A DNA stretch of 64,000 nucleotides from Desulfosporosinus nitroreducens (GTDB lineage Bacteria > Bacillota > Desulfitobacteriia > Desulfitobacteriales > Desulfitobacteriaceae): contig NZ_JAMHFY010000002.1 of the NCBI RefSeq assembly GCF_023897015.1, forward strand, positions 1 to 64,000, written 5' to 3'. Each line of letters opens with the position of its first letter. The first letter of the stretch is position 1. The notes beneath the pieces were generated by a model that was not told the DNA's origin, made no database searches, and saw nothing but the letters and a program-made list of their open reading frames with translations. This document shows, one piece after another, positions 1 through 64,000 of the stretch. The translations under genes and the position numbers were made by a program.

Positions 1-141
1 AGTATCAGAACTAGGAGCTATGTTGGAATTCCAGCTTATGAATTCTTAAGATTTTCTTATCTCGGTATCTGGAGTTTCACTGTGACATACATGTTCTTTG
101 CGACACTACTGCATCTTAATAGTTGTAAAAAAACATATTAA
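1..141 (+). CDS. C-terminal end of an unidentified membrane protein (partial)
   Basis: An open frame enters from the left edge and ends at a TAA at 139-141, giving 46 residues. The stretch is hydrophobic and aromatic (motif FRFSYLGIWSFTVTYMFF is visible in part) and ends in a short basic tail, which suits the last transmembrane helix of a membrane protein. The start lies outside the window, so the family cannot be named. It is followed by a 90-bp gap and the VanZ-like gene on the same strand, so the two could be co-transcribed. Confidence 0.45.
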   Translation, partial: SIRTRSYVGIPAYEFLRFSYLGIWSFTVTYMFFATLLHLNSCKKTY

Positions 142-233
142 GGAGGAAATCACCATATCTTAAGGTTTAATTAAGACATTGCCTTTTTAAATATCCTACA
201 ATAAGCAAGTTAATTACAACGGAGGTGAATTTA

Positions 234-956
234 GTGATCATTACGATTTTAATATTTATTTTAGTGTCGATTACATGCTTTATTAGTACTTTGCCATTCT
301 TGATTCCATACCAGATACTACTGACCTCTCAAAGCAAAAAGATTGACTATAAACTGTCAATTGAACATATTGTAATAGTATATATCTTTGTGTACTACTT
401 TACTGGTGTGCTAAGTTTTACTGGTATTCCTTCCATAAGGGACATTGTTCATAACAGCTTTGGAGTAATAACACCAAAGGGGTTGAATATTCCACTGGAT
501 GAGATCAATCTGATTCCTTTTTATTGGATTACAGAGGGTGTTCGCCCATACATTGAAAATATATTACTTTTTATACCTCTTGGATTTTTTCTTCCATTTA
601 TTTGGAAAAAGTATGAAGTGTTATGGAAAACAGCATTATCCGGTATTACATTCTCTCTTATAATAGAATTGAGTCAACTGTTCAATAGAAGAATAACGGA
701 TATTGATGATTTACTGATGAATACTCTCGGAGCGTTAATCGGATGGGTAATTTTTAGGCTGCTGAAAGAACATTTATCAAAATTACGGGACAAGGTTTCT
801 GTCCAAAGTACCAATACCGAAAAAATTCCCTTACTCCTTCGTGAAGAGGCATGTTTTTATATGGTCAGCGCATTCTCCGGTATGTTCTTTGTGTATTACC
901 CATTTTTAAAATCTTTAAACTTTGTGTATTATCCATTCTTAAGATCTTTATTTTAA
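234..956 (+). CDS. VanZ-family membrane protein
   Basis: About 240 residues with several hydrophobic helices and the VanZ signature blocks: NLIPF, then ENILLFIPLGFFLPF, then IELSQLF, then DIDDLLMNTLGALIGW. VanZ proteins are integral membrane proteins; the founding member gives low-level teicoplanin resistance, most others are uncharacterised. I place the start at the GTG at 234 because GGAGGTG at 221-227 is an ideal ribosome binding site; an upstream GTG at 225 lies inside that site. The last 22 residues are an 11-residue unit repeated twice (FVYYPFLKSLN then FVYYPFLRSLF), which is not part of the VanZ fold and seems to be a recent small duplication. Confidence 0.85.
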   Translation: MIITILIFILVSITCFISTLPFLIPYQILLTSQSKKIDYKLSIEHIVIVYIFVYYFTGVLSFTGIPSIRDIVHNSFGVITPKGLNIPLDEINLIPFYWITEGVRPYIENILLFIPLGFFLPFIWKKYEVLWKTALSGITFSLIIELSQLFNRRITDIDDLLMNTLGALIGWVIFRLLKEHLSKLRDKVSVQSTNTEKIPLLLREEACFYMVSAFSGMFFVYYPFLKSLNFVYYPFLRSLF

Positions 957-961
957 TCTAC

Positions 962-1006
962 AAAAGGACAAGCTGTCTGACTTAAGCAGATAACTTGTCC
1001 TTTTCT
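962..1006 (+). terminator. Rho-independent terminator after the VanZ-like gene
   Basis: An 11-bp perfect stem (AAAAGGACAAG with CTTGTCCTTTT) encloses a second small stem, and the right arm ends in T residues. It begins six bases after the VanZ stop codon. Confidence 0.8.
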
Positions 1007-1049
1007 TGCTTTTGTGGAAGCACGAGAGTTAAAGACTGTCTTTTCTGTA

Positions 1050-1230
1050 TTACTTTGCACGAATACTGCCTCCATGCGCGTTTACGATTTCTTTGGCAAT
1101 AGCCAGTCCAAGCCCGGCACCGCCTGTATTGGTAGAACGGGATGTTCAAGCCGAAAAAATTTCTCAAATATCGTTTCCAGTTTTTCTCGTGGCAGAGTGA
1201 TTGATTTTTTAGCTGGGGGTTTGAAGGAGG
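1050..1230 (-). pseudogene. Remnant of a VanS-type sensor histidine kinase (ATPase end)
   Basis: Reading the minus strand gives ITLPREKLETIFEKFFRLEH in one frame and, after a shift of frame near 1135, RSTNTGGAGLGLAIAKEIV followed by NAHGGSIRAK and a stop at 1050. These are the F-box and G2-box of a HATPase_c domain in the order expected for VanS-like kinases. Nothing kinase-like is found upstream of about 1230, so only the last 55-60 codons remain, with one frameshift. The proximity to a VanZ-like gene suggests a former vancomycin-resistance-like or cell-envelope-stress locus, but that is inference. Confidence 0.7.
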
Positions 1231-1390
1231 GATGACAGGTTATAAAGGCATAAAATTCTCAAATGCTGTGAGTGAAAATGGTTGCCAAGGCCTAGTCAGG
1301 TTCAATTGTCAACCTTTTTTATTATGACTTGGGTGAGTTTATTCAGGACATTGAGCTTTCAACAAAGCCAATTAATCAGCGCTATCGCCA

Positions 1391-1434
1391 TGCCGGTCCC
1401 AGATTCGAATGCGCATTCGAATTTGGGACCGGCA
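1391..1434. repeat. 44-bp inverted repeat without loop
   Basis: Two 22-base arms (TGCCGGTCCCAGATTCGAATGC and its near-exact complement) meet at 1412/1413 with only one G-T wobble. There is no T tract after it, so it is not a standard terminator. It lies in the 330-bp non-coding stretch before the sigma-54 activator gene. The rest of 1235-1560 shows no gene I can support. Confidence 0.75.
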
Positions 1435-1561
1435 CTTTAGATAGGGGAGGGGTTCCGAGACTTGGTTTATATATTGAAATATTCATTCAGGTGGCTTTAG
1501 AGGAAATTAAGGAAATATATCGAATTTATTTTGCTAAGAGGTAAGTGTTTGAGGTGAAGGT

Positions 1562-3016
1562 ATGGAGAATAGGTTCAAAGAGTTCATTAATCAATATCCG
1601 TTCTTTTGTGACATGTTAGAAACCCTTGACTCAGCTGTCTACTTCTGTGATATTAATGGCCGTCTGCTTTATATCAATAAAGTGGCAGAACGACTGGATG
1701 GGTATACCAATGAAGAACTTTATGACCGTACTGTAGGAGAGGCCTATGGTTTAGATGAGAAAACCAGCCCGATGTTACTGGCACTAACTACGGAAAAACC
1801 TGTGGTGGATAAGGCTTTTCGCTATATTGTTAATGGTCGGGAGGTTTATCAGATATGTAATGCCCGTCCTCTTTTTTTTGAAAAGAAAAAAGTGGGGGCA
1901 TATACTATCCAAAAAGATGTGACTCAGTTAATGGAGGTTATAGAACAAAATATCAGTCTCCAAAAACAAGTATTTTTGCCAAATGAGGATGATCCAGAGG
2001 AATCACGCCAAGATATTGTTGGCCTAGACCGTCTCATCGGTGAGCATCCTCTTATCAAGGAATGCAAGGAAATGGCAATAAGGGCGGCGAGAAGCGACTC
2101 CCCAGTTCTTCTCACCGGGGAAACGGGTAGCGGCAAAGAACTCTTTGCGCGCTGCATCCATCGAAACAGTAACCGGAAAGATGGCACTTTTCTGGCAATA
2201 AATTGCGCAGCTATTCCGGAAACCTTGCTGGAGAGCATTCTTTTTGGTACTTCTAAGGGTATTTATACCGGGGCAGTGGAACGAAAAGGCCTTTTTGAAG
2301 AGGCTGAAGGAGGTACATTGTTTTTAGACGAAATCAATTCAATGCCTCTCTTTTCCCAGTCAAAACTGCTTCGGGTTTTGGAGGAAAAAGAAATTCAACA
2401 TCTTGGCAGTAAAGAGCGAATCAAGATCAATGTCCGTATTATCAGCAGCAGCAACGTTTTTCCAGAGGATGCAATCAGTAAAGAGCAGATTCGGGAAGAC
2501 CTTTTTTATCGTTTGGCCGTGGTGAATATTATGCTCCCTAGCTTGGCCAGTCGCAAAAGTGATATTCTTTTACTAACCAAACATTTTATCAAGTTGTTTA
2601 ATGAGAGCTTCCAAAAACATATCATGGGTCTCGATGAGGACGTTTTACGATTCTTTTTGGATTTCTCTTGGCCAGGTAATGTCCGCCAGTTGAAGCATTG
2701 TTTGGAAGCTGCAATGAACTTAGTTACCGATGACGATCTGAAAATCAAAATGAAGCATTTACCTGCTTACTTGCTTTCCGGAAATAATGTTACCACTGGT
2801 GGTTACCTCCAAAAAAAGTCGATTGATAAAAACAAACATCTTAAATATCCTGAGCCGGAAAGGACCGGCGTATTTTCAACAATTTTTCAGAAAGAAAAAG
2901 AAGAGATTATCCAGGCTTTGATGGAGAATAAAGGGAATGTTTCCAAAACCGCCAAACAATTAGGGATGCATCGTCAGTCTCTTATTTATAGAATTAAAAA
3001 ATTTAATATTACATAG
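1562..3016 (+). CDS. Sigma-54-dependent transcriptional activator (PAS, AAA+, Fis-type HTH)
   Basis: 484 residues. An N-terminal PAS domain (about residues 10-125) is followed by an AAA+ sigma-54 interaction domain: Walker A GETGSGKE at 186-193, Walker B GGTLFLDE at 250-257, and SWPGNVRQL at 369-377. A Fis-type helix-turn-helix closes the protein (about 450-484). The sigma-54 contact loop reads GIYTGA (233-238) where most family members have GAFTGA or GAYTGA. Architecture is RocR-like. The gene is directly upstream of, and parallel to, a strong -24/-12 promoter that starts the methyltransferase operon, so it most likely senses the quaternary amine or a breakdown product and switches that operon on. 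A promoter for the activator itself is not evident. Confidence 0.92.
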
Positions 3017-3057
3017 ATAGCAAAGTAGATTCTATGTTAATTACGAATTGCCTGTAC

Positions 3058-3092
3058 AAATAAGCCTGCCGCTTTGGTGGGCTTATTTTTCC
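3058..3092 (+). terminator. Terminator after the sigma-54 activator gene
   Basis: AATAAGCC pairs with GGCTTATT through an additional GCC/GGT stem, followed by TTTTT. It separates the activator transcript from the sigma-54 promoter downstream. Confidence 0.75.
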
Positions 3093-3152
3093 TTTTATGA
3101 GGATTTATTCCCTCTACCATTTCTTTAACAGAAAAGTCTATACAATTTTAAA

Positions 3153-3164
3153 CAATATTGTTGA
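3153..3164. promoter_or_regulatory. Candidate upstream activator site (AACAATATTGTT)
   Basis: A perfect 12-bp palindrome about 70 bp upstream of the -24 element, in an A/T-rich stretch. Its position is normal for an enhancer bound by a sigma-54 activator. Binding is inferred from position and symmetry only. Confidence 0.35.
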
Positions 3165-3234
3165 AATATAAACGATTCTAGTCAAAATATTTTGATTTAA
3201 GTAAATATCATGGCATAATTCATAATTTTTCTTA

Positions 3235-3249
3235 TGGCACGAATATTGC
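3235..3249 (+). promoter_or_regulatory. Sigma-54 (-24/-12) promoter of the methyltransferase operon
   Basis: TGGCACG-AATA-TTGC matches the sigma-54 consensus, with the invariant GG (3236-3237) and GC (3248-3249) separated by exactly ten bases. Transcription should begin about 12 bases after the GC, near 3261. This rules out an apparent GTG start at 3250 for the methyltransferase and supports the ATG at 3298. Confidence 0.9.
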
Positions 3250-3297
3250 GTGTATTTGAATGAGGCAGACACTAAAAAATTTAAGGAGGTTGCAGTC

Positions 3298-4710
3298 ATG
3301 CAAAGGTATCAGATTTTGTCACAAAATGAAATTGAACAAATTCATGAGACAAGCTTACGGATCATGGAAGAAGTGGGCGTGATTTTTAGTTACGCTCCCG
3401 CCCGGGAAATCCTGGCCAAAGGAGGGGCCAAGGTTGATGGACAAAGAGTATACTTTCCAAAAGCTATGGTAGAAAGAGAAATAAAAAAAGCCCCCTCATC
3501 CTTTACTCTTTACGCCAGGAACCCTGAAAAGAATGTTCTGATTAATACTCAGAAAACAGCCTATGTTGGTCCTTATGGTTCCCCCTTTGTCATGGATATG
3601 GACAACGGCCGCCGTTTTGCAAAGTTAAACGATTTCATTAACATCTGCAAACTCGAACACAAAATGGATAATATCGACATCATGAGCCACATTCCATGTG
3701 AGCCTCAAGACGTGGATGTAGAGGTTCGTAGTCTGGAGATGGTTTATCAGACACTGAAACACAGTGACAAACCTTTGATGGCCACTGTTTTAGGTTATGA
3801 GATGACAAAAAGGAATCTTGAAATGGCTGCAATCGTTTTTGGCGGCCTAGAGGTAATAAAGGAAAAACCCGTTGCAGTAGGCATTCCGTGTACCTTAACC
3901 CCTCTTAGCTACGATGACAAAATGGCAGGGGCCATTATTGCCTATGCCCAATACCGGCAGCCCCAGTTAGTGAACTCACTCTGCATCGCCGGTGCAACGA
4001 CTCCTGTCACTATCGCCGGTACTGTAGCCCTCCAGAATGCAGAAGTTCTCGCAGGTATAGTTCTTGCCCAGTTGGTCAGTGAAGGAACTCCTATTATTTA
4101 TTCCGCATCCTCTTCCAATGCCGAAATGAGCAATGGTTCTCTCGCAATTGGCACTCCGGAAGATGCGGTATTTTCACTAATCAATGGTCAGTTAGCCAAA
4201 TTCTATAATCTTCCTTGCCGGATCAGCGGTGCTCTTTCCGACAGCAAATGTGCGGATGCCCAGGCGGCTTACGAATCTATGCTGACATTGAGCATGGCCC
4301 AAATGGCCGGCGGCAATTTCATTCTTCACAGTGCTGGTATCATTGACACCTATAACACGGTTTCGCTGGAAAAAATGATGTTTGACGATGAAATTATTGG
4401 TATGATTCGTCGTATTAATCAGGGCGTTGTCGTCAATGAAGAAACCCTGGCCTACGATGTCATCAAGGAGGTCGGTCCTCAGGGCCAGTTCCTCACCCAT
4501 GTGCATACATTCACCCATTTCCGCAACGAATTCTACCGTCCAACCCTGAGCGATCGCAATAACCCCACCCAGTGGGAAGCGGAAGGTTCTCTTACTGCAG
4601 AAAAGAGAGCCAATGCCCGATGGAAGAAACTACTTGATGAATACGTAGAACCTGTTCTGGACAAAGATGTTGATGCCGCCTTAAAAAAATTTAAAGAAAA
4701 AAGGATCTGA
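3298..4710 (+). CDS. MttB-superfamily quaternary amine:corrinoid methyltransferase (non-pyrrolysine)
   Basis: 470 residues of the trimethylamine methyltransferase (COG5598) superfamily. It would demethylate a quaternary amine and pass the methyl group to a cognate corrinoid protein in the cytoplasm. No in-frame amber codon interrupts it, so it is of the non-pyrrolysine type, whose characterised members include MtgB of Desulfitobacterium hafniense (glycine betaine) and relatives acting on proline betaine, carnitine or gamma-butyrobetaine. The start is the ATG at 3298, six bases after an AAGGAGG at 3283-3289. BCCT betaine carriers, a corrinoid protein and a corrinoid:folate methyltransferase follow in the same direction, which supports betaine-type use. 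The exact substrate cannot be read from the sequence. Confidence 0.9.
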   Translation: MQRYQILSQNEIEQIHETSLRIMEEVGVIFSYAPAREILAKGGAKVDGQRVYFPKAMVEREIKKAPSSFTLYARNPEKNVLINTQKTAYVGPYGSPFVMDMDNGRRFAKLNDFINICKLEHKMDNIDIMSHIPCEPQDVDVEVRSLEMVYQTLKHSDKPLMATVLGYEMTKRNLEMAAIVFGGLEVIKEKPVAVGIPCTLTPLSYDDKMAGAIIAYAQYRQPQLVNSLCIAGATTPVTIAGTVALQNAEVLAGIVLAQLVSEGTPIIYSASSSNAEMSNGSLAIGTPEDAVFSLINGQLAKFYNLPCRISGALSDSKCADAQAAYESMLTLSMAQMAGGNFILHSAGIIDTYNTVSLEKMMFDDEIIGMIRRINQGVVVNEETLAYDVIKEVGPQGQFLTHVHTFTHFRNEFYRPTLSDRNNPTQWEAEGSLTAEKRANARWKKLLDEYVEPVLDKDVDAALKKFKEKRI

Positions 4711-4727
4711 ACAGAGGGAGCAAAAAT

Positions 4728-6236
4728 ATGAAAGATAAAGCTAATAATCAAGCCAAAATTGACCACATGTTGTTTTGGCCCCCACTGCTGGTGATTGTCT
4801 TACTTTGTGCTTTTATAGTTTTAAATCCGGAAAGCGGTAATAATGTTGTCAACAGCGTATTTGCAGTGGTAACCGGGAAGCTTGGCTGGACCTATGAGAT
4901 ATTTGTATTGGCTAACATCGGGCTAATCCTTTACTTCATTTTCGGCAAATATGCCAAAAAGAGATTTGGAGATGAAAAGCCGGAATTCAGCACCTTGACC
5001 TGGCTGGGAATGCTCTTCACGGCAGGTACCACCGGCACCATCTTTTTTTGGGCCACCATCGAATTCTATTACTTTCTCTCCGGACCACCGTTTGGGCTTG
5101 AGCCCTTTTCCCCCGAAGCCTGGGATTGGTCCATGGCTTACAGTCTCTTTAACTGGGGAATAGGCGGATATGGACTTTATGTAGCAATTGGGGTTGTTTT
5201 TGGCTATTTTTTCTTTGTTCAGAAGAAAGAGGTTTTTCGTCCAAGTACGGCCTGCGAAACATTCTTAGGTAAACACGCCAGCGGAGCTGTTGGTAAGGTC
5301 ATTGATATCTTCTATATGATTGGAGTGATAGCAGGGGTAAGTACCTCAATCGGCTTAGGAACTCCTATCATAAGTGAACTAATTACCAAGATGTCCGGCA
5401 TTCAGCATACCCTGGGCTTGGATGCGGCCATTATCATTATCTGGACGATCATTTTTACAGTATCTGTTTATTCAGGTTTGGAAAAGGGTATTGCTTTTCT
5501 TAGTAATGTACGGGTTTATTTGGGGTATGGCTTGTTGATTTTTATTATTCTTGTTGGTCCAACCACGTTTATGTTAAACAATTTTTTTGATGCTCTAGGC
5601 ATTTCTCTGAATAGTTTTATGCGGATGAGTCTGTATACTGATGCACATCTGCAGACCGGCTTCCCCCAAGGTTGGACAATTTTCTTCTATGCCTGGTTTA
5701 TGTCCTTTGCACTCAGTACAGGCATGTATCTGGCGCGCATATCCAAAGGACGCACAGTTCGTGAATTTGCATTGGGAGCTACATTTTCCGGAGTATTAAG
5801 TGCCTATCTGTATTTTGCTGTTCTAGGCAACTACAGTATTCAAGTCTTTAATGAGAAGGTTATCGACGTAACACAAATCTTTAACGACTATGGAGCCCAA
5901 AGGGCTGTCGTTGAAATCTGGAATACTCTGCCCTTGAGTATGATTATCCTGCCAATTTTCATGATTCTGATTTTTATCTCCACGGCTAACGTTATTAATA
6001 GTGTGGCCTATACCTTGGCGATGGTTTCGTCAAAAGAACTGAAAAGTGGAGAAGAGCCAGGTAAATTGAGTAGGATAGTTTGGGCAGTTATTCTTGGCTG
6101 TCTAAGCCTTACACTTATGTTTTTGGGTGGTCTTAAACCACTGCAGACATCGGCTACTGCCGGATCGTTCCCTACAATGATCATTATGGGCCTAATATTC
6201 TATGGATTCTTGAAAGAACCCAATCAATGGGATTAA
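4728..6236 (+). CDS. BCCT-family transporter, atypical CaiT-like type
   Basis: 502 residues, about twelve transmembrane helices, with the BCCT landmark ARISKGRTVREF in the middle. The glycine stretch of helix 3 reads GTTGTIFFWATIEF in place of the GMGIGLVFWGVAEP of sodium-coupled family members, and the tryptophan box before ARISKGR reads FFYAWFMSFAL, so several substrate-box tryptophans are missing. These departures resemble sodium-independent exchangers such as CaiT more than BetP. A plausible role is exchange of a quaternary amine for its demethylated product. ATG at 4728 follows GAGGGAG. The gene starts 17 bases after the methyltransferase gene. Confidence 0.85.
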   Translation: MKDKANNQAKIDHMLFWPPLLVIVLLCAFIVLNPESGNNVVNSVFAVVTGKLGWTYEIFVLANIGLILYFIFGKYAKKRFGDEKPEFSTLTWLGMLFTAGTTGTIFFWATIEFYYFLSGPPFGLEPFSPEAWDWSMAYSLFNWGIGGYGLYVAIGVVFGYFFFVQKKEVFRPSTACETFLGKHASGAVGKVIDIFYMIGVIAGVSTSIGLGTPIISELITKMSGIQHTLGLDAAIIIIWTIIFTVSVYSGLEKGIAFLSNVRVYLGYGLLIFIILVGPTTFMLNNFFDALGISLNSFMRMSLYTDAHLQTGFPQGWTIFFYAWFMSFALSTGMYLARISKGRTVREFALGATFSGVLSAYLYFAVLGNYSIQVFNEKVIDVTQIFNDYGAQRAVVEIWNTLPLSMIILPIFMILIFISTANVINSVAYTLAMVSSKELKSGEEPGKLSRIVWAVILGCLSLTLMFLGGLKPLQTSATAGSFPTMIIMGLIFYGFLKEPNQWD

Positions 6237-6347
6237 ATGATTTTTTAAGTCCTGGGATGAAAATCTGAGGGAATGATCAGAAGATGTCGATGATTTGAAG
6301 AATAAAAGGGACATTTTAATATTAACAGAAATAGGGAGGAAATAATA

Positions 6348-6978
6348 ATGAGCGATTTCACTAAGTTAGCAGATGCTGTTTTCCGAGGAGACTTTGGCAG
6401 TTCAGGGCAAATTACAAAGGAACTTATCGATAATGGTACGGAACCTTTAGCAATCATCAACCAAGGCTTAATCGCAGGTATGGATATAGTAGCACCTAAG
6501 TTTAAAGCCGGGGAAATGTTTGTGCCGGAAGTAATGATGGCTGCCAGAGCCATGGCTGCGGGAATGGAATTACTGAAACCTTTGATTAATGATGTGGATA
6601 TTCCTTCTAGGAACTGTAATAATTGGAACTGTGGCAGGGGATCTCCACGACATTGGTAAAAACTTAGTAGCCATGATCTTAGAAAGCGGCGGCTTCAAGG
6701 TAATCGATTTAGGTGTCGATGTCTCGGTAGAAAAATTTGTTGAGGCAGCAAGGCAGTATAATCCACAAGTCATTGGTATGTCAGCTCTTCTAACGACAAC
6801 CATGCTTGCCATGAAGGATACGATTGATGCCCTTACGGAAGCAGGTTTACGCCAGAATTTAAAAGTTATTGTGGGTGGAGCTCCTTTATCCCAAGAATTT
6901 TCCAACCAAATTGGTGCGGACGGTTATGCGTCGGATGCTATGACTGCCAAGGAACTATGCGAGAAACTTGTGGTTTAG
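6348..6978 (+). pseudogene. Corrinoid (cobalamin-binding) methyl carrier protein, frameshifted
   Basis: Two overlapping frames together make one MtgC/MttC-like protein of about 210 residues. The first (from ATG 6348, after GGGAGG) holds the helical cap domain up to about residue 85; the second holds the Rossmann domain with the cobalamin-ligand motif GDLHDIGKNLV and SALLTTTM. The junction lies around 6606-6612, within ATTCCTTCTAGGAACT; the frame moves by +1 (one base gained or two lost). No ribosome binding site supports separate translation of the second part. As read, the lower axial histidine would not be translated, so the demethylation pathway would be broken unless the ribosome shifts or the sequence is in error. 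It sits between the carrier gene and the folate methyltransferase gene as expected for the carrier protein. Confidence 0.85.
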
Positions 6979-6991
6979 CCTGTATGAATAC

Positions 6992-7024
6992 GGTTCAGGT
7001 AGTAATATAACTGCCTGAACCCTT
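6992..7024 (+). terminator. Intercistronic hairpin, possible terminator or attenuator
   Basis: GGTTCAGGTAGT and ACTGCCTGAACC form a 12-bp stem with one wobble and a six-base loop, followed by the weak tract CTTTCCTT. It could lower expression of the genes beyond the corrinoid protein. Confidence 0.55.
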
Positions 7025-7073
7025 TCCTTAGATTTGCTGTCAAGAACAAAAATATTAGAAAGTGGGTTAAGAG

Positions 7074-7874
7074 ATGTTAATTATAGGAGAACTTATCAAT
7101 ACGAGCAGAAAAGCCATTAAAGAAGCAGTAGCAACCAAAGATGCCAATTATATTCAACAAGTGGCTAGAGAACAGTTGGAAGCTGGAGCAAATTATATTG
7201 ATGTCAACTGTGGAACCATGGTTAACAACGAGGTTGAGATCATGGAATGGCTGGTTAATACTGTACAGGAAGCGGTTGAGGCGCCGCTCAGTATTGACAG
7301 CCCGGATCCCAAAGTCATTGAGGCCGGTTTAAGACTTGTTAAATATGGCCAACCCATGATTAATTCCATTTCTGATGAGAAGGAACGTTTTGACAGCATC
7401 TTACCGTTAGTCGTTAAATACAATGCTAAAATTGTGGCATTATGCATGGATGATACCGGAATGCCGGAAACCGGCGAGGATCGTGTACGTGTTGCCAAAA
7501 GCCTTTATCAAAAACTTACTGCAGCTGGTGTTTCTGACGAAAACATTTACTTTGACCCCCTGGTTAAGCCAGTTAGTGCTGTAGAAAAAGCGGGTGTTGA
7601 AGTATTAGAGTCCATAAAATTAATCAAAACATTATACCCTAATGTACATTTTACCTGTGGCCTCAGTAATGTTTCGTATGGGCTACCAAACCGCAAGGTG
7701 TTGAACAGGCTATTCGTTGTACAGACCATGACAATGGGGATGGATGGCTATATACTGAACCCAACTGATAAAGAGATGATGGGAGTAATCTATGCTTCAC
7801 AGGCATTATTAGGCCAAGATTCTTATTGTATGAACTATTTAGCCGCTCATCGTAAAGGCTTATATGAAATTTAA
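7074..7874 (+). CDS. Methylcorrinoid:tetrahydrofolate methyltransferase (MtgA/MtvA-like)
   Basis: 266 residues of the pterin-binding TIM-barrel family. It opens with MLIIGELINTSRK, contains the ANYIDVNCG block (about 39-47), the SIDSPDP block (about 74-80) and the conserved GLSNVSYGLPNRKVLNR stretch near residue 198. Such proteins take the methyl group from the methylated corrinoid protein and give methyl-tetrahydrofolate, feeding the Wood-Ljungdahl or energy pathways. Direct position behind the corrinoid protein supports this role. The ATG at 7074 has only a weak purine-rich site in front (GTGGG/AAGAG). Confidence 0.88.
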   Translation: MLIIGELINTSRKAIKEAVATKDANYIQQVAREQLEAGANYIDVNCGTMVNNEVEIMEWLVNTVQEAVEAPLSIDSPDPKVIEAGLRLVKYGQPMINSISDEKERFDSILPLVVKYNAKIVALCMDDTGMPETGEDRVRVAKSLYQKLTAAGVSDENIYFDPLVKPVSAVEKAGVEVLESIKLIKTLYPNVHFTCGLSNVSYGLPNRKVLNRLFVVQTMTMGMDGYILNPTDKEMMGVIYASQALLGQDSYCMNYLAAHRKGLYEI

Positions 7875-7910
7875 CAAGTAAGTCTTAAGCAAATCATGGA
7901 GTAATTACCC

Positions 7911-8060
7911 ATGAAGTCAATCTCCGGTATTTGGTTTCCCAACGATAAATACGAGAATTGTATGTTATGTTCAAAGAAATGTCCCAACAGAAAAGCTGTA
8001 TATGATCCGGAAATGTATGATAGCATCTTCCTGCGCCCAACAGAAAAGCCAAGATTGTAG
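7911..8060 (+). CDS. Small cysteine-containing protein in the demethylation operon (49 aa)
   Basis: A 49-residue frame with three cysteines spaced C-x2-C-x3-C-P (Cys17, Cys20, Cys24; NCMLCSKKCPN), the start of a ferredoxin-like or zinc-finger motif but lacking the fourth ligand. It sits between the folate methyltransferase and the second BCCT gene, same strand, with TGGAG about 12 bases before the ATG. I do not recognise the family. If real it could bind a metal or Fe-S centre as a dimer. Alternatively it is the tail of a lost larger gene. Confidence 0.45.
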   Translation: MKSISGIWFPNDKYENCMLCSKKCPNRKAVYDPEMYDSIFLRPTEKPRL

Positions 8061-8074
8061 AATGGGGGGTGTCT

Positions 8075-9580
8075 ATGAAAAGTGTAAGCAAAGTAGATAA
8101 ACCAATTCTGTGGAGTTCACTGATAATTTCAGCAGCATTTGTAGTTGCTACACTGGTGACTCCATCTGGTGTTTCAACGGTTTTTAATGAGATCTTCTCT
8201 TTTTTTACCAAGAACCTTGGTTGGGCCTATATGTTAACTGCGGCAATGTGTGTTGCTTTCTGTATTGGTTTGGCGTTAAGCAAATACGGCAATATCAAGC
8301 TCGGTAAAGACGATGAAGAACCTGAGCATAGTCGTGGAAGCTGGTTTGCCATGCTCTTTGCTGCAGGTATGGGTATAGGCCTAGTGTTCTGGGGCGTGGC
8401 CGAGCCGATTATGCATTTTAACTATTCTCCTTTCGCGGACAGCAAGACTCCAGAGGCTGCCAGGATTGCGATGCGTACGGTACTTTTCCACTGGGGACTT
8501 CATCCCTGGGCTATGTATGCTGTGGTTGCTCTGGCCCTGGCTTACTTTCAATTCTGCAAAGGTCTTCCCGGCCTAATAAGCTCCACACTCTACCCATTAA
8601 TTGGGGAAAAAGGTATCAGAGGCCCTATTGGCAAAATCATCGATGCAATTGCTGTTATCGTAACTTTATTTGGAGTTGCAACTTCCCTTGGACTAGGTGC
8701 CCAACAGTTTACCTCAGGAATGAATTTTGAATACGGTCTTCCTAACACTACCACTGTAGCGGTTGTGTTAATCGCGATCATCACAGTTTTATTTATCATT
8801 TCAGCTGTTACCGGAATAGATAAGGGTATTAAATTTCTTAGCAATACCAATATGGTTATTGCCTTCCTGCTCATGCTTTTTCTCTTAATCGTGGGCCCTA
8901 CAAGATATATCCTAAATATTTTTTCCGAATCGATGGGTGATTATCTGCAAAACATTGTTTCCTTGAGCTTCTTTATGGATACTCAGGGAACAGTTGCAAA
9001 ACATACAGGTAATGACTGGATTGGCTCATGGACAGTTTTTTACTGGGCCTGGTGGATTACCTGGGCTCCCTTTGTAGGAAGCTTTATTGCCCGGATTTCT
9101 AAAGGTAGAACCATTCGTGAATTCATGGTAGGTATACTTGTTGCGCCCACCTTGTTAAGTGCAATATGGTTTAGCATCGTAGGCGGCAGCGCTCTTAACA
9201 TTGAGCTGTTTGGCAGTGGAGGAATTGGTGCCGCCGTTGATAAGGATGTTCCCAGCGGTATTTTCGCATTGTTAAGTCATTTCCCATTAAGTAGCCTGAC
9301 AGTCGTGCTTACGATGATTTTACTGGCAATATTTTTTATCACTTCTGCTGATTCCGCGACCTTCGTTATAGGTATGTTTACTTCCGGTGGAGAACTAAAC
9401 CCGGATAACCGGCTAAAAATTGTTTGGGGTGTTGTGGAAGGATCTTTAGCTGCTATACTCCTCGTAGCCGGCGGACTTTCCGCAGTTCAAACAGTTTCAT
9501 TTATGTTTAGTTTTCCGTTCATGATAATTATGATCCTAATGGTTGTAAGCTTGGTTAAAGCTATGGGCAAGGGAAGTTAG
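8075..9580 (+). CDS. BCCT-family betaine/carnitine/choline transporter, canonical sodium type
   Basis: 501 residues, about twelve membrane helices. It has the glycine-rich helix-3 block GMGIGLVFWGVAEP and the tryptophan box TVFYWAWWITWAPFVG followed by ARISKGRTIREF, both typical of sodium-coupled BetP/OpuD-type carriers. It should import a quaternary amine such as glycine betaine at the cytoplasmic membrane. I choose ATG 8075 with GGGGGG at 8064-8069 as binding site; a GTG at 8069 overlaps that site. Together with the CaiT-like carrier upstream this gives the operon two distinct uptake routes. Confidence 0.9.
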   Translation: MKSVSKVDKPILWSSLIISAAFVVATLVTPSGVSTVFNEIFSFFTKNLGWAYMLTAAMCVAFCIGLALSKYGNIKLGKDDEEPEHSRGSWFAMLFAAGMGIGLVFWGVAEPIMHFNYSPFADSKTPEAARIAMRTVLFHWGLHPWAMYAVVALALAYFQFCKGLPGLISSTLYPLIGEKGIRGPIGKIIDAIAVIVTLFGVATSLGLGAQQFTSGMNFEYGLPNTTTVAVVLIAIITVLFIISAVTGIDKGIKFLSNTNMVIAFLLMLFLLIVGPTRYILNIFSESMGDYLQNIVSLSFFMDTQGTVAKHTGNDWIGSWTVFYWAWWITWAPFVGSFIARISKGRTIREFMVGILVAPTLLSAIWFSIVGGSALNIELFGSGGIGAAVDKDVPSGIFALLSHFPLSSLTVVLTMILLAIFFITSADSATFVIGMFTSGGELNPDNRLKIVWGVVEGSLAAILLVAGGLSAVQTVSFMFSFPFMIIMILMVVSLVKAMGKGS

Positions 9581-9621
9581 TTCGATAGTTTTTACCGTAT
9601 TTTATGAAGATATCTTGGACC

Positions 9622-9830
9622 TTAGCCATTGTCTTTGTATGATTCAACCATCTGATCAAGGGGACTTGTTACGTTCAGAGATTCAATCTTAGCCAAATGC
9701 AAGTAAACGCAGGTCGTGTTGATATTTGAGTGACCAATTAGTTGCTTGATGTGATAAATACTTGTACCGGATTCCAGCAGGTGAGTCGCGAAACTATGCC
9801 TCATATAACTGCATTTTATCGCTATGGATA
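9622..9830 (-). pseudogene. C-terminal fragment of a tyrosine recombinase/integrase
   Basis: The minus strand encodes [12 protein letters not shown], then [13 protein letters not shown] and VYLHLAK: the second catalytic arginine block, the HxxH-derived GH block and the tyrosine of phage-type integrases. Only the last 60-70 residues remain; the arm and core-binding parts are gone. It marks the left edge of the accessory region. Confidence 0.8.
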
Positions 9831-9879
9831 TCTAAGACTTTTAGAGAGGCCACTTCGCTTAGGCGAAGCCCTGTCATTC

Positions 9880-10260
9880 CATGCAATACTCGTTTATGGT
9901 GAAGATTTCTCAGATGCTTTAAGTGCAGTGCCATTAACTAAAAAATATTGTAGTGGGCCTCAAAATGCAGCGATCCTATTGACCGAAAGGGATTATATTC
10001 CAAAAGATACCTTGGATGTAATAAGAAAATTACATGTTAATGATATTACAATTATTGGTGGAACAGGTGTAATTTCATTGTCAGTAGAAAATCAATTGAA
10101 TGCATTAGGGATTAATACTAATAGATTAAGTGGACTTGACAAATATGAAACCAATATAATTATTGCCAATCAACTAGATAATGTTAGTGAAATTGCAATT
10201 GTAACGGGGGAAGATTTTAGCTATCAAGATTTAGGGTTATCGTCAAGGACTTGGGCATGA
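9880..10260 (+). pseudogene. Fragment of a cell-wall-binding (CWB2) repeat protein
   Basis: From about 9880 the frame reads AILVYGEDFSDALSAVPL, LLTERDYIPKDTLDVIRKL, ITIIGGTGVIS and TNRLSGLDKYETN, which is the CWB2 (PF04122) repeat found in surface proteins of Firmicutes. No signal peptide or start precedes it; the upstream part of the open frame is antisense to the integrase fragment. The end at 10260 comes early in the next repeat. It is a truncated piece of a surface protein. Confidence 0.75.
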
Positions 10261-10267
10261 CAATTTA

Positions 10268-10560
10268 ACGCATCTGGACGATATTTTCATACGTTAACAT
10301 TAATAAAGTTGCGACTTATCGTAGTCATTATGACCGCCTTTCGACTGACAAGATTTACCAACAGAATACAATGTGGGCGTCAGGAATTGTTCATAGTTCG
10401 ATTACTGGGAGTTTAGCGAACAAAATAAAGTTCCAAACTACCGAGGTTAGAGCATCGATAATTGAGAAATGATCAGTTACTTGTGAGAGATATCCGACGC
10501 AGGAGGAATTTTATGCCAATATGACGAAGACATATAAAGTAAGATAATTGATTTTTCAAA
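10268..10560 (+). pseudogene. Decayed open frame of unknown origin in a 340-bp gap
   Basis: One frame from about 10268 to a TGA at 10470 reads like protein (KVATYRSHYDRLSTDKIYQQ and on), and continues in phase after the TGA for another 25 codons. There is no start codon with a binding site. I do not recognise the family. It could be the end of an exported protein related to the CWB2 piece before it. Confidence 0.3.
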
Positions 10561-10604
10561 TGGAGTTATTTATATATATTTCTTAAAAGAGAGGATGGAG
10601 TGTT

Positions 10605-10898
10605 TTGAAGAAGTTCGCCAATCTTATTATTATTCTCTTTACATCCTTATTAGCTGCTTGCGAAGTTTTATTTTTAGGACTAATTTTCTTGAGTAATGCA
10701 CTTAGTTCAGTCTCAATCGGATTCGTTGGAATTAAGTCTAGTATGCAAATATTTCTTGATTTCTTTATTGTCGCAATATTTGTGGCTGTCTTATTCTATT
10801 TCATTAAGACTAAACAAAAAGCAATGATAATAACTTCTTTAATTGGTCTGGTTTCTCATGTAGCTTTATGGCTATTTATTTCTAAAAGCGTTTCATAG
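10605..10898 (+). CDS. Small membrane protein, unknown function
   Basis: 97 residues with three predicted membrane helices (about 5-35, 45-68, 75-95). TTG at 10605 follows GATGGAG at a good distance; no ATG is available. No known domain recognised. It stands alone between pseudogene pieces and is followed by a strong hairpin at 10945-10976. Confidence 0.55.
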   Translation: MKKFANLIIILFTSLLAACEVLFLGLIFLSNALSSVSIGFVGIKSSMQIFLDFFIVAIFVAVLFYFIKTKQKAMIITSLIGLVSHVALWLFISKSVS

Positions 10899-10944
10899 GG
10901 AAGGCCACATCGTATAACAAAAGCATTCAAGATGATAATTAACA

Positions 10945-10976
10945 GTCCCCTCGTTCAAAAATGTACGAGGGGACTT
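10945..10976. terminator. 11-bp hairpin, terminator-like
   Basis: AGTCCCCTCGT and ACGAGGGGACT enclose a ten-base loop. No T run follows on either strand, so termination would be weak. Confidence 0.5.
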
Positions 10977-11081
10977 AACGTAACCATCATTATCGGACTT
11001 TCTCCGGTAATCTTCTGGATAAGTAGAGGATTCGAGAATGCTTAATACGTATTGTTCTTATTTCGCACGGGGGGGTAATGT

Positions 11082-11387
11082 ATGAAAGATGATTGTATAG
11101 CTGCACATAAATATAGTTCTAACCACAATGCCGAACTTCCGTTGGCTGATCTCACTTTAACGTGGCAGTTTGAATGGAACGATGTTCGTGGTAGGCCTTA
11201 TGGAATTGGAAATTAGTTTCAGGAAAGGCCTACAAGATTAGATTGATGTTAACATTTAATGGTGTAAGTCAAACTACTCGAAGTAGCTTTAAAATAAAGT
11301 GACTATACGTCAGGTGAACAGTGGTTGACAATAAGGTGTATTGTTAGTCTCCTAGATGGGTCAGAGGTAAAGTGTGGAATTAAATAA
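11082..11387 (+). pseudogene. Frameshifted small exported-type protein
   Basis: ATG 11082 after GGGGGGGT opens 44 codons ending in DLTLTWQFEWNDVRGRPYG. After a frame change near 11210 the text continues as LVSGKAYKIRLMLTFNGVSQ, and after another near 11305 as YTSGEQWLTIRCIVSLLDGS to a TAA at 11387. The beta-rich composition suggests an Ig-like or surface domain, consistent with the surface-protein fragments on either side. At least two frameshifts make it non-functional as read. Confidence 0.4.
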
Positions 11388-11416
11388 GGATAATAAATAA
11401 GGATAATAAGTTATAG

Positions 11417-11458
11417 CCGACTGGGTGGTAGTTGTTCACACCTTGGTCGGTTTATTTT
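11417..11458 (+). terminator. Terminator-like hairpin
   Basis: CCGAC-TGGGTG pairs with CACC-TTG-GTCGG and is followed by TTTATTTTG. Just upstream AAATAAGGATAAT is present twice in tandem. Confidence 0.5.
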
Positions 11459-11489
11459 GTTGTTTGGATTTTATCCCTTTTGAATTAAC

Positions 11490-12954
11490 TCAAAGTAAAT
11501 GCTCAGGATACCTACGTTGCCAGTGCATACCCTTACATTAATTACTATAATACGAGTTATCTCTATGTCGGTCACGATGCCACAATTGGTGCGACACGCT
11601 CCTTGGTTAAATGGCCCACTTTACCGGATATCCCTAATGCAGAAGTACTTGGTGGTCAAATCGGATTTTATCAATACCATGCTTACTCACAGATTGCTCC
11701 GGTAGAGATGCATAAGGTGACAACAAGTGGATGGGCTCATGACAAAGTAACGTGGAATGCACTGCCAAGCTTTAATGCCTCTGCCGAATCTACATTAGGA
11801 AGCTTAGTTACAGGCTATAATTATTTTGAAGCTACTAGTCTTACTAAAGAATGGTACGCTAACCCTCAAGCCAATAATGGGGTGATTTTTAAATATGCCG
11901 ACAGCCAGGAAAACTCGAATACAAGAAGGAGCTTCTATTCCTCGGATTGGATTAATCCGGATAGAACTTCCCTTGGTAAGCCGAAACTTGTAATCTCCTT
12001 TAGATCTAAAGAATTTCTGGGTTTAGCGGATTATTGGAAATTTACCCCTGACATATTTCAGGGCGAAGGAACCGGCGTCGTTAACGTCATCAATGGCAAC
12101 TGTCTATGATATTCCCGTTTTAGATTTAGCCAGCAGAGTAAATGCGTTTAATCTAAAAATGGTCTACAACAGCCGGTCCTCCTATCAGGATGCCTGGGGC
12201 TATGGCTGGACGTTCAGTCAAAAGTGCCAACCTAAAAGGCCCGACCCTCGCTGAAGATATTCAGACCAGCTATAATTACGATGCACAGGGGAATTTAAAG
12301 TCTAGAACTGATCCCAATGGGCGTGTTACTAATTTTGATTACAACGCAATTAATAAGGCTGTTACTGAGACAGATCCCTTAGGGAAATTTATCACTTACG
12401 ATTACGATGAGAACGGCAACCTAAAATCCAGTACCAGGGGTAAAGGGGTGAATATAGTCCAATCGGAAAGCTACACTTATGACCGGAAAAATCGGCTGCT
12501 GGAAACGTATATCGGAGGCGTAAAACAATTTACCAATGTCTATAATCATGCAGATGAGAAAACGCAAATGACGTTGGCAGACGGTGTGACAAAATACACG
12601 TATTCTTACGATGCCAACCATCGCATCTTGACAGCTTCAGAGCCAGGCAGCAGCTTTTCGTTGAGCAATGAATACTGACAAACACCGGGAAATTCCAACG
12701 GCATGCGGGTTAAGTACACGGAAGCTATGGGCGGGATGAGTCAAATAACCTCCTTTGCCTACGATGAGCTGCGCAGAATGACTTCTGAAAGTCAGGTTCA
12801 AGCCATGGGGATTCTTAAGGTTTCCGGCTTTATCATAACTATAAGTTACAGTGCTAGTGCCGTTATTCCAGGAGGCAAGCCTTTTGGCAAAGTCGTAAAC
12901 AAACGTGTGAGTAGTGCTGTAAACGTATCATCCGAATGGTTTGCGCAAAACTAA
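11490..12954 (+). pseudogene. Collapsed RHS/YD-repeat wall-associated protein (DNRLRE domain plus YD repeats)
   Basis: From 11490 one frame gives a DNRLRE-type domain (NAQDTYVASAYPYINYY ... LVKWPTLPDIP) up to about 12100. The frame then changes and reads VNAFNLKMVYNSRSSYQ and GYGWTF, the start of an RHS core, and after a jump near 12215 come YD repeats (YNYDAQGNLKSRTDPNGR, YDYDENGNLKSSTR, YTYDRKNRLLETY). A stop at 12676 is followed by one more repeat (FAYDELRRMTSES). A complete RHS protein of this type is usually well over 1000 residues, so most of the core and the variable toxin tip are deleted. Confidence 0.8.
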
Positions 12955-13162
12955 GACTGTAGGGAGCACGACGAATAACTACCATTAGACGCTCTTATTT
13001 CTTTATACTACACAATCTGCAATTATTCGCGTATTTTAACTTTTTCGTAAGATAATTTAAGTTTTTTGTAAAGCACTATAACTCTAAACTTGGTATGGTA
13101 AAAAGGAGAAATGGCTATGATGCGAAAATCCGAAGCCTGACCTAAGTGGAGAGTGAAGAAAC

Positions 13163-15013
13163 ATGAATTGCAGCAAGAAAATGAATCAAACGAATTTACA
13201 TCAAAGGGGATTGCAGGGGAATTCCATCGGCTATATGCCGGGATTAGACGGACTGAGGGCATTGGCAGTGTTTGCCGTGATCGCTTACCATCTCAATCTG
13301 ACTTGGGTGCCGGGAGGGCTCTTAGGGGTAAGTCTATTCTTTGTGCTATCCGGGTATTTGATCACTAATATTTTACTGAAGCAATGGGAGCAGTCCGGAG
13401 CGATTGACTTGAAAGATTTCTGGCTGCGTCGGGCCCGGAGGCTGCTGCCGGCTCTTTTTGTGATGCTGGCAGGCGTGATGTCCTGGGTTATGCTTTGCGC
13501 TCCGGAACGCATGGCAGCCTTGAAGCAGGAGGCGCTGGCTGCGGTATTTTATACCAGTAACTGGTATCTGATCTTCCATCAGGTATCCTACTTTGAAAGC
13601 TTCGGTCCGCCGTCTCCGCTGGGACACCTCTGGTCTTTGGCGGTAGAAGAACAGTTTTATCTTTTCTGGCCCCTTCTTTTGGGATTGGGGCTGCGCTGTC
13701 TCCGTCAGCGAAAATGGATTATCGGGGGAACAATGGCTGTCGCTTTGACTTCCGCTGCGGCAATGGCGCTGATTTACATACCGGGTCAAGACCCCAGCAG
13801 GGTATATTATGGAACGGATACACGTGCTTTCGCTTTACTTGTCGGGGCACTACTTGCAATGGTATGGCCCAGCCGGAAGATGAACCCAGATCTGTCCAGC
13901 AAAAAGAGACTGGCGCTGGATGTGGCGGGAGGCCTGGGGTTATTGGTCGTACTTTTGATGATCGGGAAAACAAACCAATACCAGACCTCTCTCTATCAGG
14001 GCGGACTCTTGCTTTACTCTGTCGCGGCAGCTTGCCTGGTGGCAGTTCTGGCCCACCCGGCCAGCTATCTGGGTAGGTTATTCGGATGGGGCCCATTGCG
14101 TTGGCTAGGAGATTGTTCCTATGGGATTTACTTGTGGCATTACCCGGTCATCATACTGACAAATCCAGTTGTGAGTACAGAAGGCTTGAACCTTTCACGC
14201 ACACTCCTGCAAATTGCGGTAAGCATTATCCTGGCCGCTCTATCTCGCTACTTAATCGAAGAGCCGATCCGGTACGGACGACGGAAACAAGTTCGGAGGC
14301 GGAGGTCGGACCTTCAGTGGTGGCACAGGCCATTGGCCCCCAGTACTAAAATTTCATTTAGTATATTGCTGATGTTTTTAATATTGTTTGTGACCCTCAA
14401 TGGGGGCATGCAAATTTCGCAAAGAGCTTTAGCGAAGAGCCATGTGACTCAAAACCAAGCTCAAGTAGCTGACAAAGATGAGCTCGCTAACATTGAACCT
14501 AAAGCGACAGAAAAGAAAAGTGATATCAGTGGGGATGATATTACGATCATTGGAGATTCCTTAATGATCAATGTAGCGCCTGTTTTGCAAAACCGCCTGC
14601 CTGGTATTGTAATCGACGCGCAACTTGGCAGGCAGATGTATCAGGCTCCGGATCTCATTTCTAAGCTCCAAAAAGAAGGTAAGCTCGGAAAAATTGTAAT
14701 TATTGAATTAGGAACAAACGGTTCGTTCACAGAAAAACAGTTAATGAACACCTTAGACTCCCTGCAAAGAGCTGAAAAAATCTTGCTGGTGAATACACGT
14801 GTCCCGAAGCCCTGGGAATCAGTAGTAAATGAGACCCTGACAAAGGTAGCGGAGTCATACCCAAATACTAAGCTGATAGATTGGCATTTGATCAGTAGTG
14901 GCCATGAGGATTATTTTTATCCAGACGGTGTTCATCTAACCCAATCGGGCATGAAAGCCTACGGGGAGACGCTAATCGATGCTCTAATTTCTAATCAAAA
15001 CGATGGAGAATAA
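13163..15013 (+). CDS. OatA-type O-acetyltransferase (acyltransferase-3 plus SGNH hydrolase domain)
   Basis: 616 residues. Residues about 24-370 are a multi-helix acyltransferase-3 domain (YMPGLDGLRALAVFAVIAYH at its start, then FWLRRARRLLP), followed by a membrane helix near 395-412 and an extracellular SGNH domain: GDS with Ser466, GTNG, and DGVH with Asp588 and His591. The fold is that of peptidoglycan O-acetyltransferases (OatA), which carry acetyl groups across the membrane and place them on muramic acid, raising lysozyme resistance; other surface glycans are possible acceptors. The start ATG 13163 follows GGAGAG. A decayed copy of the same gene lies at 17640-18337. Confidence 0.88.
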   Translation: MNCSKKMNQTNLHQRGLQGNSIGYMPGLDGLRALAVFAVIAYHLNLTWVPGGLLGVSLFFVLSGYLITNILLKQWEQSGAIDLKDFWLRRARRLLPALFVMLAGVMSWVMLCAPERMAALKQEALAAVFYTSNWYLIFHQVSYFESFGPPSPLGHLWSLAVEEQFYLFWPLLLGLGLRCLRQRKWIIGGTMAVALTSAAAMALIYIPGQDPSRVYYGTDTRAFALLVGALLAMVWPSRKMNPDLSSKKRLALDVAGGLGLLVVLLMIGKTNQYQTSLYQGGLLLYSVAAACLVAVLAHPASYLGRLFGWGPLRWLGDCSYGIYLWHYPVIILTNPVVSTEGLNLSRTLLQIAVSIILAALSRYLIEEPIRYGRRKQVRRRRSDLQWWHRPLAPSTKISFSILLMFLILFVTLNGGMQISQRALAKSHVTQNQAQVADKDELANIEPKATEKKSDISGDDITIIGDSLMINVAPVLQNRLPGIVIDAQLGRQMYQAPDLISKLQKEGKLGKIVIIELGTNGSFTEKQLMNTLDSLQRAEKILLVNTRVPKPWESVVNETLTKVAESYPNTKLIDWHLISSGHEDYFYPDGVHLTQSGMKAYGETLIDALISNQNDGE

Positions 15014-15022
15014 TCAACCAGC

Positions 15023-15215
15023 TACTCGAAGGAGTTTATTAAGGATATCGAAAAAAAATACAATGAATACGTTAACCTTACTAAATATGATGAATCCGTT
15101 GCTCTTCCTATAAACTCGTCTAAAGGTTGATATGGATGCAAGGAAAGCCGCCATACGAGCCGAGGACATGACAAAGGGAGTATTTATCCCCGGTGGGCAG
15201 CTTGCCGCAATTTGA
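15023..15215 (+). pseudogene. Short mobile-element-like coding remnants
   Basis: Two consecutive open stretches without starts: one from 15023 ends at 15130 (YSKEFIKDIEKKYNEYVNLT...), the next overlaps it and ends at 15215 (DMDARKAAIRAEDMTKGVF...). They read like protein tails, the second similar in style to accessory genes of Clostridial conjugative elements, but I cannot name a family. Confidence 0.3.
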
Positions 15216-15274
15216 GCCACAAATAGCTGTAAATCCACTCCATACCGCTAATTTGTAATGGCAAGATAAAAGAC

Positions 15275-15314
15275 AAAGGAGTGCGGCAGCGTAACAACTA
15301 TCGTACTCCTTTTT
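15275..15314 (+). terminator. Terminator before the tetR promoter
   Basis: AAAGGAGTGCG pairs with CGTACTCCTTT (one wobble), loop of about 17 bases, then TTTTT. Confidence 0.7.
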
Positions 15315-15323
15315 ACATACCTA

Positions 15324-15373
15324 TTGACAAGTAAACTATCGTTTACTATAATAAGTGGTGAACGATAGTTTAC
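15324..15373 (+). promoter_or_regulatory. Consensus sigma-A promoter with a paired TetR-type operator
   Basis: TTGACA (15324-15329) and TATAAT (15347-15352) are both perfect and spaced by 17 bases. The spacer is almost wholly a 16-bp near-palindrome, GTAAACTATCGTTTAC (15331-15346), and its inverted partner GTGAACGATAGTTTAC lies at 15358-15373 over the start site. A repressor bound here would block the promoter; the TetR gene that follows is the obvious candidate, acting on its own operon. Confidence 0.85.
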
Positions 15374-15395
15374 TGCTCTTGAGAGGGGTTTTTAG

Positions 15396-16037
15396 ATGTC
15401 GGATACAAAAGAAAATATTTTGCATACCGCGCTCCGCTTGTTTGCGCGAGATGGCTATGAAGCTGTTTCGGTTAGCGCTATTGCCGGGGAGCTTGGAATG
15501 ACAAAAGGAGCTTTGTATAAGCACTACAAGAATAAGCGGGATATATTTGACAGCATTGTGGAGCGTATCTATCAAATGGATTATGAACGAGCGCAGGAAT
15601 TTGAGGTTCCAGAAGAAGTATTCGAGAAAGCACCATTGCCATACCACAATACTTCTGTAGATAAAATTGACGCTTTCATCAAGGCGCAATTCCGTTTTTG
15701 GACAGAGGATGAATTTGGCTGCCATTTCCGCAAAATGATTACATTGGAGCAATACAGAAATCCTGATATGGCAGAGCTGTATCAAAAGTGTCTTGCAGGT
15801 GGGCCGGTAGATTATATGGAAGATTTGTTCCGCGAAATGATAGAACAAGGTGTTTTGAGCAAAAGTAATCCGACGCAATTAGCACTTGAGTTCTATGCAC
15901 CGTATTACCTGTTGTTAAGTATTTATGACGTATCCCCGGATAAAGAGAAAGCCACGAATCTTTTAGCGGCGCACATCGAGCGCTTTATGCAAAAAAACAC
16001 AGCGAAAATGAGTAAAGAAAAGGAGCAATCACAATGA
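15396..16037 (+). CDS. TetR-family transcriptional regulator
   Basis: 213 residues. The N-terminal 60 residues are a TetR helix-turn-helix (ALRLFARDGYEAVSVSAIA, then MTKGALYKHYKNKRDIFD); the rest is a ligand-binding helical domain of unknown specificity. ATG 15396 follows GAGAGGGG. The last four bases overlap the start of a SAM methyltransferase, so the two are translationally coupled. The operator in its own promoter indicates autorepression. Confidence 0.9.
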   Translation: MSDTKENILHTALRLFARDGYEAVSVSAIAGELGMTKGALYKHYKNKRDIFDSIVERIYQMDYERAQEFEVPEEVFEKAPLPYHNTSVDKIDAFIKAQFRFWTEDEFGCHFRKMITLEQYRNPDMAELYQKCLAGGPVDYMEDLFREMIEQGVLSKSNPTQLALEFYAPYYLLLSIYDVSPDKEKATNLLAAHIERFMQKNTAKMSKEKEQSQ

Positions 16038-16750
16038 AATATATTATAAGCCAAAAATACAATACGCCCGAATTACAAGCAAAAATGATGGGACCTAACC
16101 CCTTAAAATTGCAGGAGGAAATGCTTATCAATCATAAAATTCCCGCCGGAAGCCTCGTTTGCGACTTGGGCAGCGGGCAAGGGGTTACCAGCATTATGCT
16201 TGCTCACGATTATGGTTTCACTGTTTACGCCGCCGATCTTTGGAGCGAACCGCAGGTAAACCGAGAATTTTTTGATGAGATGGGGTTAACCCACGAACAG
16301 ATTATACCGGTCAAGGCCGACGCCACCGATTTGCCATTTGAAAAAGAATTTTTCGATGCGGTAGTCAGCACAGATTCTTATAATTATTGGGGACGCGACC
16401 CGGAATACTTGGATGCAAAGCTACTGCCTTTCGTCAAAAGCGGCGGTTATATTTATGCCTGTGTTCCCGGCATGAAAAGAGATTGCCATGATAATCTACC
16501 GGAAGAATTACTTCTCTCGTGGACGCCGGAACAGCTTATCTACTTGCGTGATATTCACTATTGGACAGAAATTTTAAATCAATGTAAAGACGCCAAAGTC
16601 ATTTCCATATACGAGATGGAGGGCAATGAGGAACTTTGGGAAGTGTGGCTGAACCAAGAAAATGAGATTGCGGTCAATGACCGCAAAACAATGGAAGCTG
16701 GCGGTGGGAAATACTTGAACTTTATCGCTTTTGTACTGCAAAAGAAGTAA
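16034..16750 (+). CDS. Class I SAM-dependent methyltransferase
   Basis: 238 residues with the SAM motif I VCDLGSGQGVTS (about 42-53), an acidic motif II (YAADLW) and a post-motif region KADATDLPFEKEFFDAVVS. Substrate unknown; small-molecule methylation is likely. It overlaps the tetR stop (ATGA), so it is made under the control of that repressor and may modify or detoxify the repressor's inducer. Confidence 0.85.
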   Translation: MKYIISQKYNTPELQAKMMGPNPLKLQEEMLINHKIPAGSLVCDLGSGQGVTSIMLAHDYGFTVYAADLWSEPQVNREFFDEMGLTHEQIIPVKADATDLPFEKEFFDAVVSTDSYNYWGRDPEYLDAKLLPFVKSGGYIYACVPGMKRDCHDNLPEELLLSWTPEQLIYLRDIHYWTEILNQCKDAKVISIYEMEGNEELWEVWLNQENEIAVNDRKTMEAGGGKYLNFIAFVLQKK

Positions 16751-16805
16751 ATGAAAGGATTTGATGTGAAAGACGCAATAATAAATTCAATAGAGAGGTG
16801 GTCTG

Positions 16806-16994
16806 ATGGAGGAAACAATGTGGTTGCATTGCCCGATTTGTAAAAATAAAACTCGTATCCGATTAAGAAAAGACACCGTACTTGAAAACATCCCGCTTTT
16901 TTGTCCAAAGTGTAAGCAAGAAACCTTAATTAATGTACGACAACAAAATATGTCAGTTGTTAGAGAGCCAGACGCACAGACGCAGAGCCGATAA
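16806..16994 (+). CDS. Cysteine-rich KTR-family small protein
   Basis: 62 residues with two CPxC knuckles (CPICKNKTRIRLR at about 9-21 and CPKCKQET at about 34-41), typical of the cysteine-rich KTR family (PF14205) often carried on Firmicute conjugative elements. Probably a zinc ribbon. Start at ATG 16806, after GAGAGGTGG. The stop overlaps a strong terminator. Confidence 0.8.
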   Translation: MEETMWLHCPICKNKTRIRLRKDTVLENIPLFCPKCKQETLINVRQQNMSVVREPDAQTQSR

Positions 16995-17033
16995 CCACAG
17001 AGATAAAACTCTTGGTTGTCGGCTCTTTTTTTG
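16984..17033 (+). terminator. Terminator of the tetR operon
   Basis: AGAGCCGATAACCA and TGGTTGTCGGCTCT pair over most of their length around a loop, followed by seven T residues. Confidence 0.85.
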
Positions 17034-17142
17034 TAAAAGGATTACACTATCACAATCCGCCTGTGATGCAATAGCTCTTTGTTGCGCCAAAACAAAACAG
17101 CATAGGTAAGTCTGATTATGCCACCCGAAAGGAGGTCTGCCC

Positions 17143-17262
17143 TTGGCAATTTACCATTGCAGTATTAAGGTCATCAAACGCAGTCAAGGCAAAAGTGCCG
17201 TAGCTGCCGCCGCCTGTATCGCCAATGCCCTCACCGAGCAGGGCGTTGAAAACTCTCGTTGA
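17143..17262 (+). pseudogene. N-terminal remnant of a MobA/MobL (MobQ) relaxase
   Basis: TTG 17143 after AAAGGAGG opens a 39-codon frame beginning LAIYHCSIKVIKRSQGKSAV and AAAA, the conserved N-terminus of MobA/MobL relaxases of mobilisable elements. The text then diverges and stops; the histidine triad and the rest of the nickase are missing. 17263-17640 holds only further non-matching sequence with no gene I can support. It indicates a former mobilisable or conjugative element here. Confidence 0.7.
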
Positions 17263-17639
17263 CTTAAACAGAGTAGACCCGGTGAAGAAGGAAGCAAACA
17301 GGAAAGAGCCTTTAAAGATAGCGACTAACATGGTGGGGACGCTCACAAAATATCCTACAGGGATTAAGACAAATTTGCATATTAAAAAAGACAGTGCCTA
17401 GAGATAAGGTTGATTAATTAATTGTTATGAATGACAAGTTGATCCTTTAGGGCAACGACAGGTGCAATGCTCATAATATACATTTAGACATCTAGATATA
17501 TGCATTCTTAGCTATCATGATATCATCCGATTTACCAATCTGACTATAGTGGAACAACTCTGCTTCAATGTTTACGGTATTCGCCCTCATTGGCTCCTGT
17601 ATAATAGCGGCTTTCAGTTTCAGTCCCAGTTTTCCCATG

Positions 17640-18337
17640 GTCTCCTCTGGGACACCTCTGGTCTTTGGCGGTAGAAGAACAGTTTTATCTATTCTGGCCT
17701 CTTCTTTTAGTAATGGGGCTACGTTGTTTTCGTCAGCGCAAATGGATTATCGGGGGAACAATAGCTGTCGCTTTGACTTCCGCTACGGCCCATTGCGTTC
17801 ATGGGATCTAAGGCAACAGATAAGAAAAATGCTATCAATGGGGATGATATTACGATCATTGGAGATTCCATAATGATCAATGTAGAGCCTGTTTTGCATA
17901 ATCGCCTGCCTGGTATTATAATCGACGCGCAACTCGGCAGGCAGATGTATCAGGCTCCGGATCTCATTTCCAGTCTCCAAAAAGAAGGTAAGCTCGGAAA
18001 AATTGTAATTATTTAATTAGGAACAAACGGTTCGTTCACAGAAAAAGAGTTAATGAACACCTTAGACTCCCTGCAAAGTACTGAAAAAATCTTGCTGGTG
18101 AATACACGTGTCCCGAAGCCCTGGGAATCAGTAGTAAATGAGACCCTGACAAAGGCAGCGGAGTCATACCCAAATACTAAGCTGATAGATTGGCATTTGA
18201 TCAGTAGTGGCCATGAGGATTATTTTTATCCAGACGGTGTTCATCTGACCCAATCGGGCATGAAAGCCTACGAGGAGACGCTAATCGATGCACTAATTTC
18301 TAATAAAAATGATGAAAGGGAAGTAATAAGTAATTAA
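17640..18337 (+). pseudogene. Decayed partial duplicate of the OatA-type acyltransferase gene
   Basis: 17640-17794 matches 13611-13757 of the intact gene closely; a few bases (GCCCATTGCGTT) match around 14091; 17812-18330 matches 14506-15013. The middle of the acyltransferase domain is deleted, and GAATTAGG of the original is TAATTAGG near 18015, a stop in the SGNH domain. Sequence identity in the SGNH part is very high, so the duplication is recent or was homogenised. The SGNH half could still be read from an internal ATG, but without export signals. Confidence 0.9.
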
Positions 18338-18462
18338 AACGGAAAGATACAGGGTTTTATGGGGTATACTTTTTTCAGTTATGCTTGTGATAATCTTAGC
18401 ATCAGAGATTCATAAATCATCAATAGCATAAGATAATTCTTAAACCACTTAGACATAATAAA

Positions 18463-18484
18463 AAGCACCCAAAATTGAGTGCTT
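18463..18484 (-). terminator. Minus-strand terminator of the putative antisense RNA
   Basis: AAGCAC and GTGCTT form a stem; on the minus strand the arm is followed by TTTTATT. It lies just upstream of the toxin promoter. Confidence 0.55.
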
Positions 18485-18487
18485 GTA

Positions 18488-18496
18488 TGCTATAAT
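18488..18496 (+). promoter_or_regulatory. Extended -10 promoter of the toxin gene
   Basis: TGCTATAAT is an extended -10 (TGN-TATAAT) about 60 bases before the toxin ATG; no good -35 is seen. Confidence 0.55.
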
Positions 18497-18556
18497 TTAT
18501 TTGTAACAGAAAAAGGCTTGAGGGCGGTCGGCATTCCTCCGAAGGGAGGTGATGCC

Positions 18557-18640
18557 ATGGAAGTATACCAGACTTTGATGCTGATGATTTCATTTGCAAC
18601 ATTGGTAGTGTTAATACTTTCATTCCATAAACGGAAATAG
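18557..18640 (+). CDS. Holin-like type I toxin (Hol_Tox family), 27 aa
   Basis: A very short gene with an excellent ribosome binding site (GGGAGGTGAT at 18544-18553) and ATG 18557. The product begins MEVYQTLMLMISFATLVVL and ends in basic HKRK: a single membrane helix with the LMLMISF core of the putative holin-like toxin family (PF16935). Such peptides insert in the membrane and inhibit growth when not repressed by an antisense RNA. The transcript would end at the hairpin 18713-18742. Confidence 0.8.
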   Translation: MEVYQTLMLMISFATLVVLILSFHKRK

Positions 18641-18712
18641 ACCGCCTCACAGCAAAGGTTCGGTCTATTCCGCACTTTTGAAGCCGACCGCTCTTTAAGC
18701 GGCTGTTACATT

Positions 18713-18742
18713 GGAGTCATGCTACTAACATGACTCCTCTTT
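18713..18742 (+). terminator. Terminator of the toxin mRNA
   Basis: GGAGTCATG and CATGACTCC pair perfectly around a seven-base loop, followed by TCTTT. Confidence 0.75.
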
Positions 18743-18879
18743 GATTGTAGTATACCACAGTTGATTCAAAGTATCACTATTGATAGTGTTAGACAATACT
18801 TATAAAATTTAAAGATAGATTATTGGCTAAGTACAAATCAGGCGTGAGAGCATATAAGTCCGGGATCGATTCCTTAAGC

Positions 18880-18941
18880 GAAATAAGCGGCCAGCCCGAT
18901 AATCGTATAATTGTAGGATTATCGGATTGGCCGCTTATTTC
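18880..18941. repeat. Large palindromic repeat, copy 1
   Basis: GAAATAAGCGGCCAGCCCGATAATC and its complement form a 25-bp stem with two imperfect pairs and a 12-base loop. The outer arms (GAAATAAGCGGCC/GGCCGCTTATTT) and a 5' flank containing AAGTCCGGGA are shared with copy 2 at 23168-23219. No gene is supported in 18743-19083 other than this element. Confidence 0.75.
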
Positions 18942-19083
18942 ACGGTATAGAAAGCCAGCAATTGAGCAGGCTCGTATTGTTGTCAAATCTACCTCCAGCC
19001 TTGTATTATTTAAAAGAATGAATCAAGTTTTAGAAATTATAATCATAGTTGAGTTTTCAGTGTTGTGATGGGAGTGATGTTTA

Positions 19084-20010
19084 ATGATAGTTTCAGCGTC
19101 CCGGCGAACAGATATTCCCTGTTATTATTCAGAATGGTTTATAAACCGCTTGAAAGCAGGATTTATAGTTACCAGAAACCCGAGGAACAACGCACAGATT
19201 TCGTGCCTGCCGCTTAATCCCGAGGTGGTTGACTGCCTAGTATTCTGGACAAAGGATGCAGAAAATATCCTCAGTTCACTTAAACTTATTGATGAGATGG
19301 GATACAAATACTATTTTCAGTTTACGCTGACACCTTATGACCGCACTATAGAGCAAAATCTGCGCGATAAACTGTCTATTGAGGACACCTTTATTGAGCT
19401 TTCCCAACAAATTGGCAAAGAGCGAGTGTTGTGGCGATATGACCCAATTGTGCTCAATGCTATGTTAACCATAGATTATCATAAATTAAAATTTGAACGG
19501 CTTTGCCAAAAACTTGCACCCTTCACTGAAAGTGTTACCATCAGCTTTGTTCAAGTCTATCGTAAACTAAAAACATCACTTATCCGTGAAATTACTGATG
19601 AAGAGAAAGCTGAACTTGCCGGCTTTATCGGGAAAACCGCCAAGGCCTACGGACTTACAGCAAAGGCCTGTTCTGAAAAAACAGACCTGACACTTTATGG
19701 AATCGAAAAGGCAAGCTGTATTGACCGATCTATGCTAGAAAAAGTTTGCGGCTGTGGTTTAAATATTTCACCCGATAAGAATCAGCGTCACGGCTGCGGC
19801 TGTATGGAAAGCATTGATATCGGGGCCTATAACACCTGCCCCAATGGCTGTGTTTATTGTTACGCTAATAACAGTCCGGATACCACTCTGTGGCGTTATA
19901 ACTCCCACAAGCTAGAAGGTCAAATTCTTATCGGTTCAATAGCAGAGGGTGAAAAAATAACGGACAGAAAGAGTAAATCAAATAAACAACTACAATTTCG
20001 ATTGTTTTGA
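19084..20010 (+). CDS. DUF1848 family protein with radical-SAM-like cysteine motif
   Basis: 308 residues of the DUF1848 family (PF08902), starting MIVSASRRTDIPCYYSEWF. Near the C-terminus it carries GAYNTCPNGCVYCYAN, i.e. C-x3-C-x2-C followed by Tyr-Ala-Asn, as in radical SAM and spore-photolyase-like proteins, plus additional cysteines at KVCGCGL and HGCGCM. Function unknown; Fe-S binding is likely. ATG 19084 follows GGGAGTGATG. It appears to be a single-gene unit. Confidence 0.85.
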   Translation: MIVSASRRTDIPCYYSEWFINRLKAGFIVTRNPRNNAQISCLPLNPEVVDCLVFWTKDAENILSSLKLIDEMGYKYYFQFTLTPYDRTIEQNLRDKLSIEDTFIELSQQIGKERVLWRYDPIVLNAMLTIDYHKLKFERLCQKLAPFTESVTISFVQVYRKLKTSLIREITDEEKAELAGFIGKTAKAYGLTAKACSEKTDLTLYGIEKASCIDRSMLEKVCGCGLNISPDKNQRHGCGCMESIDIGAYNTCPNGCVYCYANNSPDTTLWRYNSHKLEGQILIGSIAEGEKITDRKSKSNKQLQFRLF

Positions 20011-20403
20011 AGTTTAAAATCAGACAATCTGTATGATCACACTTGTGAGTCTGGCCCATTCTAATTAGGATTCTAGCATCCCTATGGAGGTTCGCATGAT
20101 TTCTTCAATTGTTCGGTAACTTTCAATTATAGGCGTCCAAGAAATCATTTCCCATCCAATATAAAAATTGCTGAAGACGTTCCTTTATCAGCATGTCAAT
20201 TAATGGTATAATATGGTTGAGTATCTTTGCATGACTTAGACGTTAATCGCTCATGAAGAACAAAGGCCTGTCAATTCCGACAGGTGATGATCTTTAACAT
20301 GATTATTATAAAATATCGTATATGATGAAGTAAATAATTTTAACAGGATTCCTCAATGGCTATGTACAGAAGATTGTTATCTTGAATAAAGGAGAGTGCT
20401 ATT
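20011..20403. other. 393-bp gap without a gene
   Basis: Apart from a small hairpin (CCTGTC...GACAGG near 20267) and the likely promoter region of the Uma2 gene I see nothing. Confidence 0.5.
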
Positions 20404-20982
20404 ATGCCAATATCCCAAGAAGAAAGACAATACACGTATGCAGACTACCTAGCATGGCCTGAAGATGAAAGAGTAGAAATTATTGATGGTGTTCCGTATA
20501 TGCAAGCAACCCCTTCACCAGAACATCAGGAGATATCAATGAATTTATCTACTCAGATTTCAGTCTACTTAAAGGGAAAACCCTGTAAAGTTTATGCAGC
20601 ACCATTCTCTGTTAGGTTAATTAAGGGTGACGAAAAGGAAGACGAAGACATTAAGAATGTTTTTGAGCCTGACATTACTGTTGTATGTGACCAATCTAAA
20701 ATTGATAAACAAGGCTGTAAGGGTATACCCGACTTGATAATTGAAATTATTTCTCCATCTTCGATTAAACATGACAGGGTTACCAAGTTTAATCAATATG
20801 AAAAAGCTGGAGTTGTGGAATACTGGATTGTAGAGCCTGAAGGTAAGCTTGTAAGTGTATTCATATTGCAAAGTAACGGTAGGTATGGTAGGCCAGAAAT
20901 ATACACAGAAGAGGAAACAATTAATGTATCAATATTTCCAGATTTAATGGTAGATTTGAGTGCGGTGTTTCCTTCTATTTAA
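20404..20982 (+). CDS. Uma2 family endonuclease-like protein
   Basis: 192 residues with the Uma2 (PF05685, PD-(D/E)XK-like) layout: YTYADYLAWPEDERVEIIDG, then FEPDITVVCD, then PDLIIEIISPSS, then KFNQYEKAGVVEYWIV. The acidic and glutamate residues of FEPDI and IEIISP are the putative nuclease centre. Biological role unknown; the family is frequent in accessory regions. ATG 20404 follows AAAGGAGAG. A broken second copy lies just downstream. Confidence 0.88.
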   Translation: MPISQEERQYTYADYLAWPEDERVEIIDGVPYMQATPSPEHQEISMNLSTQISVYLKGKPCKVYAAPFSVRLIKGDEKEDEDIKNVFEPDITVVCDQSKIDKQGCKGIPDLIIEIISPSSIKHDRVTKFNQYEKAGVVEYWIVEPEGKLVSVFILQSNGRYGRPEIYTEEETINVSIFPDLMVDLSAVFPSI

Positions 20983-21097
20983 CAAGGGAGGCAACGCATT
21001 TTCATAATCGATACATTGTTTGTTTTATAACCACAATATTATGAATGAACCTGGACTTTGCGCTTGTTTTAGATATTGACAGCAATTCCGCCCAATG

Positions 21098-21560
21098 CTG
21101 CTCTCCGCTTACCTTGTCCTGTCACCCCGCTGTTCGATACGGCACAATAAATACCTTAAAGGCAAGCCTTGTCAGGTTTTTGCTGCTCCATTTGACCTTT
21201 GTATTCCTGAAACTAATGAAAGTGATGATAAAATTTCTAACGTTATCTCCCAGCCAGATATCGTTGTGATTTGTGATAAATGCAAACTTAGAAAAACAGG
21301 TTATTTTGGAGTACAAGAGTTAATCATCGAAATAACCTCGCCTTCAACTGCAAGAACGGATAAAATAACGTAGTTCAACAAATATAAAAGGTCGGCGTGA
21401 AAGAATACTGGATTATTGAACCTGAACAAAAGATCGTGAGCGTATTCTTGCTGCAAGACAACAATAAATACGGTAGGCCCGGATGTATATTCAGAAGAAG
21501 ACCAAATTGCAGTAACTATCTTCCCCGATCTCGCAATAGATTTAAAACCAGTTTTTATGG
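21098..21560 (+). pseudogene. Broken paralog of the Uma2 gene
   Basis: From about 21140 the frame reads YLKGKPCQVFAAPFDLCIPE, QPDIVVICDKCKL, ELIIEITSPSTARTDKIT and a stop, followed in another frame by KEYWIIEPEQKIVSVFLLQ and, after a third shift, RPNCSNYLPRSR. It aligns along the whole intact Uma2 gene at 20404 but lacks the N-terminus and has a stop and at least two frameshifts. Tandem duplication followed by decay. Confidence 0.85.
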
Positions 21561-21689
21561 GTATTTAGTAAATATAAGAAGTCAGAATTCCTTAGCGTAC
21601 AGGAAATCTGACTTCTTATATCGTTATATGGTTAGTACAAAATGCGCATTATATTAGCACTTCATCCGCAAAAGAATAATTATTTTGCT

Positions 21690-21757
21690 GCTAGAAGTAC
21701 GCTGAAAATCTGCTATTTTGTCTGCTAGAAATGTGCTGAAATCCTGCTGGAAAGAGG
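21690..21757 (+). repeat. Two imperfect 34-bp tandem repeats
   Basis: CTGCTAGAAGTACGCTGAAA (21690-) and CTGCTAGAAATGTGCTGAAA (21724-) start two 34-base units, each ending in CTGCT. They lie in the 300-bp non-coding stretch before a small gene. Confidence 0.6.
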
Positions 21758-21866
21758 TTAATCCACTATAAGTAGATGGGTATGTTATACTGATTATATA
21801 TTGCGTATTAGTCGGATTATGTGTAATTGCACATCTTAATTAATTATACAAGAGGAGAGTTTGATA

Positions 21867-22052
21867 ATGGAAAAGGTTATATGGGTTAGAAGTAATGGAA
21901 AAATGATAGGTGCAAAAGAAGATGACGGTTTGGATATCGTAAACAGGCATTTAGAAGAAGGCTGGAAAGTTAAGCATATATCTGCATGTGCTTTAGGCGA
22001 AAGCATAAACACTGGACAAGCATATATTGTTATTGAAAAAGATGTTGATTAG
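21867..22052 (+). CDS. Small hypothetical protein (61 aa)
   Basis: Starts MEKVIWVRSNGKMIGAKEDD and has mixed alpha/beta composition with the sequence HLEEGWKVKHISACA, similar in style to DUF4177-like single-domain proteins, but I do not assign a family. ATG 21867 is chosen because GAGGAGAG lies seven bases before it; an in-frame TTG at 21861 is too close. A strong terminator follows, so it is a monocistronic unit. Confidence 0.7.
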   Translation: MEKVIWVRSNGKMIGAKEDDGLDIVNRHLEEGWKVKHISACALGESINTGQAYIVIEKDVD

Positions 22053-22069
22053 TGTAATTTAAAAAATAT

Positions 22070-22108
22070 AATTAGCCCCGATTTGGTTTGCCAAATGGGG
22101 CTAATTTT
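22070..22108 (+). terminator. Strong terminator
   Basis: AATTAGCCCC-G-ATTTGG pairs with CCAAAT-GGGGCTAATT, then TTTCT; begins 17 bases after the stop of the 61-aa gene. Confidence 0.9.
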
Positions 22109-22274
22109 CTGCTAAAAGCTTGCGATTTCCTATTGATAAAGAAGTACAAACCTGTGATTTTACCCGCTGCAAATTCTAGGTGTAACAGCGGATAAAGCCT
22201 TTGTAACGATCCTCAAACCCGCTAGGACTACCGGTATTGTTGTAAATTTTAGCCGGATAAGACAGTAATCTTAT

Positions 22275-22599
22275 TTAATTATCAGTTGGAAGGTTGATTG
22301 CATAATGAATTTTACGCCTCCCAATTATTTTATAAATAATTATAAATTCGTTAATAATATGAGAGAAGAAGCTAAAGGGATGGAAGACCACCACAGCATC
22401 AAGGTAATTGGCTTCTTTGAGTAGCTTTTGTAATTCCAAACAGTTCGCAAGGTTTTGTGGGCCTTCCACAATTTCGGTAAATTGTTTTATTTATTTGTGT
22501 TGTTAGATTCCAATTTTCTAGGATATATCGCCTACAATTCTCAACTTGCATGATGATATCATCCTCGTTAGCCGACCTAGCGTAAATTGCTACCAGCAT
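22275..22599 (-). pseudogene. Frameshifted serine-recombinase-like N-terminal domain
   Basis: The minus strand begins MLVAIYARSANEDDIIMQVE and NCRRYI, the start of resolvase/invertase-type recombinases (the usual catalytic serine after R is S9). Around 22450 the frame shifts and continues LQKLLKEANYLDAVVVFHPF and FSHI, matching the second half of the same catalytic domain. The DNA-binding part is absent. Short solitary resolvase-like proteins exist, but the frameshift argues for decay. Confidence 0.65.
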
Positions 22600-22767
22600 T
22601 ATTATTCTTCCTTTATAATCAGGTTTAATTGCCCGAAATGTAGAATCTTATCACGATATTAACAGTATAAGACAAAATACAGCTTATGGCAATATTTTTT
22701 AACGCTTATAGAGTGTTAATTAAGCATAAGCTAACCTTTATAGTTACTATTAAAGGGGTTGTGATTA

Positions 22768-23091
22768 GTGGATTACGGCATAATTGGAGAACGAATAAAA
22801 CGGGAACGATTAGATAAAGGATTGACTCAGGAAGTGCTAGCTGAAAAAGCGAATATTTCCGCCTCATTTCTTGGGCAAATTGAGCGGGGAGAACGAAAAT
22901 TAAGCCTTGTAACTTTAATTGAAATTGCTAAAGTTTTAGGTGCCAGCTTAGATTATTTGGTTAGTGCCTCGCCGAGAGAAAATCCAGAACTTGATGAATT
23001 GACTTACCTACTGCGCGATCACAGCCAGCAAGAAATAAGAATGATAACAGATATTTCTAAAACGGTTTTTAAATATTGTGATGTTAAATAA
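22768..23091 (+). CDS. XRE-family helix-turn-helix regulator
   Basis: 107 residues; the first 65 form a Cro/C1-type HTH (IKRERLDKGLTQEVLAEKA, ISASFLGQIERGERKLSL, TLIEIAKVLGASLDYL). The short C-terminal helix region has no known domain. GTG 22768 follows AAAGGGG. It resembles small SinR-like regulators; target unknown. It stands alone between a recombinase remnant and a palindromic repeat. Confidence 0.85.
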   Translation: MDYGIIGERIKRERLDKGLTQEVLAEKANISASFLGQIERGERKLSLVTLIEIAKVLGASLDYLVSASPRENPELDELTYLLRDHSQQEIRMITDISKTVFKYCDVK

Positions 23092-23167
23092 GTGTTCGTA
23101 CAAAAAAATGACCCAATACAAATCTGGCTCGAAGTTCCATAATAGTCCGGGACTGAATGTTTACGCG

Positions 23168-23219
23168 AAATAAGCGGCCTGAGCATCGTACACGCGTACG
23201 ATGCCCAGGCCGCTTATTT
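23168..23219. repeat. Large palindromic repeat, copy 2
   Basis: AAATAAGCGGCCTGAGCATCG and its complement form a stem of more than 20 bp with one wobble, followed on the plus strand by a T run. Shares arms and the upstream GTCCGGGA motif with copy 1 at 18880-18941. The rest of 23092-23657 holds no supported gene; a small open frame after an AAGGAG at 23404 (ATG 23415) stops after eight codons. Confidence 0.75.
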
Positions 23220-23657
23220 TTTTCCACAAATTCCTCTAAAGTCCTCCCATACTGCTCGACAATGAAATCCATAAAGCACCGGATGCAATGGGGCAACATT
23301 GACATACTACGAATTTATAAATAACTCGTCATCTTGATTACCCAAAAAATCCGTAATATGATAGAACATGTTAATAATAATTTAATTAACAATTGCCATA
23401 AGCAAGGAGATTTAATGAAATCAAAAGTATTGCTTCTCTGATATTCATAGGGTGCTATTGCTTTGGTAATTGCCACTTCATATATAGATTTAAGCAAAAA
23501 AGTTTGACAACCCATATGGCTTCTGTGGGATCTCCCTATATCTAGAGAGTGCCAGGCTCAGGCGACAATATCTTTAGATACTTATGGCCAGCGGAGACGT
23601 TATTCTTCTGCAAAGCAAACATATTGGATCGGTAACAATTAAAAGGATGGTAAGATA

Positions 23658-24287
23658 ATGGAGATTGATAGTATTATTTTTGATTTAGACGGCACTCTTT
23701 GGAATTCCATAGCAGGTATTTGTGAGGCCTGGCAAACGGTCTTAGCCAACTATCCCAAGATTACAAAAGCAGTAACACCAGAAGATATGCAGGATTGCAT
23801 GGGGCTGCCAATGGACGAAATAGGTAAAAAGTTGTTCCCGGAATTAGATGAAGATGATCAAAAGAAATTAATGAAAGAATTCTGTGAAACAGAACAAGCT
23901 CATTTAGAGGAACATGGCGGAATGTTATTCCCTAAATTAGAAGAAACCCTTGAAAAGTTAGCTCAAAAATACAAATTGTTCATAGTCAGTAATTGTCAGG
24001 ATGGCTATATCCAAGCCTTCTTTAAGGCCCACAGCTTAAATAAATACTTCGGTGATTTTGAATGTTGGGGTGTAACAGGGCTGTCGAAAGGGGAAACCAA
24101 TAAAATCCTCATAGCAAGAAATGAACTGAAAAAACCTATTTATGTAGGAGATACTATGGGAGATGCCCAGTCAGCCAAAGTGGCGGAAATTCCGTTTGTA
24201 TATGCAAGATATGGCTTTGGTAAGGTTGAAGAATATGATTATGTGATTGATTGTTTTGAAGAATTGTTAACGATAATATTCGCCTGA
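23658..24287 (+). CDS. HAD-family hydrolase (phosphatase-like)
   Basis: 209 residues. Motif I is FDLDGTLWNS (nucleophile Asp9 and general acid Asp11), motif II VSNCQ (about 114-118), motif III lysine in GLSKGETN, motif IV YVGDTMGDAQSA. An alpha-helical cap lies between motifs I and II, as in phosphoglycolate-phosphatase-like enzymes. Substrate unknown. ATG 23658 follows AAAGGATGG. A terminator-like hairpin follows at 24381. Confidence 0.9.
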   Translation: MEIDSIIFDLDGTLWNSIAGICEAWQTVLANYPKITKAVTPEDMQDCMGLPMDEIGKKLFPELDEDDQKKLMKEFCETEQAHLEEHGGMLFPKLEETLEKLAQKYKLFIVSNCQDGYIQAFFKAHSLNKYFGDFECWGVTGLSKGETNKILIARNELKKPIYVGDTMGDAQSAKVAEIPFVYARYGFGKVEEYDYVIDCFEELLTIIFA

Positions 24288-24380
24288 AAACCGAACACTA
24301 TAGCTTTCTTTGTCTAACTGCTTGGTTCCAGTTAATAAAGGGAAATTATATATTCCAATGTCTGGGAATGAAGATAAAAC

Positions 24381-24427
24381 AAGGAGGCGCCTAAAGAACT
24401 GAGAGCAGTTTAAAAGGCGCTCCTTTT
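24381..24427 (+). terminator. Terminator-like hairpin between convergent genes
   Basis: AAGGAGGCGCC pairs with GGCGCTCCTTTT (small bulge), loop about 20 bases. It can serve both the HAD gene and the minus-strand DUF2922 gene. Confidence 0.6.
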
Positions 24428-24441
24428 CTGTGGGAAATTGC

Positions 24442-24681
24442 TTACGTCACCGGCGGATCATAGAGATCGTTCGTAGTCATGTCAACCACCCTAATATCCC
24501 GTATCGCAGCAAGTTCGCCGCTGGGACTGTTAAAAACATTCTTTGCTATAACCGTTTCCATCACAGCCTGGGCCTCAGGCAGCGTCAGGTTCTCCCTCGG
24601 CTGTGCGACGGATATAACGAAGGATTTGCCGCCGGTTGTAAGAAAAGTTAGCTTTAACACCTTGCTTGTAATAATCGCCAT
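24442..24681 (-). CDS. DUF2922 family protein
   Basis: 79 residues starting MAIITSKVLKLTFLTTGGKS and ending near RVVDMTTNDLYDPP; matches the DUF2922 family (PF11148), small proteins of unknown function in Firmicutes. ATG at 24681 is preceded by AGGAGGTGATTCAA, so an upstream GTG inside that site is rejected. It is encoded 67 bp after a DUF1659 gene, the usual partner. Confidence 0.85.
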   Translation of the reverse strand: MAIITSKVLKLTFLTTGGKSFVISVAQPRENLTLPEAQAVMETVIAKNVFNSPSGELAAIRDIRVVDMTTNDLYDPPVT

Positions 24682-24748
24682 TTGAATCACCTCCTAATGA
24701 TTTACTTTGACTTTTCATAGCTGGTCTTTCAGCAGACTTTCCCGCTGC

Positions 24749-24973
24749 TTATTCATTAGTAAGCTCCCAGTTTTTGCCGAGCACAACATTCAGCAGCGGA
24801 TACTGGCTCAGACTTGATAGAGCCGCTGCAACATCATAGATGTCTTGACTCGTGGCTGTAGGCTTGACATAATTCAAGCTTTTCTTTCGGATCTCCGGGC
24901 CGCCTGCCGGCGTAGTCCCGGTTTGGTATTTTGTTGTCAATATCGAATCCAAAGATATCTCTGTCACCGCCAT
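24749..24973 (-). CDS. DUF1659 family protein
   Basis: 74 residues, MAVTEISLDSILTTKYQTG at the start and ending in LGKNWELTNE; DUF1659 (PF07872) as found next to DUF2922 in many Bacilli and Clostridia. ATG 24973 follows GAAGGGAGGG. Function unknown; forms a two-gene operon with the DUF2922 gene downstream. Confidence 0.85.
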   Translation of the reverse strand: MAVTEISLDSILTTKYQTGTTPAGGPEIRKKSLNYVKPTATSQDIYDVAAALSSLSQYPLLNVVLGKNWELTNE

Positions 24974-25096
24974 AGTTTATCCCTCCCTTCAGCAGTTTGA
25001 CAAGCTGAGCTTGTTCACTCTTGTCCCAATATACTATGAGAATGATTGACAGCCTGCTACAGGCTTGGGGACATTAAAAAGATTCTAAAAAGGGTA

Positions 25097-25131
25097 GTAC
25101 CCTGCTGTCTCCAACAAACAGCGGGGTACTT
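25097..25131 (+). terminator. Terminator/attenuator-like hairpin in the leader of the DUF3102 gene
   Basis: GTACCCTGCTGT and ACAGCGGGGTAC (one wobble) with a nine-base loop, followed by TTCTTTAG. It lies about 100 bases before the DUF3102 start with no gene in front on this strand, so it may be a leader attenuator. Confidence 0.5.
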
Positions 25132-25227
25132 CTTTAGATTAAAAAGCCTGACGACTGAGGTTGTCACACTCTTAAGCCTGGCTACATATCCTATGAGTGA
25201 AATTAGCCCCAAGGAGGTGTGGATATC

Positions 25228-26121
25228 GTGACTGATTCAGTAACTGATGTCATCAGCGGACGCACCACCCAGGTAATCGCGGCTGAAATTAACCTGATCA
25301 AATACCAGGCTGAGAGGGTCTACCTGGCCGCCGCCGTCGAGATCGGAAGGCGGCTGACGGAGGCCAAGGCCCTGCTCAAGTATGGAGAGTGGGGCAAGTG
25401 GCTGGAGGAGTCGGTGGATTTCTCCCAGAGCAGGGCCAATAAACTGATGCGTATCTTCAAAGAGTACGGAGACGGACAGCCTACCTCCTCAAATTCGGAT
25501 CCGGATCCGAATTTGAACTACAGCCAGGCGGTGCTTCTTTTAGGGATCCCAAAGGAGGAACGGGCACAATTCATCATTGATATGGATATCGAGGGAATGA
25601 CCAAACAGGAACTCAGGCAAGCGGTCAATGAACGAACGCAGACCCTGCAAGAAAAAGACCGGGCCTTGCTGGAAAAGAAACAAGCCCTGCAGGAGAACGA
25701 GTACCTCCAGAAGGCAGTGGAAGACCAAAGCAGTATCATCACCGAGCTGACTAGGGAGCTTGCCAATCTGAAGGTCCAATTGGAGAACGTCAAAACGTCC
25801 AAAGCGGAACTCGATCAAACGGCCAGGCAGCTGAAGGATTCGCTGGAATCCCTCCAACAAAGCTCATCCGCCAAGGGCTACGAGAGGATGAAAACGAACT
25901 TCATTAATACCTCGCTCAAGGTCAGGGCCAACCATATCGCCTTCCTCTGTGAAAACCTGGATAAAACCATTAAGGAAGTAAAGCATGAGCTTCTCCAAAT
26001 CGCCCCCAATGATAAGGAGACGTATATCACTTATAAGAATAAAGTTTACGATCTTTTGAATGTGTGGCTTAAGGATGAGACGTGGAGCAGACAAGCTTGT
26101 CCCGGCGAAGATGGGCAGTAA
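25228..26121 (+). CDS. DUF3102 family protein with long coiled coil
   Basis: 297 residues. The first about 90 match DUF3102 (AAAVEIGRRLTEAKALLKYG, then GEWGKWLEESVDFSQSRANK), which resembles the DNA-association or phage/plasmid-linked proteins often found on mobile elements. Residues about 145-215 are a heptad-rich coiled coil (QEKDRALLEKKQALQEN). GTG 25228 is chosen because AAGGAGGTG at 25211-25219 is the binding site; the earlier in-frame GTG is inside it. A 28-bp palindrome in the coding region gives NSDPDPN. Function unknown. Confidence 0.8.
   Translation: MTDSVTDVISGRTTQVIAAEINLIKYQAERVYLAAAVEIGRRLTEAKALLKYGEWGKWLEESVDFSQSRANKLMRIFKEYGDGQPTSSNSDPDPNLNYSQAVLLLGIPKEERAQFIIDMDIEGMTKQELRQAVNERTQTLQEKDRALLEKKQALQENEYLQKAVEDQSSIITELTRELANLKVQLENVKTSKAELDQTARQLKDSLESLQQSSSAKGYERMKTNFINTSLKVRANHIAFLCENLDKTIKEVKHELLQIAPNDKETYITYKNKVYDLLNVWLKDETWSRQACPGEDGQ
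25489..25516. repeat. 28-bp perfect palindrome inside the DUF3102 coding sequence
   Basis: TCAAATTCGGATCC and its exact complement meet without loop. It encodes SNSDPDPNLN, an acidic linker between the DUF3102 domain and the next part. The same palindrome occurs at 27549-27576. Confidence 0.85.
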
Positions 26122-26225
26122 GGAATGGTGGATGATGAAGAGGAAATATGTTTTCCCGGCCATTATTAAGCGGGATAAAATAAGCGACATCGAAAGGGAA
26201 GATTCAGTCCTAAACAAAAATAATA

Positions 26226-26248
26226 GACCAGGCATATAGAGCCTGGTC
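26226..26248 (+). terminator. Hairpin after the DUF3102 gene
   Basis: GACCAGGC and GCCTGGTC form an eight-base stem with a seven-base loop; the following sequence is A/T-rich but not a clean T tract. Confidence 0.5.
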
Positions 26249-26300
26249 AGATTAAATTATTTATGATTCAAAGCTAATAAGTTTTAACAATTTACATTTT

Positions 26301-27269
26301 CTATTTAGACGCAATTAAACGTGGTTTAATGACCGGTTCCGCTATGTCATAATCATCTTTACCTAAAATTCTCTGAATCAAATCACGATTAGTTAACAGG
26401 TTGATTAAGATATTCTCCTCTTTAGTTTTCTTAATGCGGGCATCTGTGAGAATATTAAGGGGGCGATAAAGGGGGCTGTCTTCCATTTGTAATGTCTTAA
26501 AAACTTTTTGATCACTTTCTTTGCTGACAGTTAAGGCGGAAATGATGGTTATACCTAGTCCGGCAGCTACGGCATGTTTGATCGCTTGAGTACTTCCTAA
26601 CTCCATTGCTATATTTAACTGCGCAGGATCAAGTCCGCTCTGCTTTAGCATAATCTCCATCACCTTACGAGTTCCAGAACCCTCTTCTCGGGTCAAGATG
26701 CGCTCGTTCAAGAGTTCATCGAGTCTAATAGTTTTTCTCGCTGCCCAGGGATGGAAATTAGGTATAACAACTACCAACTGATCTTCCCAGAAACTTTCAA
26801 CATTTAGATTTTTGTTCTTGCCCACTGGCCCCTCAATCAAGCCAATATGCATTTTTTTCTCTAAGATATCTTGGGATATGGATTCAGTATTGGCGATTTT
26901 AACCTTAAACTCAACTTCCGGATGAATTCTGTGCAAAAATGTTATAAGATGCGGAAGTATATATTCGCCGATCGTCAAGGTTGCGCCGAGACTGATTATT
27001 TTTTTCTGATTCTTAGTTAGAGCTTCTATCGCCTCTTTGGCAGACGTTAAGGTATCCAGAACACTTTGAACATAACCGTAGAAGACTTTGCCCTCTTTTG
27101 TTAAACTTACGCCTTTATTTGATCTATTAAAAAATTCTGCACCATATTCTTTTTCAAGACTCTTGATTTGTACAGTAACGGATGGTTGACTTATATGAAG
27201 TTTCTTAGCAGATAACGAAATATTGTTAGTTTTAGCTACTTCTTGAAATACAAGCAAGCGTTCATCCAT
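26301..27269 (-). CDS. LysR-family transcriptional regulator
   Basis: 322 residues. N-terminal winged HTH (FQEVAKTNNISLSAKKLHIS, QPSVTVQIKSLEKEYGAEFF) and a LysR substrate domain from about residue 90 with the GEYILPHLITFLHRIHPEVEF and EGSGTRKVMEIMLKQ blocks, as in CysL/CbbR-type members. Start ATG at 27269. No intact divergent target gene is present, only a 520-bp non-coding region with a repeat piece, so its target may have been lost or be itself. Confidence 0.88.
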   Translation of the reverse strand: MDERLLVFQEVAKTNNISLSAKKLHISQPSVTVQIKSLEKEYGAEFFNRSNKGVSLTKEGKVFYGYVQSVLDTLTSAKEAIEALTKNQKKIISLGATLTIGEYILPHLITFLHRIHPEVEFKVKIANTESISQDILEKKMHIGLIEGPVGKNKNLNVESFWEDQLVVVIPNFHPWAARKTIRLDELLNERILTREEGSGTRKVMEIMLKQSGLDPAQLNIAMELGSTQAIKHAVAAGLGITIISALTVSKESDQKVFKTLQMEDSPLYRPLNILTDARIKKTKEENILINLLTNRDLIQRILGKDDYDIAEPVIKPRLIASK

Positions 27270-27548
27270 AATATGATCTCCCTTCGCAGTAAGCTAATCC
27301 AAACACTGATAATTTCATCCAGTATTAATCCTAAGTGTATCTGAATCTCCATATGAATTTCCTATCTATGACCAGCTAAATATCAGCATTACTAACCACT
27401 GCATCCACATAAACCGCCCAATTATAAGGCTTTGACTCTATAATAAAAAATAGCACATTACCTTCAGCATTACTGTCGTTAATTTGACAAATCATTTGTC
27501 GTTTTTTCGACAAAACTCTACTAAATGTTTGTCCAAGAAAGTTCATAT

Positions 27549-27667
27549 TCAAATTCGGATCCGGATCCGAATTTGAACTACAGCCAGGCGGTGCTTCTAT
27601 TAGGTATCCCAAAGGAGGAACGGGCACAATTTATCATCGATATGGATATCGAGGGAATGACCAACAG
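27549..27667 (+). repeat. Dispersed copy of an internal piece of the DUF3102 gene
   Basis: About 119 bases match 25489-25609 with only a handful of changes, including the ribosome-binding-site-like AAAGGAGG that is coding in the original. The left boundary coincides with the left edge of the palindrome; the right boundary is at GACCAA/CAG. The rest of 27270-27790 shows no gene. Confidence 0.85.
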
Positions 27668-27790
27668 TTATCGGACTCAAGGAGCAAAATAAAGGTAAAT
27701 ACATGTTTTTAGGCGAATAATAATCTGACCATAGTAGGATTAAGCGTAGGAAAGATTGCTTGTTTTCTATATATGAGAGGGAGTGTCGGT

Positions 27791-28285
27791 TTGCTAATCA
27801 GAAAAGCAGAGTATGAGGATTTAAATATAATCATAGAAATATTTAAGAATGCTATTAAGGTAATGAACGACAACAATATTAACCAATGGGATGACCTTTA
27901 CCCGACTACGACAGATCTCGAACAAGACGTATTAAATGGACAAATGTATGTTGGAATTAAAGATGGCGAAATAGCTTCAGCTTTAGTGATTAATAATGAA
28001 TGTGAAGAAGAGTATAAGTATGGCAACTGGAGATATGACAATGACAAGTTTGCTGTTGTACATCGACTGTGTGTTAACCCAATCTACCAAAATAAAAAAT
28101 TTGGGAAAGAAACTATGATAAAGATAGAGGAGATATTGAAGACAGAGGGAATTCAATCTATAAGATTAGACACGTATTCTCTAAATCCATATGCCTTAAA
28201 AATGTATCAGACTCTCGGATATCAAAAGGTTGGAGAAGTAAAGTGGAGAAAAGGATTATTTAATTTACTTGAGAAGAAATTATAA
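27791..28285 (+). CDS. GNAT-family N-acetyltransferase
   Basis: 164 residues beginning LIRKAEYEDLNIIIEIF, with the acetyl-CoA block VHRLCVNPIYQNKKFGKETM and the C-terminal NPYALKMYQTLGYQKVGE, both diagnostic of GNAT enzymes. TTG 27791 is preferred because GAGGGAG lies seven bases before it and the protein then starts exactly at strand beta-1. Substrate unknown. Gene stands alone. Confidence 0.85.
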   Translation: MLIRKAEYEDLNIIIEIFKNAIKVMNDNNINQWDDLYPTTTDLEQDVLNGQMYVGIKDGEIASALVINNECEEEYKYGNWRYDNDKFAVVHRLCVNPIYQNKKFGKETMIKIEEILKTEGIQSIRLDTYSLNPYALKMYQTLGYQKVGEVKWRKGLFNLLEKKL

Positions 28286-28603
28286 AGGACTTTTTGTTAA
28301 ACATTATTCTGATACCACCCAGGAAGATTTTAATAGCAACAGCGTTTTGTGTTTAGAACACTGGTGTTATTGTCATAATTCTTTATCGAACCCAAGAAGT
28401 AACATAAAGGTAATTATTAACTTGGCATAATATATTCGGTGGGGGCTTATCCCGTATTGGGCTAAAGACGAGACCAAGAATCCTTAAAGCATTCTAAGGG
28501 AATCTGAAACTGTTTCTCATGAATATAGTTCAGGAGGTTAACCCTGGTTCAGATATATAGTGATTCTTAGAGAATGGGTAGTGTTTACTAGTGGAATAAA
28601 TAG
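28286..28603. other. 318-bp gap between convergent genes
   Basis: No open frame or known RNA recognised. It contains short inverted repeats (CCTTA...TAAGG near 28482, GGTTAACC near 28538) but no consensus riboswitch or tRNA. Confidence 0.45.
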
Positions 28604-28637
28604 GAAGAAGACGCAGATAAACATCCGCGTCTTCTTC
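28604..28637 (-). terminator. Terminator of selD
   Basis: GAAGAAGACGC and GCGTCTTCTTC form a perfect 11-bp stem with a 12-base loop about 30 bases after the selD stop on the minus strand. Confidence 0.75.
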
Positions 28638-28665
28638 ACTCTAATCTAGTACTTGTATTGGATAG

Positions 28666-29736
28666 CTAAAAGGGGTTTTCACTTCCCAAACCCCTTCGAA
28701 CCTTAATTGGAAAATCTGTTCGTTTACCGATATAGCCTATGATATTTGCAGCAAGAGTCCCGGCCCGGTTCAACTCAGAGATCATCGAATCAGCCGCCTC
28801 TGCCGGAACGGCCATGAGTAAGCCTCCGGAGGTTTGGGCATCAAATAAAACCATTTGCTCAAAAAACGTTATTTTTTCTTCCCATTGGACTTGGTCTCCT
28901 AAATAGCGAGCATTAGAATGAGTCCCGCCGGAAATTCCGCCATATTTAAGAACATCCCAAACCTGGGGTAAAATCGGCAGCTTGTCATAGTCAAGCTGTG
29001 CAGATAAATCCGGATTTAACATTTCTCTGAGATGGCCCAGTAAACCAAATCCCGAAACGTCCGTGCAGGCATGAACAGGAAAGGCCTGCATAACTTGGGC
29101 TGCTTTGAGGTTAAGTTCCAGCATAACGGCAGTAAGAGCGGCTTCTACCTCATCCTCCACGATCCCAGCATCAATCCCTGATGCAAGAATTCCGGTGCCC
29201 AGAGGTTTGGTCAAGATTAGGGCATCCCCGACAAGGGCACCATTTTTGCGGATTAATTTATGCGGATCAACCAGTCCTGTTACGGAAAGACCATATTTTG
29301 GAGAAGCATCATCCACAGAATGGCCGCCGACAATGGTGAAACCGGCTTCCCCAGCCTTCGCAGCACCGCCGGCCAAAATGGCCCCTAAGGTTTCCATCGG
29401 CATGGTCCTAATGGGAAAGCTGACGATATTCAGAGCAAATATCGGCCGGGCTCCCATGGCGTAAATATCACTGATGGCATTGGCAGCCGCTATAGCTCCG
29501 AAAGAATACGGATCATCAACGACCGGGGTAATGAAGTCCAGAGTTTGTACGATGGCTAGATTTTCATTGACACTATAAGTAGCCGCATCATCATCCAGAC
29601 CGGACAGCAAACCGGGAACGTTCTGTTTGGGCAAATAAGATAAAAGAATGCTTAGGTCCTCCGGACCTATTTTACAAGCTCAGCCAGATCCGGGAGAATA
29701 ATTGGTTAAACGGATTGAACGATTAAGATCTGTCAA
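28666..29736 (-). CDS. selD: Selenide, water dikinase, selenocysteine-containing (in-frame UGA at codon 19)
   Basis: Makes selenophosphate from selenide and ATP, the selenium donor for tRNA-Sec. The open frame after the UGA shows the family clearly (LPKQNVPGLLSGLDDDAA, TLDFITPVVDDPYSFG, FTIVGGHSVDD, ACTDVSGFGLLGH). Upstream, in the same frame, the sequence continues through a TGA at 29680-29682 as RLTNYSPGSG-Sec-ACKIGPEDLSILL, which is the normal SelD N-terminus with Sec at the catalytic Cys/Sec position. The start is TTG 29736, preceded by AAGGAGG. Total 356 residues. A 7-bp hairpin with a three-base loop begins ten bases after the UGA. Automatic annotation would start this gene at the internal TTG at 29634 and lose the active site. 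selA, selB and selC are not in the window. Confidence 0.93.
29653..29669 (-). other. Bacterial SECIS-like hairpin of selD
   Basis: On the minus strand TAGGTCC-GGA-GGACCTA is a perfect seven-pair stem; its loop lies 18-20 bases after the UGA. Position and small G-containing loop fit bacterial SECIS elements recognised by SelB. Confidence 0.75.
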
Positions 29737-29829
29737 TTGCCTTGCCTCCTTATCTATTTTAGCGTATCATAATTTTATGTATGCTTGAAATGCAGCGAAA
29801 TCAGAAAGCCTATGCGGGAGGAGTATAGT

Positions 29830-30792
29830 GTGGACATTCAGCATTTAAGAGCCTTTTATGAAGTTGCGCGCTGGAAAAGTTTTTCTAAAGCTGCCGCAGC
29901 CTTATATTTAAGCCAACCTGCGGTCTCCCGGCAGATATCGTCCTTGGAAACGGAAATCGGCTTACCACTGTTTGTCCGGATGGCGAATCATGTTTCCCTT
30001 ACCGAACCTGGGCGGAAGCTCTTAGCCTATGCCGAAGAGATTATCAGAACCTTAGAGCAGGCCAACCGGACCATTCAAGACCTGCGGGATTTGCGCCAGG
30101 GAACGGTTACAGTAGCCGCGGACCGTTATTTGAGCAACTACTTCTTACCGCGTTTTGCGGGGGAATTTCACCGTCGCTATCCGAGCCTGCAGCTTCAGAT
30201 TCGTTCTCATCCTCATGGCGATTTATATAATCTTCTGGCCGGAGGAGAGATCGACCTCGCCTTCTTCTGCGGGGCAGAACCGGCAGATAATTTACCCCTT
30301 ACCCTTGAACCGCTGTACCAAGAAAGACTTTTCTTGGTCACTCCGGCGAAACCCGGCTCCAGAGCCGCCTTGAAAACTACGGGCCTGGCCAATCACACGA
30401 CAGCGTGGAATCAACAGGAGAACCCGGCAAGGAATAGTTTTCCCGATAACGCCAGAATTGCCGAAGTTATGGCTGAATATTCCCCCTTTCTTTTTCCTCC
30501 CTTAACTGACTTGTTTTCTAAGTTTAAAGAGTTTCTGCCTGAGGAGCAATCTCCTGCCGATGCAGCCGTAACCGTTGACTCCTTAGAAGGAATTAAAACC
30601 TTCCTGCTTAACGGTTTTGGAAGCAGTATTTTACCGGAAAGCTTAATCAAGGAAGAACTTGAGCAGGGGGCTTTGTCAGGGGTCCCTCTAAATTGCACTT
30701 ACCCAGTCATTTTAACATATCCTAAAGATTTTCGCTTACCTCATCCGGCCCTTTTATTTATTGGAGTTATTCATAAATTAATCCATAAATGA
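29830..30792 (+). CDS. LysR-family transcriptional regulator next to selD
   Basis: 320 residues with a LysR HTH (VARWKSFSKAAAALYLSQPA, VSRQISSLETEIGLPLF) and a substrate-binding domain. GTG 29830 follows GGGAGGA; a longer reading from 29785 has no binding site. It is divergent from selD and precedes the CGGC/TDT selenoprotein-type genes, so it is a candidate regulator of this selenium cluster. A strong terminator ends its transcript. Confidence 0.85.
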   Translation: MDIQHLRAFYEVARWKSFSKAAAALYLSQPAVSRQISSLETEIGLPLFVRMANHVSLTEPGRKLLAYAEEIIRTLEQANRTIQDLRDLRQGTVTVAADRYLSNYFLPRFAGEFHRRYPSLQLQIRSHPHGDLYNLLAGGEIDLAFFCGAEPADNLPLTLEPLYQERLFLVTPAKPGSRAALKTTGLANHTTAWNQQENPARNSFPDNARIAEVMAEYSPFLFPPLTDLFSKFKEFLPEEQSPADAAVTVDSLEGIKTFLLNGFGSSILPESLIKEELEQGALSGVPLNCTYPVILTYPKDFRLPHPALLFIGVIHKLIHK

Positions 30793-30818
30793 TGCCCGGG
30801 TAAACCCGGCAGAGAACA

Positions 30819-30852
30819 AAAGGCTCACTCAAATGACAGTGAGCCTTTTTGT
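30819..30852 (+). terminator. Terminator after the LysR gene
   Basis: AAAGGCTCACT and AGTGAGCCTTT around an eight-base loop, followed by T residues. Confidence 0.9.
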
Positions 30853-31042
30853 TTTATCATTCTGTAATGATTTTTGAATATTCATCAAGGTATGCTGTAA
30901 TTGCATAATATCTATGATGACAATGCATAACCATTATGGCCTCGCCTGTGGTAACATAGCATAAACAACATGGACACTGACAATTAACAAAAGCAAAAAT
31001 CAAAACAAACAAACAAACAAAGCATAACTGGAGGGAAGTTAT

Positions 31043-31375
31043 ATGCCAAAAGTCGGAATCATCCGTTGTCAGCAGACTGAGGATTTATGTCCGGGAAACA
31101 CAGATTTTAAAGTTGCCAGTGAAGGTAAACTGGCATTCGCCGAAACAGGTCCTGTTGAAGTCATCGGTTTTGTATCCTGTGGCGGATGTCCTGGCAAGAA
31201 AGCCGTTGCCAGAGCAAAACTAATGATTGAGAGGGGTGCGGAAATTATTACCTTTGCTTCTTGTATGAGCAAAGGAAACCCAATCGGTTTCCCATGTCCC
31301 CATTTTGAAAGTATTAAAAGTGCGGTCGAAAAAAAAGTCGGTCCGGAAGTACCATTAATTACCTGGACACACTAA
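31043..31375 (+). CDS. CGGC domain protein
   Basis: 110 residues, MPKVGIIRCQQTEDLCPGN at the start and FVSCGGCPGKKA at 43-54, with two further cysteines (FASCMSKG and FPCPHF). This is the CGGC family (PF08821), proposed to bind a metal or Fe-S centre through its cysteines; function unknown. ATG 31043 follows GGAGGG. The gap before it (30853-31042) holds a CAAA repeat run (about 31000-31021) and paired ATGCATA-type half sites (30899-30930) that could bind the LysR protein. It is followed after 26 bases by the UGA-containing TDT gene, so both probably form one operon. Confidence 0.85.
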   Translation: MPKVGIIRCQQTEDLCPGNTDFKVASEGKLAFAETGPVEVIGFVSCGGCPGKKAVARAKLMIERGAEIITFASCMSKGNPIGFPCPHFESIKSAVEKKVGPEVPLITWTH

Positions 31376-31401
31376 TTGAATGAGATTAGGGAGGAAGCAT
31401 T

Positions 31402-32532
31402 TTGAAGTTCTCGCCATTTAATTTCCAGGTGCCTTTAGGTGCCGGTGGTATCACACTCATGGCCTTCAGTTATCTGCAGTTTGCAGTGCCTCATGGAGAA
31501 GGATTAATTAAGCTATCAGATATCCCCTGGGCAAGTTTGACAACACTGCAAACCAGCTTGTATGTTCCTCTAATTGGGATTATGCTGATTTTTACCATTA
31601 TCAACTTACTTTCAATTGTTGTTTTTTCAAAAGACCTTATTCAATGGCTTGCGACTAAGGAAGGCTACAAAGAGTTTCTGAGTGGCCCACATTCAAGAAA
31701 TACAGGCATTTGTGTTCCCATCGCCTCCCTGTCTATGACTATGAATGTGATTTTAGCTCCCTTAGCATTTTTTATTCCGCAACTACATGCCAATATCCAA
31801 GGAATGATGCTGCCTGGCTTGATCATGTTTGGATTTCTGTTGTTGATTCTGCTCAAACTGGAATTTACATTGCTTAAAAGCTGGTTAAGCCAGCCGTTGG
31901 ATGTCACAAAGTTGAATTTCGTCTGGCTGCTTGACGTTTTTGCCTTTGGGTTAGTCAATTTAACCGGGGCAGGAATAGCCTCCATGGCCGGTAACAGAGT
32001 GATTGCCTCCCTCGCAGCTGTTGCAACTCTGTTTGCTTTGAGTATGGGTTCTTTCTTACTTGTTATTAAACTTGTTTATTTGATTTACCAACAGCTAAAA
32101 TCCGGCAATTTGCCGGATAATCAAATAAAACCCGCATTTTTTTTAGTCGTGCCCATTACTTGTTTGTATGCCATAAGTTATTACAAAATCATGCTCTACT
32201 TGCAGACCTGGTTTTCCTTTGACATTCAATTAGCATCCTTTTTCTTCGTCACATTTTCTTACCTCATAGCAATTGGTTGGGCTATATTTACAGTATATTT
32301 AATGACTGATTACTTCAAAACTTATTTTCGTAAAAGTGACTATTTCCCGACTCAGTGGGCTATGGTTTGAGCGTTAGTTGGCTCTCAAGTTTTGGGGGTT
32401 TACACATTCGGAAATTATTATCCGAGTTCTATACTTTCAATTGTGAATTATTTAAGTATCCTGTTAGCTTCAATGATTTATTTCATTGTATTGGCTAAGT
32501 TTTATCGAGCCAACAGAGTCAAGAGGGCGTGA
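31402..32532 (+). CDS. TDT-family membrane protein read through an in-frame UGA (candidate selenoprotein)
   Basis: Begins at TTG 31402 after AGGGAGGAAG and reads as a polytopic membrane protein of the tellurite-resistance/dicarboxylate (TDT, SLAC1-like) superfamily (FSPFNFQVPLGAGGITLMAF at the start). At codon 323 there is a TGA (32368-32370). In the same frame 53 further codons follow, with a typical last part of the family (ALVGSQVLGVYTFGNYY, then a membrane helix SILSIVNYLSILLASMIYF) and a stop at 32530-32532; total 376 residues. A hairpin follows the UGA at the same distance as in selD nearby. I recall a family of such (seleno)proteins being called TsoY in protein databases; I cannot verify that here. 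Transport substrate unknown. Confidence 0.8.
32380..32400 (+). other. Bacterial SECIS-like hairpin of the TDT gene
   Basis: GGCTCTCAA-GTT-TTGGGGGTT can form nine pairs (four of them G-U) with a GUU loop located 19-21 bases after the UGA, nearly the same spacing as the selD element. Confidence 0.55.
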
Positions 32533-32537
32533 TAGTA

Positions 32538-32759
32538 ATGGCTGCCGGTGAAATAACTCTGGTTTTGGGAGAAGAGGACAATATAGGTTTGCAACAAGTC
32601 CTAGGACAGTTAGAAGGGATTTTGTTTTATAAGCTAACGCATAGGGAAGCTTTTGTTCGGTATGATTCCCAAAAAATGTCCTATGATCAAATTTTAGAAA
32701 CAGTCCTGCAAGCTAGTTACCAAATTAGTAGGTTTTATGTTACGGAGATGGACAGTTAG
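32538..32759 (+). CDS. Small protein following the TDT gene (73 aa)
   Basis: MAAGEITLVLGEEDNIGLQQ opens a 73-residue alpha/beta protein whose layout (beta-alpha-beta, LEGILFYKLTHREAFVRYDS, QILETVLQASYQI) recalls ferredoxin-like folds such as HMA domains, but without the CxxC metal site. ATG 32538 lies five bases after the TDT stop, so the genes are translationally linked. Function unknown; it is probably the third member of the selenium-related operon. Confidence 0.7.
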   Translation: MAAGEITLVLGEEDNIGLQQVLGQLEGILFYKLTHREAFVRYDSQKMSYDQILETVLQASYQISRFYVTEMDS

Positions 32760-32772
32760 TAAAAGAAAAATC

Positions 32773-32811
32773 GAGCCAGCAGACTTTTGAGATAAAGTTC
32801 TGCTGGCTCTT
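32773..32811 (+). terminator. Terminator of the CGGC/TDT operon
   Basis: GAGCCAGCAGA and TCTGCTGGCTC pair with an A/T-rich inner part; TTGG follows. Convergent with the fetB gene. Confidence 0.75.
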
Positions 32812-32843
32812 GGTTAAGGGATATGAAAGATATTCAATTGTTT

Positions 32844-33623
32844 TCATATTTTAAGCTGTTGGTGTTCGTTGAAGAAGGTTTTATAACCTAATTGTACAAA
32901 TAGAATGACTGTTAGGGTCACACTCCCGAGTATACCAAGCATAACCGCAATTTGATATTCTATCGCTGTAATGGGTGAAATGCCAGATAATATTTGACCG
33001 GTCATCATACCTGGTAAGAAGACAATTCCCATACCCACCATGGAATTGATGGTAGGCAGGATTGCCGAGTCAAAAGCATCATCAACGATTTCTTTCGCAG
33101 CCATTCTTGGCGTAGCCCCAAGCATTAAGGCGCCTTCCACTAAATATTTTTGTTTCTGCATTCCATCAACCAAGCGATTAATTCCTAGTGAGATACCTGT
33201 CATAGAATTACCTATAAGCATCCCGGCAACTGGGATGAAGTATTGCGGGTCATACCAAGGGGAGATATGGATTACTACAAGCAAAAAATACAGCAGGCAG
33301 GACACTGTACCAACAATCATGGAAAAGGCTATGATTTGCTTAAGTTTTGGTGAAATTGCTGTTTTCGTTCTCTTGATAATGTTGTAGACAGAAAAAATCT
33401 CCATGATCACTAAGATAAGGATAGTGTACAGTGGGGAAGGTGCGTTGAAAAGGTAGACCAAGATATACCCGGTAAGAATAAGCTGTATTGTCATTCTTAC
33501 GGAGGCTATTAGAATTTCCTTTTCTCTGGGAATCCCCTTCAATTTGGTGATTAGCATTAATACTAACACAAAGACATAGGCTGCAATCATCTGCCATAAT
33601 TGCAGGTCGATGACACTGTTCAT
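32844..33623 (-). CDS. fetB: FetB-like permease (UPF0014), iron exporter ABC subunit
   Basis: 259 residues, seven or so membrane helices. Family blocks: MTIQLILTGYILVYLF, YFIPVAGMLIGNSMTGISLG, EGALMLGATPRMA and LPGMMTGQILSGISP. UPF0014/FetB is the membrane part of an ABC exporter linked to iron efflux and oxidative-stress tolerance in E. coli. It overlaps the upstream ATPase gene by four bases. Confidence 0.85.
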   Translation of the reverse strand: MNSVIDLQLWQMIAAYVFVLVLMLITKLKGIPREKEILIASVRMTIQLILTGYILVYLFNAPSPLYTILILVIMEIFSVYNIIKRTKTAISPKLKQIIAFSMIVGTVSCLLYFLLVVIHISPWYDPQYFIPVAGMLIGNSMTGISLGINRLVDGMQKQKYLVEGALMLGATPRMAAKEIVDDAFDSAILPTINSMVGMGIVFLPGMMTGQILSGISPITAIEYQIAVMLGILGSVTLTVILFVQLGYKTFFNEHQQLKI

Positions 33624-34264
33624 ACTTGATCCCCCGTATAGTTAACAACTTTACCTTGATTAATTTCGATGATGTTATCGGAATAATCTTTGGCGACTTT
33701 TTTAGAATGAGTAACCATGATCAACGTTTTATTAGTATCCTTTGTATAAGCAACTAACATTTCAACGATAATTCGCTCTGTTTCTTCATCCAGGGCAGAA
33801 GAAGGCTCATCTAGTAAAAATACTTCCGGGTCAAGTAAGATCACTCGAGCTAAAGCCAGCCGTTGTTTTTCACCGCCGGACAGTTTATCGCTGTCTTCGT
33901 AGAGTTCCTTGCTTAAACTTACCATTCTTAAGATTTGCCGAAGTTTTTCCTCATCAACCAAGGGCTTTTCGGCGAATTTCAACCCTATTAGAAGGTTATC
34001 CTTAACGGTTCCGGGGAAGATTACCGGTTGTTGGGAAAGCGTAACGATGGTCCGCCTCAACTCGACTGAGTTAATAGTGGACAAAGGGCGGTCATTGAAA
34101 GAGATTTCACCGCTGTCACAACTAATTAGATTATTTAAGAGCCGCAAAAGCGTAGATTTACCGCTGCCACTTTCTCCAACGATACACGTGACCTTATTAC
34201 TGGGAACTTTAAGATGTTTTATATCTAAAATATTTTTAAATCGAACATTATTTAAGCTGAACAA
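33620..34264 (-). CDS. fetA: FetA-like ABC transporter ATPase
   Basis: About 214 residues with Walker A GESGSGKST, Q-loop LSQQP, signature LSGGEKQRLALARVILLDP and Walker B VFLLDEPSSALDEET, then H-loop MVTHS. It pairs with the FetB-like permease encoded immediately downstream (four-base overlap). I prefer TTG 34264, eight bases after GGGGGG; an ATG at 34279 overlaps that site. Confidence 0.85.
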   Translation of the reverse strand: MFSLNNVRFKNILDIKHLKVPSNKVTCIVGESGSGKSTLLRLLNNLISCDSGEISFNDRPLSTINSVELRRTIVTLSQQPVIFPGTVKDNLLIGLKFAEKPLVDEEKLRQILRMVSLSKELYEDSDKLSGGEKQRLALARVILLDPEVFLLDEPSSALDEETERIIVEMLVAYTKDTNKTLIMVTHSKKVAKDYSDNIIEINQGKVVNYTGDQV

Positions 34265-34362
34265 AAAAATACCCCCCATTGCCGTACGACTTTCTCTTAC
34301 TGTTTTCTCAATTCTTTGGATAATAAATGATTCGAGTTTCCCAACTCACTCCGTAAGAATAA

Positions 34363-34914
34363 TTATAAATTTCTGTTCATAACGATGGTTTCATAAACCT
34401 TGTCGGAAAACTCTTCAAGCCCTTGTTGACATTCCTCTAAGGTTTCGTTTACCCTACCCGACATGGAAGCTTGAAAGAAATCCCTTTTCTTTACTTTTTC
34501 ATACCAGTTTTTTAACTTATCGAGTTCTTCTTCAATTTCTTCCAGTTCTTCCGAAGTGAAATTGTGTTTTTCAGTTTCTTTTTTTATTTCTGCAAAAAAT
34601 TTGCCGCATTGTTCCAAGATTTCTTTGTATTCAAGGTTTCTTGTATGCTTAAATTCTTCAATGATAACGTTCTCCTTTTCATTGTCAAAAAACGAAGAGA
34701 TTAAAATGGTAGGATCTCCGTTTAATTCCTTAATCTTATCATTTAATTTCTTGAAACTTACCATGTTTTCCTTGGAGTAGGGAAGAATGACCCCACCGTC
34801 CTGCATGTAGAGTGCACCTAATTTTTTAATCTGTCGCCAGATATATACCCTGCTGGTACTTGAGTCCGACGGTGTTTTATAAAATAAAACAAGCCATTTA
34901 TTGGTTAATTCCAT
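34363..34914 (-). CDS. ChrB N-terminal-domain protein
   Basis: 183 residues matching the chromate resistance ChrB N-terminal region: WLVLFYKTPSDSSTSRVYIW, then LGALYMQDGGVILPYSK, followed by a helical, highly charged part (about 100-183). Such proteins are found alone or in chr operons and may be regulators; the C-terminal ChrB domain is missing. ATG 34914 follows AAAGAGGTAAG and is preferred over an upstream start. It precedes the FetAB-like genes in the same direction. Confidence 0.75.
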   Translation of the reverse strand: MELTNKWLVLFYKTPSDSSTSRVYIWRQIKKLGALYMQDGGVILPYSKENMVSFKKLNDKIKELNGDPTILISSFFDNEKENVIIEEFKHTRNLEYKEILEQCGKFFAEIKKETEKHNFTSEELEEIEEELDKLKNWYEKVKKRDFFQASMSGRVNETLEECQQGLEEFSDKVYETIVMNRNL

Positions 34915-35275
34915 TGTCTTACCTCTTTCCTTGTCCAAACTTGAGAAAGTATAGTTGTTGATAAGGTTGCAAATCAAAGTGAATGATTATTAGATTATTA
35001 ACAAAACACCTATTTTATTTAGAATGTAACACTTGTTTCATATTAAGTCAACGAGCGAAATGCAAATCAGTATATCTTTTTTATCTATGGAAATTTTTCA
35101 CTAATGGGATTCGTTATTATTGTGAAAAGTTCCAAACTTAAGTAGGCTTTGGTTTTATGAGTTGTAAACGCGCAGATGCCTTTGCTTATCCTCAATTTTA
35201 TATGAAAAATGAGATCAGGAATTAGCATATATGGAGGAAAACTCGGTGGTAGAGAGGAGGACTGTGTGATGACAG
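34915..35275. other. 360-bp gap between divergent genes
   Basis: A/T-rich. I see no gene; it should hold the promoter of the minus-strand ChrB/Fet genes and the lost 5' part of the kinase gene. Confidence 0.4.
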
Positions 35276-36138
35276 TTGAACTCAAGAAAAAAGCCAATTG
35301 TACAATTAGTCAATTTCGCAGAAACTATCGGTCAAGGGAAATACGATGCTACACTCAAAATTAATCGCTGGGCAAACCGTGAAATTGTTACCTTATTGGG
35401 GAGTTTTAATGAGATGGCCGGTAACATTCTGGAGACATCCCAAAAGATGGAAGCTGCTCAGAAGGCCAGTAAGACATTATTACAGAAAATTATCCATGCC
35501 CAAGAGGAAGAACGGGCTAGGGTATCGAGAGAACTTCATGATGAAACGAATCAATGTTTAGCAGCTATCAATCTAGGGCTAGACCGAATGTACGAAGAAG
35601 AGGAAGTTGCTAAGAGTAAACAATTAAGTAAGGAATTGCAAAAGATTGTCATGCAGGCGAGTACTGATTTAAAACGCTTGGCCTGGGAGCTTCGACCAAG
35701 CGCCATTGATAAAGTAGGTCTAACCTTAGCGATTCAAAATTATGTCGATACCTTTACTAAAAACTATCATATTAACGTCAGCTGTACTTGTGAACTTGCC
35801 GATGACGATGTTTTAGATGGGGAAACGAGTATTGTAGTCTATCGGATCATTCAAGAAGCCTTGACCAATATTGTGAAACATGCTAAAGCAGATCAAGTTG
35901 AAATCATCCTCACGAAGGCTCCTGAACGGCTTATGGTCATCATTGAGGATAACGGTAAAGGTTTTGATGCGGCGAACGTGCTTGACCTTGAAAAAAGATC
36001 ATCCGGTAAGCACACCACTTTGGGGCTTTATGGAATGATGGAAAGAGCTGAACTCATGGAGGGAATTTGGTGATCGAGTCAGAAGCCGGACTAGGCACGA
36101 CCATCTATCTTACGGTTCCTTTATCTTGTGGAAGTTGA
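35276..36138 (+). pseudogene. NarL-system sensor histidine kinase, 5' truncated and frameshifted
   Basis: From about 35285 the frame starts inside a HAMP domain (LVNFAETIGQGKYDATLKIN), followed by the HisKA_3 H-box EEERARVSRELHDETNQCLA and a HATPase_c domain (IVYRIIQEALTNIVKHAK-like block, IIEDNGKGFDAANV, LGLYGMMERAELM). The sensor and membrane helices are missing. Near 36066 one A is lost from a run (AAA to AA): the frame stops at 36073, but the shifted frame continues VIESEAGLGTTIYLTVPLS to 36138, the true end. It is a paralog of the kinase at 38485. Confidence 0.82.
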
Positions 36139-36146
36139 GGTGCCTC

Positions 36147-36796
36147 ATGAAAATAAGAATGGTTATTGCAGATGATCACGAAATATTTCGCAAAGGGCTA
36201 GTGTCCTTGTTCAAGAGCCAGCAGAGCTTTGAGGTAATCGGGAGGCCGGTTACGGGGAGGAGGTCATGATAGGTCTTGAAAAAAACGAACCGGATGTCCT
36301 CCTGCTCGATATTAGTATGCCAAACGTTAATGGTCTGAAGGTCATTCCTCTGATAAGAAAGCAATTCCCGAAAGTAAAGATTATTCTCTTGACCAAGCAT
36401 GACGAGACACCCTTTTTAAATAAAGCGCTGGCTCTCGGAGTCAACGGATATGTCTTAAAAACCACCGGGGAAGAAGAACTATTTAAAGCGATTAGAAGAG
36501 TACAAAACGGAGAAATTGCCGTCGACCCTTTTTTAGCAGGAGAACTTTTACGGCTCAACATGGCAGGACAACTAGCCAAGAAGAAAAATACAGAGAGTTC
36601 AGGAGCCAATTTGTCTGAGCGTGAAGTGGAAGTCTTGAAATTAGTCGCCAGGGGGTATACTGACAAGGAAATTTCTGAAATGCTGAACATTAGTGTCAAA
36701 ACGGTGGAAAAGCATAAGCTAAAGATTAAAGATAAGACAGGTTCAAAAAGATTAGCCAGTTTAATTAAATTTGCTATGGAAAACGGCTATATGTGA
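36147..36796 (+). pseudogene. NarL/FixJ-type response regulator, frameshifted in the receiver domain
   Basis: ATG 36147 opens MKIRMVIADDHEIFRKGLVS (acidic pair Asp9-Asp10). Near 36241 a G run is one base short: the first frame runs out, the shifted frame goes on GYGEEVMIGLEKNEPDVLLL and DISMP (phospho-Asp), KP-like residues and a LuxR-type HTH (LSEREVEVLKLVARGYTDKE). With one G restored the protein would be a normal 215-220 residue regulator. It is paired with the broken kinase just upstream. Confidence 0.85.
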
Positions 36797-36805
36797 CAAG
36801 AATGG

Positions 36806-36852
36806 GAATCGGCTAACGCCAGGTTATGGGGTTATAGCTGACTCCCTTTTAT
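36806..36852 (+). terminator. Terminator after the broken two-component system
   Basis: GGGAATCGGCT and AGCTGACTCCC pair with one mismatch and one wobble, followed by TTTTATT. Confidence 0.6.
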
Positions 36853-36956
36853 TAACTCACAACATAGTTAGTTATGAGGGGTTTCCCTGTATGATAGGGG
36901 TTTTCTCTTATTTACAAACTTGAAGTTTAAGACAATAATGATCATACCATCTCCAA

Positions 36957-37163
36957 TGCTGGCATTACGATGGCGAGATTCCTATCATGGGTCTTCCTGG
37001 ATGTGTGATGTACAGCAAAGCTTCAGCCTTTGATATTATTCTCCCCCGAATTTTAGCTGGTGAGAGATTAGAGAAGCAAGATTTGCTTGAACTAGCACAC
37101 GGTGGACTTTGTCTCCAATGTTCAGAGTGCAGATATCCGGTTTGCCCATTAGGGAAGGCCTAG
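36957..37163 (+). pseudogene. C-terminal remnant of a molybdopterin-binding (MoeA/Mog-like) protein
   Basis: An open stretch without a start gives EIPIMGLPGCVMYSKASAFD, ILPRILAGERLE and HGGLCLQCSECRYPVCPLGK, ending at 37163. The GLPGC block and the C-terminal cysteine cluster are those of the molybdopterin-binding proteins encoded near molybdoenzymes. Only about the last 65 residues are left. Confidence 0.65.
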
Positions 37164-37221
37164 AGAAGGAGCGTTTGATACAAGTATCTTCTTACGTTCA
37201 ATATGAAAGGAAGCGATTAGT

Positions 37222-37410
37222 ATGTTAACAACGTTTGGAATTCTCACACCAACGACTGCCGTGGTATTGCTAGTTGTTGCGGTCATTATCTTTGGACCCG
37301 GAAAATTACCGGATTTAGGTAAGTCCTTAGGTCGGGGAATTAAGGAGTTTAGATCAGCGACTACTGATTTAGAGAATGTTGAAAGTACCAAGGATTTAAA
37401 AAAAGGTTAG
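37222..37410 (+). CDS. tatA: Twin-arginine translocase subunit TatA/E
   Basis: 62 residues: one membrane helix, the hinge FGPGKLPDLGKSLGRGIKEF and a short amphipathic, acidic tail, the standard TatA design. ATG 37222 follows AAAGGAAGCG. Two of the proteins encoded downstream (the Fe-S subunit and the molybdopterin subunit) carry twin-arginine signals, so a dedicated TatA in this island is coherent. Confidence 0.9.
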   Translation: MLTTFGILTPTTAVVLLVVAVIIFGPGKLPDLGKSLGRGIKEFRSATTDLENVESTKDLKKG

Positions 37411-37562
37411 GATAATATGTTCAGATGAACCTCTGGACGTAGTCCAAAAACTGACATTTGATAGTATACCATAACTCAATTATAATAAAACAACATTGTG
37501 ACCATAAAAATGACTCGCGAAAAAGTTGTTATAAATATATTATTATCGTTGAGGTGAATTAG

Positions 37563-38480
37563 ATGAGCAGTACAATTCGATGGATCTTAACTCTATTCAC
37601 TATTATCGGTATTGCTTTATCATTAATCGGCTGTAGTAAAACTGAGCCAGTTAAATATGTGACGCTTTCTAATTTAGAGCCAGTGTCGTCTCCGGAACAA
37701 GGGTCCAAAGATACTCTCCGTGTGGCTTTGGCTGTTGGTTTATCCCCCACGCAGAGTATAGCCAAGTACCAGACTCTTACCACTTACCTGTCCGAGAAAT
37801 TAAACCGACCCGTTGAATTGATTCAGAAGAAAACCTATAAAGAAGTCGATGACTTGATCGAAGAAGGAAACGTAGATATTGCTTTTGTCTGCTCATCATC
37901 TTATGTAATTGGTCATGAGAAATTCGGCGAGCGTCTGATAGCTGTACCGATTACGAATGGATCACCGTATTATCAATCGGTGATCATCGCAAATGCTAAT
38001 ACAGATATACGGAATTGGTCACAACTACAAGGCCGCAGCTTTGCTTTTGTCGATCCTCAGTCCACATCAGGAGCCTTATATGCCATGAGTCAAGTGAAAG
38101 AACGCGGTGGTCTGAATTATTTCAAAAGTTATATCTACACCTATGGTCACAGCAATTCCATCGCGGCGGTTCGCGATCGTCTGGTAGACGCAGCAGCAGT
38201 GGATAATTATACGTTGACCTCTGCTTTAGCAAGTTCACCACAGTTGACTAATACGATCCGAATTATTGATAATTCACCTGAATATGCCAATAATCCTGTT
38301 GTGGCGAGCCCCAGACTGGATGAACAAACTTATTTAGCCGTTCAGGCTGCTCTAATTAATATGGATCAGGATTCTTCAGGGCAGGATGCCTTGAAAATGG
38401 CTGGATATGAGCGGTTTGATTTGTTGGAAGATAACTTTTATGGTTCAGTAAGGCACCTGCTTGAGCTGATTAAGGAGTGA
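37563..38480 (+). CDS. PhnD-type periplasmic-binding lipoprotein
   Basis: 305 residues. A lipoprotein signal (ALSLIGC, Cys24) precedes a phosphonate/phosphate-binding (PhnD, PF12974) domain: RVALAVGLSPTQSIAKYQTL, DDLIEEGNVDIAFVCSSSY, GRSFAFVDPQSTSGALY. It is followed four bases later by a sensor kinase and then a response regulator. In TtrS-type kinases a PhnD-like domain is the sensor part of the kinase itself; here it is a separate lipoprotein, most likely the signal receptor of this two-component system rather than part of an ABC importer, since no permease or ATPase is near. Confidence 0.85.
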   Translation: MSSTIRWILTLFTIIGIALSLIGCSKTEPVKYVTLSNLEPVSSPEQGSKDTLRVALAVGLSPTQSIAKYQTLTTYLSEKLNRPVELIQKKTYKEVDDLIEEGNVDIAFVCSSSYVIGHEKFGERLIAVPITNGSPYYQSVIIANANTDIRNWSQLQGRSFAFVDPQSTSGALYAMSQVKERGGLNYFKSYIYTYGHSNSIAAVRDRLVDAAAVDNYTLTSALASSPQLTNTIRIIDNSPEYANNPVVASPRLDEQTYLAVQAALINMDQDSSGQDALKMAGYERFDLLEDNFYGSVRHLLELIKE

Positions 38481-38484
38481 GGCT

Positions 38485-39930
38485 ATGAGCTTAGTCCTGC
38501 AAAAAGCGTTAAGCCGTTTGTTAGGCGTTACATTGAGATCTAAAATTATGGGGCTTGTCATAAGCCTGCTCCTGATTTTAGCAGCGGCTGCCATATTCCA
38601 AACCGAACGCAGTATCAATCCTTTCTTGAATCAGCAGTTGGACATTCAGGGGATTTCAACAGGCAAGTATATTGCTGATCGCAGCCCGGAATATATTTAT
38701 CGCTGGGATTTATTTAAACTTTATGCCTTGGTGCGTGATGCTCGAAACAGCAATGAAAACATTCGCTATATTTTTATTGTCGACCCCGAAGATAAGGTGC
38801 TAGTGAATACATTTGGGAATGCTTTACCGAGTGGGTTGTTAAAAGCCAACCAAGTCGGAGCTAGTGAAATGGATCATGTCAGTGTGATCGACACTGAAGA
38901 AGGGTTAATTCGCGATATCGCTCTACCCATATCCGGTGGAAAGTTAGGAACCGTTCGCATTGGAATGTCCGTGAAGGGAATAACTAAAGCCAGATCCAAT
39001 CTATTAACGGGCATAATTATTGTGACGTTTTCTGTATTACTGGTGGGTATCTATTTTGCTTACCTGCTCTCGCATATTCTGGCAAAGCCCTATCGGAGAA
39101 TGATGGAAGCCACCAAAATCATTGCAGAGGGTGATTTGAGCTATCGCTTGCCCGAGTCGGGCATTCAGGACGAAGGCGGGCAGCTAACTCAAGCTTTTAA
39201 TGGGATGATTGAAACTATGGAAATTTCAGATCACAAGATCAAAGAGCTCAGCATCATGCGCCGAGGTTTGGCACAGAAGGTTATGGGTTTACAAGAAGAG
39301 GAACGAATTCACTTGGCGCGGGAACTGCACGATGAGACGAGCCAGTCGTTAGCTTCTCTTCGTCTCGGTTTAAAATATGCGGAAGAAGCACACAATCTTG
39401 AAGAGGTTAAAAATCGATTAACAGAGGTTAGGAAGTTCCTGGATGAGACATTTAGTGGGATACGCCGACTTGTGACTGAACTTCGACCCTGTGTTCTTGA
39501 AGAAGGAGAACTTGGTCAGGCAATCAAACGATATGCTCAAGAATACGAAAATCGGTTTGGAATTGAAGTGGACATCACAATAGCCGACATTCCCAACGGG
39601 CTCTCTAAGGAGGTGGCTAGCTCTCTTTACCGGATTGTTCAGGAGGTTCTCACGAATGTAGCCCGTCACGCCAAAGCTAGTCAAGTAAGTATTGTGCTAA
39701 TGTTAAATTCTCATTTGGGAGATATTAATCTTACGATAGAGGATAATGGAATTGGTTTTAATGTGCCGGAAGTGATGGCAAATAGAGTGGAAAACCGGAA
39801 ATTTGGTCTATTTGGGATTCAGGAGAGGGTAATGGCTTTTGGCGGAACGTCACAGATTGAGTCCTCTCCAGGTCAAGGAACGACGATTTACGTTAAAGTT
39901 CCGGGGAGTGCGAATGTATGGAGAAAATAA
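38485..39930 (+). CDS. NarL-system sensor histidine kinase
   Basis: 481 residues. Membrane helix 1 (about 18-38), extracytoplasmic region to about 170, helix 2 (about 173-197), HAMP, HisKA_3 dimerisation domain with RIHLARELHDETSQSLASLR (phospho-accepting His near 275) and HATPase_c ending with GQGTTIYVKVPG. ATG 38485 is four bases from the lipoprotein stop; the 3' end overlaps the response regulator gene by 13 bases. Expected to sense, together with the lipoprotein, the electron acceptor used by the oxidoreductase downstream. Confidence 0.9.
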   Translation: MSLVLQKALSRLLGVTLRSKIMGLVISLLLILAAAAIFQTERSINPFLNQQLDIQGISTGKYIADRSPEYIYRWDLFKLYALVRDARNSNENIRYIFIVDPEDKVLVNTFGNALPSGLLKANQVGASEMDHVSVIDTEEGLIRDIALPISGGKLGTVRIGMSVKGITKARSNLLTGIIIVTFSVLLVGIYFAYLLSHILAKPYRRMMEATKIIAEGDLSYRLPESGIQDEGGQLTQAFNGMIETMEISDHKIKELSIMRRGLAQKVMGLQEEERIHLARELHDETSQSLASLRLGLKYAEEAHNLEEVKNRLTEVRKFLDETFSGIRRLVTELRPCVLEEGELGQAIKRYAQEYENRFGIEVDITIADIPNGLSKEVASSLYRIVQEVLTNVARHAKASQVSIVLMLNSHLGDINLTIEDNGIGFNVPEVMANRVENRKFGLFGIQERVMAFGGTSQIESSPGQGTTIYVKVPGSANVWRK

Positions 39931-40562
39931 CGGTAATGCTCGTTGATGATCATCAGGTCATGAGGAAAGGATTACGTTTGGTGCTGGAGGACAAGGGAGA
40001 CATTGAGGTGATCGCTGAAGCATCCACCGGCGAAGAGGCGATTGATTTAATAGATCGGATTTCAATGGATGTAGTAATCATGGATCTTAGTTTACCAGGA
40101 CTAAATGGGATCGAAGCTATTAAGAAGATCAAAGCGCTTAAGCCCGAGCAGCGTGTCCTTGCGCTCACAATGCATGAGGATTCTGTATTTTTAGAGAAGG
40201 TGCTGTCTGCTGGAGGGAACGGTTTTGTGCTGAAACGCGTGGCAGATGTAGAACTTATAACAGCCATTAAAGCTGTTAATCGAGGAGAAGTGTATGTTGA
40301 TACCAGCTTTCAACGCTATCTTATAACTCGGGCTATGAAGCCCGAAGGACAAGGGAAAAGCCGAGGATCTGTTGATCTAACTCCAAGGGAAAAAGAAATT
40401 TTGCAGCATGTTGCTTTGGGATATTCAAATCAAGAAATTGCGGAAAAACTGATCATTAGTGTTAAAACAGTTGAAAATCACAAGACCAGAATTAAAGATA
40501 AATTAGAAATAACCAGCCGATCGAAGCTGGTGCGTTATGCCATGGAACAAGGCTTGATATAG
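39918..40562 (+). CDS. NarL/FixJ-family response regulator
   Basis: 214 residues. Receiver domain with MLVDDHQVMRKGLRLVLE, phospho-Asp in VIMDLSLPG and lysine in KR near residue 106; LuxR-type HTH LTPREKEILQHVALGYSNQE near residue 150 and ISVKTVENHKTRIKDKL. Overlaps the kinase gene. It should activate the ttrB-like promoter region at 40590-40680. Confidence 0.92.
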   Translation: MEKITVMLVDDHQVMRKGLRLVLEDKGDIEVIAEASTGEEAIDLIDRISMDVVIMDLSLPGLNGIEAIKKIKALKPEQRVLALTMHEDSVFLEKVLSAGGNGFVLKRVADVELITAIKAVNRGEVYVDTSFQRYLITRAMKPEGQGKSRGSVDLTPREKEILQHVALGYSNQEIAEKLIISVKTVENHKTRIKDKLEITSRSKLVRYAMEQGLI

Positions 40563-40586
40563 GGGAAATCCCCTATATCAAGCCTT
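40549..40586. terminator. 17-bp perfect hairpin over the response-regulator stop
   Basis: AAGGCTTGATATAGGGG and its exact complement enclose AAAT and span the stop codon. No T tract follows. It may end the regulatory transcript weakly or protect the 3' end. Confidence 0.6.
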
Positions 40587-40682
40587 AAAATTTGAAGAGA
40601 ACTCTTCATGCGTCAAAAGTTTGTGAAGAATATAATTAAAATATGATTGTCATAATTAGCAGAAATATAGGAGGGACACGGC

Positions 40683-41570
40683 ATGTCCGAAATTACCAAG
40701 GAGGAAGGAACCCAGAAAGTATCACGGCGTCAAATTATTTCCGATCTCGCTAAAGCGACATTTGGGCTAGCAGCGGGAGTTGCTGTCGTATCAGCAACCA
40801 AAGTTCAAGCAGAACCTTCTGGTGCACCGCAGGAGCAACTGCCTCAGTCGCTTTCCAAGCAAATCCCTCAGGATCAGATGGTTTTACGGATGCAACGGGA
40901 ACTTTATACAGCAATGCAAAAGCCAGTTGACCAAAGACAGTGGGCTATGGTTATTGATCAGCGCAAGTGTGTCGGTTGCTCATCATGTACCGTAGGGTGC
41001 AAGGCGGAAAACAAATTGCCCCCGGGAGTCATTTATCGACCGGTAATAGAGGAAGAGTACGGAACATTTCCCAATGTTGCTCGCCGCTTTTTGCCGCGTC
41101 CCTGTATGCACTGTACTAATTCTCCATGTACCAAGGTTTGCCCTGTAGGAGCTACCTACAAACGGGAGGATGGAATTGTCAGTATTGATTACGATAAATG
41201 TATTGGTTGTCGTTACTGTATTTCAGCTTGTCCTTATGGAGCTAGAACCTTTGACTGGGGAGATTACTATACCGAGGGAACTCCTGAGCTCCAAAAATAT
41301 GAATTGGAACCAGCTTTTGAGTACGGGGAAAAAAGAGCACGAACAAAAAACGAATCTCCCATTAATAACACTAGAAAGTGCCACTTTTGCTTACATCGTT
41401 TAAATGCAGGAATGCTTCCAATGTGTGTTACCACCTGTATCGGGCGTGCTACGTATTTCGGAGATAAAAGTAACCCGGAAAGTTTGGTGTCCGAACTGAT
41501 CGGAAGTTCACGTGTGCTGCGGCTTAAGGAAGAGCTTGGTACAGAGCCAAACGTTTATTACTTGCTTTAG
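40683..41570 (+). CDS. Fe-S subunit of a DMSO-reductase-family enzyme (TtrB/SrdB-like), Tat-exported
   Basis: 295 residues. A twin-arginine type signal ([20 protein letters not shown]) precedes a four-cluster ferredoxin domain: [49 protein letters not shown], and [20 protein letters not shown]. This is the electron-transfer subunit between the membrane anchor and the catalytic subunit. ATG 40683 follows ATAGGAGGGA. Gene order Fe-S subunit, NrfD subunit, catalytic subunit equals ttrBCA of tetrathionate reductase and srdBCA of selenate reductase. Confidence 0.88.
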
Positions 41571-41576
41571 AGGAAA

Positions 41577-41630
41577 GGGGACACACCTCCTTATTAAGAA
41601 CAATTATATGTCGCTCGGAGGAATGTCCCC
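41577..41630 (+). promoter_or_regulatory. Intercistronic hairpin between the Fe-S and NrfD genes
   Basis: GGGGACA-CACCTCC pairs with GGAGGAA-TGTCCCC as a long interrupted stem in the 80-bp gap. It may set relative expression or mRNA stability within the operon. Confidence 0.5.
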
Positions 41631-41650
41631 AATAAAGAAGGAGGGTTAAC

Positions 41651-42952
41651 ATGCTGAAGCGTTTTTACTATAGTTTGCTGCTCCTATTGACAGGAGTAGG
41701 TTTCTGGGCTTTAGGTGTCCGTTTCATGGACGGAATGAATGTCACGAATTTAACGAGCTATTTTAGTTGGGGATTATGGGTCGTCTTCTATATTTTCTTT
41801 ATTGGATTGTCTGCCGGTTCGTTTCTGTTATCGACGATGATTTATGTGTTTAAGATGCATGCCTTGGAAAAGGTCGGGCGTATCTCCCTCTTAAGCGCTC
41901 TAATTTCTCTGGTCGCCGGACTTATGTTTGTTCTTATCGATCTGGGTCACCCGGAGAGGTTTTGGCATACTTTGGTTTATCGTAATATGAGTTCTGTCTT
42001 AGAATGGGAAATTCACTTTTACCTGCTTTATATCTTACTTGTTCTAGGTGAACTGTGGTTGGTAATGCGGGATGATCTCTCAGCCATGTCTCTGAATCAA
42101 ATAGGGATTCGCAGAATCCTTGGGAAAGTCCTTTCCTTAGGATATAGAACCTCGCCAACGTCAGAAGGACGAACCCAACAAATCCATACTGCCGAGCGTT
42201 GGGTGAGAATCTTAGGAATGATAGGAATTCCTATGGCCATAGGTGTTCATGGGGGTACAGGTTCGATTTTCGCAGTACAGATTGCGAAGCCCTTTTGGAA
42301 CAATAGTATCGTACCGATCATTTTTATCGTCTCGGCTTTGGTTTCCGGATCTGCTCTTGTGACGTTTCTCTATGCCTTCTTTGGCAAGAAAGACTCGGAT
42401 AAACCCAACGTTCTTGCGTCCTTGACGAACCTACTCATTCTCTTCATTGGGGTCGACCTTATTTTGGTTTTAGCGGAATTCCTTGTTGGACTATATAGCG
42501 GGATTCCGGAAGATATGCATTCTCTGAAAGCTGTGGTCACCGGACAATACGGACTCATTTTCTGGCTCGGTCAAATCGGTATGGCTGCTATCTTGCCGAT
42601 CCTCTTGATTCGTTTATCTCGTATAAATGGTTCAGAGGTTATGAAGGGATTGGCCGGTCTGTCTACCGTGATTGGAATTATTGCTGTGCGCATCAATCTC
42701 GTCCTCCCGGCCTACGTTTCACCCCAAATTCCTGGTTTAGAAAATGCCTATGTGGATTCTCGCCTTGTTTATGATTACTTCCCGAGTTCCATTGAAATAC
42801 TAAGCACACTCGGAATCATTGCCTTTGTGGTATTACTGTTTAGCATTGCCTGGGAATTGCTCCCAATTGTTAGCAACAATGATCCCAAAACTTCTGGAAG
42901 GAGGACTGAAAATTATGGAATCGACACCAAAGGGACAACTCACACGGCGTGA
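41651..42952 (+). CDS. NrfD/PsrC-type membrane anchor (TtrC/SrdC-like)
   Basis: 433 residues, about nine to ten membrane helices; MTNLTSYFSWGLWVVFYIFF-like first helices and GHPERFW, a block conserved in polysulfide reductase-type anchors. It should oxidise menaquinol and feed the Fe-S subunit. ATG 41651 follows AAGGAGGG. Its 3' end overlaps the catalytic-subunit gene by 38 bases. Confidence 0.88.
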   Translation: MLKRFYYSLLLLLTGVGFWALGVRFMDGMNVTNLTSYFSWGLWVVFYIFFIGLSAGSFLLSTMIYVFKMHALEKVGRISLLSALISLVAGLMFVLIDLGHPERFWHTLVYRNMSSVLEWEIHFYLLYILLVLGELWLVMRDDLSAMSLNQIGIRRILGKVLSLGYRTSPTSEGRTQQIHTAERWVRILGMIGIPMAIGVHGGTGSIFAVQIAKPFWNNSIVPIIFIVSALVSGSALVTFLYAFFGKKDSDKPNVLASLTNLLILFIGVDLILVLAEFLVGLYSGIPEDMHSLKAVVTGQYGLIFWLGQIGMAAILPILLIRLSRINGSEVMKGLAGLSTVIGIIAVRINLVLPAYVSPQIPGLENAYVDSRLVYDYFPSSIEILSTLGIIAFVVLLFSIAWELLPIVSNNDPKTSGRRTENYGIDTKGTTHTA

Positions 42953-45900
42953 TTTTTTGAAGAGTACCGCATTTCTTGGAGGAACGGGACTTTTAGCGAC
43001 TCAAGCGGGAATTTTCGGCAAGATCGGTAAAGCCAATGCTGCAACCGAGACAAACGGTGACGCTTATGAATTAGCAAAACCTGAAAATGTTCTTTATACG
43101 TGCTGTTTGCAGTGTACAGTTGCCTGTTCGATCAAAACGAAAGTATATGATGGGGTGTTGTCTAAGATTGACGGAAATCCCTATAGCCCAGCCAACATGG
43201 TTCCGAACCTCCCCTATAACTTGCCTCTGGAAGATGCCGTTAGAGTGGATGGAAAACTTTGCCCTAAAGGACAAGCTGGGATTCAGCACGTCTACGATCC
43301 GTATCGCTTGCGCAAAGTGCTTAAGCGAGCAGGTGCCCGGGGATCAGGAAAATGGAACGTGATTCCTTTTGAACAGGCCGTCGATGAAATCGTTAATGGC
43401 GGGCAATTGTTTAATGAGATTGGGGAAGATCGTCAGGTTCCCGGACTCAAGGATATTGCAGTTTTACGGGATGCCAAATTAGCTAAAGATATGGCTGCCG
43501 ACATTGCCGACCTACGGAAAAAGAAAATTACAGTGGCACAATTCCAGGAGAAGTACAAAGATCACTTAGATGTGCTCATTGATCCGAACCATCCTGATTT
43601 AGGGCCTAAGAATAATCAGTTTCTCTTCCAAGTGGGCCGTATTCATAATGGCCGTATCGAATTTACGAAACGTTTTGTTAATAATGCTCTGGGTAGTGTG
43701 AACTGGATTGAAAAAACCTCACTTTGTGGACAGACCAGTAATAAAGCCTGGGTTCGCTCGACAATGGATTACAAGGAAGGAAAGTGGACCGGTGGGGTCA
43801 AAGCACCTCGTCCGGACTGGGCTAACATCGAGTTTACGCTGGTGCTCGGTACGATAGTTTTTGAAGCGAACTACGGCCCTGTACAGGAAAGTGAACCGAT
43901 TACGGAAGGTTTGGCCAGCGGCCGCTTGAAACTCGCGGTAGCCGATCCGCGCTTGACCAAGGTTGCCAGCAAAGCTTGGAAATGGTTGCCTTTGAAACCT
44001 GGAACTGATGCAGCCTTAGGCCTGGCGATGATTCGTTGGATTTTAGAGAATAGTCGCTATGATCAAAAGTATTTAGAAAACGCGAACTCTGCTGCCGCAA
44101 AAGCAGACGGTGAACCTTCTTGGAGTGATGCCAGTTATCTGGTCAAGGTGAAGGATGGTCGACCAGGTAAATACCTGCGTGCGGATGAAGTGGGGCTTGG
44201 GAATAAGGAGCAGTTCGTTGTGTACCGCAGTGGGAATTTTGTTGCGGTCGATCCTAATGATACAGAAAAGCCTGTTGAAGGGGATATTCTTGTTGATACC
44301 GTGTTTAAGGAGATCCAGCTCAAAACCTCGTTACAACTCGTGAGAGAAGAGGCCTTTAAACAAACCTTAGATCAGTATGCGGAAATAACGGGACTCAAGG
44401 TTCAAGATATCATCGATGTGGCCCGGGAGTTTACCTCCCATGGCAAAAAAGCAGCGGTTGAATTTTATCGCGGATCAGTCAAGCATACCAATGGCTGGTA
44501 TAACGCCCAAGCCCTGATTGCCTTAAATTATCTTATTGGCAACCCGGATTGGAAGGGCGGCCTTGTTAAACCGGCGGGCGGATGGGATTATATCGGTTCT
44601 AAACCAAATAAGCCCTATGACATGGGCAAATTACATCCTGGCAAATTAAGCGCTTTTGGTGTGCCGATTACCAAGGAGACTTGGCAGTATGAAGAGTCCA
44701 CCCTCTTTTCCGGCTATCCGGCTAAGAGACCTTGGTATCCTTTCAGTGGAAATGTAGCTCAGGAAACCTGGCCTTCCATCGCGGATGGTTACCCCTATCC
44801 CATTAAAGCCGTTCTCCTTTCCAGTCATACGCCTATGTATTCCGTTCCCGGTGGTACGCACCAGTTAAGGACTTTGCTCGATCCCCAAAAAGTTCCGCTT
44901 CTGATTGCCTGCGACATTGTAATTGGAGAAACCAGTATGTATGCTGACTATATTTTCCCGGATATAACCTATCTGGAGCGCTGGTCTGTCGGTCAAGGTC
45001 CACACCATGTTCGCGTCAAGTCGACGGCGGTACGCCAACCCGTTATTCCGGCTTTAACTGAGACTGTAGAATTTGACGGGGAACAGTTGCCCATGTCCTT
45101 AGAAACGTTAATGATGGCAATTTCTAAGAAACTGAATCTTTCCGGCTTCGGTTCCAATGCTTTTGGCTCTGGAGTACCCCTGAAACGTCCTGAAGATTTT
45201 TATCTTAAACTGATGGCCAATGTAGCTTACGGGGATAAAGAAGGTGATGTAGTTCCTGAGGCTAATGACCAAGAACTCAATTTGTTTACGGAAAGCCGCA
45301 GACATCTGTCTCCTGCCGTATTTAATGAACAAGCTTGGCAAAAAGCTGTAAAACCAGAAGACTGGCGAAAGGTTGTTACCGTCTTAAACCGGGGTGGACG
45401 TTTTGAAAGTATCGATAAGGCCTATGTAGGGTCACAACAACGCTATATTTTAGGCGGTATAAAACGTTTCTATATCGAAGAAGTAGCGACCAGCCGTCAT
45501 TCGATGAACGGAAACTATTTCTCAGGCTATGGGATCTATCAGGAAATTCAAGATTCCATGGGTAAAAAGATTGAAGTGGAGGGAGACCTTAAGCTCATCA
45601 CGCATAAAGAGGTCTTTGTCACTCAATCCAGAACCATTAGCAACTATTGGTCTGAACTCAGTTTACAACCTGAAAACTATGTTCAGATCAGTCGCCAAGA
45701 TGCTCAGAGACTTGGCCTTAAAAACGGAGACATGGTACGAGTTAAATCACAGAGCAACCCGGAAGGGGTACAAGATTTAGGCAATGGTCAACAACGATTT
45801 GTTGAAGGAAAAGTCAAAACAATGGAAGGAATTCGCCCGGGAGTCGTTGCTGTTTCTACGGGGTATGGGCACTGGGCTTTTGGATCAAGTGATGTGGTAG

Positions 45901-46061
45901 TCGACGGCGTGGTCATCAAAGGTGATTCAAGACGAGCTACAGGGATTCACGTCAATCCAATCTTCCGCCTGGATGACAATCTGCGCGGTACACCATTAAG
46001 TGAACCTATTGGAGGAAGTGCATCATTCTACGATACGTGGGTAACGCTGCAAAAAGTATAA
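42915..46061 (+). CDS. Molybdopterin oxidoreductase catalytic subunit (TtrA/SrdA-like), Tat-exported
   Basis: 1048 residues, long for the DMSO reductase family and near the length of TtrA (tetrathionate) or SrdA (selenate). A twin-arginine signal LTRRDFLKSTAFLGG is at 9-23. Four cysteines for a [4Fe-4S] cluster: Cys64, Cys67, Cys71 and Cys115 (CLQCTVAC, LCPKGQ). SLCGQTSNKAW near residue 270 gives the probable Mo-ligand cysteine. The C-terminal molydopterin dinucleotide domain begins about residue 900. ATG 42915 follows GGAGGA inside the NrfD gene. With the PhnD-type sensor, tetrathionate is my first guess and selenate or another oxyanion the main alternatives. Confidence 0.85.
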   Translation: MESTPKGQLTRRDFLKSTAFLGGTGLLATQAGIFGKIGKANAATETNGDAYELAKPENVLYTCCLQCTVACSIKTKVYDGVLSKIDGNPYSPANMVPNLPYNLPLEDAVRVDGKLCPKGQAGIQHVYDPYRLRKVLKRAGARGSGKWNVIPFEQAVDEIVNGGQLFNEIGEDRQVPGLKDIAVLRDAKLAKDMAADIADLRKKKITVAQFQEKYKDHLDVLIDPNHPDLGPKNNQFLFQVGRIHNGRIEFTKRFVNNALGSVNWIEKTSLCGQTSNKAWVRSTMDYKEGKWTGGVKAPRPDWANIEFTLVLGTIVFEANYGPVQESEPITEGLASGRLKLAVADPRLTKVASKAWKWLPLKPGTDAALGLAMIRWILENSRYDQKYLENANSAAAKADGEPSWSDASYLVKVKDGRPGKYLRADEVGLGNKEQFVVYRSGNFVAVDPNDTEKPVEGDILVDTVFKEIQLKTSLQLVREEAFKQTLDQYAEITGLKVQDIIDVAREFTSHGKKAAVEFYRGSVKHTNGWYNAQALIALNYLIGNPDWKGGLVKPAGGWDYIGSKPNKPYDMGKLHPGKLSAFGVPITKETWQYEESTLFSGYPAKRPWYPFSGNVAQETWPSIADGYPYPIKAVLLSSHTPMYSVPGGTHQLRTLLDPQKVPLLIACDIVIGETSMYADYIFPDITYLERWSVGQGPHHVRVKSTAVRQPVIPALTETVEFDGEQLPMSLETLMMAISKKLNLSGFGSNAFGSGVPLKRPEDFYLKLMANVAYGDKEGDVVPEANDQELNLFTESRRHLSPAVFNEQAWQKAVKPEDWRKVVTVLNRGGRFESIDKAYVGSQQRYILGGIKRFYIEEVATSRHSMNGNYFSGYGIYQEIQDSMGKKIEVEGDLKLITHKEVFVTQSRTISNYWSELSLQPENYVQISRQDAQRLGLKNGDMVRVKSQSNPEGVQDLGNGQQRFVEGKVKTMEGIRPGVVAVSTGYGHWAFGSSDVVVDGVVIKGDSRRATGIHVNPIFRLDDNLRGTPLSEPIGGSASFYDTWVTLQKV

Positions 46062-46076
46062 GGTGATAGATTTACA

Positions 46077-46110
46077 AAAGCTGATCTGGTCTTGACTAGG
46101 TCAGCTTTTG
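46077..46110 (+). terminator. Terminator of the oxidoreductase operon
   Basis: AAAAGCTGATCT pairs with AGGTCAGCTTTT (one wobble) and is followed by TGTCTATTTG; it begins 15 bases after the stop. Confidence 0.8.
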
Positions 46111-46307
46111 TCTATTTGTTTAAGGGTTCCTCTCTGAATTAGTGGGTACCAGAAGCTTACAACAAGGACATAGCAGATAGCAAAAGTGACAGTCAATAAG
46201 ACGGATGCGATAGAGGATTGGGAAGATGAAAATAAGTCGACATAGTATGTATTTTTGGCAAGAGTGGGGGAAGGGTAAAGAATATAAACCGTGTATAAAT
46301 CTATTTG
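46101..46307 (-). pseudogene. C-terminal membrane-protein fragment, perhaps cytochrome bd subunit II
   Basis: The minus strand has an open stretch of about 65 codons without a start: YTVYILYPSPTLAKNTYY, SSSQSSIASVLLTVTFAICY and a last helix, ending at 46101. The SSSQSS before a final helix recalls the NASSSP block near the end of CydB-type oxidase subunits. The similarity is weak. Confidence 0.3.
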
Positions 46308-46310
46308 CTA

Positions 46311-47036
46311 AATTAGCAAAGCAAATGCAAAAGAAGCAAGTGTAAAATAGACACTTAATTTAAAGAAGGGAAACAAAATGAAACATTGTTCAAATGACTC
46401 AAGTAAAACAGTCGTGTGTGAACTTATTCGAATACTAATTATAGAAAACTATATTCATCAACTATACACTAAATAGGCATTTAGCGCATAGTTAAAACGA
46501 CAATAGAACTAACTCTCAGTAATACGGTAAAATCATCTTGTGAACAAGTTTAAACATAATCGGTTAAATTAGTTATTATGTTAATGTTTAGATGAGTTTG
46601 GTAAGTACAATGTGGCCATGCGTATATACTAACCCTATAAGTGTGGATTTCATGTATTAGATGGGTTTATACTGAACTAGACTCCACAAAGCATTACAGT
46701 GTATTCTAGAGGACGTTTTGTAAATGAAAGTCTTCAGCGGTTTAACATCAGGGAATTAGCAAACGAATTACAGAAAAACGTGCAACCTGATTTCTGGCTT
46801 TGTAATAAACATACCTGACTGTGTTACAGTCTACAATAATCCGAAGAACAGGAACTCTCGACAAAAATAGCCCAATCAGTTGATCTGGTTAACTATCAAT
46901 AGATTGGGCTATTTTAATGAGTACTCCCATTGGTAATTTACACGCTACTTTACATAATATCTATTATAGGACCCAATATAATAATTGAATCAATTTTATT
47001 CTGACCGTATTTTTCATTCTTGCTTGTTTAGTTTAT
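46311..47036. other. About 730-bp region without a supported gene
   Basis: A/T-rich. A possible 32-codon frame at 46378-46476 follows AGAAGGGA but its product matches nothing I know. A very strong hairpin at 46863-46916 shows that some transcript ends here. Confidence 0.5.
46863..46916. terminator. Bidirectional 14-bp terminator in a gene-free region
   Basis: AAAATAGCCCAATC and GATTGGGCTATTTT are exact complements with a T run on both strands; loop about 25 bases. Confidence 0.75.
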
Positions 47037-47068
47037 AAGTAACTTAAATTACATCCCTTTAAGTTACT
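47037..47068 (-). terminator. Terminator overlapping the stop of the zinc-ribbon gene
   Basis: AAGTAACTTAAA and TTTAAGTTACT form an 11-bp stem with a nine-base loop, at the 3' end of the minus-strand gene. Confidence 0.6.
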
Positions 47069-47270
47069 ATTTGTTTTCAGAAATTTCATCTATGTTTTCC
47101 ACATACAAAGAGATTTCACCACACTTAGGACAGATTGCAACTTTGGGTTTTTCTATCCTATTTGCAAAGATACCAGTACCTTTAGCGATTTTAATACCGT
47201 ACGCCGCTCCTTCAACTTTGATATCAAAACCCTCAAGCATTTCACATTGACACTGGCGACAAATCCTCAT
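47067..47270 (-). CDS. Small zinc-ribbon-like protein (67 aa)
   Basis: MRICRQCQCEMLEGFDIKVE opens the protein and CPKCGEISLYVEN is near the end, so two Cx2C-type knuckles enclose a 40-residue beta-rich part, as in nucleic-acid-binding zinc ribbons of Firmicutes. ATG 47270 follows GGGAGGGATAAGA; an upstream ATG at 47285 is closer to that site but gives no extra homology. Role unknown. Monocistronic. Confidence 0.75.
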   Translation of the reverse strand: MRICRQCQCEMLEGFDIKVEGAAYGIKIAKGTGIFANRIEKPKVAICPKCGEISLYVENIDEISENK

Positions 47271-47930
47271 TCTTATCCCTCCCATCTAATATTATCTTGA
47301 TATTCTTTGTTTCGTCTTATCTATAGATAATGGGCCGCTGGTATTTATAAACAACATTGCGAACTATTTTTTATATCGGTTGCTGTGATATGCTGATAGT
47401 TTGATCAACATCCCCCATTCCCTCTATCCTGTCGTACTGTCCAGGTACATCGTCTGTTTTGTTAAGAAACCTCGCCAATGCCGGATACTCCCATTTCCTC
47501 GGCAAGTGCCAAAATCTCGCCTTTCATCCAATTGGCATTGTGTCCCAACAGTTGACCTTGACTACAGTATAACTCGTTGAAGCATAAAAAAATGGCTCCC
47601 TAAAGGAAGGGAACCACAAAAATTTTTTATAGCTATCGAACCATTTGGCTGTGATGATAGCTGAGATGTCTCAAGTCGCTTTCCGCGTGCTTCACCTCAA
47701 ACGGCTTATGAAGCACCTCTCCAAAAAGATGTCTGACAAAAGCTATATAAACCCCAATTTGATAAACTTTTGAAATCGGAAAAAATACCGGTTGAATCGA
47801 TGGTTTGACTGTGGTAGATGCTAAAGTGCTTGATCCGAACTGGATGTCCTTAGTCTTTTATCATGTTAATTGGCTTAATATTAAATAAACCCTTACTTAT
47901 GACTCAGTATGGGTTAGGATTCTATATTAG
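47271..47930. other. 660-bp region with only a decayed minus-strand piece
   Basis: 47633-47790 on the minus strand reads FPISKVYQIGVYIAFVRHLF then GEVLHKPFEVKHAESDLRHL to a stop, but has no start; family unknown. A hairpin GGCTCCCT/AGGGAACC with flanking A and T runs lies at 47593-47618. Nothing else is supported. Confidence 0.4.
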
Positions 47931-48830
47931 TTATATATTTGTCAAAGCAAGCTGATCCTTGGGCAATGCTTTTAATGTACCATCTGTATTTAGCACATTG
48001 CGCCATGTATACTGTGGTTCATAACCAAGAATCTTACGAGCCTTATCTATCGCCATTAAGGTTTCATAGCCTTGTATAACTCTCTTTAACAATACATTTG
48101 GGAAAAACCTATTTACTAGATCCTGGCTAAGATCTGGCATAATCGTATCTGGAGCAGTGATATGAAAGACTTGATTTCCCAAATTACTAGTCTCTACAGC
48201 AAGAAGACAAGCTTTTGCAGCATCACGAACATCGCAGTAAGCCCATGCATTTTTCTTTTCAACATCCTTTTGCTGATCATTCCAGTGCATTACAGGAATT
48301 TTTATATATTCATCAGGCTCATATATATTTGCAAAACGAAGTGCAACTATCTGTGTGTTAGTAAGATTATAATACATTCCTGAGAGGTATTCAGTTAATA
48401 GCTTTGCCATAGCGTATGACGACTTTACTACATTCGGATGCTCTTCGTCTAACGGAAGGTAATTAAGTTGTTCCGGTACAAAAGGATATCCTAAAACAGT
48501 TTCACTTGATGCCCATACAAGCTTAGGAATTTTAAGGTCTTTACAAGCTTCAAGGATATTAAAATTAACCAGCATATTATTTTCAAATATAGCCTGTGAT
48601 GTATTCCTAACATCCGTAGGGATATTTGCAAGATGTACTACTGCATTACTTCCCATCAAAAGCTGGCATACCTGACCATAATCACGCAATTCAGCTTGAA
48701 TAAAGTTTTTAGATGCAGATTCCTCTGTCAATATTCTATCTGAAGCTATAACCTCATGACCAGCACCTAAGATTACCCTTACAGACCATCTCCCGATTTT
48801 ACCAGCTGCCCCTGTCACCACTACTTTCAT
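47931..48830 (-). CDS. NAD(P)-dependent epimerase/dehydratase
   Basis: 299 residues, extended short-chain dehydrogenase: Rossmann motif VTGAAGKIGRWSV (about 5-17), VVHLANIPTD, catalytic SSYAMAKLLTEYLS with the YxxxK pair, and RFANIYEP. Substrate unknown, probably a nucleotide sugar. ATG 48830 follows AGAGGAAGATCTG and starts exactly at the first beta strand; an upstream start at 48854 is less likely. Confidence 0.88.
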   Translation of the reverse strand: MKVVVTGAAGKIGRWSVRVILGAGHEVIASDRILTEESASKNFIQAELRDYGQVCQLLMGSNAVVHLANIPTDVRNTSQAIFENNMLVNFNILEACKDLKIPKLVWASSETVLGYPFVPEQLNYLPLDEEHPNVVKSSYAMAKLLTEYLSGMYYNLTNTQIVALRFANIYEPDEYIKIPVMHWNDQQKDVEKKNAWAYCDVRDAAKACLLAVETSNLGNQVFHITAPDTIMPDLSQDLVNRFFPNVLLKRVIQGYETLMAIDKARKILGYEPQYTWRNVLNTDGTLKALPKDQLALTNI

Positions 48831-48968
48831 CAGATCTTCCTCTTTTCTCCGCATTTTCCATATTAGGATATCCCTTTTAGGACCTTTTATGCTATCCCAT
48901 CAGAGGCGCGTCTAAAGTAGTAAAACTTATAATAAGCATTTAGAGAAGAAAAAAATGAACTCGCCTGA

Positions 48969-49118
48969 TTAAAGTAACTTCATAATTTCTTTGATAATGG
49001 CTACATCAGAGAGATGAGAAAGGCTACTTGGAACTCTTTGAAACGAACCATTATAAAACCTCAATTCATAAACTAATTCAAGAGTTTTTGCTATAACGAG
49101 GTTTTCTTTTCCGCTACG
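48969..49118 (-). pseudogene. C-terminal coding remnant, family unknown
   Basis: About 48 codons without a start: GKENLVIAKTLELVYELRFY, then SFQRVPSSLSHLSDVAIIKE, ending at 48969. It reads like a real protein tail. The rest of 48831-49245 has no gene I can support. Confidence 0.35.
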
Positions 49119-49245
49119 TTAAATTAGGGTATCGTAGAAAAGTTATTTACATCACCTCGGAATAACCCTAGATATCTTTGACCTCATGAGAGCGCTCAAT
49201 AAATGACTAAAAGTGTTTTTAGAGCATCTTCTTAAAAAATCAAAA

Positions 49246-49273
49246 CCAGTGTAGTTAACTTTACCTACACTGG
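49246..49273 (-). terminator. Bidirectional terminator
   Basis: CCAGTGTAG and CTACACTGG around ten bases; T-rich on both sides (CTATTTTTC on plus; TTTTGATTTTTT on minus). It serves the minus-strand gene at 49293. Confidence 0.8.
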
Positions 49274-49292
49274 CTATTTTTCTTGCTTAGCT

Positions 49293-49943
49293 CTAATAGC
49301 TTTCTACCTTTTGCAATATGGTTGCGTTTCCTAGATCTCCGGGTGAAGGAAAGAGAATGTCTGGACACAGGTTCACTCCGGCCTTACGATAGGCTTCAGC
49401 CCAGAGCGTTGAACAAAGAATGTTGTTACCCGCCTTATAAGCCCATTTCCAATGAAGCAAATATCTGGAAGCTTCCCAGAGTACAAGTTTATAATCATAC
49501 TTCGTTCCTATTTTATTAACAATATGCTCAACAATTTTTCTTCGTTGTTCATCCGTTAAATCCTTACAGGTAAATATATCTGCATGTCCAGTGTACGACC
49601 TCAGTTTCTGGAATCCGGTTCTCTTAAACGGGAGAATATCAACCGCTTCATCAAGATTTACTACACCTGCAACATGAGTATACGGGCTTCCAGTAATTAT
49701 TCGGATTATCTTGTCAATCCAAGTGTTGCCCCGAACTAAAAGAATGTCTCCAGGCTGAACCTTGGCAGATATAACACATGAGCCATCATCTAAAATAGTC
49801 TCTGTTGAACTTGGTATTGGACCAAGAATACTTTTGTCTTCATAAGAATACCCAAACCGAAAAGGACAATGGGACAGAGTCCAAACCCGTAGTAACACAA
49901 GACCTATAGGAAATAAGAAAGTTTTCTTTATAATTCTTAACAC
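49293..49943 (-). CDS. YiiX-like permuted NlpC/P60 cysteine hydrolase
   Basis: 216 residues. After an N-terminal hydrophobic stretch, the core shows VQPGDILLVRG, SPYTHVAGVVN (histidine), and ILCSTLWAEAYRKAG (cysteine), the permuted NlpC/P60 order of YiiX/YebB-type amidases or peptidases. The product may be membrane-tethered and act on the envelope. ATG 49943 follows GGAGGAAATTAGG. Confidence 0.75.
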   Translation of the reverse strand: MLRIIKKTFLFPIGLVLLRVWTLSHCPFRFGYSYEDKSILGPIPSSTETILDDGSCVISAKVQPGDILLVRGNTWIDKIIRIITGSPYTHVAGVVNLDEAVDILPFKRTGFQKLRSYTGHADIFTCKDLTDEQRRKIVEHIVNKIGTKYDYKLVLWEASRYLLHWKWAYKAGNNILCSTLWAEAYRKAGVNLCPDILFPSPGDLGNATILQKVESY

Positions 49944-50399
49944 CTAATTTCCTCCTGCACTCACTTAGCATTATTGTTGTTCAAGGTAATCTTCTAAAGA
50001 CTTAGTATCTTCACAAGAACAACAATTTATGAGTTTGACATATCATATAATGCGTTAATCAGATGCTAAGAGAGGCATTAAGAACGATGTCTAGAATGTC
50101 AATTATGTTTGTCCTAAAGTTATTGTAGATAACTACTTACTTCAAATGCCCTACAATAACGAAAGCGACCTTCTAGGTCGCTTTTACGGCTTATTAACCC
50201 TAATATGTATGGTTATTTGTTTCCACCACTTTGGTCATGTCCGACCCCCATTACCATATTCAAGTATAACGCTATATTCACAGTCAACCTTACCCTAGCA
50301 ATATACGAAGAAAATTCATATATGTGTAATGAAGACCACTGTTGAATTGGACCCTCAAATAAAACCAGGGAACTACTCCCCCATTTACCTCATATTAAT
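49944..50399. other. 456-bp gene-free region with a terminator
   Basis: AAAGCGACC-TTCTA-GGTCGCTTT with a following T at 50162-50181 is a good plus-strand terminator, itself preceded by a larger inverted repeat (TTATTGTAG...CTACAATAA, 50119-50159). No gene precedes it on the plus strand. Confidence 0.55.
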
Positions 50400-50807
50400 T
50401 TATTTTAGCGTAGAAATATTTCCTGTAACTTTATTAACCGCTCCCTTTGCTCCATAAATACAAATACCTAGATAGGATAAGCCGTCCGCGTCTTCGTTTT
50501 CCATTTTATTAACGTAATCATCATAGCTTTTGCTTTGTTGAGCAAGGGTTGAAAAATCAATTACTATTAGCTCACTGTTGCTTTCTGCCTTAAGATTATT
50601 GTATATTTTCTTTATTTGCTCCCTTGTAGCAGATAGGATAGGCATATTAATATTTGTTATCCCTAAATGAATATTCTCATTGTTGTCTTTTACTGGGGGC
50701 CCAATTAATCCCGCAATATTACTTCCTAAGCTAAGCCCTAAAGCTGCTGATGTATTGGCAATAAGGCCAAGTGGCAATTCATTATCAACAATAATTACTG
50801 TTTTCAT
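50400..50807 (-). CDS. DUF2000 family protein
   Basis: 135 residues, TVIIVDNELPLGLIANTSAA at the start, GLIGPPVKDNNENIHLGITN in the middle, SYLGICIYGAKGAVNKVTG at the end; DUF2000 (PF09391), possibly a peptidyl-tRNA-hydrolase-2-like fold. ATG 50807 follows AAGGGAGGTTGCTTAA. Function unknown. Confidence 0.85.
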   Translation of the reverse strand: MKTVIIVDNELPLGLIANTSAALGLSLGSNIAGLIGPPVKDNNENIHLGITNINMPILSATREQIKKIYNNLKAESNSELIVIDFSTLAQQSKSYDDYVNKMENEDADGLSYLGICIYGAKGAVNKVTGNISTLK

Positions 50808-51029
50808 TTAAGCAACCTCCCTTTTATATGCAATAAAACCGCCCTTTTCAACCCATGCATAAAATTGAAGAGGATAACCTTTTGCAAAGAAAAGATTATC
50901 CTCTTATTATAAATATAATTTAATGATTTCTATTGTAAAAAATTGCGTTTTAATTAATTAAGATGATTCTATATAGAAAAATATTTAAGCTTAGTCAACT
51001 ATCCCTACTCGAGAAAGTTATAAAGCGGA

Positions 51030-51281
51030 TCATAAATTCCTTCCCAGTGATCCATACCCGTAGTTATATCCACAACCGTTACCATCAACAAATAACAAAT
51101 CATTGTACTGCGACTTACAGGCTACAGCCAACTGTCTCGCCACAGCGCCCTCAGCATCTGCGATATCCTCCTCCATATCACGCAGGTATTGGTCCAGCAT
51201 CTTTTCCGGGTCCTCTGCCTTATCCAGCAGCGAGTTAAGATTTGCTCTGATGTTGTCACTAACCCTCTTAAATAAACCCAT
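51030..51281 (-). pseudogene. Truncated PspA/IM30 (phage shock protein A) gene
   Basis: The first 56 residues are PspA (MGLFKRVSDNIRANLNSLLD, EDPEKMLDQYLRDMEEDIAD, AEGAVARQLAVACK), after which the sequence turns into an unrelated tail (DLLFVDGNGCGYNYGYGS) and stops. A complete PspA has about 220 residues. ATG 51281 keeps an excellent AAAGGAGAG. The product would lack most of the coiled coil. Confidence 0.8.
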
Positions 51282-51417
51282 AAAACTTCTCTCCTTTACG
51301 TATAGACTTAGAAATTCTACTATATACCTCTCCTTCTTATTAGTTAGTTCCTAACCCATCAAACTACTTCGGTTATTCATATCCAAAGGGCAATCTGGAA
51401 TCATAGCTGAATAGAGG

Positions 51418-51516
51418 TCATTTAGGCAATAAACTTAGACCAAAGATCAAAAGTAAGGATAATCCAATAAATATCAATTCATCCCTATACTTATTAAAAC
51501 TACTTCTGTTAAACAT
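51418..51516 (-). CDS. Small single-helix membrane protein (32 aa)
   Basis: A 32-codon gene with a strong AGGAGG seven bases before ATG 51516. The product has a charged N-terminus (MFNRSSFNKYRDE) and a single membrane helix (LIFIGLSLLLIFGLSLL). It resembles tiny sporulation-linked membrane peptides of Firmicutes but I cannot assign it. Confidence 0.55.
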   Translation of the reverse strand: MFNRSSFNKYRDELIFIGLSLLLIFGLSLLPK

Positions 51517-51946
51517 AATATTCGCCTCCTGTTTTTTGAGAATAATAGACTAGCTCTAAGGGGCTGTGCACCTCATTTCCCAATATTAGGAATGGATATT
51601 GAGCTATATTCAGTTTCCATGTGAAAAAAGAGATTACGACCCTATTTATATAGAGGGTTTGAGTTAGTCAAAAGGTTACAGAATTTCCTTACTTTATAAA
51701 TATTTTTTTTTGATATCACAAAATGATTTAATCGATTGTGGTATTTTTATTTTAATTGTTTTCGTAATTCAATTTATCTTTAATACATATATAAGCAACC
51801 GAAGCCAGTTTTCCCCAAATGAAATCTGGCTTCGGTTGCTTATATATCCCTCAAGGAGTATGGCCTGATGAAAAGAGTTTTTCCGTTGAAAAGCCATAAT
51901 CCTATAAATTGTACTCACTATTTAATGACGCTACTAAAAAGTATGC
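51517..51946. other. 430-bp region with a 22-bp perfect hairpin
   Basis: 51787-51808 (ATATATAAGCAACCGAAGCC...) and 51826-51847 are exact complements around a 17-base loop. No T tract follows on either strand. No gene is supported in the rest. Confidence 0.65.
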
Positions 51947-52195
51947 CTACAAAGGAAGTAAACTTGATTTCACTTTATATTTACTATGCTTATTATGGCG
52001 CTTAGCAGTTTCTGGAGCTTCGGTGTTTAATAAAACATCATCTATCTCTATCTCTGCGTAATCTCCCTCAGGAACATTAATACACTGGCAACAATTATCA
52101 CATTGTTTCGTTGGATCAAGATCACAAAGATCGCACTCCCCGCATTCAGTGCAAACACGATCTTCCAATAAACAGGGCTCTCCTAGGCTATTCAA
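51947..52195 (-). CDS. Cysteine-rich small protein (82 aa), unknown function
   Basis: Residues about 14-40 hold nine cysteines (CLLEDRVCTECGECDLCDLD, then CDNCCQCI), followed by an acidic part and a basic tail. It could bind zinc or an Fe-S cluster. TTG 52195 is chosen because TTGGAGG at 52204-52210 is the binding site; an upstream TTG at 52210 lies in it. Encoded next to dacA-like and M23 peptidase genes in the same direction, all with separate gaps. Confidence 0.65.
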   Translation of the reverse strand: MNSLGEPCLLEDRVCTECGECDLCDLDPTKQCDNCCQCINVPEGDYAEIEIDDVLLNTEAPETAKRHNKHSKYKVKSSLLPL

Positions 52196-52239
52196 TTTCC
52201 AAACCTCCAATTAATCCATTATTAATGATAGTAATAATA

Positions 52240-53262
52240 CTAAAATATTCCCGGACTCAAGATAAGCGATCTTGGGTCATCTGCCAGACCTTGCAGGGCA
52301 GCTTTTGAGCGCTGTTCAGCCCAAGCTTCATCAAGTAATTTGATAGTATCTCTATAACGCTCCTTGCTCCCTAACAGGACAAGTAACAAATCCCCGTCGG
52401 GTCTTGAGACATAAGAAACAAGACATTGTCCAGCTGCAGTCGTTGTCCCTGTTTTCAGACCCTGGTCTCCCGGATATATCTCTAGAAGACGATTAGTATT
52501 CTGCACATAAGACTCACGAGATACCCCTTGTGCGTCTTTCCATTGAACATGGGCATTTGTTTGTTTAACGTATTCTTTGAGTGTATCATTATTAACAAAT
52601 TCTCTTGAGATTTTGCTAAGGTCATTGGCGCTAGTATATTGGTTGGGATCCGGCAATCCATGAGGGTTGGTAAAGTGTGTGTTTTGACATCCCAGACTAG
52701 CTGCATATTCGTTCATTTGCTGAGCAAAAGCTGGAATTGAACCACCTGCTTTGACTGCTAAAGCTGCTGCCGCATCATTTGAACTGTTGACATATAAGGC
52801 AGTTAAAAGATCATGAACTGATATTTGATCACCCGGTCTCAGCCCAAGTCGTGAACCTTCAACATTCACTTCTGTACCGACTTTCACGATATCCGTCCCT
52901 TTTAAGTTCTTGACTGCAACAAGACCAGTAATAAGTTTTAATGTACTTGCTGGGGCGCGTTGTACATCAGCATTATGGGATCTTAAAATCTTATTGGTAT
53001 GTGGATCAATAAGAACGTAGCTTTCATCATCTGTTGATAGTTCAGCAGATGATGAACCAGCCTTAATTGAATCAGAAGGTTGGGTCTCATCGATTATTGA
53101 TGTTATTAGAGAATTAGCGAGGGAATTGGCACCAGCAGGACTTAAATAACGAAATCCAATAATCGACATCACAATGACAGTGATAAGCAAGGTCATTTTT
53201 ATCACTTTTCTGGACTTTCTTTTAGACTTTGATTTTGAAATACGATATTCCGGATGTTTCAA
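52240..53262 (-). CDS. D-alanyl-D-alanine carboxypeptidase (DacA/PBP5-like)
   Basis: 340 residues. A basic N-terminus and one membrane helix (about 22-40) are followed by a class-A-type penicillin-binding fold: active-site STLK (Ser106, Lys109), second motif SSN (in NSSNDAAAALA) and KTGT. It trims the terminal D-Ala from peptidoglycan stem peptides outside the membrane. The usual C-terminal PBP5 anchor domain is missing or short, so the N-terminal helix probably anchors it. Confidence 0.9.
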   Translation of the reverse strand: MKHPEYRISKSKSKRKSRKVIKMTLLITVIVMSIIGFRYLSPAGANSLANSLITSIIDETQPSDSIKAGSSSAELSTDDESYVLIDPHTNKILRSHNADVQRAPASTLKLITGLVAVKNLKGTDIVKVGTEVNVEGSRLGLRPGDQISVHDLLTALYVNSSNDAAAALAVKAGGSIPAFAQQMNEYAASLGCQNTHFTNPHGLPDPNQYTSANDLSKISREFVNNDTLKEYVKQTNAHVQWKDAQGVSRESYVQNTNRLLEIYPGDQGLKTGTTTAAGQCLVSYVSRPDGDLLLVLLGSKERYRDTIKLLDEAWAEQRSKAALQGLADDPRSLILSPGIF

Positions 53263-53416
53263 AAAATTAACCCCTCTTTTGAAAAGACATGTTTTCTATT
53301 TTCTAAATTCCATTGTTCTCTATGTTTTTTAGACTTTTATACAAACAACGCTATTATAACTAATTTAAAGCATCGAGGCAAGTTTCACACTAGAGTATTG
53401 TTATGAAATGAGACAA

Positions 53417-54217
53417 CTAAGACTTCTCCCCTCTCTCCCACATATGCCACACTGCCAAAAAAGGATAGGGATTAGTCCATTCTCCATTCGGCAGTTCTAT
53501 ACCGAAATGAAGGTGGTCAGGTGTTGTTAAAGCATCTCCGGTATGTCCCATCCCTCCTATGAACTCCCCCGCCTCGATTCGTTCCCCCTTCACGAGTGTT
53601 GGAGAAATATACTGCAGATGAGCGTAATAATAATAATTCCCATCATCTCCACGTACACCGACACGTTCACCGCCTAGCCGATTCCACCCTAATTGTTCGA
53701 TTTTCCCCCCACAACTACTGATGATATACGTCCCTTCTTTTCCAAAGAGATCGGTTCCTTCATGCCTGCGTGCCCCACCCTCTCGATCTGCCCCATAACT
53801 ATCTTCATACCAAGTGGTTCCTGCGACCGGAAAAGTATATTTATTAGGATGATAATATGAATATTCCCTTAGAATTTCACGATGTCTGCGAATTGCTTTT
53901 ATTGTATCGGCGGAGATCATACCCCAATTCAGGTCTGACATAGTGATATTATCCTGAAGTTGGTCAATAAGCATTTGAGCCTCATTTTTAGGGATTGTCG
54001 AATGTATTGCTAAAAGATCCTCATAAGCGATATGCGGGGATTTCTGATTTTCTTGTACGCATTGTTTCACTTGCGAAGGAGATATGGTATTTAAATATTG
54101 ATATACGTCTGGAGGAATGTTGGGTGGACGATGAAGTACCAGCCAAATGATTATTGCTAAAACAACTAAAAGACTTATCTGTGCCAATCCACTTACAATT
54201 TTCAAAGGAATTCTCAT
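53417..54217 (-). CDS. M23-family (LytM-type) metallopeptidase
   Basis: 266 residues, N-terminal membrane helix (about 8-28). The zinc site is formed by HEGTDLFGK (H-x3-D) and HLHFGIELPNG (HxH) in the C-terminal half, as in LytM/SpoIIQ-type peptidases. It may cut peptidoglycan cross bridges; some family members in spore formers act in sporulation. Confidence 0.88.
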   Translation of the reverse strand: MRIPLKIVSGLAQISLLVVLAIIIWLVLHRPPNIPPDVYQYLNTISPSQVKQCVQENQKSPHIAYEDLLAIHSTIPKNEAQMLIDQLQDNITMSDLNWGMISADTIKAIRRHREILREYSYYHPNKYTFPVAGTTWYEDSYGADREGGARRHEGTDLFGKEGTYIISSCGGKIEQLGWNRLGGERVGVRGDDGNYYYYAHLQYISPTLVKGERIEAGEFIGGMGHTGDALTTPDHLHFGIELPNGEWTNPYPFLAVWHMWERGEKS

Positions 54218-54257
54218 AGATTTTATACCTGCTCTCTTTTAAAATTTTTAAACATAA

Positions 54258-54297
54258 CGAACATTTGTTTGCACTTTGTTAGAATGAATGGTACAAT
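54258..54297 (+). promoter_or_regulatory. lexA promoter with SOS box
   Basis: CGAACATTTGTTTG (54258-54271) matches the Gram-positive LexA box CGAAC-N4-GTTYG and overlaps the -35 TTGCAC (54269-54274). A -10 TACAAT (54292-54297) is 17 bases on. LexA should thus repress itself. Confidence 0.88.
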
Positions 54298-54326
54298 ATT
54301 CCTGAAAAGATGGGGGTGTTTTTTTT

Positions 54327-54941
54327 ATGTACCCGGATTTATCTCAACGACAAACGAATATTTTGGAATTTATTAAAGAGGAAATACGTAAAAAGGGATA
54401 TCCGCCTGCCGTTAGGGAAATCGGCGAAGCTGTTGGGTTGTTATCAAGTTCTACTGTGCATGGCCACCTTCAGACCTTGGAGGACAAAGGCTACATCCGA
54501 CGCGATCCCACAAAACCAAGAGCGATCGAAATTTTAGACAGTTCCAGTGAAGCTCTAGAAATGAAGAAAGTTGTCCAGGTCCCAATTGTCGGCCATGTAA
54601 CTGCCGGCCAGCCTATTTTGGCTGTTGAAAACATCGAAGGAACCTTTCCCCTTTCTGCTGATTTTGTACGCCATGACAACATTTTCATGCTTCGCGTGCA
54701 GGGAGAAAGCATGATAGGAGCAGGAATATTAGATGGAGATTACATTATCGTTCGTCAACAAAGTGATGCCCGAAATGGCGAAATTGTTGTCGCCCTCATT
54801 GGAGATGAGGCGACGGTTAAACGGTTCTTTAAAGAAAGAACGCTTATTCGACTTCAGCCTGAAAATCCATCAATGGAACCGATCTACTCTCAGGATGTTT
54901 CAATCTTAGGTAAGGTCGTCGGGGTTTTCCGTACTCTCTAA
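54327..54941 (+). CDS. lexA: LexA repressor
   Basis: 204 residues. Winged HTH in the first 70 ([20 protein letters not shown]), self-cleavage site Ala93-Gly94 (HVTAGQP), catalytic Ser128 (GESMIG) and Lys165 (ATVKRFF). It represses the SOS regulon and its own gene through the box at 54258. ATG 54327 lies 11 bases after GGGGGTG. Confidence 0.95.
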
Positions 54942-55048
54942 TGATGTGAAGTCTCTTAATTACAAAGATATGCACTATGAGAATGAGTTAACATTGATAC
55001 TGTTAACTTACGAAAAAAAACTACGCATACATTAGAGGAGGTCTTTTC

Positions 55049-55195
55049 ATGGCTATTAGTAATGAGGATTTATATAAGCTGGTTAGTAAACTTCCTGAAG
55101 AAGCAAAGCAATCAGCCTATGATTTCTTAGAGTTCTTGACCGCACGTTATACTCGGCCCGATTGGGACGAAATTGAAAATCGCCAATCCTGGTGA
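55049..55195 (+). CDS. Small DUF2281-like protein (48 aa)
   Basis: ATG 55049 follows GAGGAGG. The product has the pattern LYKLVSKLPEEAKQSAYDFL, FLTARY and a C-terminal tryptophan, like DUF2281-type small helical proteins, some of which are antitoxin-like. No toxin gene is next to it. It lies downstream of lexA on the same strand and ends before a strong terminator. Confidence 0.65.
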   Translation: MAISNEDLYKLVSKLPEEAKQSAYDFLEFLTARYTRPDWDEIENRQSW

Positions 55196-55265
55196 TGTCC
55201 GCAGAGGCGAGAAGGAATCTTCCAGAAAGTAAATAACGCTAAGTTAAGCTTCCTAACTAAATATA

Positions 55266-55301
55266 AAAAAGACCGGCTTTCAAATGAAAACCGGTCTTTT
55301 T
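55266..55301. terminator. Terminator between lexA side and ddl
   Basis: AAAAAGACCGGCTTT and ACCGGTCTTTTT pair around a short loop with T runs on both strands; shared by convergent transcripts. Confidence 0.9.
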
Positions 55302-55350
55302 GCTTGCATATCTTAGGAATATTTTATCTTGAGAGTATTTGAAGAGCAGA

Positions 55351-56454
55351 TCAGGTTCGTGAGATTTTGCAGTTTTGTCTGTCCTGAAAACGCTCCAACC
55401 CTAATGCGATCAAACGGTCAATCAATTCAGAATAAGGAATCCCTGTTGCTTCCCAAAGCTTAGGGTACATTGATATTTCCGTAAATCCAGGTAAGGTATT
55501 TATCTCATTAAGAAATATTTCGTTTTGAGGAGTCACAAAAAAGTCAACTCGACCTAAGCCATTTGCTTCGACAGCACGGAAAGCTTCAATAGCCATACTC
55601 TGCAAGCTTTTAATGACTAAATCATCCAGATTCGCCGGAATCATAAGACTGGACCCAATATTAGAATACTTGGCTTCATAAGTATAAAACTCATGTGCAG
55701 GCAAGACTTCACCAGGAAGAGATGCTATTGGTGCGTCATTTCCTAAAACTGAGACTTCAATTTCCTGCCCAATGATCGTCTCTTCTACAACAATTTTTCG
55801 ATCAAAGATGGCTGCTGTTTTTAAGGCATCCATCAACTCTTCGCGGTGATGTGCTTTCGAGATACCCACGCTGGACCCTAGATTGGCAGGTTTCACAAAG
55901 CATGGATAGCCTATCTTCTCTTCAATCTTATTAAGACATAGTTCAGGGCCGTCAAGGAATTCTGATCTAAGGAGAGTAACATAGCGTGCCAAGGGTAGGT
56001 TTTTTTCCAGAAAGACTGCTTTCATCCGATCTTTGTCCATACCAAGGGAGGACCCTAATACTCCAGATCCTACATAAGGGACATTGGCCATCTCAAGTAA
56101 TCCCTGGAGAGTTCCATCCTCGCCGTAGGGTCCATGAAGAACCGGAAAAATAAGATCAAATTTCCCCTGGTTTGGAAGTGGCCTGCCATCAATGGTCATA
56201 AAATGCGGTTTGGTAGGATCAATGACTAAAGTCACCTGGATCCCCTCAGTTATCGCAGGAAACCCATTCTTAATAATTTCTTCCGGCAAAACTCCCCAAA
56301 ACCATTGCCCCTGTTTATTGATGCCAATTGTTTCTACACTGTAACGGTTTCTGTCTATCGCTTTGTAAATCGACTGAGCTGAGTTCAATGAAACCTCATG
56401 TTCACCTGAGCGACCGCCAAACAGAAGAACCACACTTTGTTTGTGATCATCCAC
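55351..56454 (-). CDS. ddl: D-alanine--D-alanine ligase
   Basis: 367 residues, ATP-grasp: VVLLFGGRSGEHEVSLNSA at the start, PVLHGPYGEDGTLQGLLEM, PCFVKPANLGSSVGISK, EVSVLGND and FLNEINTLPGFTEISMYPKL. Makes the D-Ala-D-Ala dipeptide for peptidoglycan. Length and the GLGRVDFF block fit the DdlA-type. GTG 56454 follows GAGAGGGTGGGG. Next to dacA-like, M23 and signal peptidase genes. Confidence 0.95.
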   Translation of the reverse strand: MDDHKQSVVLLFGGRSGEHEVSLNSAQSIYKAIDRNRYSVETIGINKQGQWFWGVLPEEIIKNGFPAITEGIQVTLVIDPTKPHFMTIDGRPLPNQGKFDLIFPVLHGPYGEDGTLQGLLEMANVPYVGSGVLGSSLGMDKDRMKAVFLEKNLPLARYVTLLRSEFLDGPELCLNKIEEKIGYPCFVKPANLGSSVGISKAHHREELMDALKTAAIFDRKIVVEETIIGQEIEVSVLGNDAPIASLPGEVLPAHEFYTYEAKYSNIGSSLMIPANLDDLVIKSLQSMAIEAFRAVEANGLGRVDFFVTPQNEIFLNEINTLPGFTEISMYPKLWEATGIPYSELIDRLIALGLERFQDRQNCKISRT

Positions 56455-56581
56455 AATGCCCCACCCTCTCTAATAAGTAATTAATAGTTAATTAAGTATG
56501 TGCTCAACAACCTATATAGACCCCGATATTAAACAGGGAAAATCGGTTTAAGAAGCAACTATAAAAGTATATGCTTGAAAA

Positions 56582-56612
56582 AGAAAAAAGCTCCCGCCTA
56601 ACGGGCAAGAGC
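56582..56612 (-). terminator. Terminator of lepB
   Basis: On the minus strand AGCTC-TTGCCCG-TTAG-GCGGGAGCT is followed by TTTTTTC, overlapping the last codons of the gene. Confidence 0.7.
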
Positions 56613-57143
56613 TCCTATTTCATCTAAAGGCCAATAACGGAAAAGAGTTCTTCCTGTAATATTTTCAACAGGCAGGAATCCCCATTCTCTTGAATCAGCA
56701 CTGTTGTTACGATTATCCCCCATCACAAATACAGAATCGTTGGGAACAACGATCGGACCAAAATCGTTGTTGGGTTTTTCTAACAGATAAGGTTCGTTAA
56801 GACGTTGATCATTTAAGTAAGTGATCTTGTTGCGTATTTCTACTTTATCCCCTGCTAAGCCGACAACTCTTTTAATATAGTCATCAGTGGCATGAGCACT
56901 CGGTGGCGGATGAAAAACTATAATATCTCCATGGTTAATATGATCAAATCGTTTGAAGAAAAACTTGTCTACAATGACCCGGTCTTCCAGCTGTATTGTT
57001 GGGAGCATTGAACCTGTCGGGATTTTTCGTGCTTCAATCACATAGGTGCGTAATACCCAGGAAAGCGCGAAAGCAATGAGTACTATTTCTACGAGTTCTA
57101 TAAAAAAACGTAATGAACTTTTCGGCTTCTCCGAACTTTCCAT
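56598..57143 (-). CDS. lepB: Type I signal peptidase
   Basis: 181 residues: one N-terminal membrane helix, catalytic serine in KIPTGSMLPTI, catalytic lysine in DDYIKRVVGLAGDKVE, and the C-terminal box VMGDNRNNSADSREWG. Removes signal peptides of secreted proteins at the outer face of the membrane. ATG 57143 follows AGAGGTGCAC. Confidence 0.95.
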   Translation of the reverse strand: MESSEKPKSSLRFFIELVEIVLIAFALSWVLRTYVIEARKIPTGSMLPTIQLEDRVIVDKFFFKRFDHINHGDIIVFHPPPSAHATDDYIKRVVGLAGDKVEIRNKITYLNDQRLNEPYLLEKPNNDFGPIVVPNDSVFVMGDNRNNSADSREWGFLPVENITGRTLFRYWPLDEIGALAR

Positions 57144-57205
57144 AGTGCACCTCTTTCTACTCTACATATTAACATAGATTTTTCGATGTTTAAATGGAAG
57201 ATTTA

Positions 57206-58471
57206 TTAGCTCAGAAGTCCTTGTTGCCATAAATTCAGGGCTGCTAAGATGTTGCCCATCTGTATATATGTGCAGGATATTCCCCCTTGTTGATAGACAA
57301 CATAGGGTTCTCGCAGAGGTCCGTCTGCGGAGAATTCACTGGTTGAACCCTGAATAAACGTTCCTCCAGCCATAATGATTTCATCTTCATAACCAGGCAT
57401 TCCCGAAGGAATAGGCAATACATGAGAATCAATCGGCGACCCTTTCTGTAAGCCCTGACAAAAAGCGATCATCTTTTCCCGAGATCCAAGTTTGACGGCT
57501 TGAATAAGGTCCGTTCTCACCGTTTCTGGTTGAGGATGCACTTCAAATCCTAAAGCCCGCCAAAATGCCGCAGAAAAAACAGCACCTTTTATGGATTCAG
57601 AAACGGTTAAGGGGCTAAAGAACAATCCTTGATAAAATAAGCGTTGCCATTCCAAGGTTGCACCCATGTACCCTCCTACTCCCGGAGCCGTCAACCGTTG
57701 AGCGCTTAGTTCAACTAAATCTGAGCGTCCGGCCACGTATCCACCAGTAGGGGCCAAACTCCCGCCCAGATTTTTAATCAGTGATCCTGCCATTAAATCT
57801 ATTCCGATATCACCGGGTTCTTGAGTCTCTACTAATTCTCCATAGCAGTTATCTACAAAAATGATCAGCTGGGGAAAGTGTTTTCTGACAAAGTCTACGA
57901 GTTCTTTCAACTGAGATATCATCAGAGCATCCCTCCACGCATATCCGCGTGAACGCTGAACCAACAGCATTCGAGTCCTCGTTGTTATCTTCTCGCTAAT
58001 TAGCGCATATTGCAATTTGCCATGGGAATCCAAGGGAACAGTATCATGAAACACTCCGAAATCCCTGAGGCTCCCTTGTCCTTCTCCTCTAAGCCCAATT
58101 ACTTCTTCTAATGTATCATAAGGGGTTCCGCTAACGGAAAGAACATGATCCCCAGGTCGCAGTACACCAAATAAGGCCGAAGCAATTGCATGGGTTCCTG
58201 AAACAAACTGACCTCGGACAAGTGCTGCTTCCGCACCTAAAATACGCGCAACAACACGATCAAGAACTTCTCGTCCCGAATCCCCCAAGCCGTACCCCGT
58301 CGTTCCTTGTAAATGATAAGTAGCCACTCGTTCCTCTTGAAAAGCGTTTAAAACTTTTTCGTGGTTCTTTTGAGCTATTTCTTGTAATGCAGGTAATTGA
58401 CCAAAGAGTGCTTTTTCTGCCTCATCTACCGCATTGCTAATAATCTTTGGCCATTTAGGATTCGAATACAA
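57206..58471 (-). CDS. Methionine gamma-lyase family protein (aluminium-resistance type PLP enzyme)
   Basis: 421 residues, fold type I PLP enzyme. Blocks: ATYHLQGTTGYGLGDSGREV, VRGQFVSGTHAIASALFGVL, VDNCYGE, and SLIKNLGGSLAPTGGYVAG with the PLP lysine. The family (PF06838) is common next to hflX in Firmicutes; true substrate uncertain. TTG 58471 after AGGAGG gives LYSNPKWPKI at the N-terminus as in homologs; upstream in-frame codons to 58573 come from a short tandem repeat and are not coding. Confidence 0.88.
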   Translation of the reverse strand: MYSNPKWPKIISNAVDEAEKALFGQLPALQEIAQKNHEKVLNAFQEERVATYHLQGTTGYGLGDSGREVLDRVVARILGAEAALVRGQFVSGTHAIASALFGVLRPGDHVLSVSGTPYDTLEEVIGLRGEGQGSLRDFGVFHDTVPLDSHGKLQYALISEKITTRTRMLLVQRSRGYAWRDALMISQLKELVDFVRKHFPQLIIFVDNCYGELVETQEPGDIGIDLMAGSLIKNLGGSLAPTGGYVAGRSDLVELSAQRLTAPGVGGYMGATLEWQRLFYQGLFFSPLTVSESIKGAVFSAAFWRALGFEVHPQPETVRTDLIQAVKLGSREKMIAFCQGLQKGSPIDSHVLPIPSGMPGYEDEIIMAGGTFIQGSTSEFSADGPLREPYVVYQQGGISCTYIQMGNILAALNLWQQGLLS

Positions 58472-58513
58472 ACAATTTCCTCCTAATATAGAAAACTTGG
58501 TTGACGCCCACGA

Positions 58514-58573
58514 AGACACTGTCTTCGCACGTATTAGCATTCTTGCAGACACTGTCTTCGCACGGGTTAGCAT
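58514..58573. repeat. Two 27-bp direct repeats with 33-bp period
   Basis: AGACACTGTCTTCGCACG and a further TTAGCAT occur twice (58514-58540 and 58547-58573) with two changes. Each copy contains the palindromic GAAGACACTGTCTTC-like core. They lie between hflX and the PLP enzyme gene, in the leader of the latter. CCTTAGCTCA/TGAGCTAAGG at 58609-58632 is a further hairpin. Confidence 0.75.
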
Positions 58574-58610
58574 AGCGGAGAAGCCTGCGAAGGCGGCCTC
58601 CTCTGTTGCC

Positions 58611-60245
58611 TTAGCTCAATAATGAGCTAAGGACCTTCCATACCGGCTTTAGAGAATCCCTGCGTATAAGGGATATCTTGATTGGATAAGGAAGATATTC
58701 AGCTAACTGATCCAGATCATCTTCAACCGTAACTTGGTCAACCTTATTTAACAAAGTAATCATTGGCTTATCCGCGCATTCCAGCTGATTTAGCACCTCT
58801 CGAACAGTTTCAGCGTGCTGAACCGCTTGCGGATGGCTTGCATCGACAACATGAATCAAAACATCTGCTTGTTTAACTTCTTCCAATGTCGCAATAAAGG
58901 CTCGCAGAAGTTGAGTCGGTAATTTCCGAATAAACCCAACCGTATCGCTCAAGAGAATTTCTAAAGAAGAGTCTATTTTAATACTGCGTACAATCGGGTC
59001 TAAGGTAGCAAATAGTTTGTTCTCTCCAACTGGTAAGTCTGACCGGCTGCCCGCTTGTTCCATGGCCATTTTCATGAACGTGGTTTTTCCGGTATTAGTG
59101 TACCCTACTAAAGCAACTATGGGCATACCGCTTTTCGTTCTTTGGCGACGTTGAACATCTCGGTGCTGCAACACTAGTTTTAATTCTTTTTCCAACTGGT
59201 TTATGCGATCTCGCATTCTTCTGCGATCTAACTCTAATTTAGTTTCACCAGGGCCCCGCGATCCTACTCCCGCACCTAAACGCGAGAGAGCTTGTCCCTG
59301 TCCAGTCAAAAATGGCAAAAGATGTTTAAGTTGAGCCAATTCGACTTGAAGTTTACCCTCTCGAGATTGAGCTCTCTGAGCAAAGATGTCTAGAATTAAT
59401 CCGGTTCGATCTAACACTTTTAGCCCAGTCTCCATCTCCAAGGTTCGCGACTGTGTTGGAGACAGTTCATCATCACAGATCAAAACATTGGCTTCAGTTT
59501 CCTGCAAACGATGAATTAGTTCTTCAAGTTTACCACTTCCAAAATAACTGCGTGCTTGACCGTAACGCCGTAGCTGGACCATTTGGCCTACCACATCTAC
59601 TCCTGCAGTACGGGCTAGTTCTCGTAATTCTTTCAAATCTTCATTGGTTTCTTGTTCACTGTCTTCCAGAGCGATTAAGAACGCAAGTTCTTTAACTTTT
59701 TGTGACGTTTCTATCTTAGTACTGCTTCCTGATCCAATCTTTGAAAGGTCAGCAAGAGCATCATTATAGTCAAACTTATGCCAGTTTTGGGGAGTTAGGT
59801 TAACAATATAAGGGTCGTTCTCCTCTGTCCGGAAGGCAATTTGAATTCCAGTAAAATCCCCCTCAAGAGCTCCGACGGATGCCATGCTCTCGAGTCTAAG
59901 CGATTCCAAGGCGCTATGATCTAAGGGACTCAGCTTAAAGTTCCCATTAGGATGTGTATGGATGCACCGCAGATGTTTTCCGATTGACCTGCCTTTAATA
60001 GGCGGGAGCGTTACTGTAGCATGACGCCCTACCGCTGCAGCCAACAGGATACCGGCACGTGAGAGATAGATGGCTATTTCTCGATTCCAAAGTTGAGTTA
60101 GGCGTATGAGCTCTTTAAGAATTTCAGGATGGATTAGTTCAGAACGTTCAGTCTTAATGTCCGCAAGTTTCTTAAGTTCTTGTAACTGACTTGCCCGAAT
60201 ACCGGACAAGTCTCCCGAAATATCCATATCCATATTCATATTCAC
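58611..60245 (-). CDS. hflX: GTPase HflX
   Basis: 544 residues, longer than most HflX because of an N-terminal extension of about 190 residues (start MNMNMDMDISGDLSG). The core is standard: VGQMVQLRRYGQARSYFGSG, GAGVGSRGPGETKLELDRRR, G1 ALVGYTNTGKTT, G3 DTVGFIRKLP, G4 NKVD. HflX splits stalled or idle 70S ribosomes in stress. GTG 60245 follows ACGAGGTAGTCT. The extension contains HTHPNGNFKLSP, a JAB-like block also seen in clostridial HflX proteins. Confidence 0.93.
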   Translation of the reverse strand: MNMNMDMDISGDLSGIRASQLQELKKLADIKTERSELIHPEILKELIRLTQLWNREIAIYLSRAGILLAAAVGRHATVTLPPIKGRSIGKHLRCIHTHPNGNFKLSPLDHSALESLRLESMASVGALEGDFTGIQIAFRTEENDPYIVNLTPQNWHKFDYNDALADLSKIGSGSSTKIETSQKVKELAFLIALEDSEQETNEDLKELRELARTAGVDVVGQMVQLRRYGQARSYFGSGKLEELIHRLQETEANVLICDDELSPTQSRTLEMETGLKVLDRTGLILDIFAQRAQSREGKLQVELAQLKHLLPFLTGQGQALSRLGAGVGSRGPGETKLELDRRRMRDRINQLEKELKLVLQHRDVQRRQRTKSGMPIVALVGYTNTGKTTFMKMAMEQAGSRSDLPVGENKLFATLDPIVRSIKIDSSLEILLSDTVGFIRKLPTQLLRAFIATLEEVKQADVLIHVVDASHPQAVQHAETVREVLNQLECADKPMITLLNKVDQVTVEDDLDQLAEYLPYPIKISLIRRDSLKPVWKVLSSLLS

Positions 60246-60382
60246 AGACTACCTCGTATTCTTAGTGTTAAAGTGCTTTTAAATTAGCACTCAATTGATC
60301 GCGTAGTTTTTTAGAAAACTTAACTATCGCCAAGGATGGCCGAATTTCCCTGATAAAAAACATCCTATAACTTTAGATGATC

Positions 60383-61372
60383 TCAGAGATTTTCCAAGTT
60401 AATATCGACGGGCAAAATCTGGATGAGTTCTTCTCGGCTGGAACTTGGCTTTTGAAACAAGCGAACAGCCTGTTTTCGCACAGTTTTTTCTACGAGATTT
60501 CGTACAAGGCGAGCATTTCCAGCATAGCGGTGAGAACTTAACAAGATTTGAAGATGGAAACGGAGGGTATCTTCAGCATCTGTTGTTAACTCATATTGCC
60601 GCGTTTTAAACATCAGTTTTCCGATAGCCAACAATTCATCGATAGTATAGTCCGGAAAATCAATATGTATGGGGAAGCGTGACCTAAGTCCTGGATTAGT
60701 TTGTAAAAACCAGTCCATTTCTTGACTATAGCCGGCTAAGATTAACACAAGATTATCTTTATTGTCCTCCATCGCCTTAACCAAAGCATCAATAGCTTCT
60801 TTTCCAAAATCCTTTTCTCCCCCACGGGCTAAGGAATAAGCTTCATCTATAAATAGGACACCACCTAAGGCTTTCTTAAGTTGCTCTCGAGTCTTTTGAG
60901 CGGTATGTCCAATATATTCACCAACCAGATCCGCACGTTCACACTCGATTATATGTCCTTTTTGCAGAACTCCCATTTCTTTAAACAGTCGCCCGATCAA
61001 ACGTGCCACTGTCGTCTTGCCCGTTCCGGGATTCCCTTTGAAAATCATATGGAGTACAAGGGGTTCAGCAATAAGTCTTTCATGAGTTCTTCGTTTTTGG
61101 ATTTCTACAAAGGCTTGTAAATCTCGTATGAGACGTTTTACAATGATTAATCCAATGTAAGACTCTAACTCATTCAGAATTTCAGCGACTTTATCTTTAT
61201 CTTTGTCTTTATCCCGGTCCTTCTCAATGGAAGAAGGATTACTTTTACGCGCTCGTCCAATCCCCGCCATATCTGCTACTGGAGTATGTATTTGTTCGGT
61301 CTTGGGGGGCAAGGGAGTGTGAATAACCGGCGGCATTTGGTTGTCCGGACCAAACATTATTCTAATTGTCAT
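60383..61372 (-). CDS. AAA ATPase of the CbxX/SpoVK family
   Basis: 329 residues. Walker A FKGNPGTGKTTVARL, Walker B GGVLFIDEAYSLARG, sensor and arginine-finger region NPGLRSRFPIHIDFPDY. SpoVK-like proteins are needed in spore maturation in Bacillus. Before the AAA domain there is a low-complexity DKDKDKDK stretch from a six-base repeat (about 61196-61220). ATG 61372 is chosen; a GTG at 61384 overlaps the GGGAGG site. Confidence 0.9.
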   Translation of the reverse strand: MTIRIMFGPDNQMPPVIHTPLPPKTEQIHTPVADMAGIGRARKSNPSSIEKDRDKDKDKDKVAEILNELESYIGLIIVKRLIRDLQAFVEIQKRRTHERLIAEPLVLHMIFKGNPGTGKTTVARLIGRLFKEMGVLQKGHIIECERADLVGEYIGHTAQKTREQLKKALGGVLFIDEAYSLARGGEKDFGKEAIDALVKAMEDNKDNLVLILAGYSQEMDWFLQTNPGLRSRFPIHIDFPDYTIDELLAIGKLMFKTRQYELTTDAEDTLRFHLQILLSSHRYAGNARLVRNLVEKTVRKQAVRLFQKPSSSREELIQILPVDINLENL

Positions 61373-61445
61373 AAGTACAGGCACCTCCCATCCTTACTAC
61401 TATACGCAAGTAAAGATGAAAGGTGTCCAGTTAAACCTATTGTTA

Positions 61446-63269
61446 TTATTTCCCTGTTAAGCTCTTTGCATAACGTACACGAGCTGTGTGATCTAAAAAT
61501 TTCTTACGAAGTCGGACGCTTTTAGGGGTGATTTCAACCAACTCATCGTCGTTAATAAACTCTAACGATTGCTCCAAGGATAATTCTCTGGGTTTATCAA
61601 GACGTAAAGCTTCGTCGGCTGAACTTGTACGCATATTTGTGAGTTGCTTTTTCTTACAAACATTTACTTCAATATCTTGCTCACGTTTATTTTCCCCAAC
61701 AATCATGCCTGCATATACATGCAGACCCGGGTCCACAAATAATGTGCCTCGTTCTTGAGCTGAATAAAGGCCGTAAGCGTTTGTTTCGCCCTCTTCAAAG
61801 GCAATCAGCGCTCCGCGATTTCGTCCTGGAATATCCCCCTTATAGGGTTCATAACCCAAGAACATATGGCTCATCATTCCTTCTCCGCGTGTTTGAGATA
61901 AAAACTCTCCCCGGAAGCCAATCAGGCCTCGAGCTGGAATCTTAAATTCGACACGCATTTGTGTTTCCGAGAGGTTCGTCATATTCGCCATTTCAGCCTT
62001 ACGCTTCCCTAGGAGTTCCATAATAGCGCCTAACGTACTTTCGTGGAGGTCACAAATTAAAAATTCCATAGGTTCGCATTTAACGCCGTCAATCATCTTA
62101 TAAATTACTTCAGGTTTTGACACTTGAAGTTCGTACCCTTCGCGACGCATGTTTTCAATTAATATTGAGAGGTGAAGTTCTCCCCTGCCAGAAACCTGAA
62201 AACTATCGGCAGAGTCAGTCTCTTCAACTCGTAAGCTGACGTTGGTCTCTACCTCTTTCCAGAGACGCTCACGTATCTTTCGTGAGGTTACAAAATGTCC
62301 TTCTCGTCCAGCAAAGGGGCTGTTATTAACCATGAAATTCATGGACAAAGTTGGTTCGTCCACTTCAATGGTCGGTAATGCTTCCGGGCTCAATGCACAC
62401 GCGACAGTTTCCCCAATATTGGCACTGGTCAAGCCGGTAAGCGCTACGATTTCTCCGGCCGAGGCCTCAGGAACGACTTCACGCTTTAAGCCGTCATAAA
62501 TCATAACTTTACCTATTTTTGTACGTTCAAAACTTTCATCTCTTTTGATTAAGGTTACATTTTCATTTTGATGAATTGTCCCGCGAACGATTCGGCCAAC
62601 AACAATTTTTCCTACATAATCGTCATAGTCCAGCGTGGTAACCAGCATTTGGAACGGCGCTTCAAGATCAACAACCGGTGCAGGAATGTTTTCTATGATG
62701 ACATTAAACAGAGGGACTAAAGAGTCTGCCAAAGCATCATGTTCAAGTCCGGCTATTCCTGTCCGGGCGGAGGCATAGACGACTGGAAAATCTAATTGCT
62801 CATCATCTGCTCCGAGCTCAATAAAGAGATCTAAGACTTCGTCCACCACTTCGGCAGGGCGAGCATCAGGGCGGTCTATTTTATTAATAACTACAATCGG
62901 AACAAGCTTAAGTTCTAAAGCCTTTCGTAAAACAAAGCGTGTTTGAGGCATCGGTCCTTCAAAGGAATCAACAATGAGGAGTACCCCATTCACCATTTGT
63001 AATACGCGTTCGACTTCTCCACCGAAGTCGGCATGTCCCGGCGTGTCAATAATATTGATCTTTGTTCCTTGCCAGTGGATAGCAGTGTTTTTGGATAAAA
63101 TAGTAATTCCACGTTCACGTTCTAAATCATTGGAATCCATAACGCGCTCAATTACTTGTTGATTTGCTCGGAAGGTTCCACTTTGTCTTAACATAGCATC
63201 AACAAGCGTGGTTTTCCCATGATCTACGTGAGCGATAATTGCAATGTTTCTTAAATTTTGAGTTTCCAT
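61446..63269 (-). CDS. typA: Ribosome-associated GTPase TypA/BipA
   Basis: 607 residues: G1 [16 protein letters not shown]2 ERGITI, G3 [13 protein letters not shown]4 NKIDRPDA; domains II, III and V and the TypA-specific C-terminal domain ([20 protein letters not shown]). Translational GTPase for stress and ribosome assembly. ATG 63269 begins [12 protein letters not shown] as in homologs; the open frame extends 13 codons upstream without support. Confidence 0.95.
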
Positions 63270-63350
63270 AGTTGGGCTGAATTCCTTTCTTTCACTAAAT
63301 AAAAACATATCACTTTAAGATATCACAGTTGAGTACTGAATTCAAGCATA

Positions 63351-63387
63351 AAGAACTAAGTTCGGCAAAAAACCGAACTTAGTTCTT
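63351..63387. terminator. Perfect terminator between hfq and typA
   Basis: AAGAACTAAGTTCGG and CCGAACTTAGTTCTT, 15 pairs, seven-base loop. Confidence 0.85.
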
Positions 63388-63435
63388 CATGCTTTCGGGA
63401 TTGTCTGTATTTAATAAGTATTACCTATTAATTCA

Positions 63436-63696
63436 TTAAATTCCTTTAACCGTACTTGATTCTCCTGCACTTGCTGCAGCTAAGTTAATTGGGCGAATAG
63501 GCATTACGGTTGAAATAGCATGTTTATAAACCATTTGTTGCCTGCCTTCAAACTCGATGACAACTGTGAAGTTATCAAACCCTTTGATAAGTCCCTTAAG
63601 TTGAAACCCGTTAACCAAGTAAATGGTCACAGGAAGGTTTTCCTTGCGTACTTGATTTAAAAAGGTATCTTGTAAATTGATGGGCGATTTATTCAT
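63436..63696 (-). CDS. hfq: RNA chaperone Hfq
   Basis: 86 residues. Sm1 region [40 protein letters not shown], and the Sm2 YKHAIST motif. Hexameric chaperone for small RNAs; the short C-terminus is typical of Firmicutes. ATG 63696 follows GGTGATGGAGGAAAATG. It is 37 bases from the miaA gene, the classical miaA-hfq order. Confidence 0.95.
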
Positions 63697-63733
63697 TCAT
63701 TTTCCTCCATCACCTTATTTTTCTACTTCTAAT

Positions 63734-64000
63734 CTATTTTACACGAGATTGACAAGCTCTGCAAGCTTGAACCACGGACTCCAGTATTACGTTAAGATCA
63801 ACTTCAATATCATACCAACTGATTCTAGGATCTCGACGAAACCAAGTTAGCTGTCGTTTAGCAAAATGACGTGTGTCTCTCTGGAGTAAACGGAGCATTT
63901 CTGGTTGTGTCACAAGTCCCTTTAAGTACCAAATCGCGTGTCGATAACCAATACTTTGCAAAGGCTTTAAGGTTATTGAATAACCTTCCCTCATAAGACT
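63734..64000 (-). CDS. miaA: tRNA dimethylallyltransferase, C-terminal part
   Basis: Runs off the right edge. The visible 88 residues contain the MiaA C-terminal signature LKPLQSIGYRHAIWYLKG, then RDTRHFAKRQLTWFRRDPRI. MiaA adds the isopentenyl group to A37 of tRNAs reading UNN codons. The ATG at 63994 is internal. Confidence 0.93.
   Translation of the reverse strand, partial: SLMREGYSITLKPLQSIGYRHAIWYLKGLVTQPEMLRLLQRDTRHFAKRQLTWFRRDPRISWYDIEVDLNVILESVVQACRACQSRVK

Follow-up and report, generated by a model that had tools for sequence, protein, structure and literature searches.

The tsoY locus

The window analysed here is a stretch of 64,000 nucleotides from a Desulfosporosinus nitroreducens contig. 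The genes and features around tsoY are as follows.

28666–29736, minus strand: selD2, second selenophosphate synthetase, with an in-frame UGA at 29682–29680 (SPGSGUACK); TIGR00476, 349 bits
29785–30792, plus strand: LysR-type regulator; best NCBIfam match LysR_Sec_metab (NF040786), 162 bits
31043–31375, plus strand: CGGC-domain protein, upstream of tsoY in the same operon; PF08821, 103 bits
31402–32532, plus strand: tsoY, selenoprotein TsoY, 376 amino acids, predicted ten-helix SLAC1/TehA fold; NF047643 (553 bits), AlphaFold2 model and fold search
32368–32370, plus strand: UGA codon, predicted from homologs and alignments to be read as selenocysteine (Sec) 323, in TM9
32380–32400, plus strand: putative bSECIS hairpin, GGCUCUCAA-GUU-UUGGGGGUU; pairing, conservation and published model
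32529–32759, plus strand: small 76-amino acid protein overlapping the end of tsoY; weak CopZ/HMA-like similarity (E = 0.009, far below cut-off)

The tsoY gene starts with a TTG codon preceded by GGAGG and ends at a TGA (32530–32532) that is directly followed by in-frame TAG and TAA codons; the small gene overlapping its end has an alternative ATG start at 32538 and is present only in the two closest genomes. An earlier interpretation made from the letters alone (the sequence-only reading) had placed a CGGC protein in the operon of tsoY and a selD gene with its own in-frame UGA 2 kb away; both are there, the second at a distance of 1.7 kb. The LysR gene beside tsoY scores below the cut-off of the selenium-metabolism LysR model (162 versus 250 bits) and is outscored on that model by a second LysR gene (26301–27269, minus strand; 236.5 bits), which lies about 1.4 kb past the end of selD2. 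Elsewhere in the window, positions 18504–18736 (plus strand) match the Rfam family BsrG, a type I toxin–antitoxin RNA of Bacillus, with 65.1 bits; this region holds a small ORF ending ...MEVYQTLMLMISFATLVVLILSFHKRK, which would mean that a toxin resembling that of BsrG is encoded on a contig of Desulfosporosinus type.

Family membership and decoding of the in-frame UGA

The window protein matches NF047643, the NCBIfam equivalog model for selenoprotein TsoY, far above its cut-off of 250 bits (residues 2–367 aligned with positions 1–366 of the 366 in the profile), and contains the Sec motif UxxV as U323-A-L-V. The selenoprotein TsoY family was published by Haft & Tolstoy in 2025 (mSystems 10:e01417-24). 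TsoY, with the motif UxxV, appears in a 2026 review that cites Haft & Tolstoy 2025 (PMC13188914). TsoY is already a published, functionally uncharacterised selenoprotein family of which the window gene is a member, and since an equivalog model for it exists, the discovery of the selenoprotein as such is not new. There is also a broader umbrella model, NF047644 (‘TsoY family (seleno)protein’); its cut-off was exceeded in 14 out of 398 genomes searched in the phylum, in 5 out of 30 in the genus and, for a second phylum, in 4 out of 296. No match to TsoY was found in plasmid records, and a PADLOC search gave none either.

When the frame was re-read, the TGA at codon 323 was found to be followed by 53 further codons up to the final stop, just as had been claimed. 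Comparison with homologs had been proposed as a check of Sec323, and was carried out on 20 Sec-type copies from 19 species of two phyla. All 20 have TGA at this position and continue past it, none ending there, and a distant homolog (L048, genome G213; ~23% identical) has Cys, so that the column is invariantly U or C across the alignment; a search through the class around this genome brought up no further Cys forms. For the part after the UGA, comparison with the nearest relatives gives a dN/dS of ~0.2 (0.034/0.183 and 0.173/0.768), indicative of purifying selection, and the sequence around Sec is near-invariant.

The nine-pair hairpin that had been noticed with its loop 19–21 nt after the UGA was likewise recovered; it starts 10 nt past this codon. 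Published bSECIS criteria are a loop of 3–9 nt with G in one of its first two positions, a stem of 4–16 bp, a spacing of 16–37 nt and an MFE of −7.5 or lower. The tsoY hairpin agrees with all of them (GUU loop with G first, 9 bp, spacing of 18 nt, MFE of −9.1 to −10.7 kcal/mol), and its folding energy as a single sequence (z = −1.62) is weak evidence when taken alone. Across 19 distinct sequences, 97% of the pair cells are formed, versus at most 72% when the pairing is slid by one column. Among 368 windows of eight codons scanned along tsoY for excess synonymous identity (mean 0.136, SD 0.064), the largest excess (0.449) belongs to the one lying on the hairpin, from codon +3. By these measures of sequence comparison, conservation of the putative bSECIS is strong; covariation is thin, with one pair changed on both sides, and is given no weight here.

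Absence of selA, selB or selC from the genome had been named as an observation that would speak against Sec insertion; selA (596 bits), two selB, two tRNA-Sec (both with anticodon TCA) and two selD genes are all present. The duplicated selB and tRNA-Sec are found on contigs C95 (L062, L017) and C66 (L061, L018), and one of the two sets sits, together with selA, in what appears from its ORFs to be a glycine reductase cluster; given an assembly contamination of 4.6%, one set may be on a foreign contig.

Standard-code gene calling stops at 32368–32370, but that UGA323 is a true stop, with a product of 322 residues that lacks the last helices and with a remnant frame downstream, is very improbable, because this frame is kept in 20 of 20 homologs, purifying selection goes on behind the TGA, the Cys homolog reads through the same position and, in the AlphaFold2 model, the product would be cut a few residues into TM9 and lose TM10 (the sequence-only reading had already pointed to the loss of the final helix). 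Comparative evidence thus makes it almost certain that the window gene encodes a selenoprotein TsoY in which UGA323 is decoded as Sec.

Fold of TsoY and position of Sec323

The AlphaFold2 model of TsoY (pLDDT 90, pTM 0.90) has ten long helices. Its top matches among solved structures are SLAC1/SLAH and TehA, with Z-scores of 30–32, far above the unrelated helical entries: 7en0_A was aligned over 303 residues (Z = 32.1, rmsd 2.9; Foldseek 9.1e-5) and 3m7c over 299 (Z = 30.4, rmsd 3.0). The Pfam family PF03595 is matched with 30.9 bits (cut-off 27.9), and a search of PDB sequences with the TsoY family profile gave no hit, the relation to SLAC1/TehA being caught by Pfam and the fold search only. 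On this modelling, TsoY is predicted to be a ten-helix membrane protein of the SLAC1/TehA type (TDT superfamily) with the fold kept over its full length. The earlier assignment of Sec323 to a TDT-type membrane protein is thereby supported along with the selenoprotein reading itself; its accompanying link to ‘selenium or redox metabolism’ can be worded more specifically, as is attempted below.

In the model, Sec323 lies in the ninth long helix (residues 316–338). Alignment of the TsoY family with the single E. coli TehA sequence by hhalign gave nothing useful; one sequence being too little, a profile was built from 14 TehA/SLAC1 proteins, comprising HiTehA, E. coli TehA and twelve proteins from the genome of the window and its relatives (including the own-genome paralog L133). 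Sec323 was then aligned to Phe262 of HiTehA by hhalign (probability 94–97), by a joint MAFFT alignment and, with a smaller set, by hmmsearch: W-A-F-S-F262-G-L of HiTehA stands opposite W-A-M-V-U323-A-L of TsoY. Phe262 is the gating residue on TM9 of HiTehA (PMC11050165). The column contains Phe in 14 of 14 TehA/SLAC1 proteins and Sec in 20 of 20 TsoY proteins. Sequence identity between the two groups is low (11–14%) and the placement was made by sequence alignment rather than in three dimensions, so that replacement of the pore-gating Phe by Sec323 is to be taken as well-supported, short of proof. With Sec in place of the conserved TM9 gating Phe, the shared fold does not by itself imply channel function. 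Another residue of potential interest is Cys254 in TM7, which all 20 Sec forms have and which is replaced by Thr in the Cys form; this covariation relies on the one sequence, as no other Cys forms turned up.

Neighbours of tsoY and a second selD clade

The neighbourhoods of 20 tsoY loci and of the Cys form were surveyed. LysR regulators occur at 13 loci (the window and 12 others), NifS-like cysteine desulfurases at 7 and CGGC proteins at 5 including the window; selD is a recurrent neighbour, and regulators of the ArsR or ArsR-rhodanese type adjoin some tsoY genes. DsrE-like proteins with a CGTC/CGSC motif are also found near tsoY, and in 6 of 14 (L053, L054, L055, L058, L059 and L060) the first Cys is an in-frame UGA, with a hairpin behind it in the four genes that were folded. 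DsrE-like selenoproteins with UxxC are already known. Ordinary gene callers would stop the Sec-type genes at 76 amino acids.

Most tsoY genomes have at least two full selD genes. In a tree of 41 SelD proteins, the tsoY-linked SelD, with the motif SPGSGUACK, form a clade of their own (support 0.92), from which the housekeeping SelD of these genomes are separate. Of the 20 tsoY genomes, 12 show this pattern of a linked second-clade selD; in the remaining ones the linked selD is of the other type (G099), there is no linked selD or the contig is short. At several tsoY loci no selD is linked, and at one the only selD is of the housekeeping type and ~10 kb off. Conversely, three Desulfosporosinus genomes have the second selD clade without tsoY: in one (L115) a TauE/SafE transporter gene directly adjoins this selD, in another (L112) a TauE/SafE-like gene is located ~1.3 kb downstream (both proteins were filed under TauE by their likeness to the scanned L064 protein), and in the third the genes found are one for a TrsS-like radical SAM protein and one for a small Sec protein. 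Mutual exclusion of TauE/SafE and TsoY was considered and discarded, as L064 carries both, which also means that there is no simple replacement of one by the other. A small thioredoxin-like Sec protein with a GLRUSxLL motif is encoded directly behind selD at L112 (~5870–6150) and L120 (minus strand), where the selD is of the second clade and the genome lacks tsoY; its match to TsoC is weak (22 bits, cut-off 45). A literature search that left aside the original 2025 TsoY paper found no earlier description of either the placement of Sec at the gate or the SelD2 clade.

Possible roles of TsoY

The scheme we favour starts with UGA323 decoded as Sec by SelA, SelB and tRNA-Sec, for which the adjoining hairpin would serve as guide. 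TsoY would conduct selenium through the membrane as a small anion (selenite or HSe-), probably inward, and a selenium supply line would lead through a cysteine desulfurase and a DsrE or CGGC carrier to SelD2, under LysR control. From the fold, the position at the gate and the neighbours, we consider it plausible, if tentative, that TsoY is a selenium anion channel serving a supply line dedicated to SelD2; its substrate and direction are deduced from the neighbours only. A selenolate in the pore might act on the selenium species by binding or reduction, or its redox state might set the gate, though this is more doubtful. The most far-reaching version, in which a selenium-specific anion channel with a Sec gate, controlled by selenium supply or redox state and paired with a dedicated second SelD, is the missing specific selenium transport system of bacteria and itself depends on selenium, must be called improbable at present.

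The main alternative to inward selenium transport is that TsoY has ceased to be a channel and acts within the membrane as a redox enzyme or a sensor. Sec323, perhaps together with Cys254, would then carry out thiol chemistry on a carrier of selenium or sulfur that DsrE or CGGC proteins hand over. Sec is mostly catalytic, and the pattern of Cys254 in the Sec and Cys forms and the redox character of the neighbours (disulfide reductase, DsrE, heterodisulfide-reductase-like genes) fit with this; the retention of the SLAC1/TehA fold over the full length and the fact that no cofactor motif was seen in TsoY argue against it, and we deem it rather unlikely.

A further possibility, to which we would give similarly little credence, is that TsoY protects the cell by expelling oxyanions of selenium or sulfur (or another metalloid) that are in excess or toxic, rather than supplying it with selenium. 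The yeast sulfite pump Ssu1 is also a TDT-superfamily protein. It exports selenite, with sulfite as a competing substrate (PMC10269739), so that the superfamily is capable of selenite transport and the direction in TsoY could be outward. The TauE/SafE ‘sulfite exporter’ genes near related selD genes and the ArsR-type regulators point the same way. Against export, though not decisively, stands the linkage of tsoY to selD, cysteine desulfurase and DsrE genes, whose products use or carry selenium or sulfur; assimilation is also what the LysR gene and the additional selD suggest.

Comparison with known systems

According to a 2026 review, prokaryotes have yielded no system for specific, high-affinity selenium transport so far, and the in vivo selenium donor to SelD is not settled (PMC13188914). 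Both questions become testable, and this in culturable Desulfosporosinus species, through a selenoprotein that has an anion-channel fold, with Sec apparently at the gate, and a genetic link to a SelD clade of its own.

In comparison with selenoprotein TsoY as defined by NF047643, no distinguishing feature was found in the window protein, which shares the full-length match and UxxV. Within the wider TsoY family (NF047644), the Cys form shares the Sec column as Cys and differs in its low identity and in being without Cys254. TehA/SLAC1 proteins (PF03595, TDT) have the same ten helices, from which TsoY appears to differ by Sec in place of the TM9 gating Phe. Ssu1, of the same superfamily, moves selenite and differs in being a eukaryotic exporter without Sec. 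Finally, YedE is, like TsoY, a ten-helix membrane protein encoded beside selenium genes; it is a proposed selenium transporter, and its neighbours are LysR, the DsrE-domain protein YedF and Sec lyase (PMC5322559).
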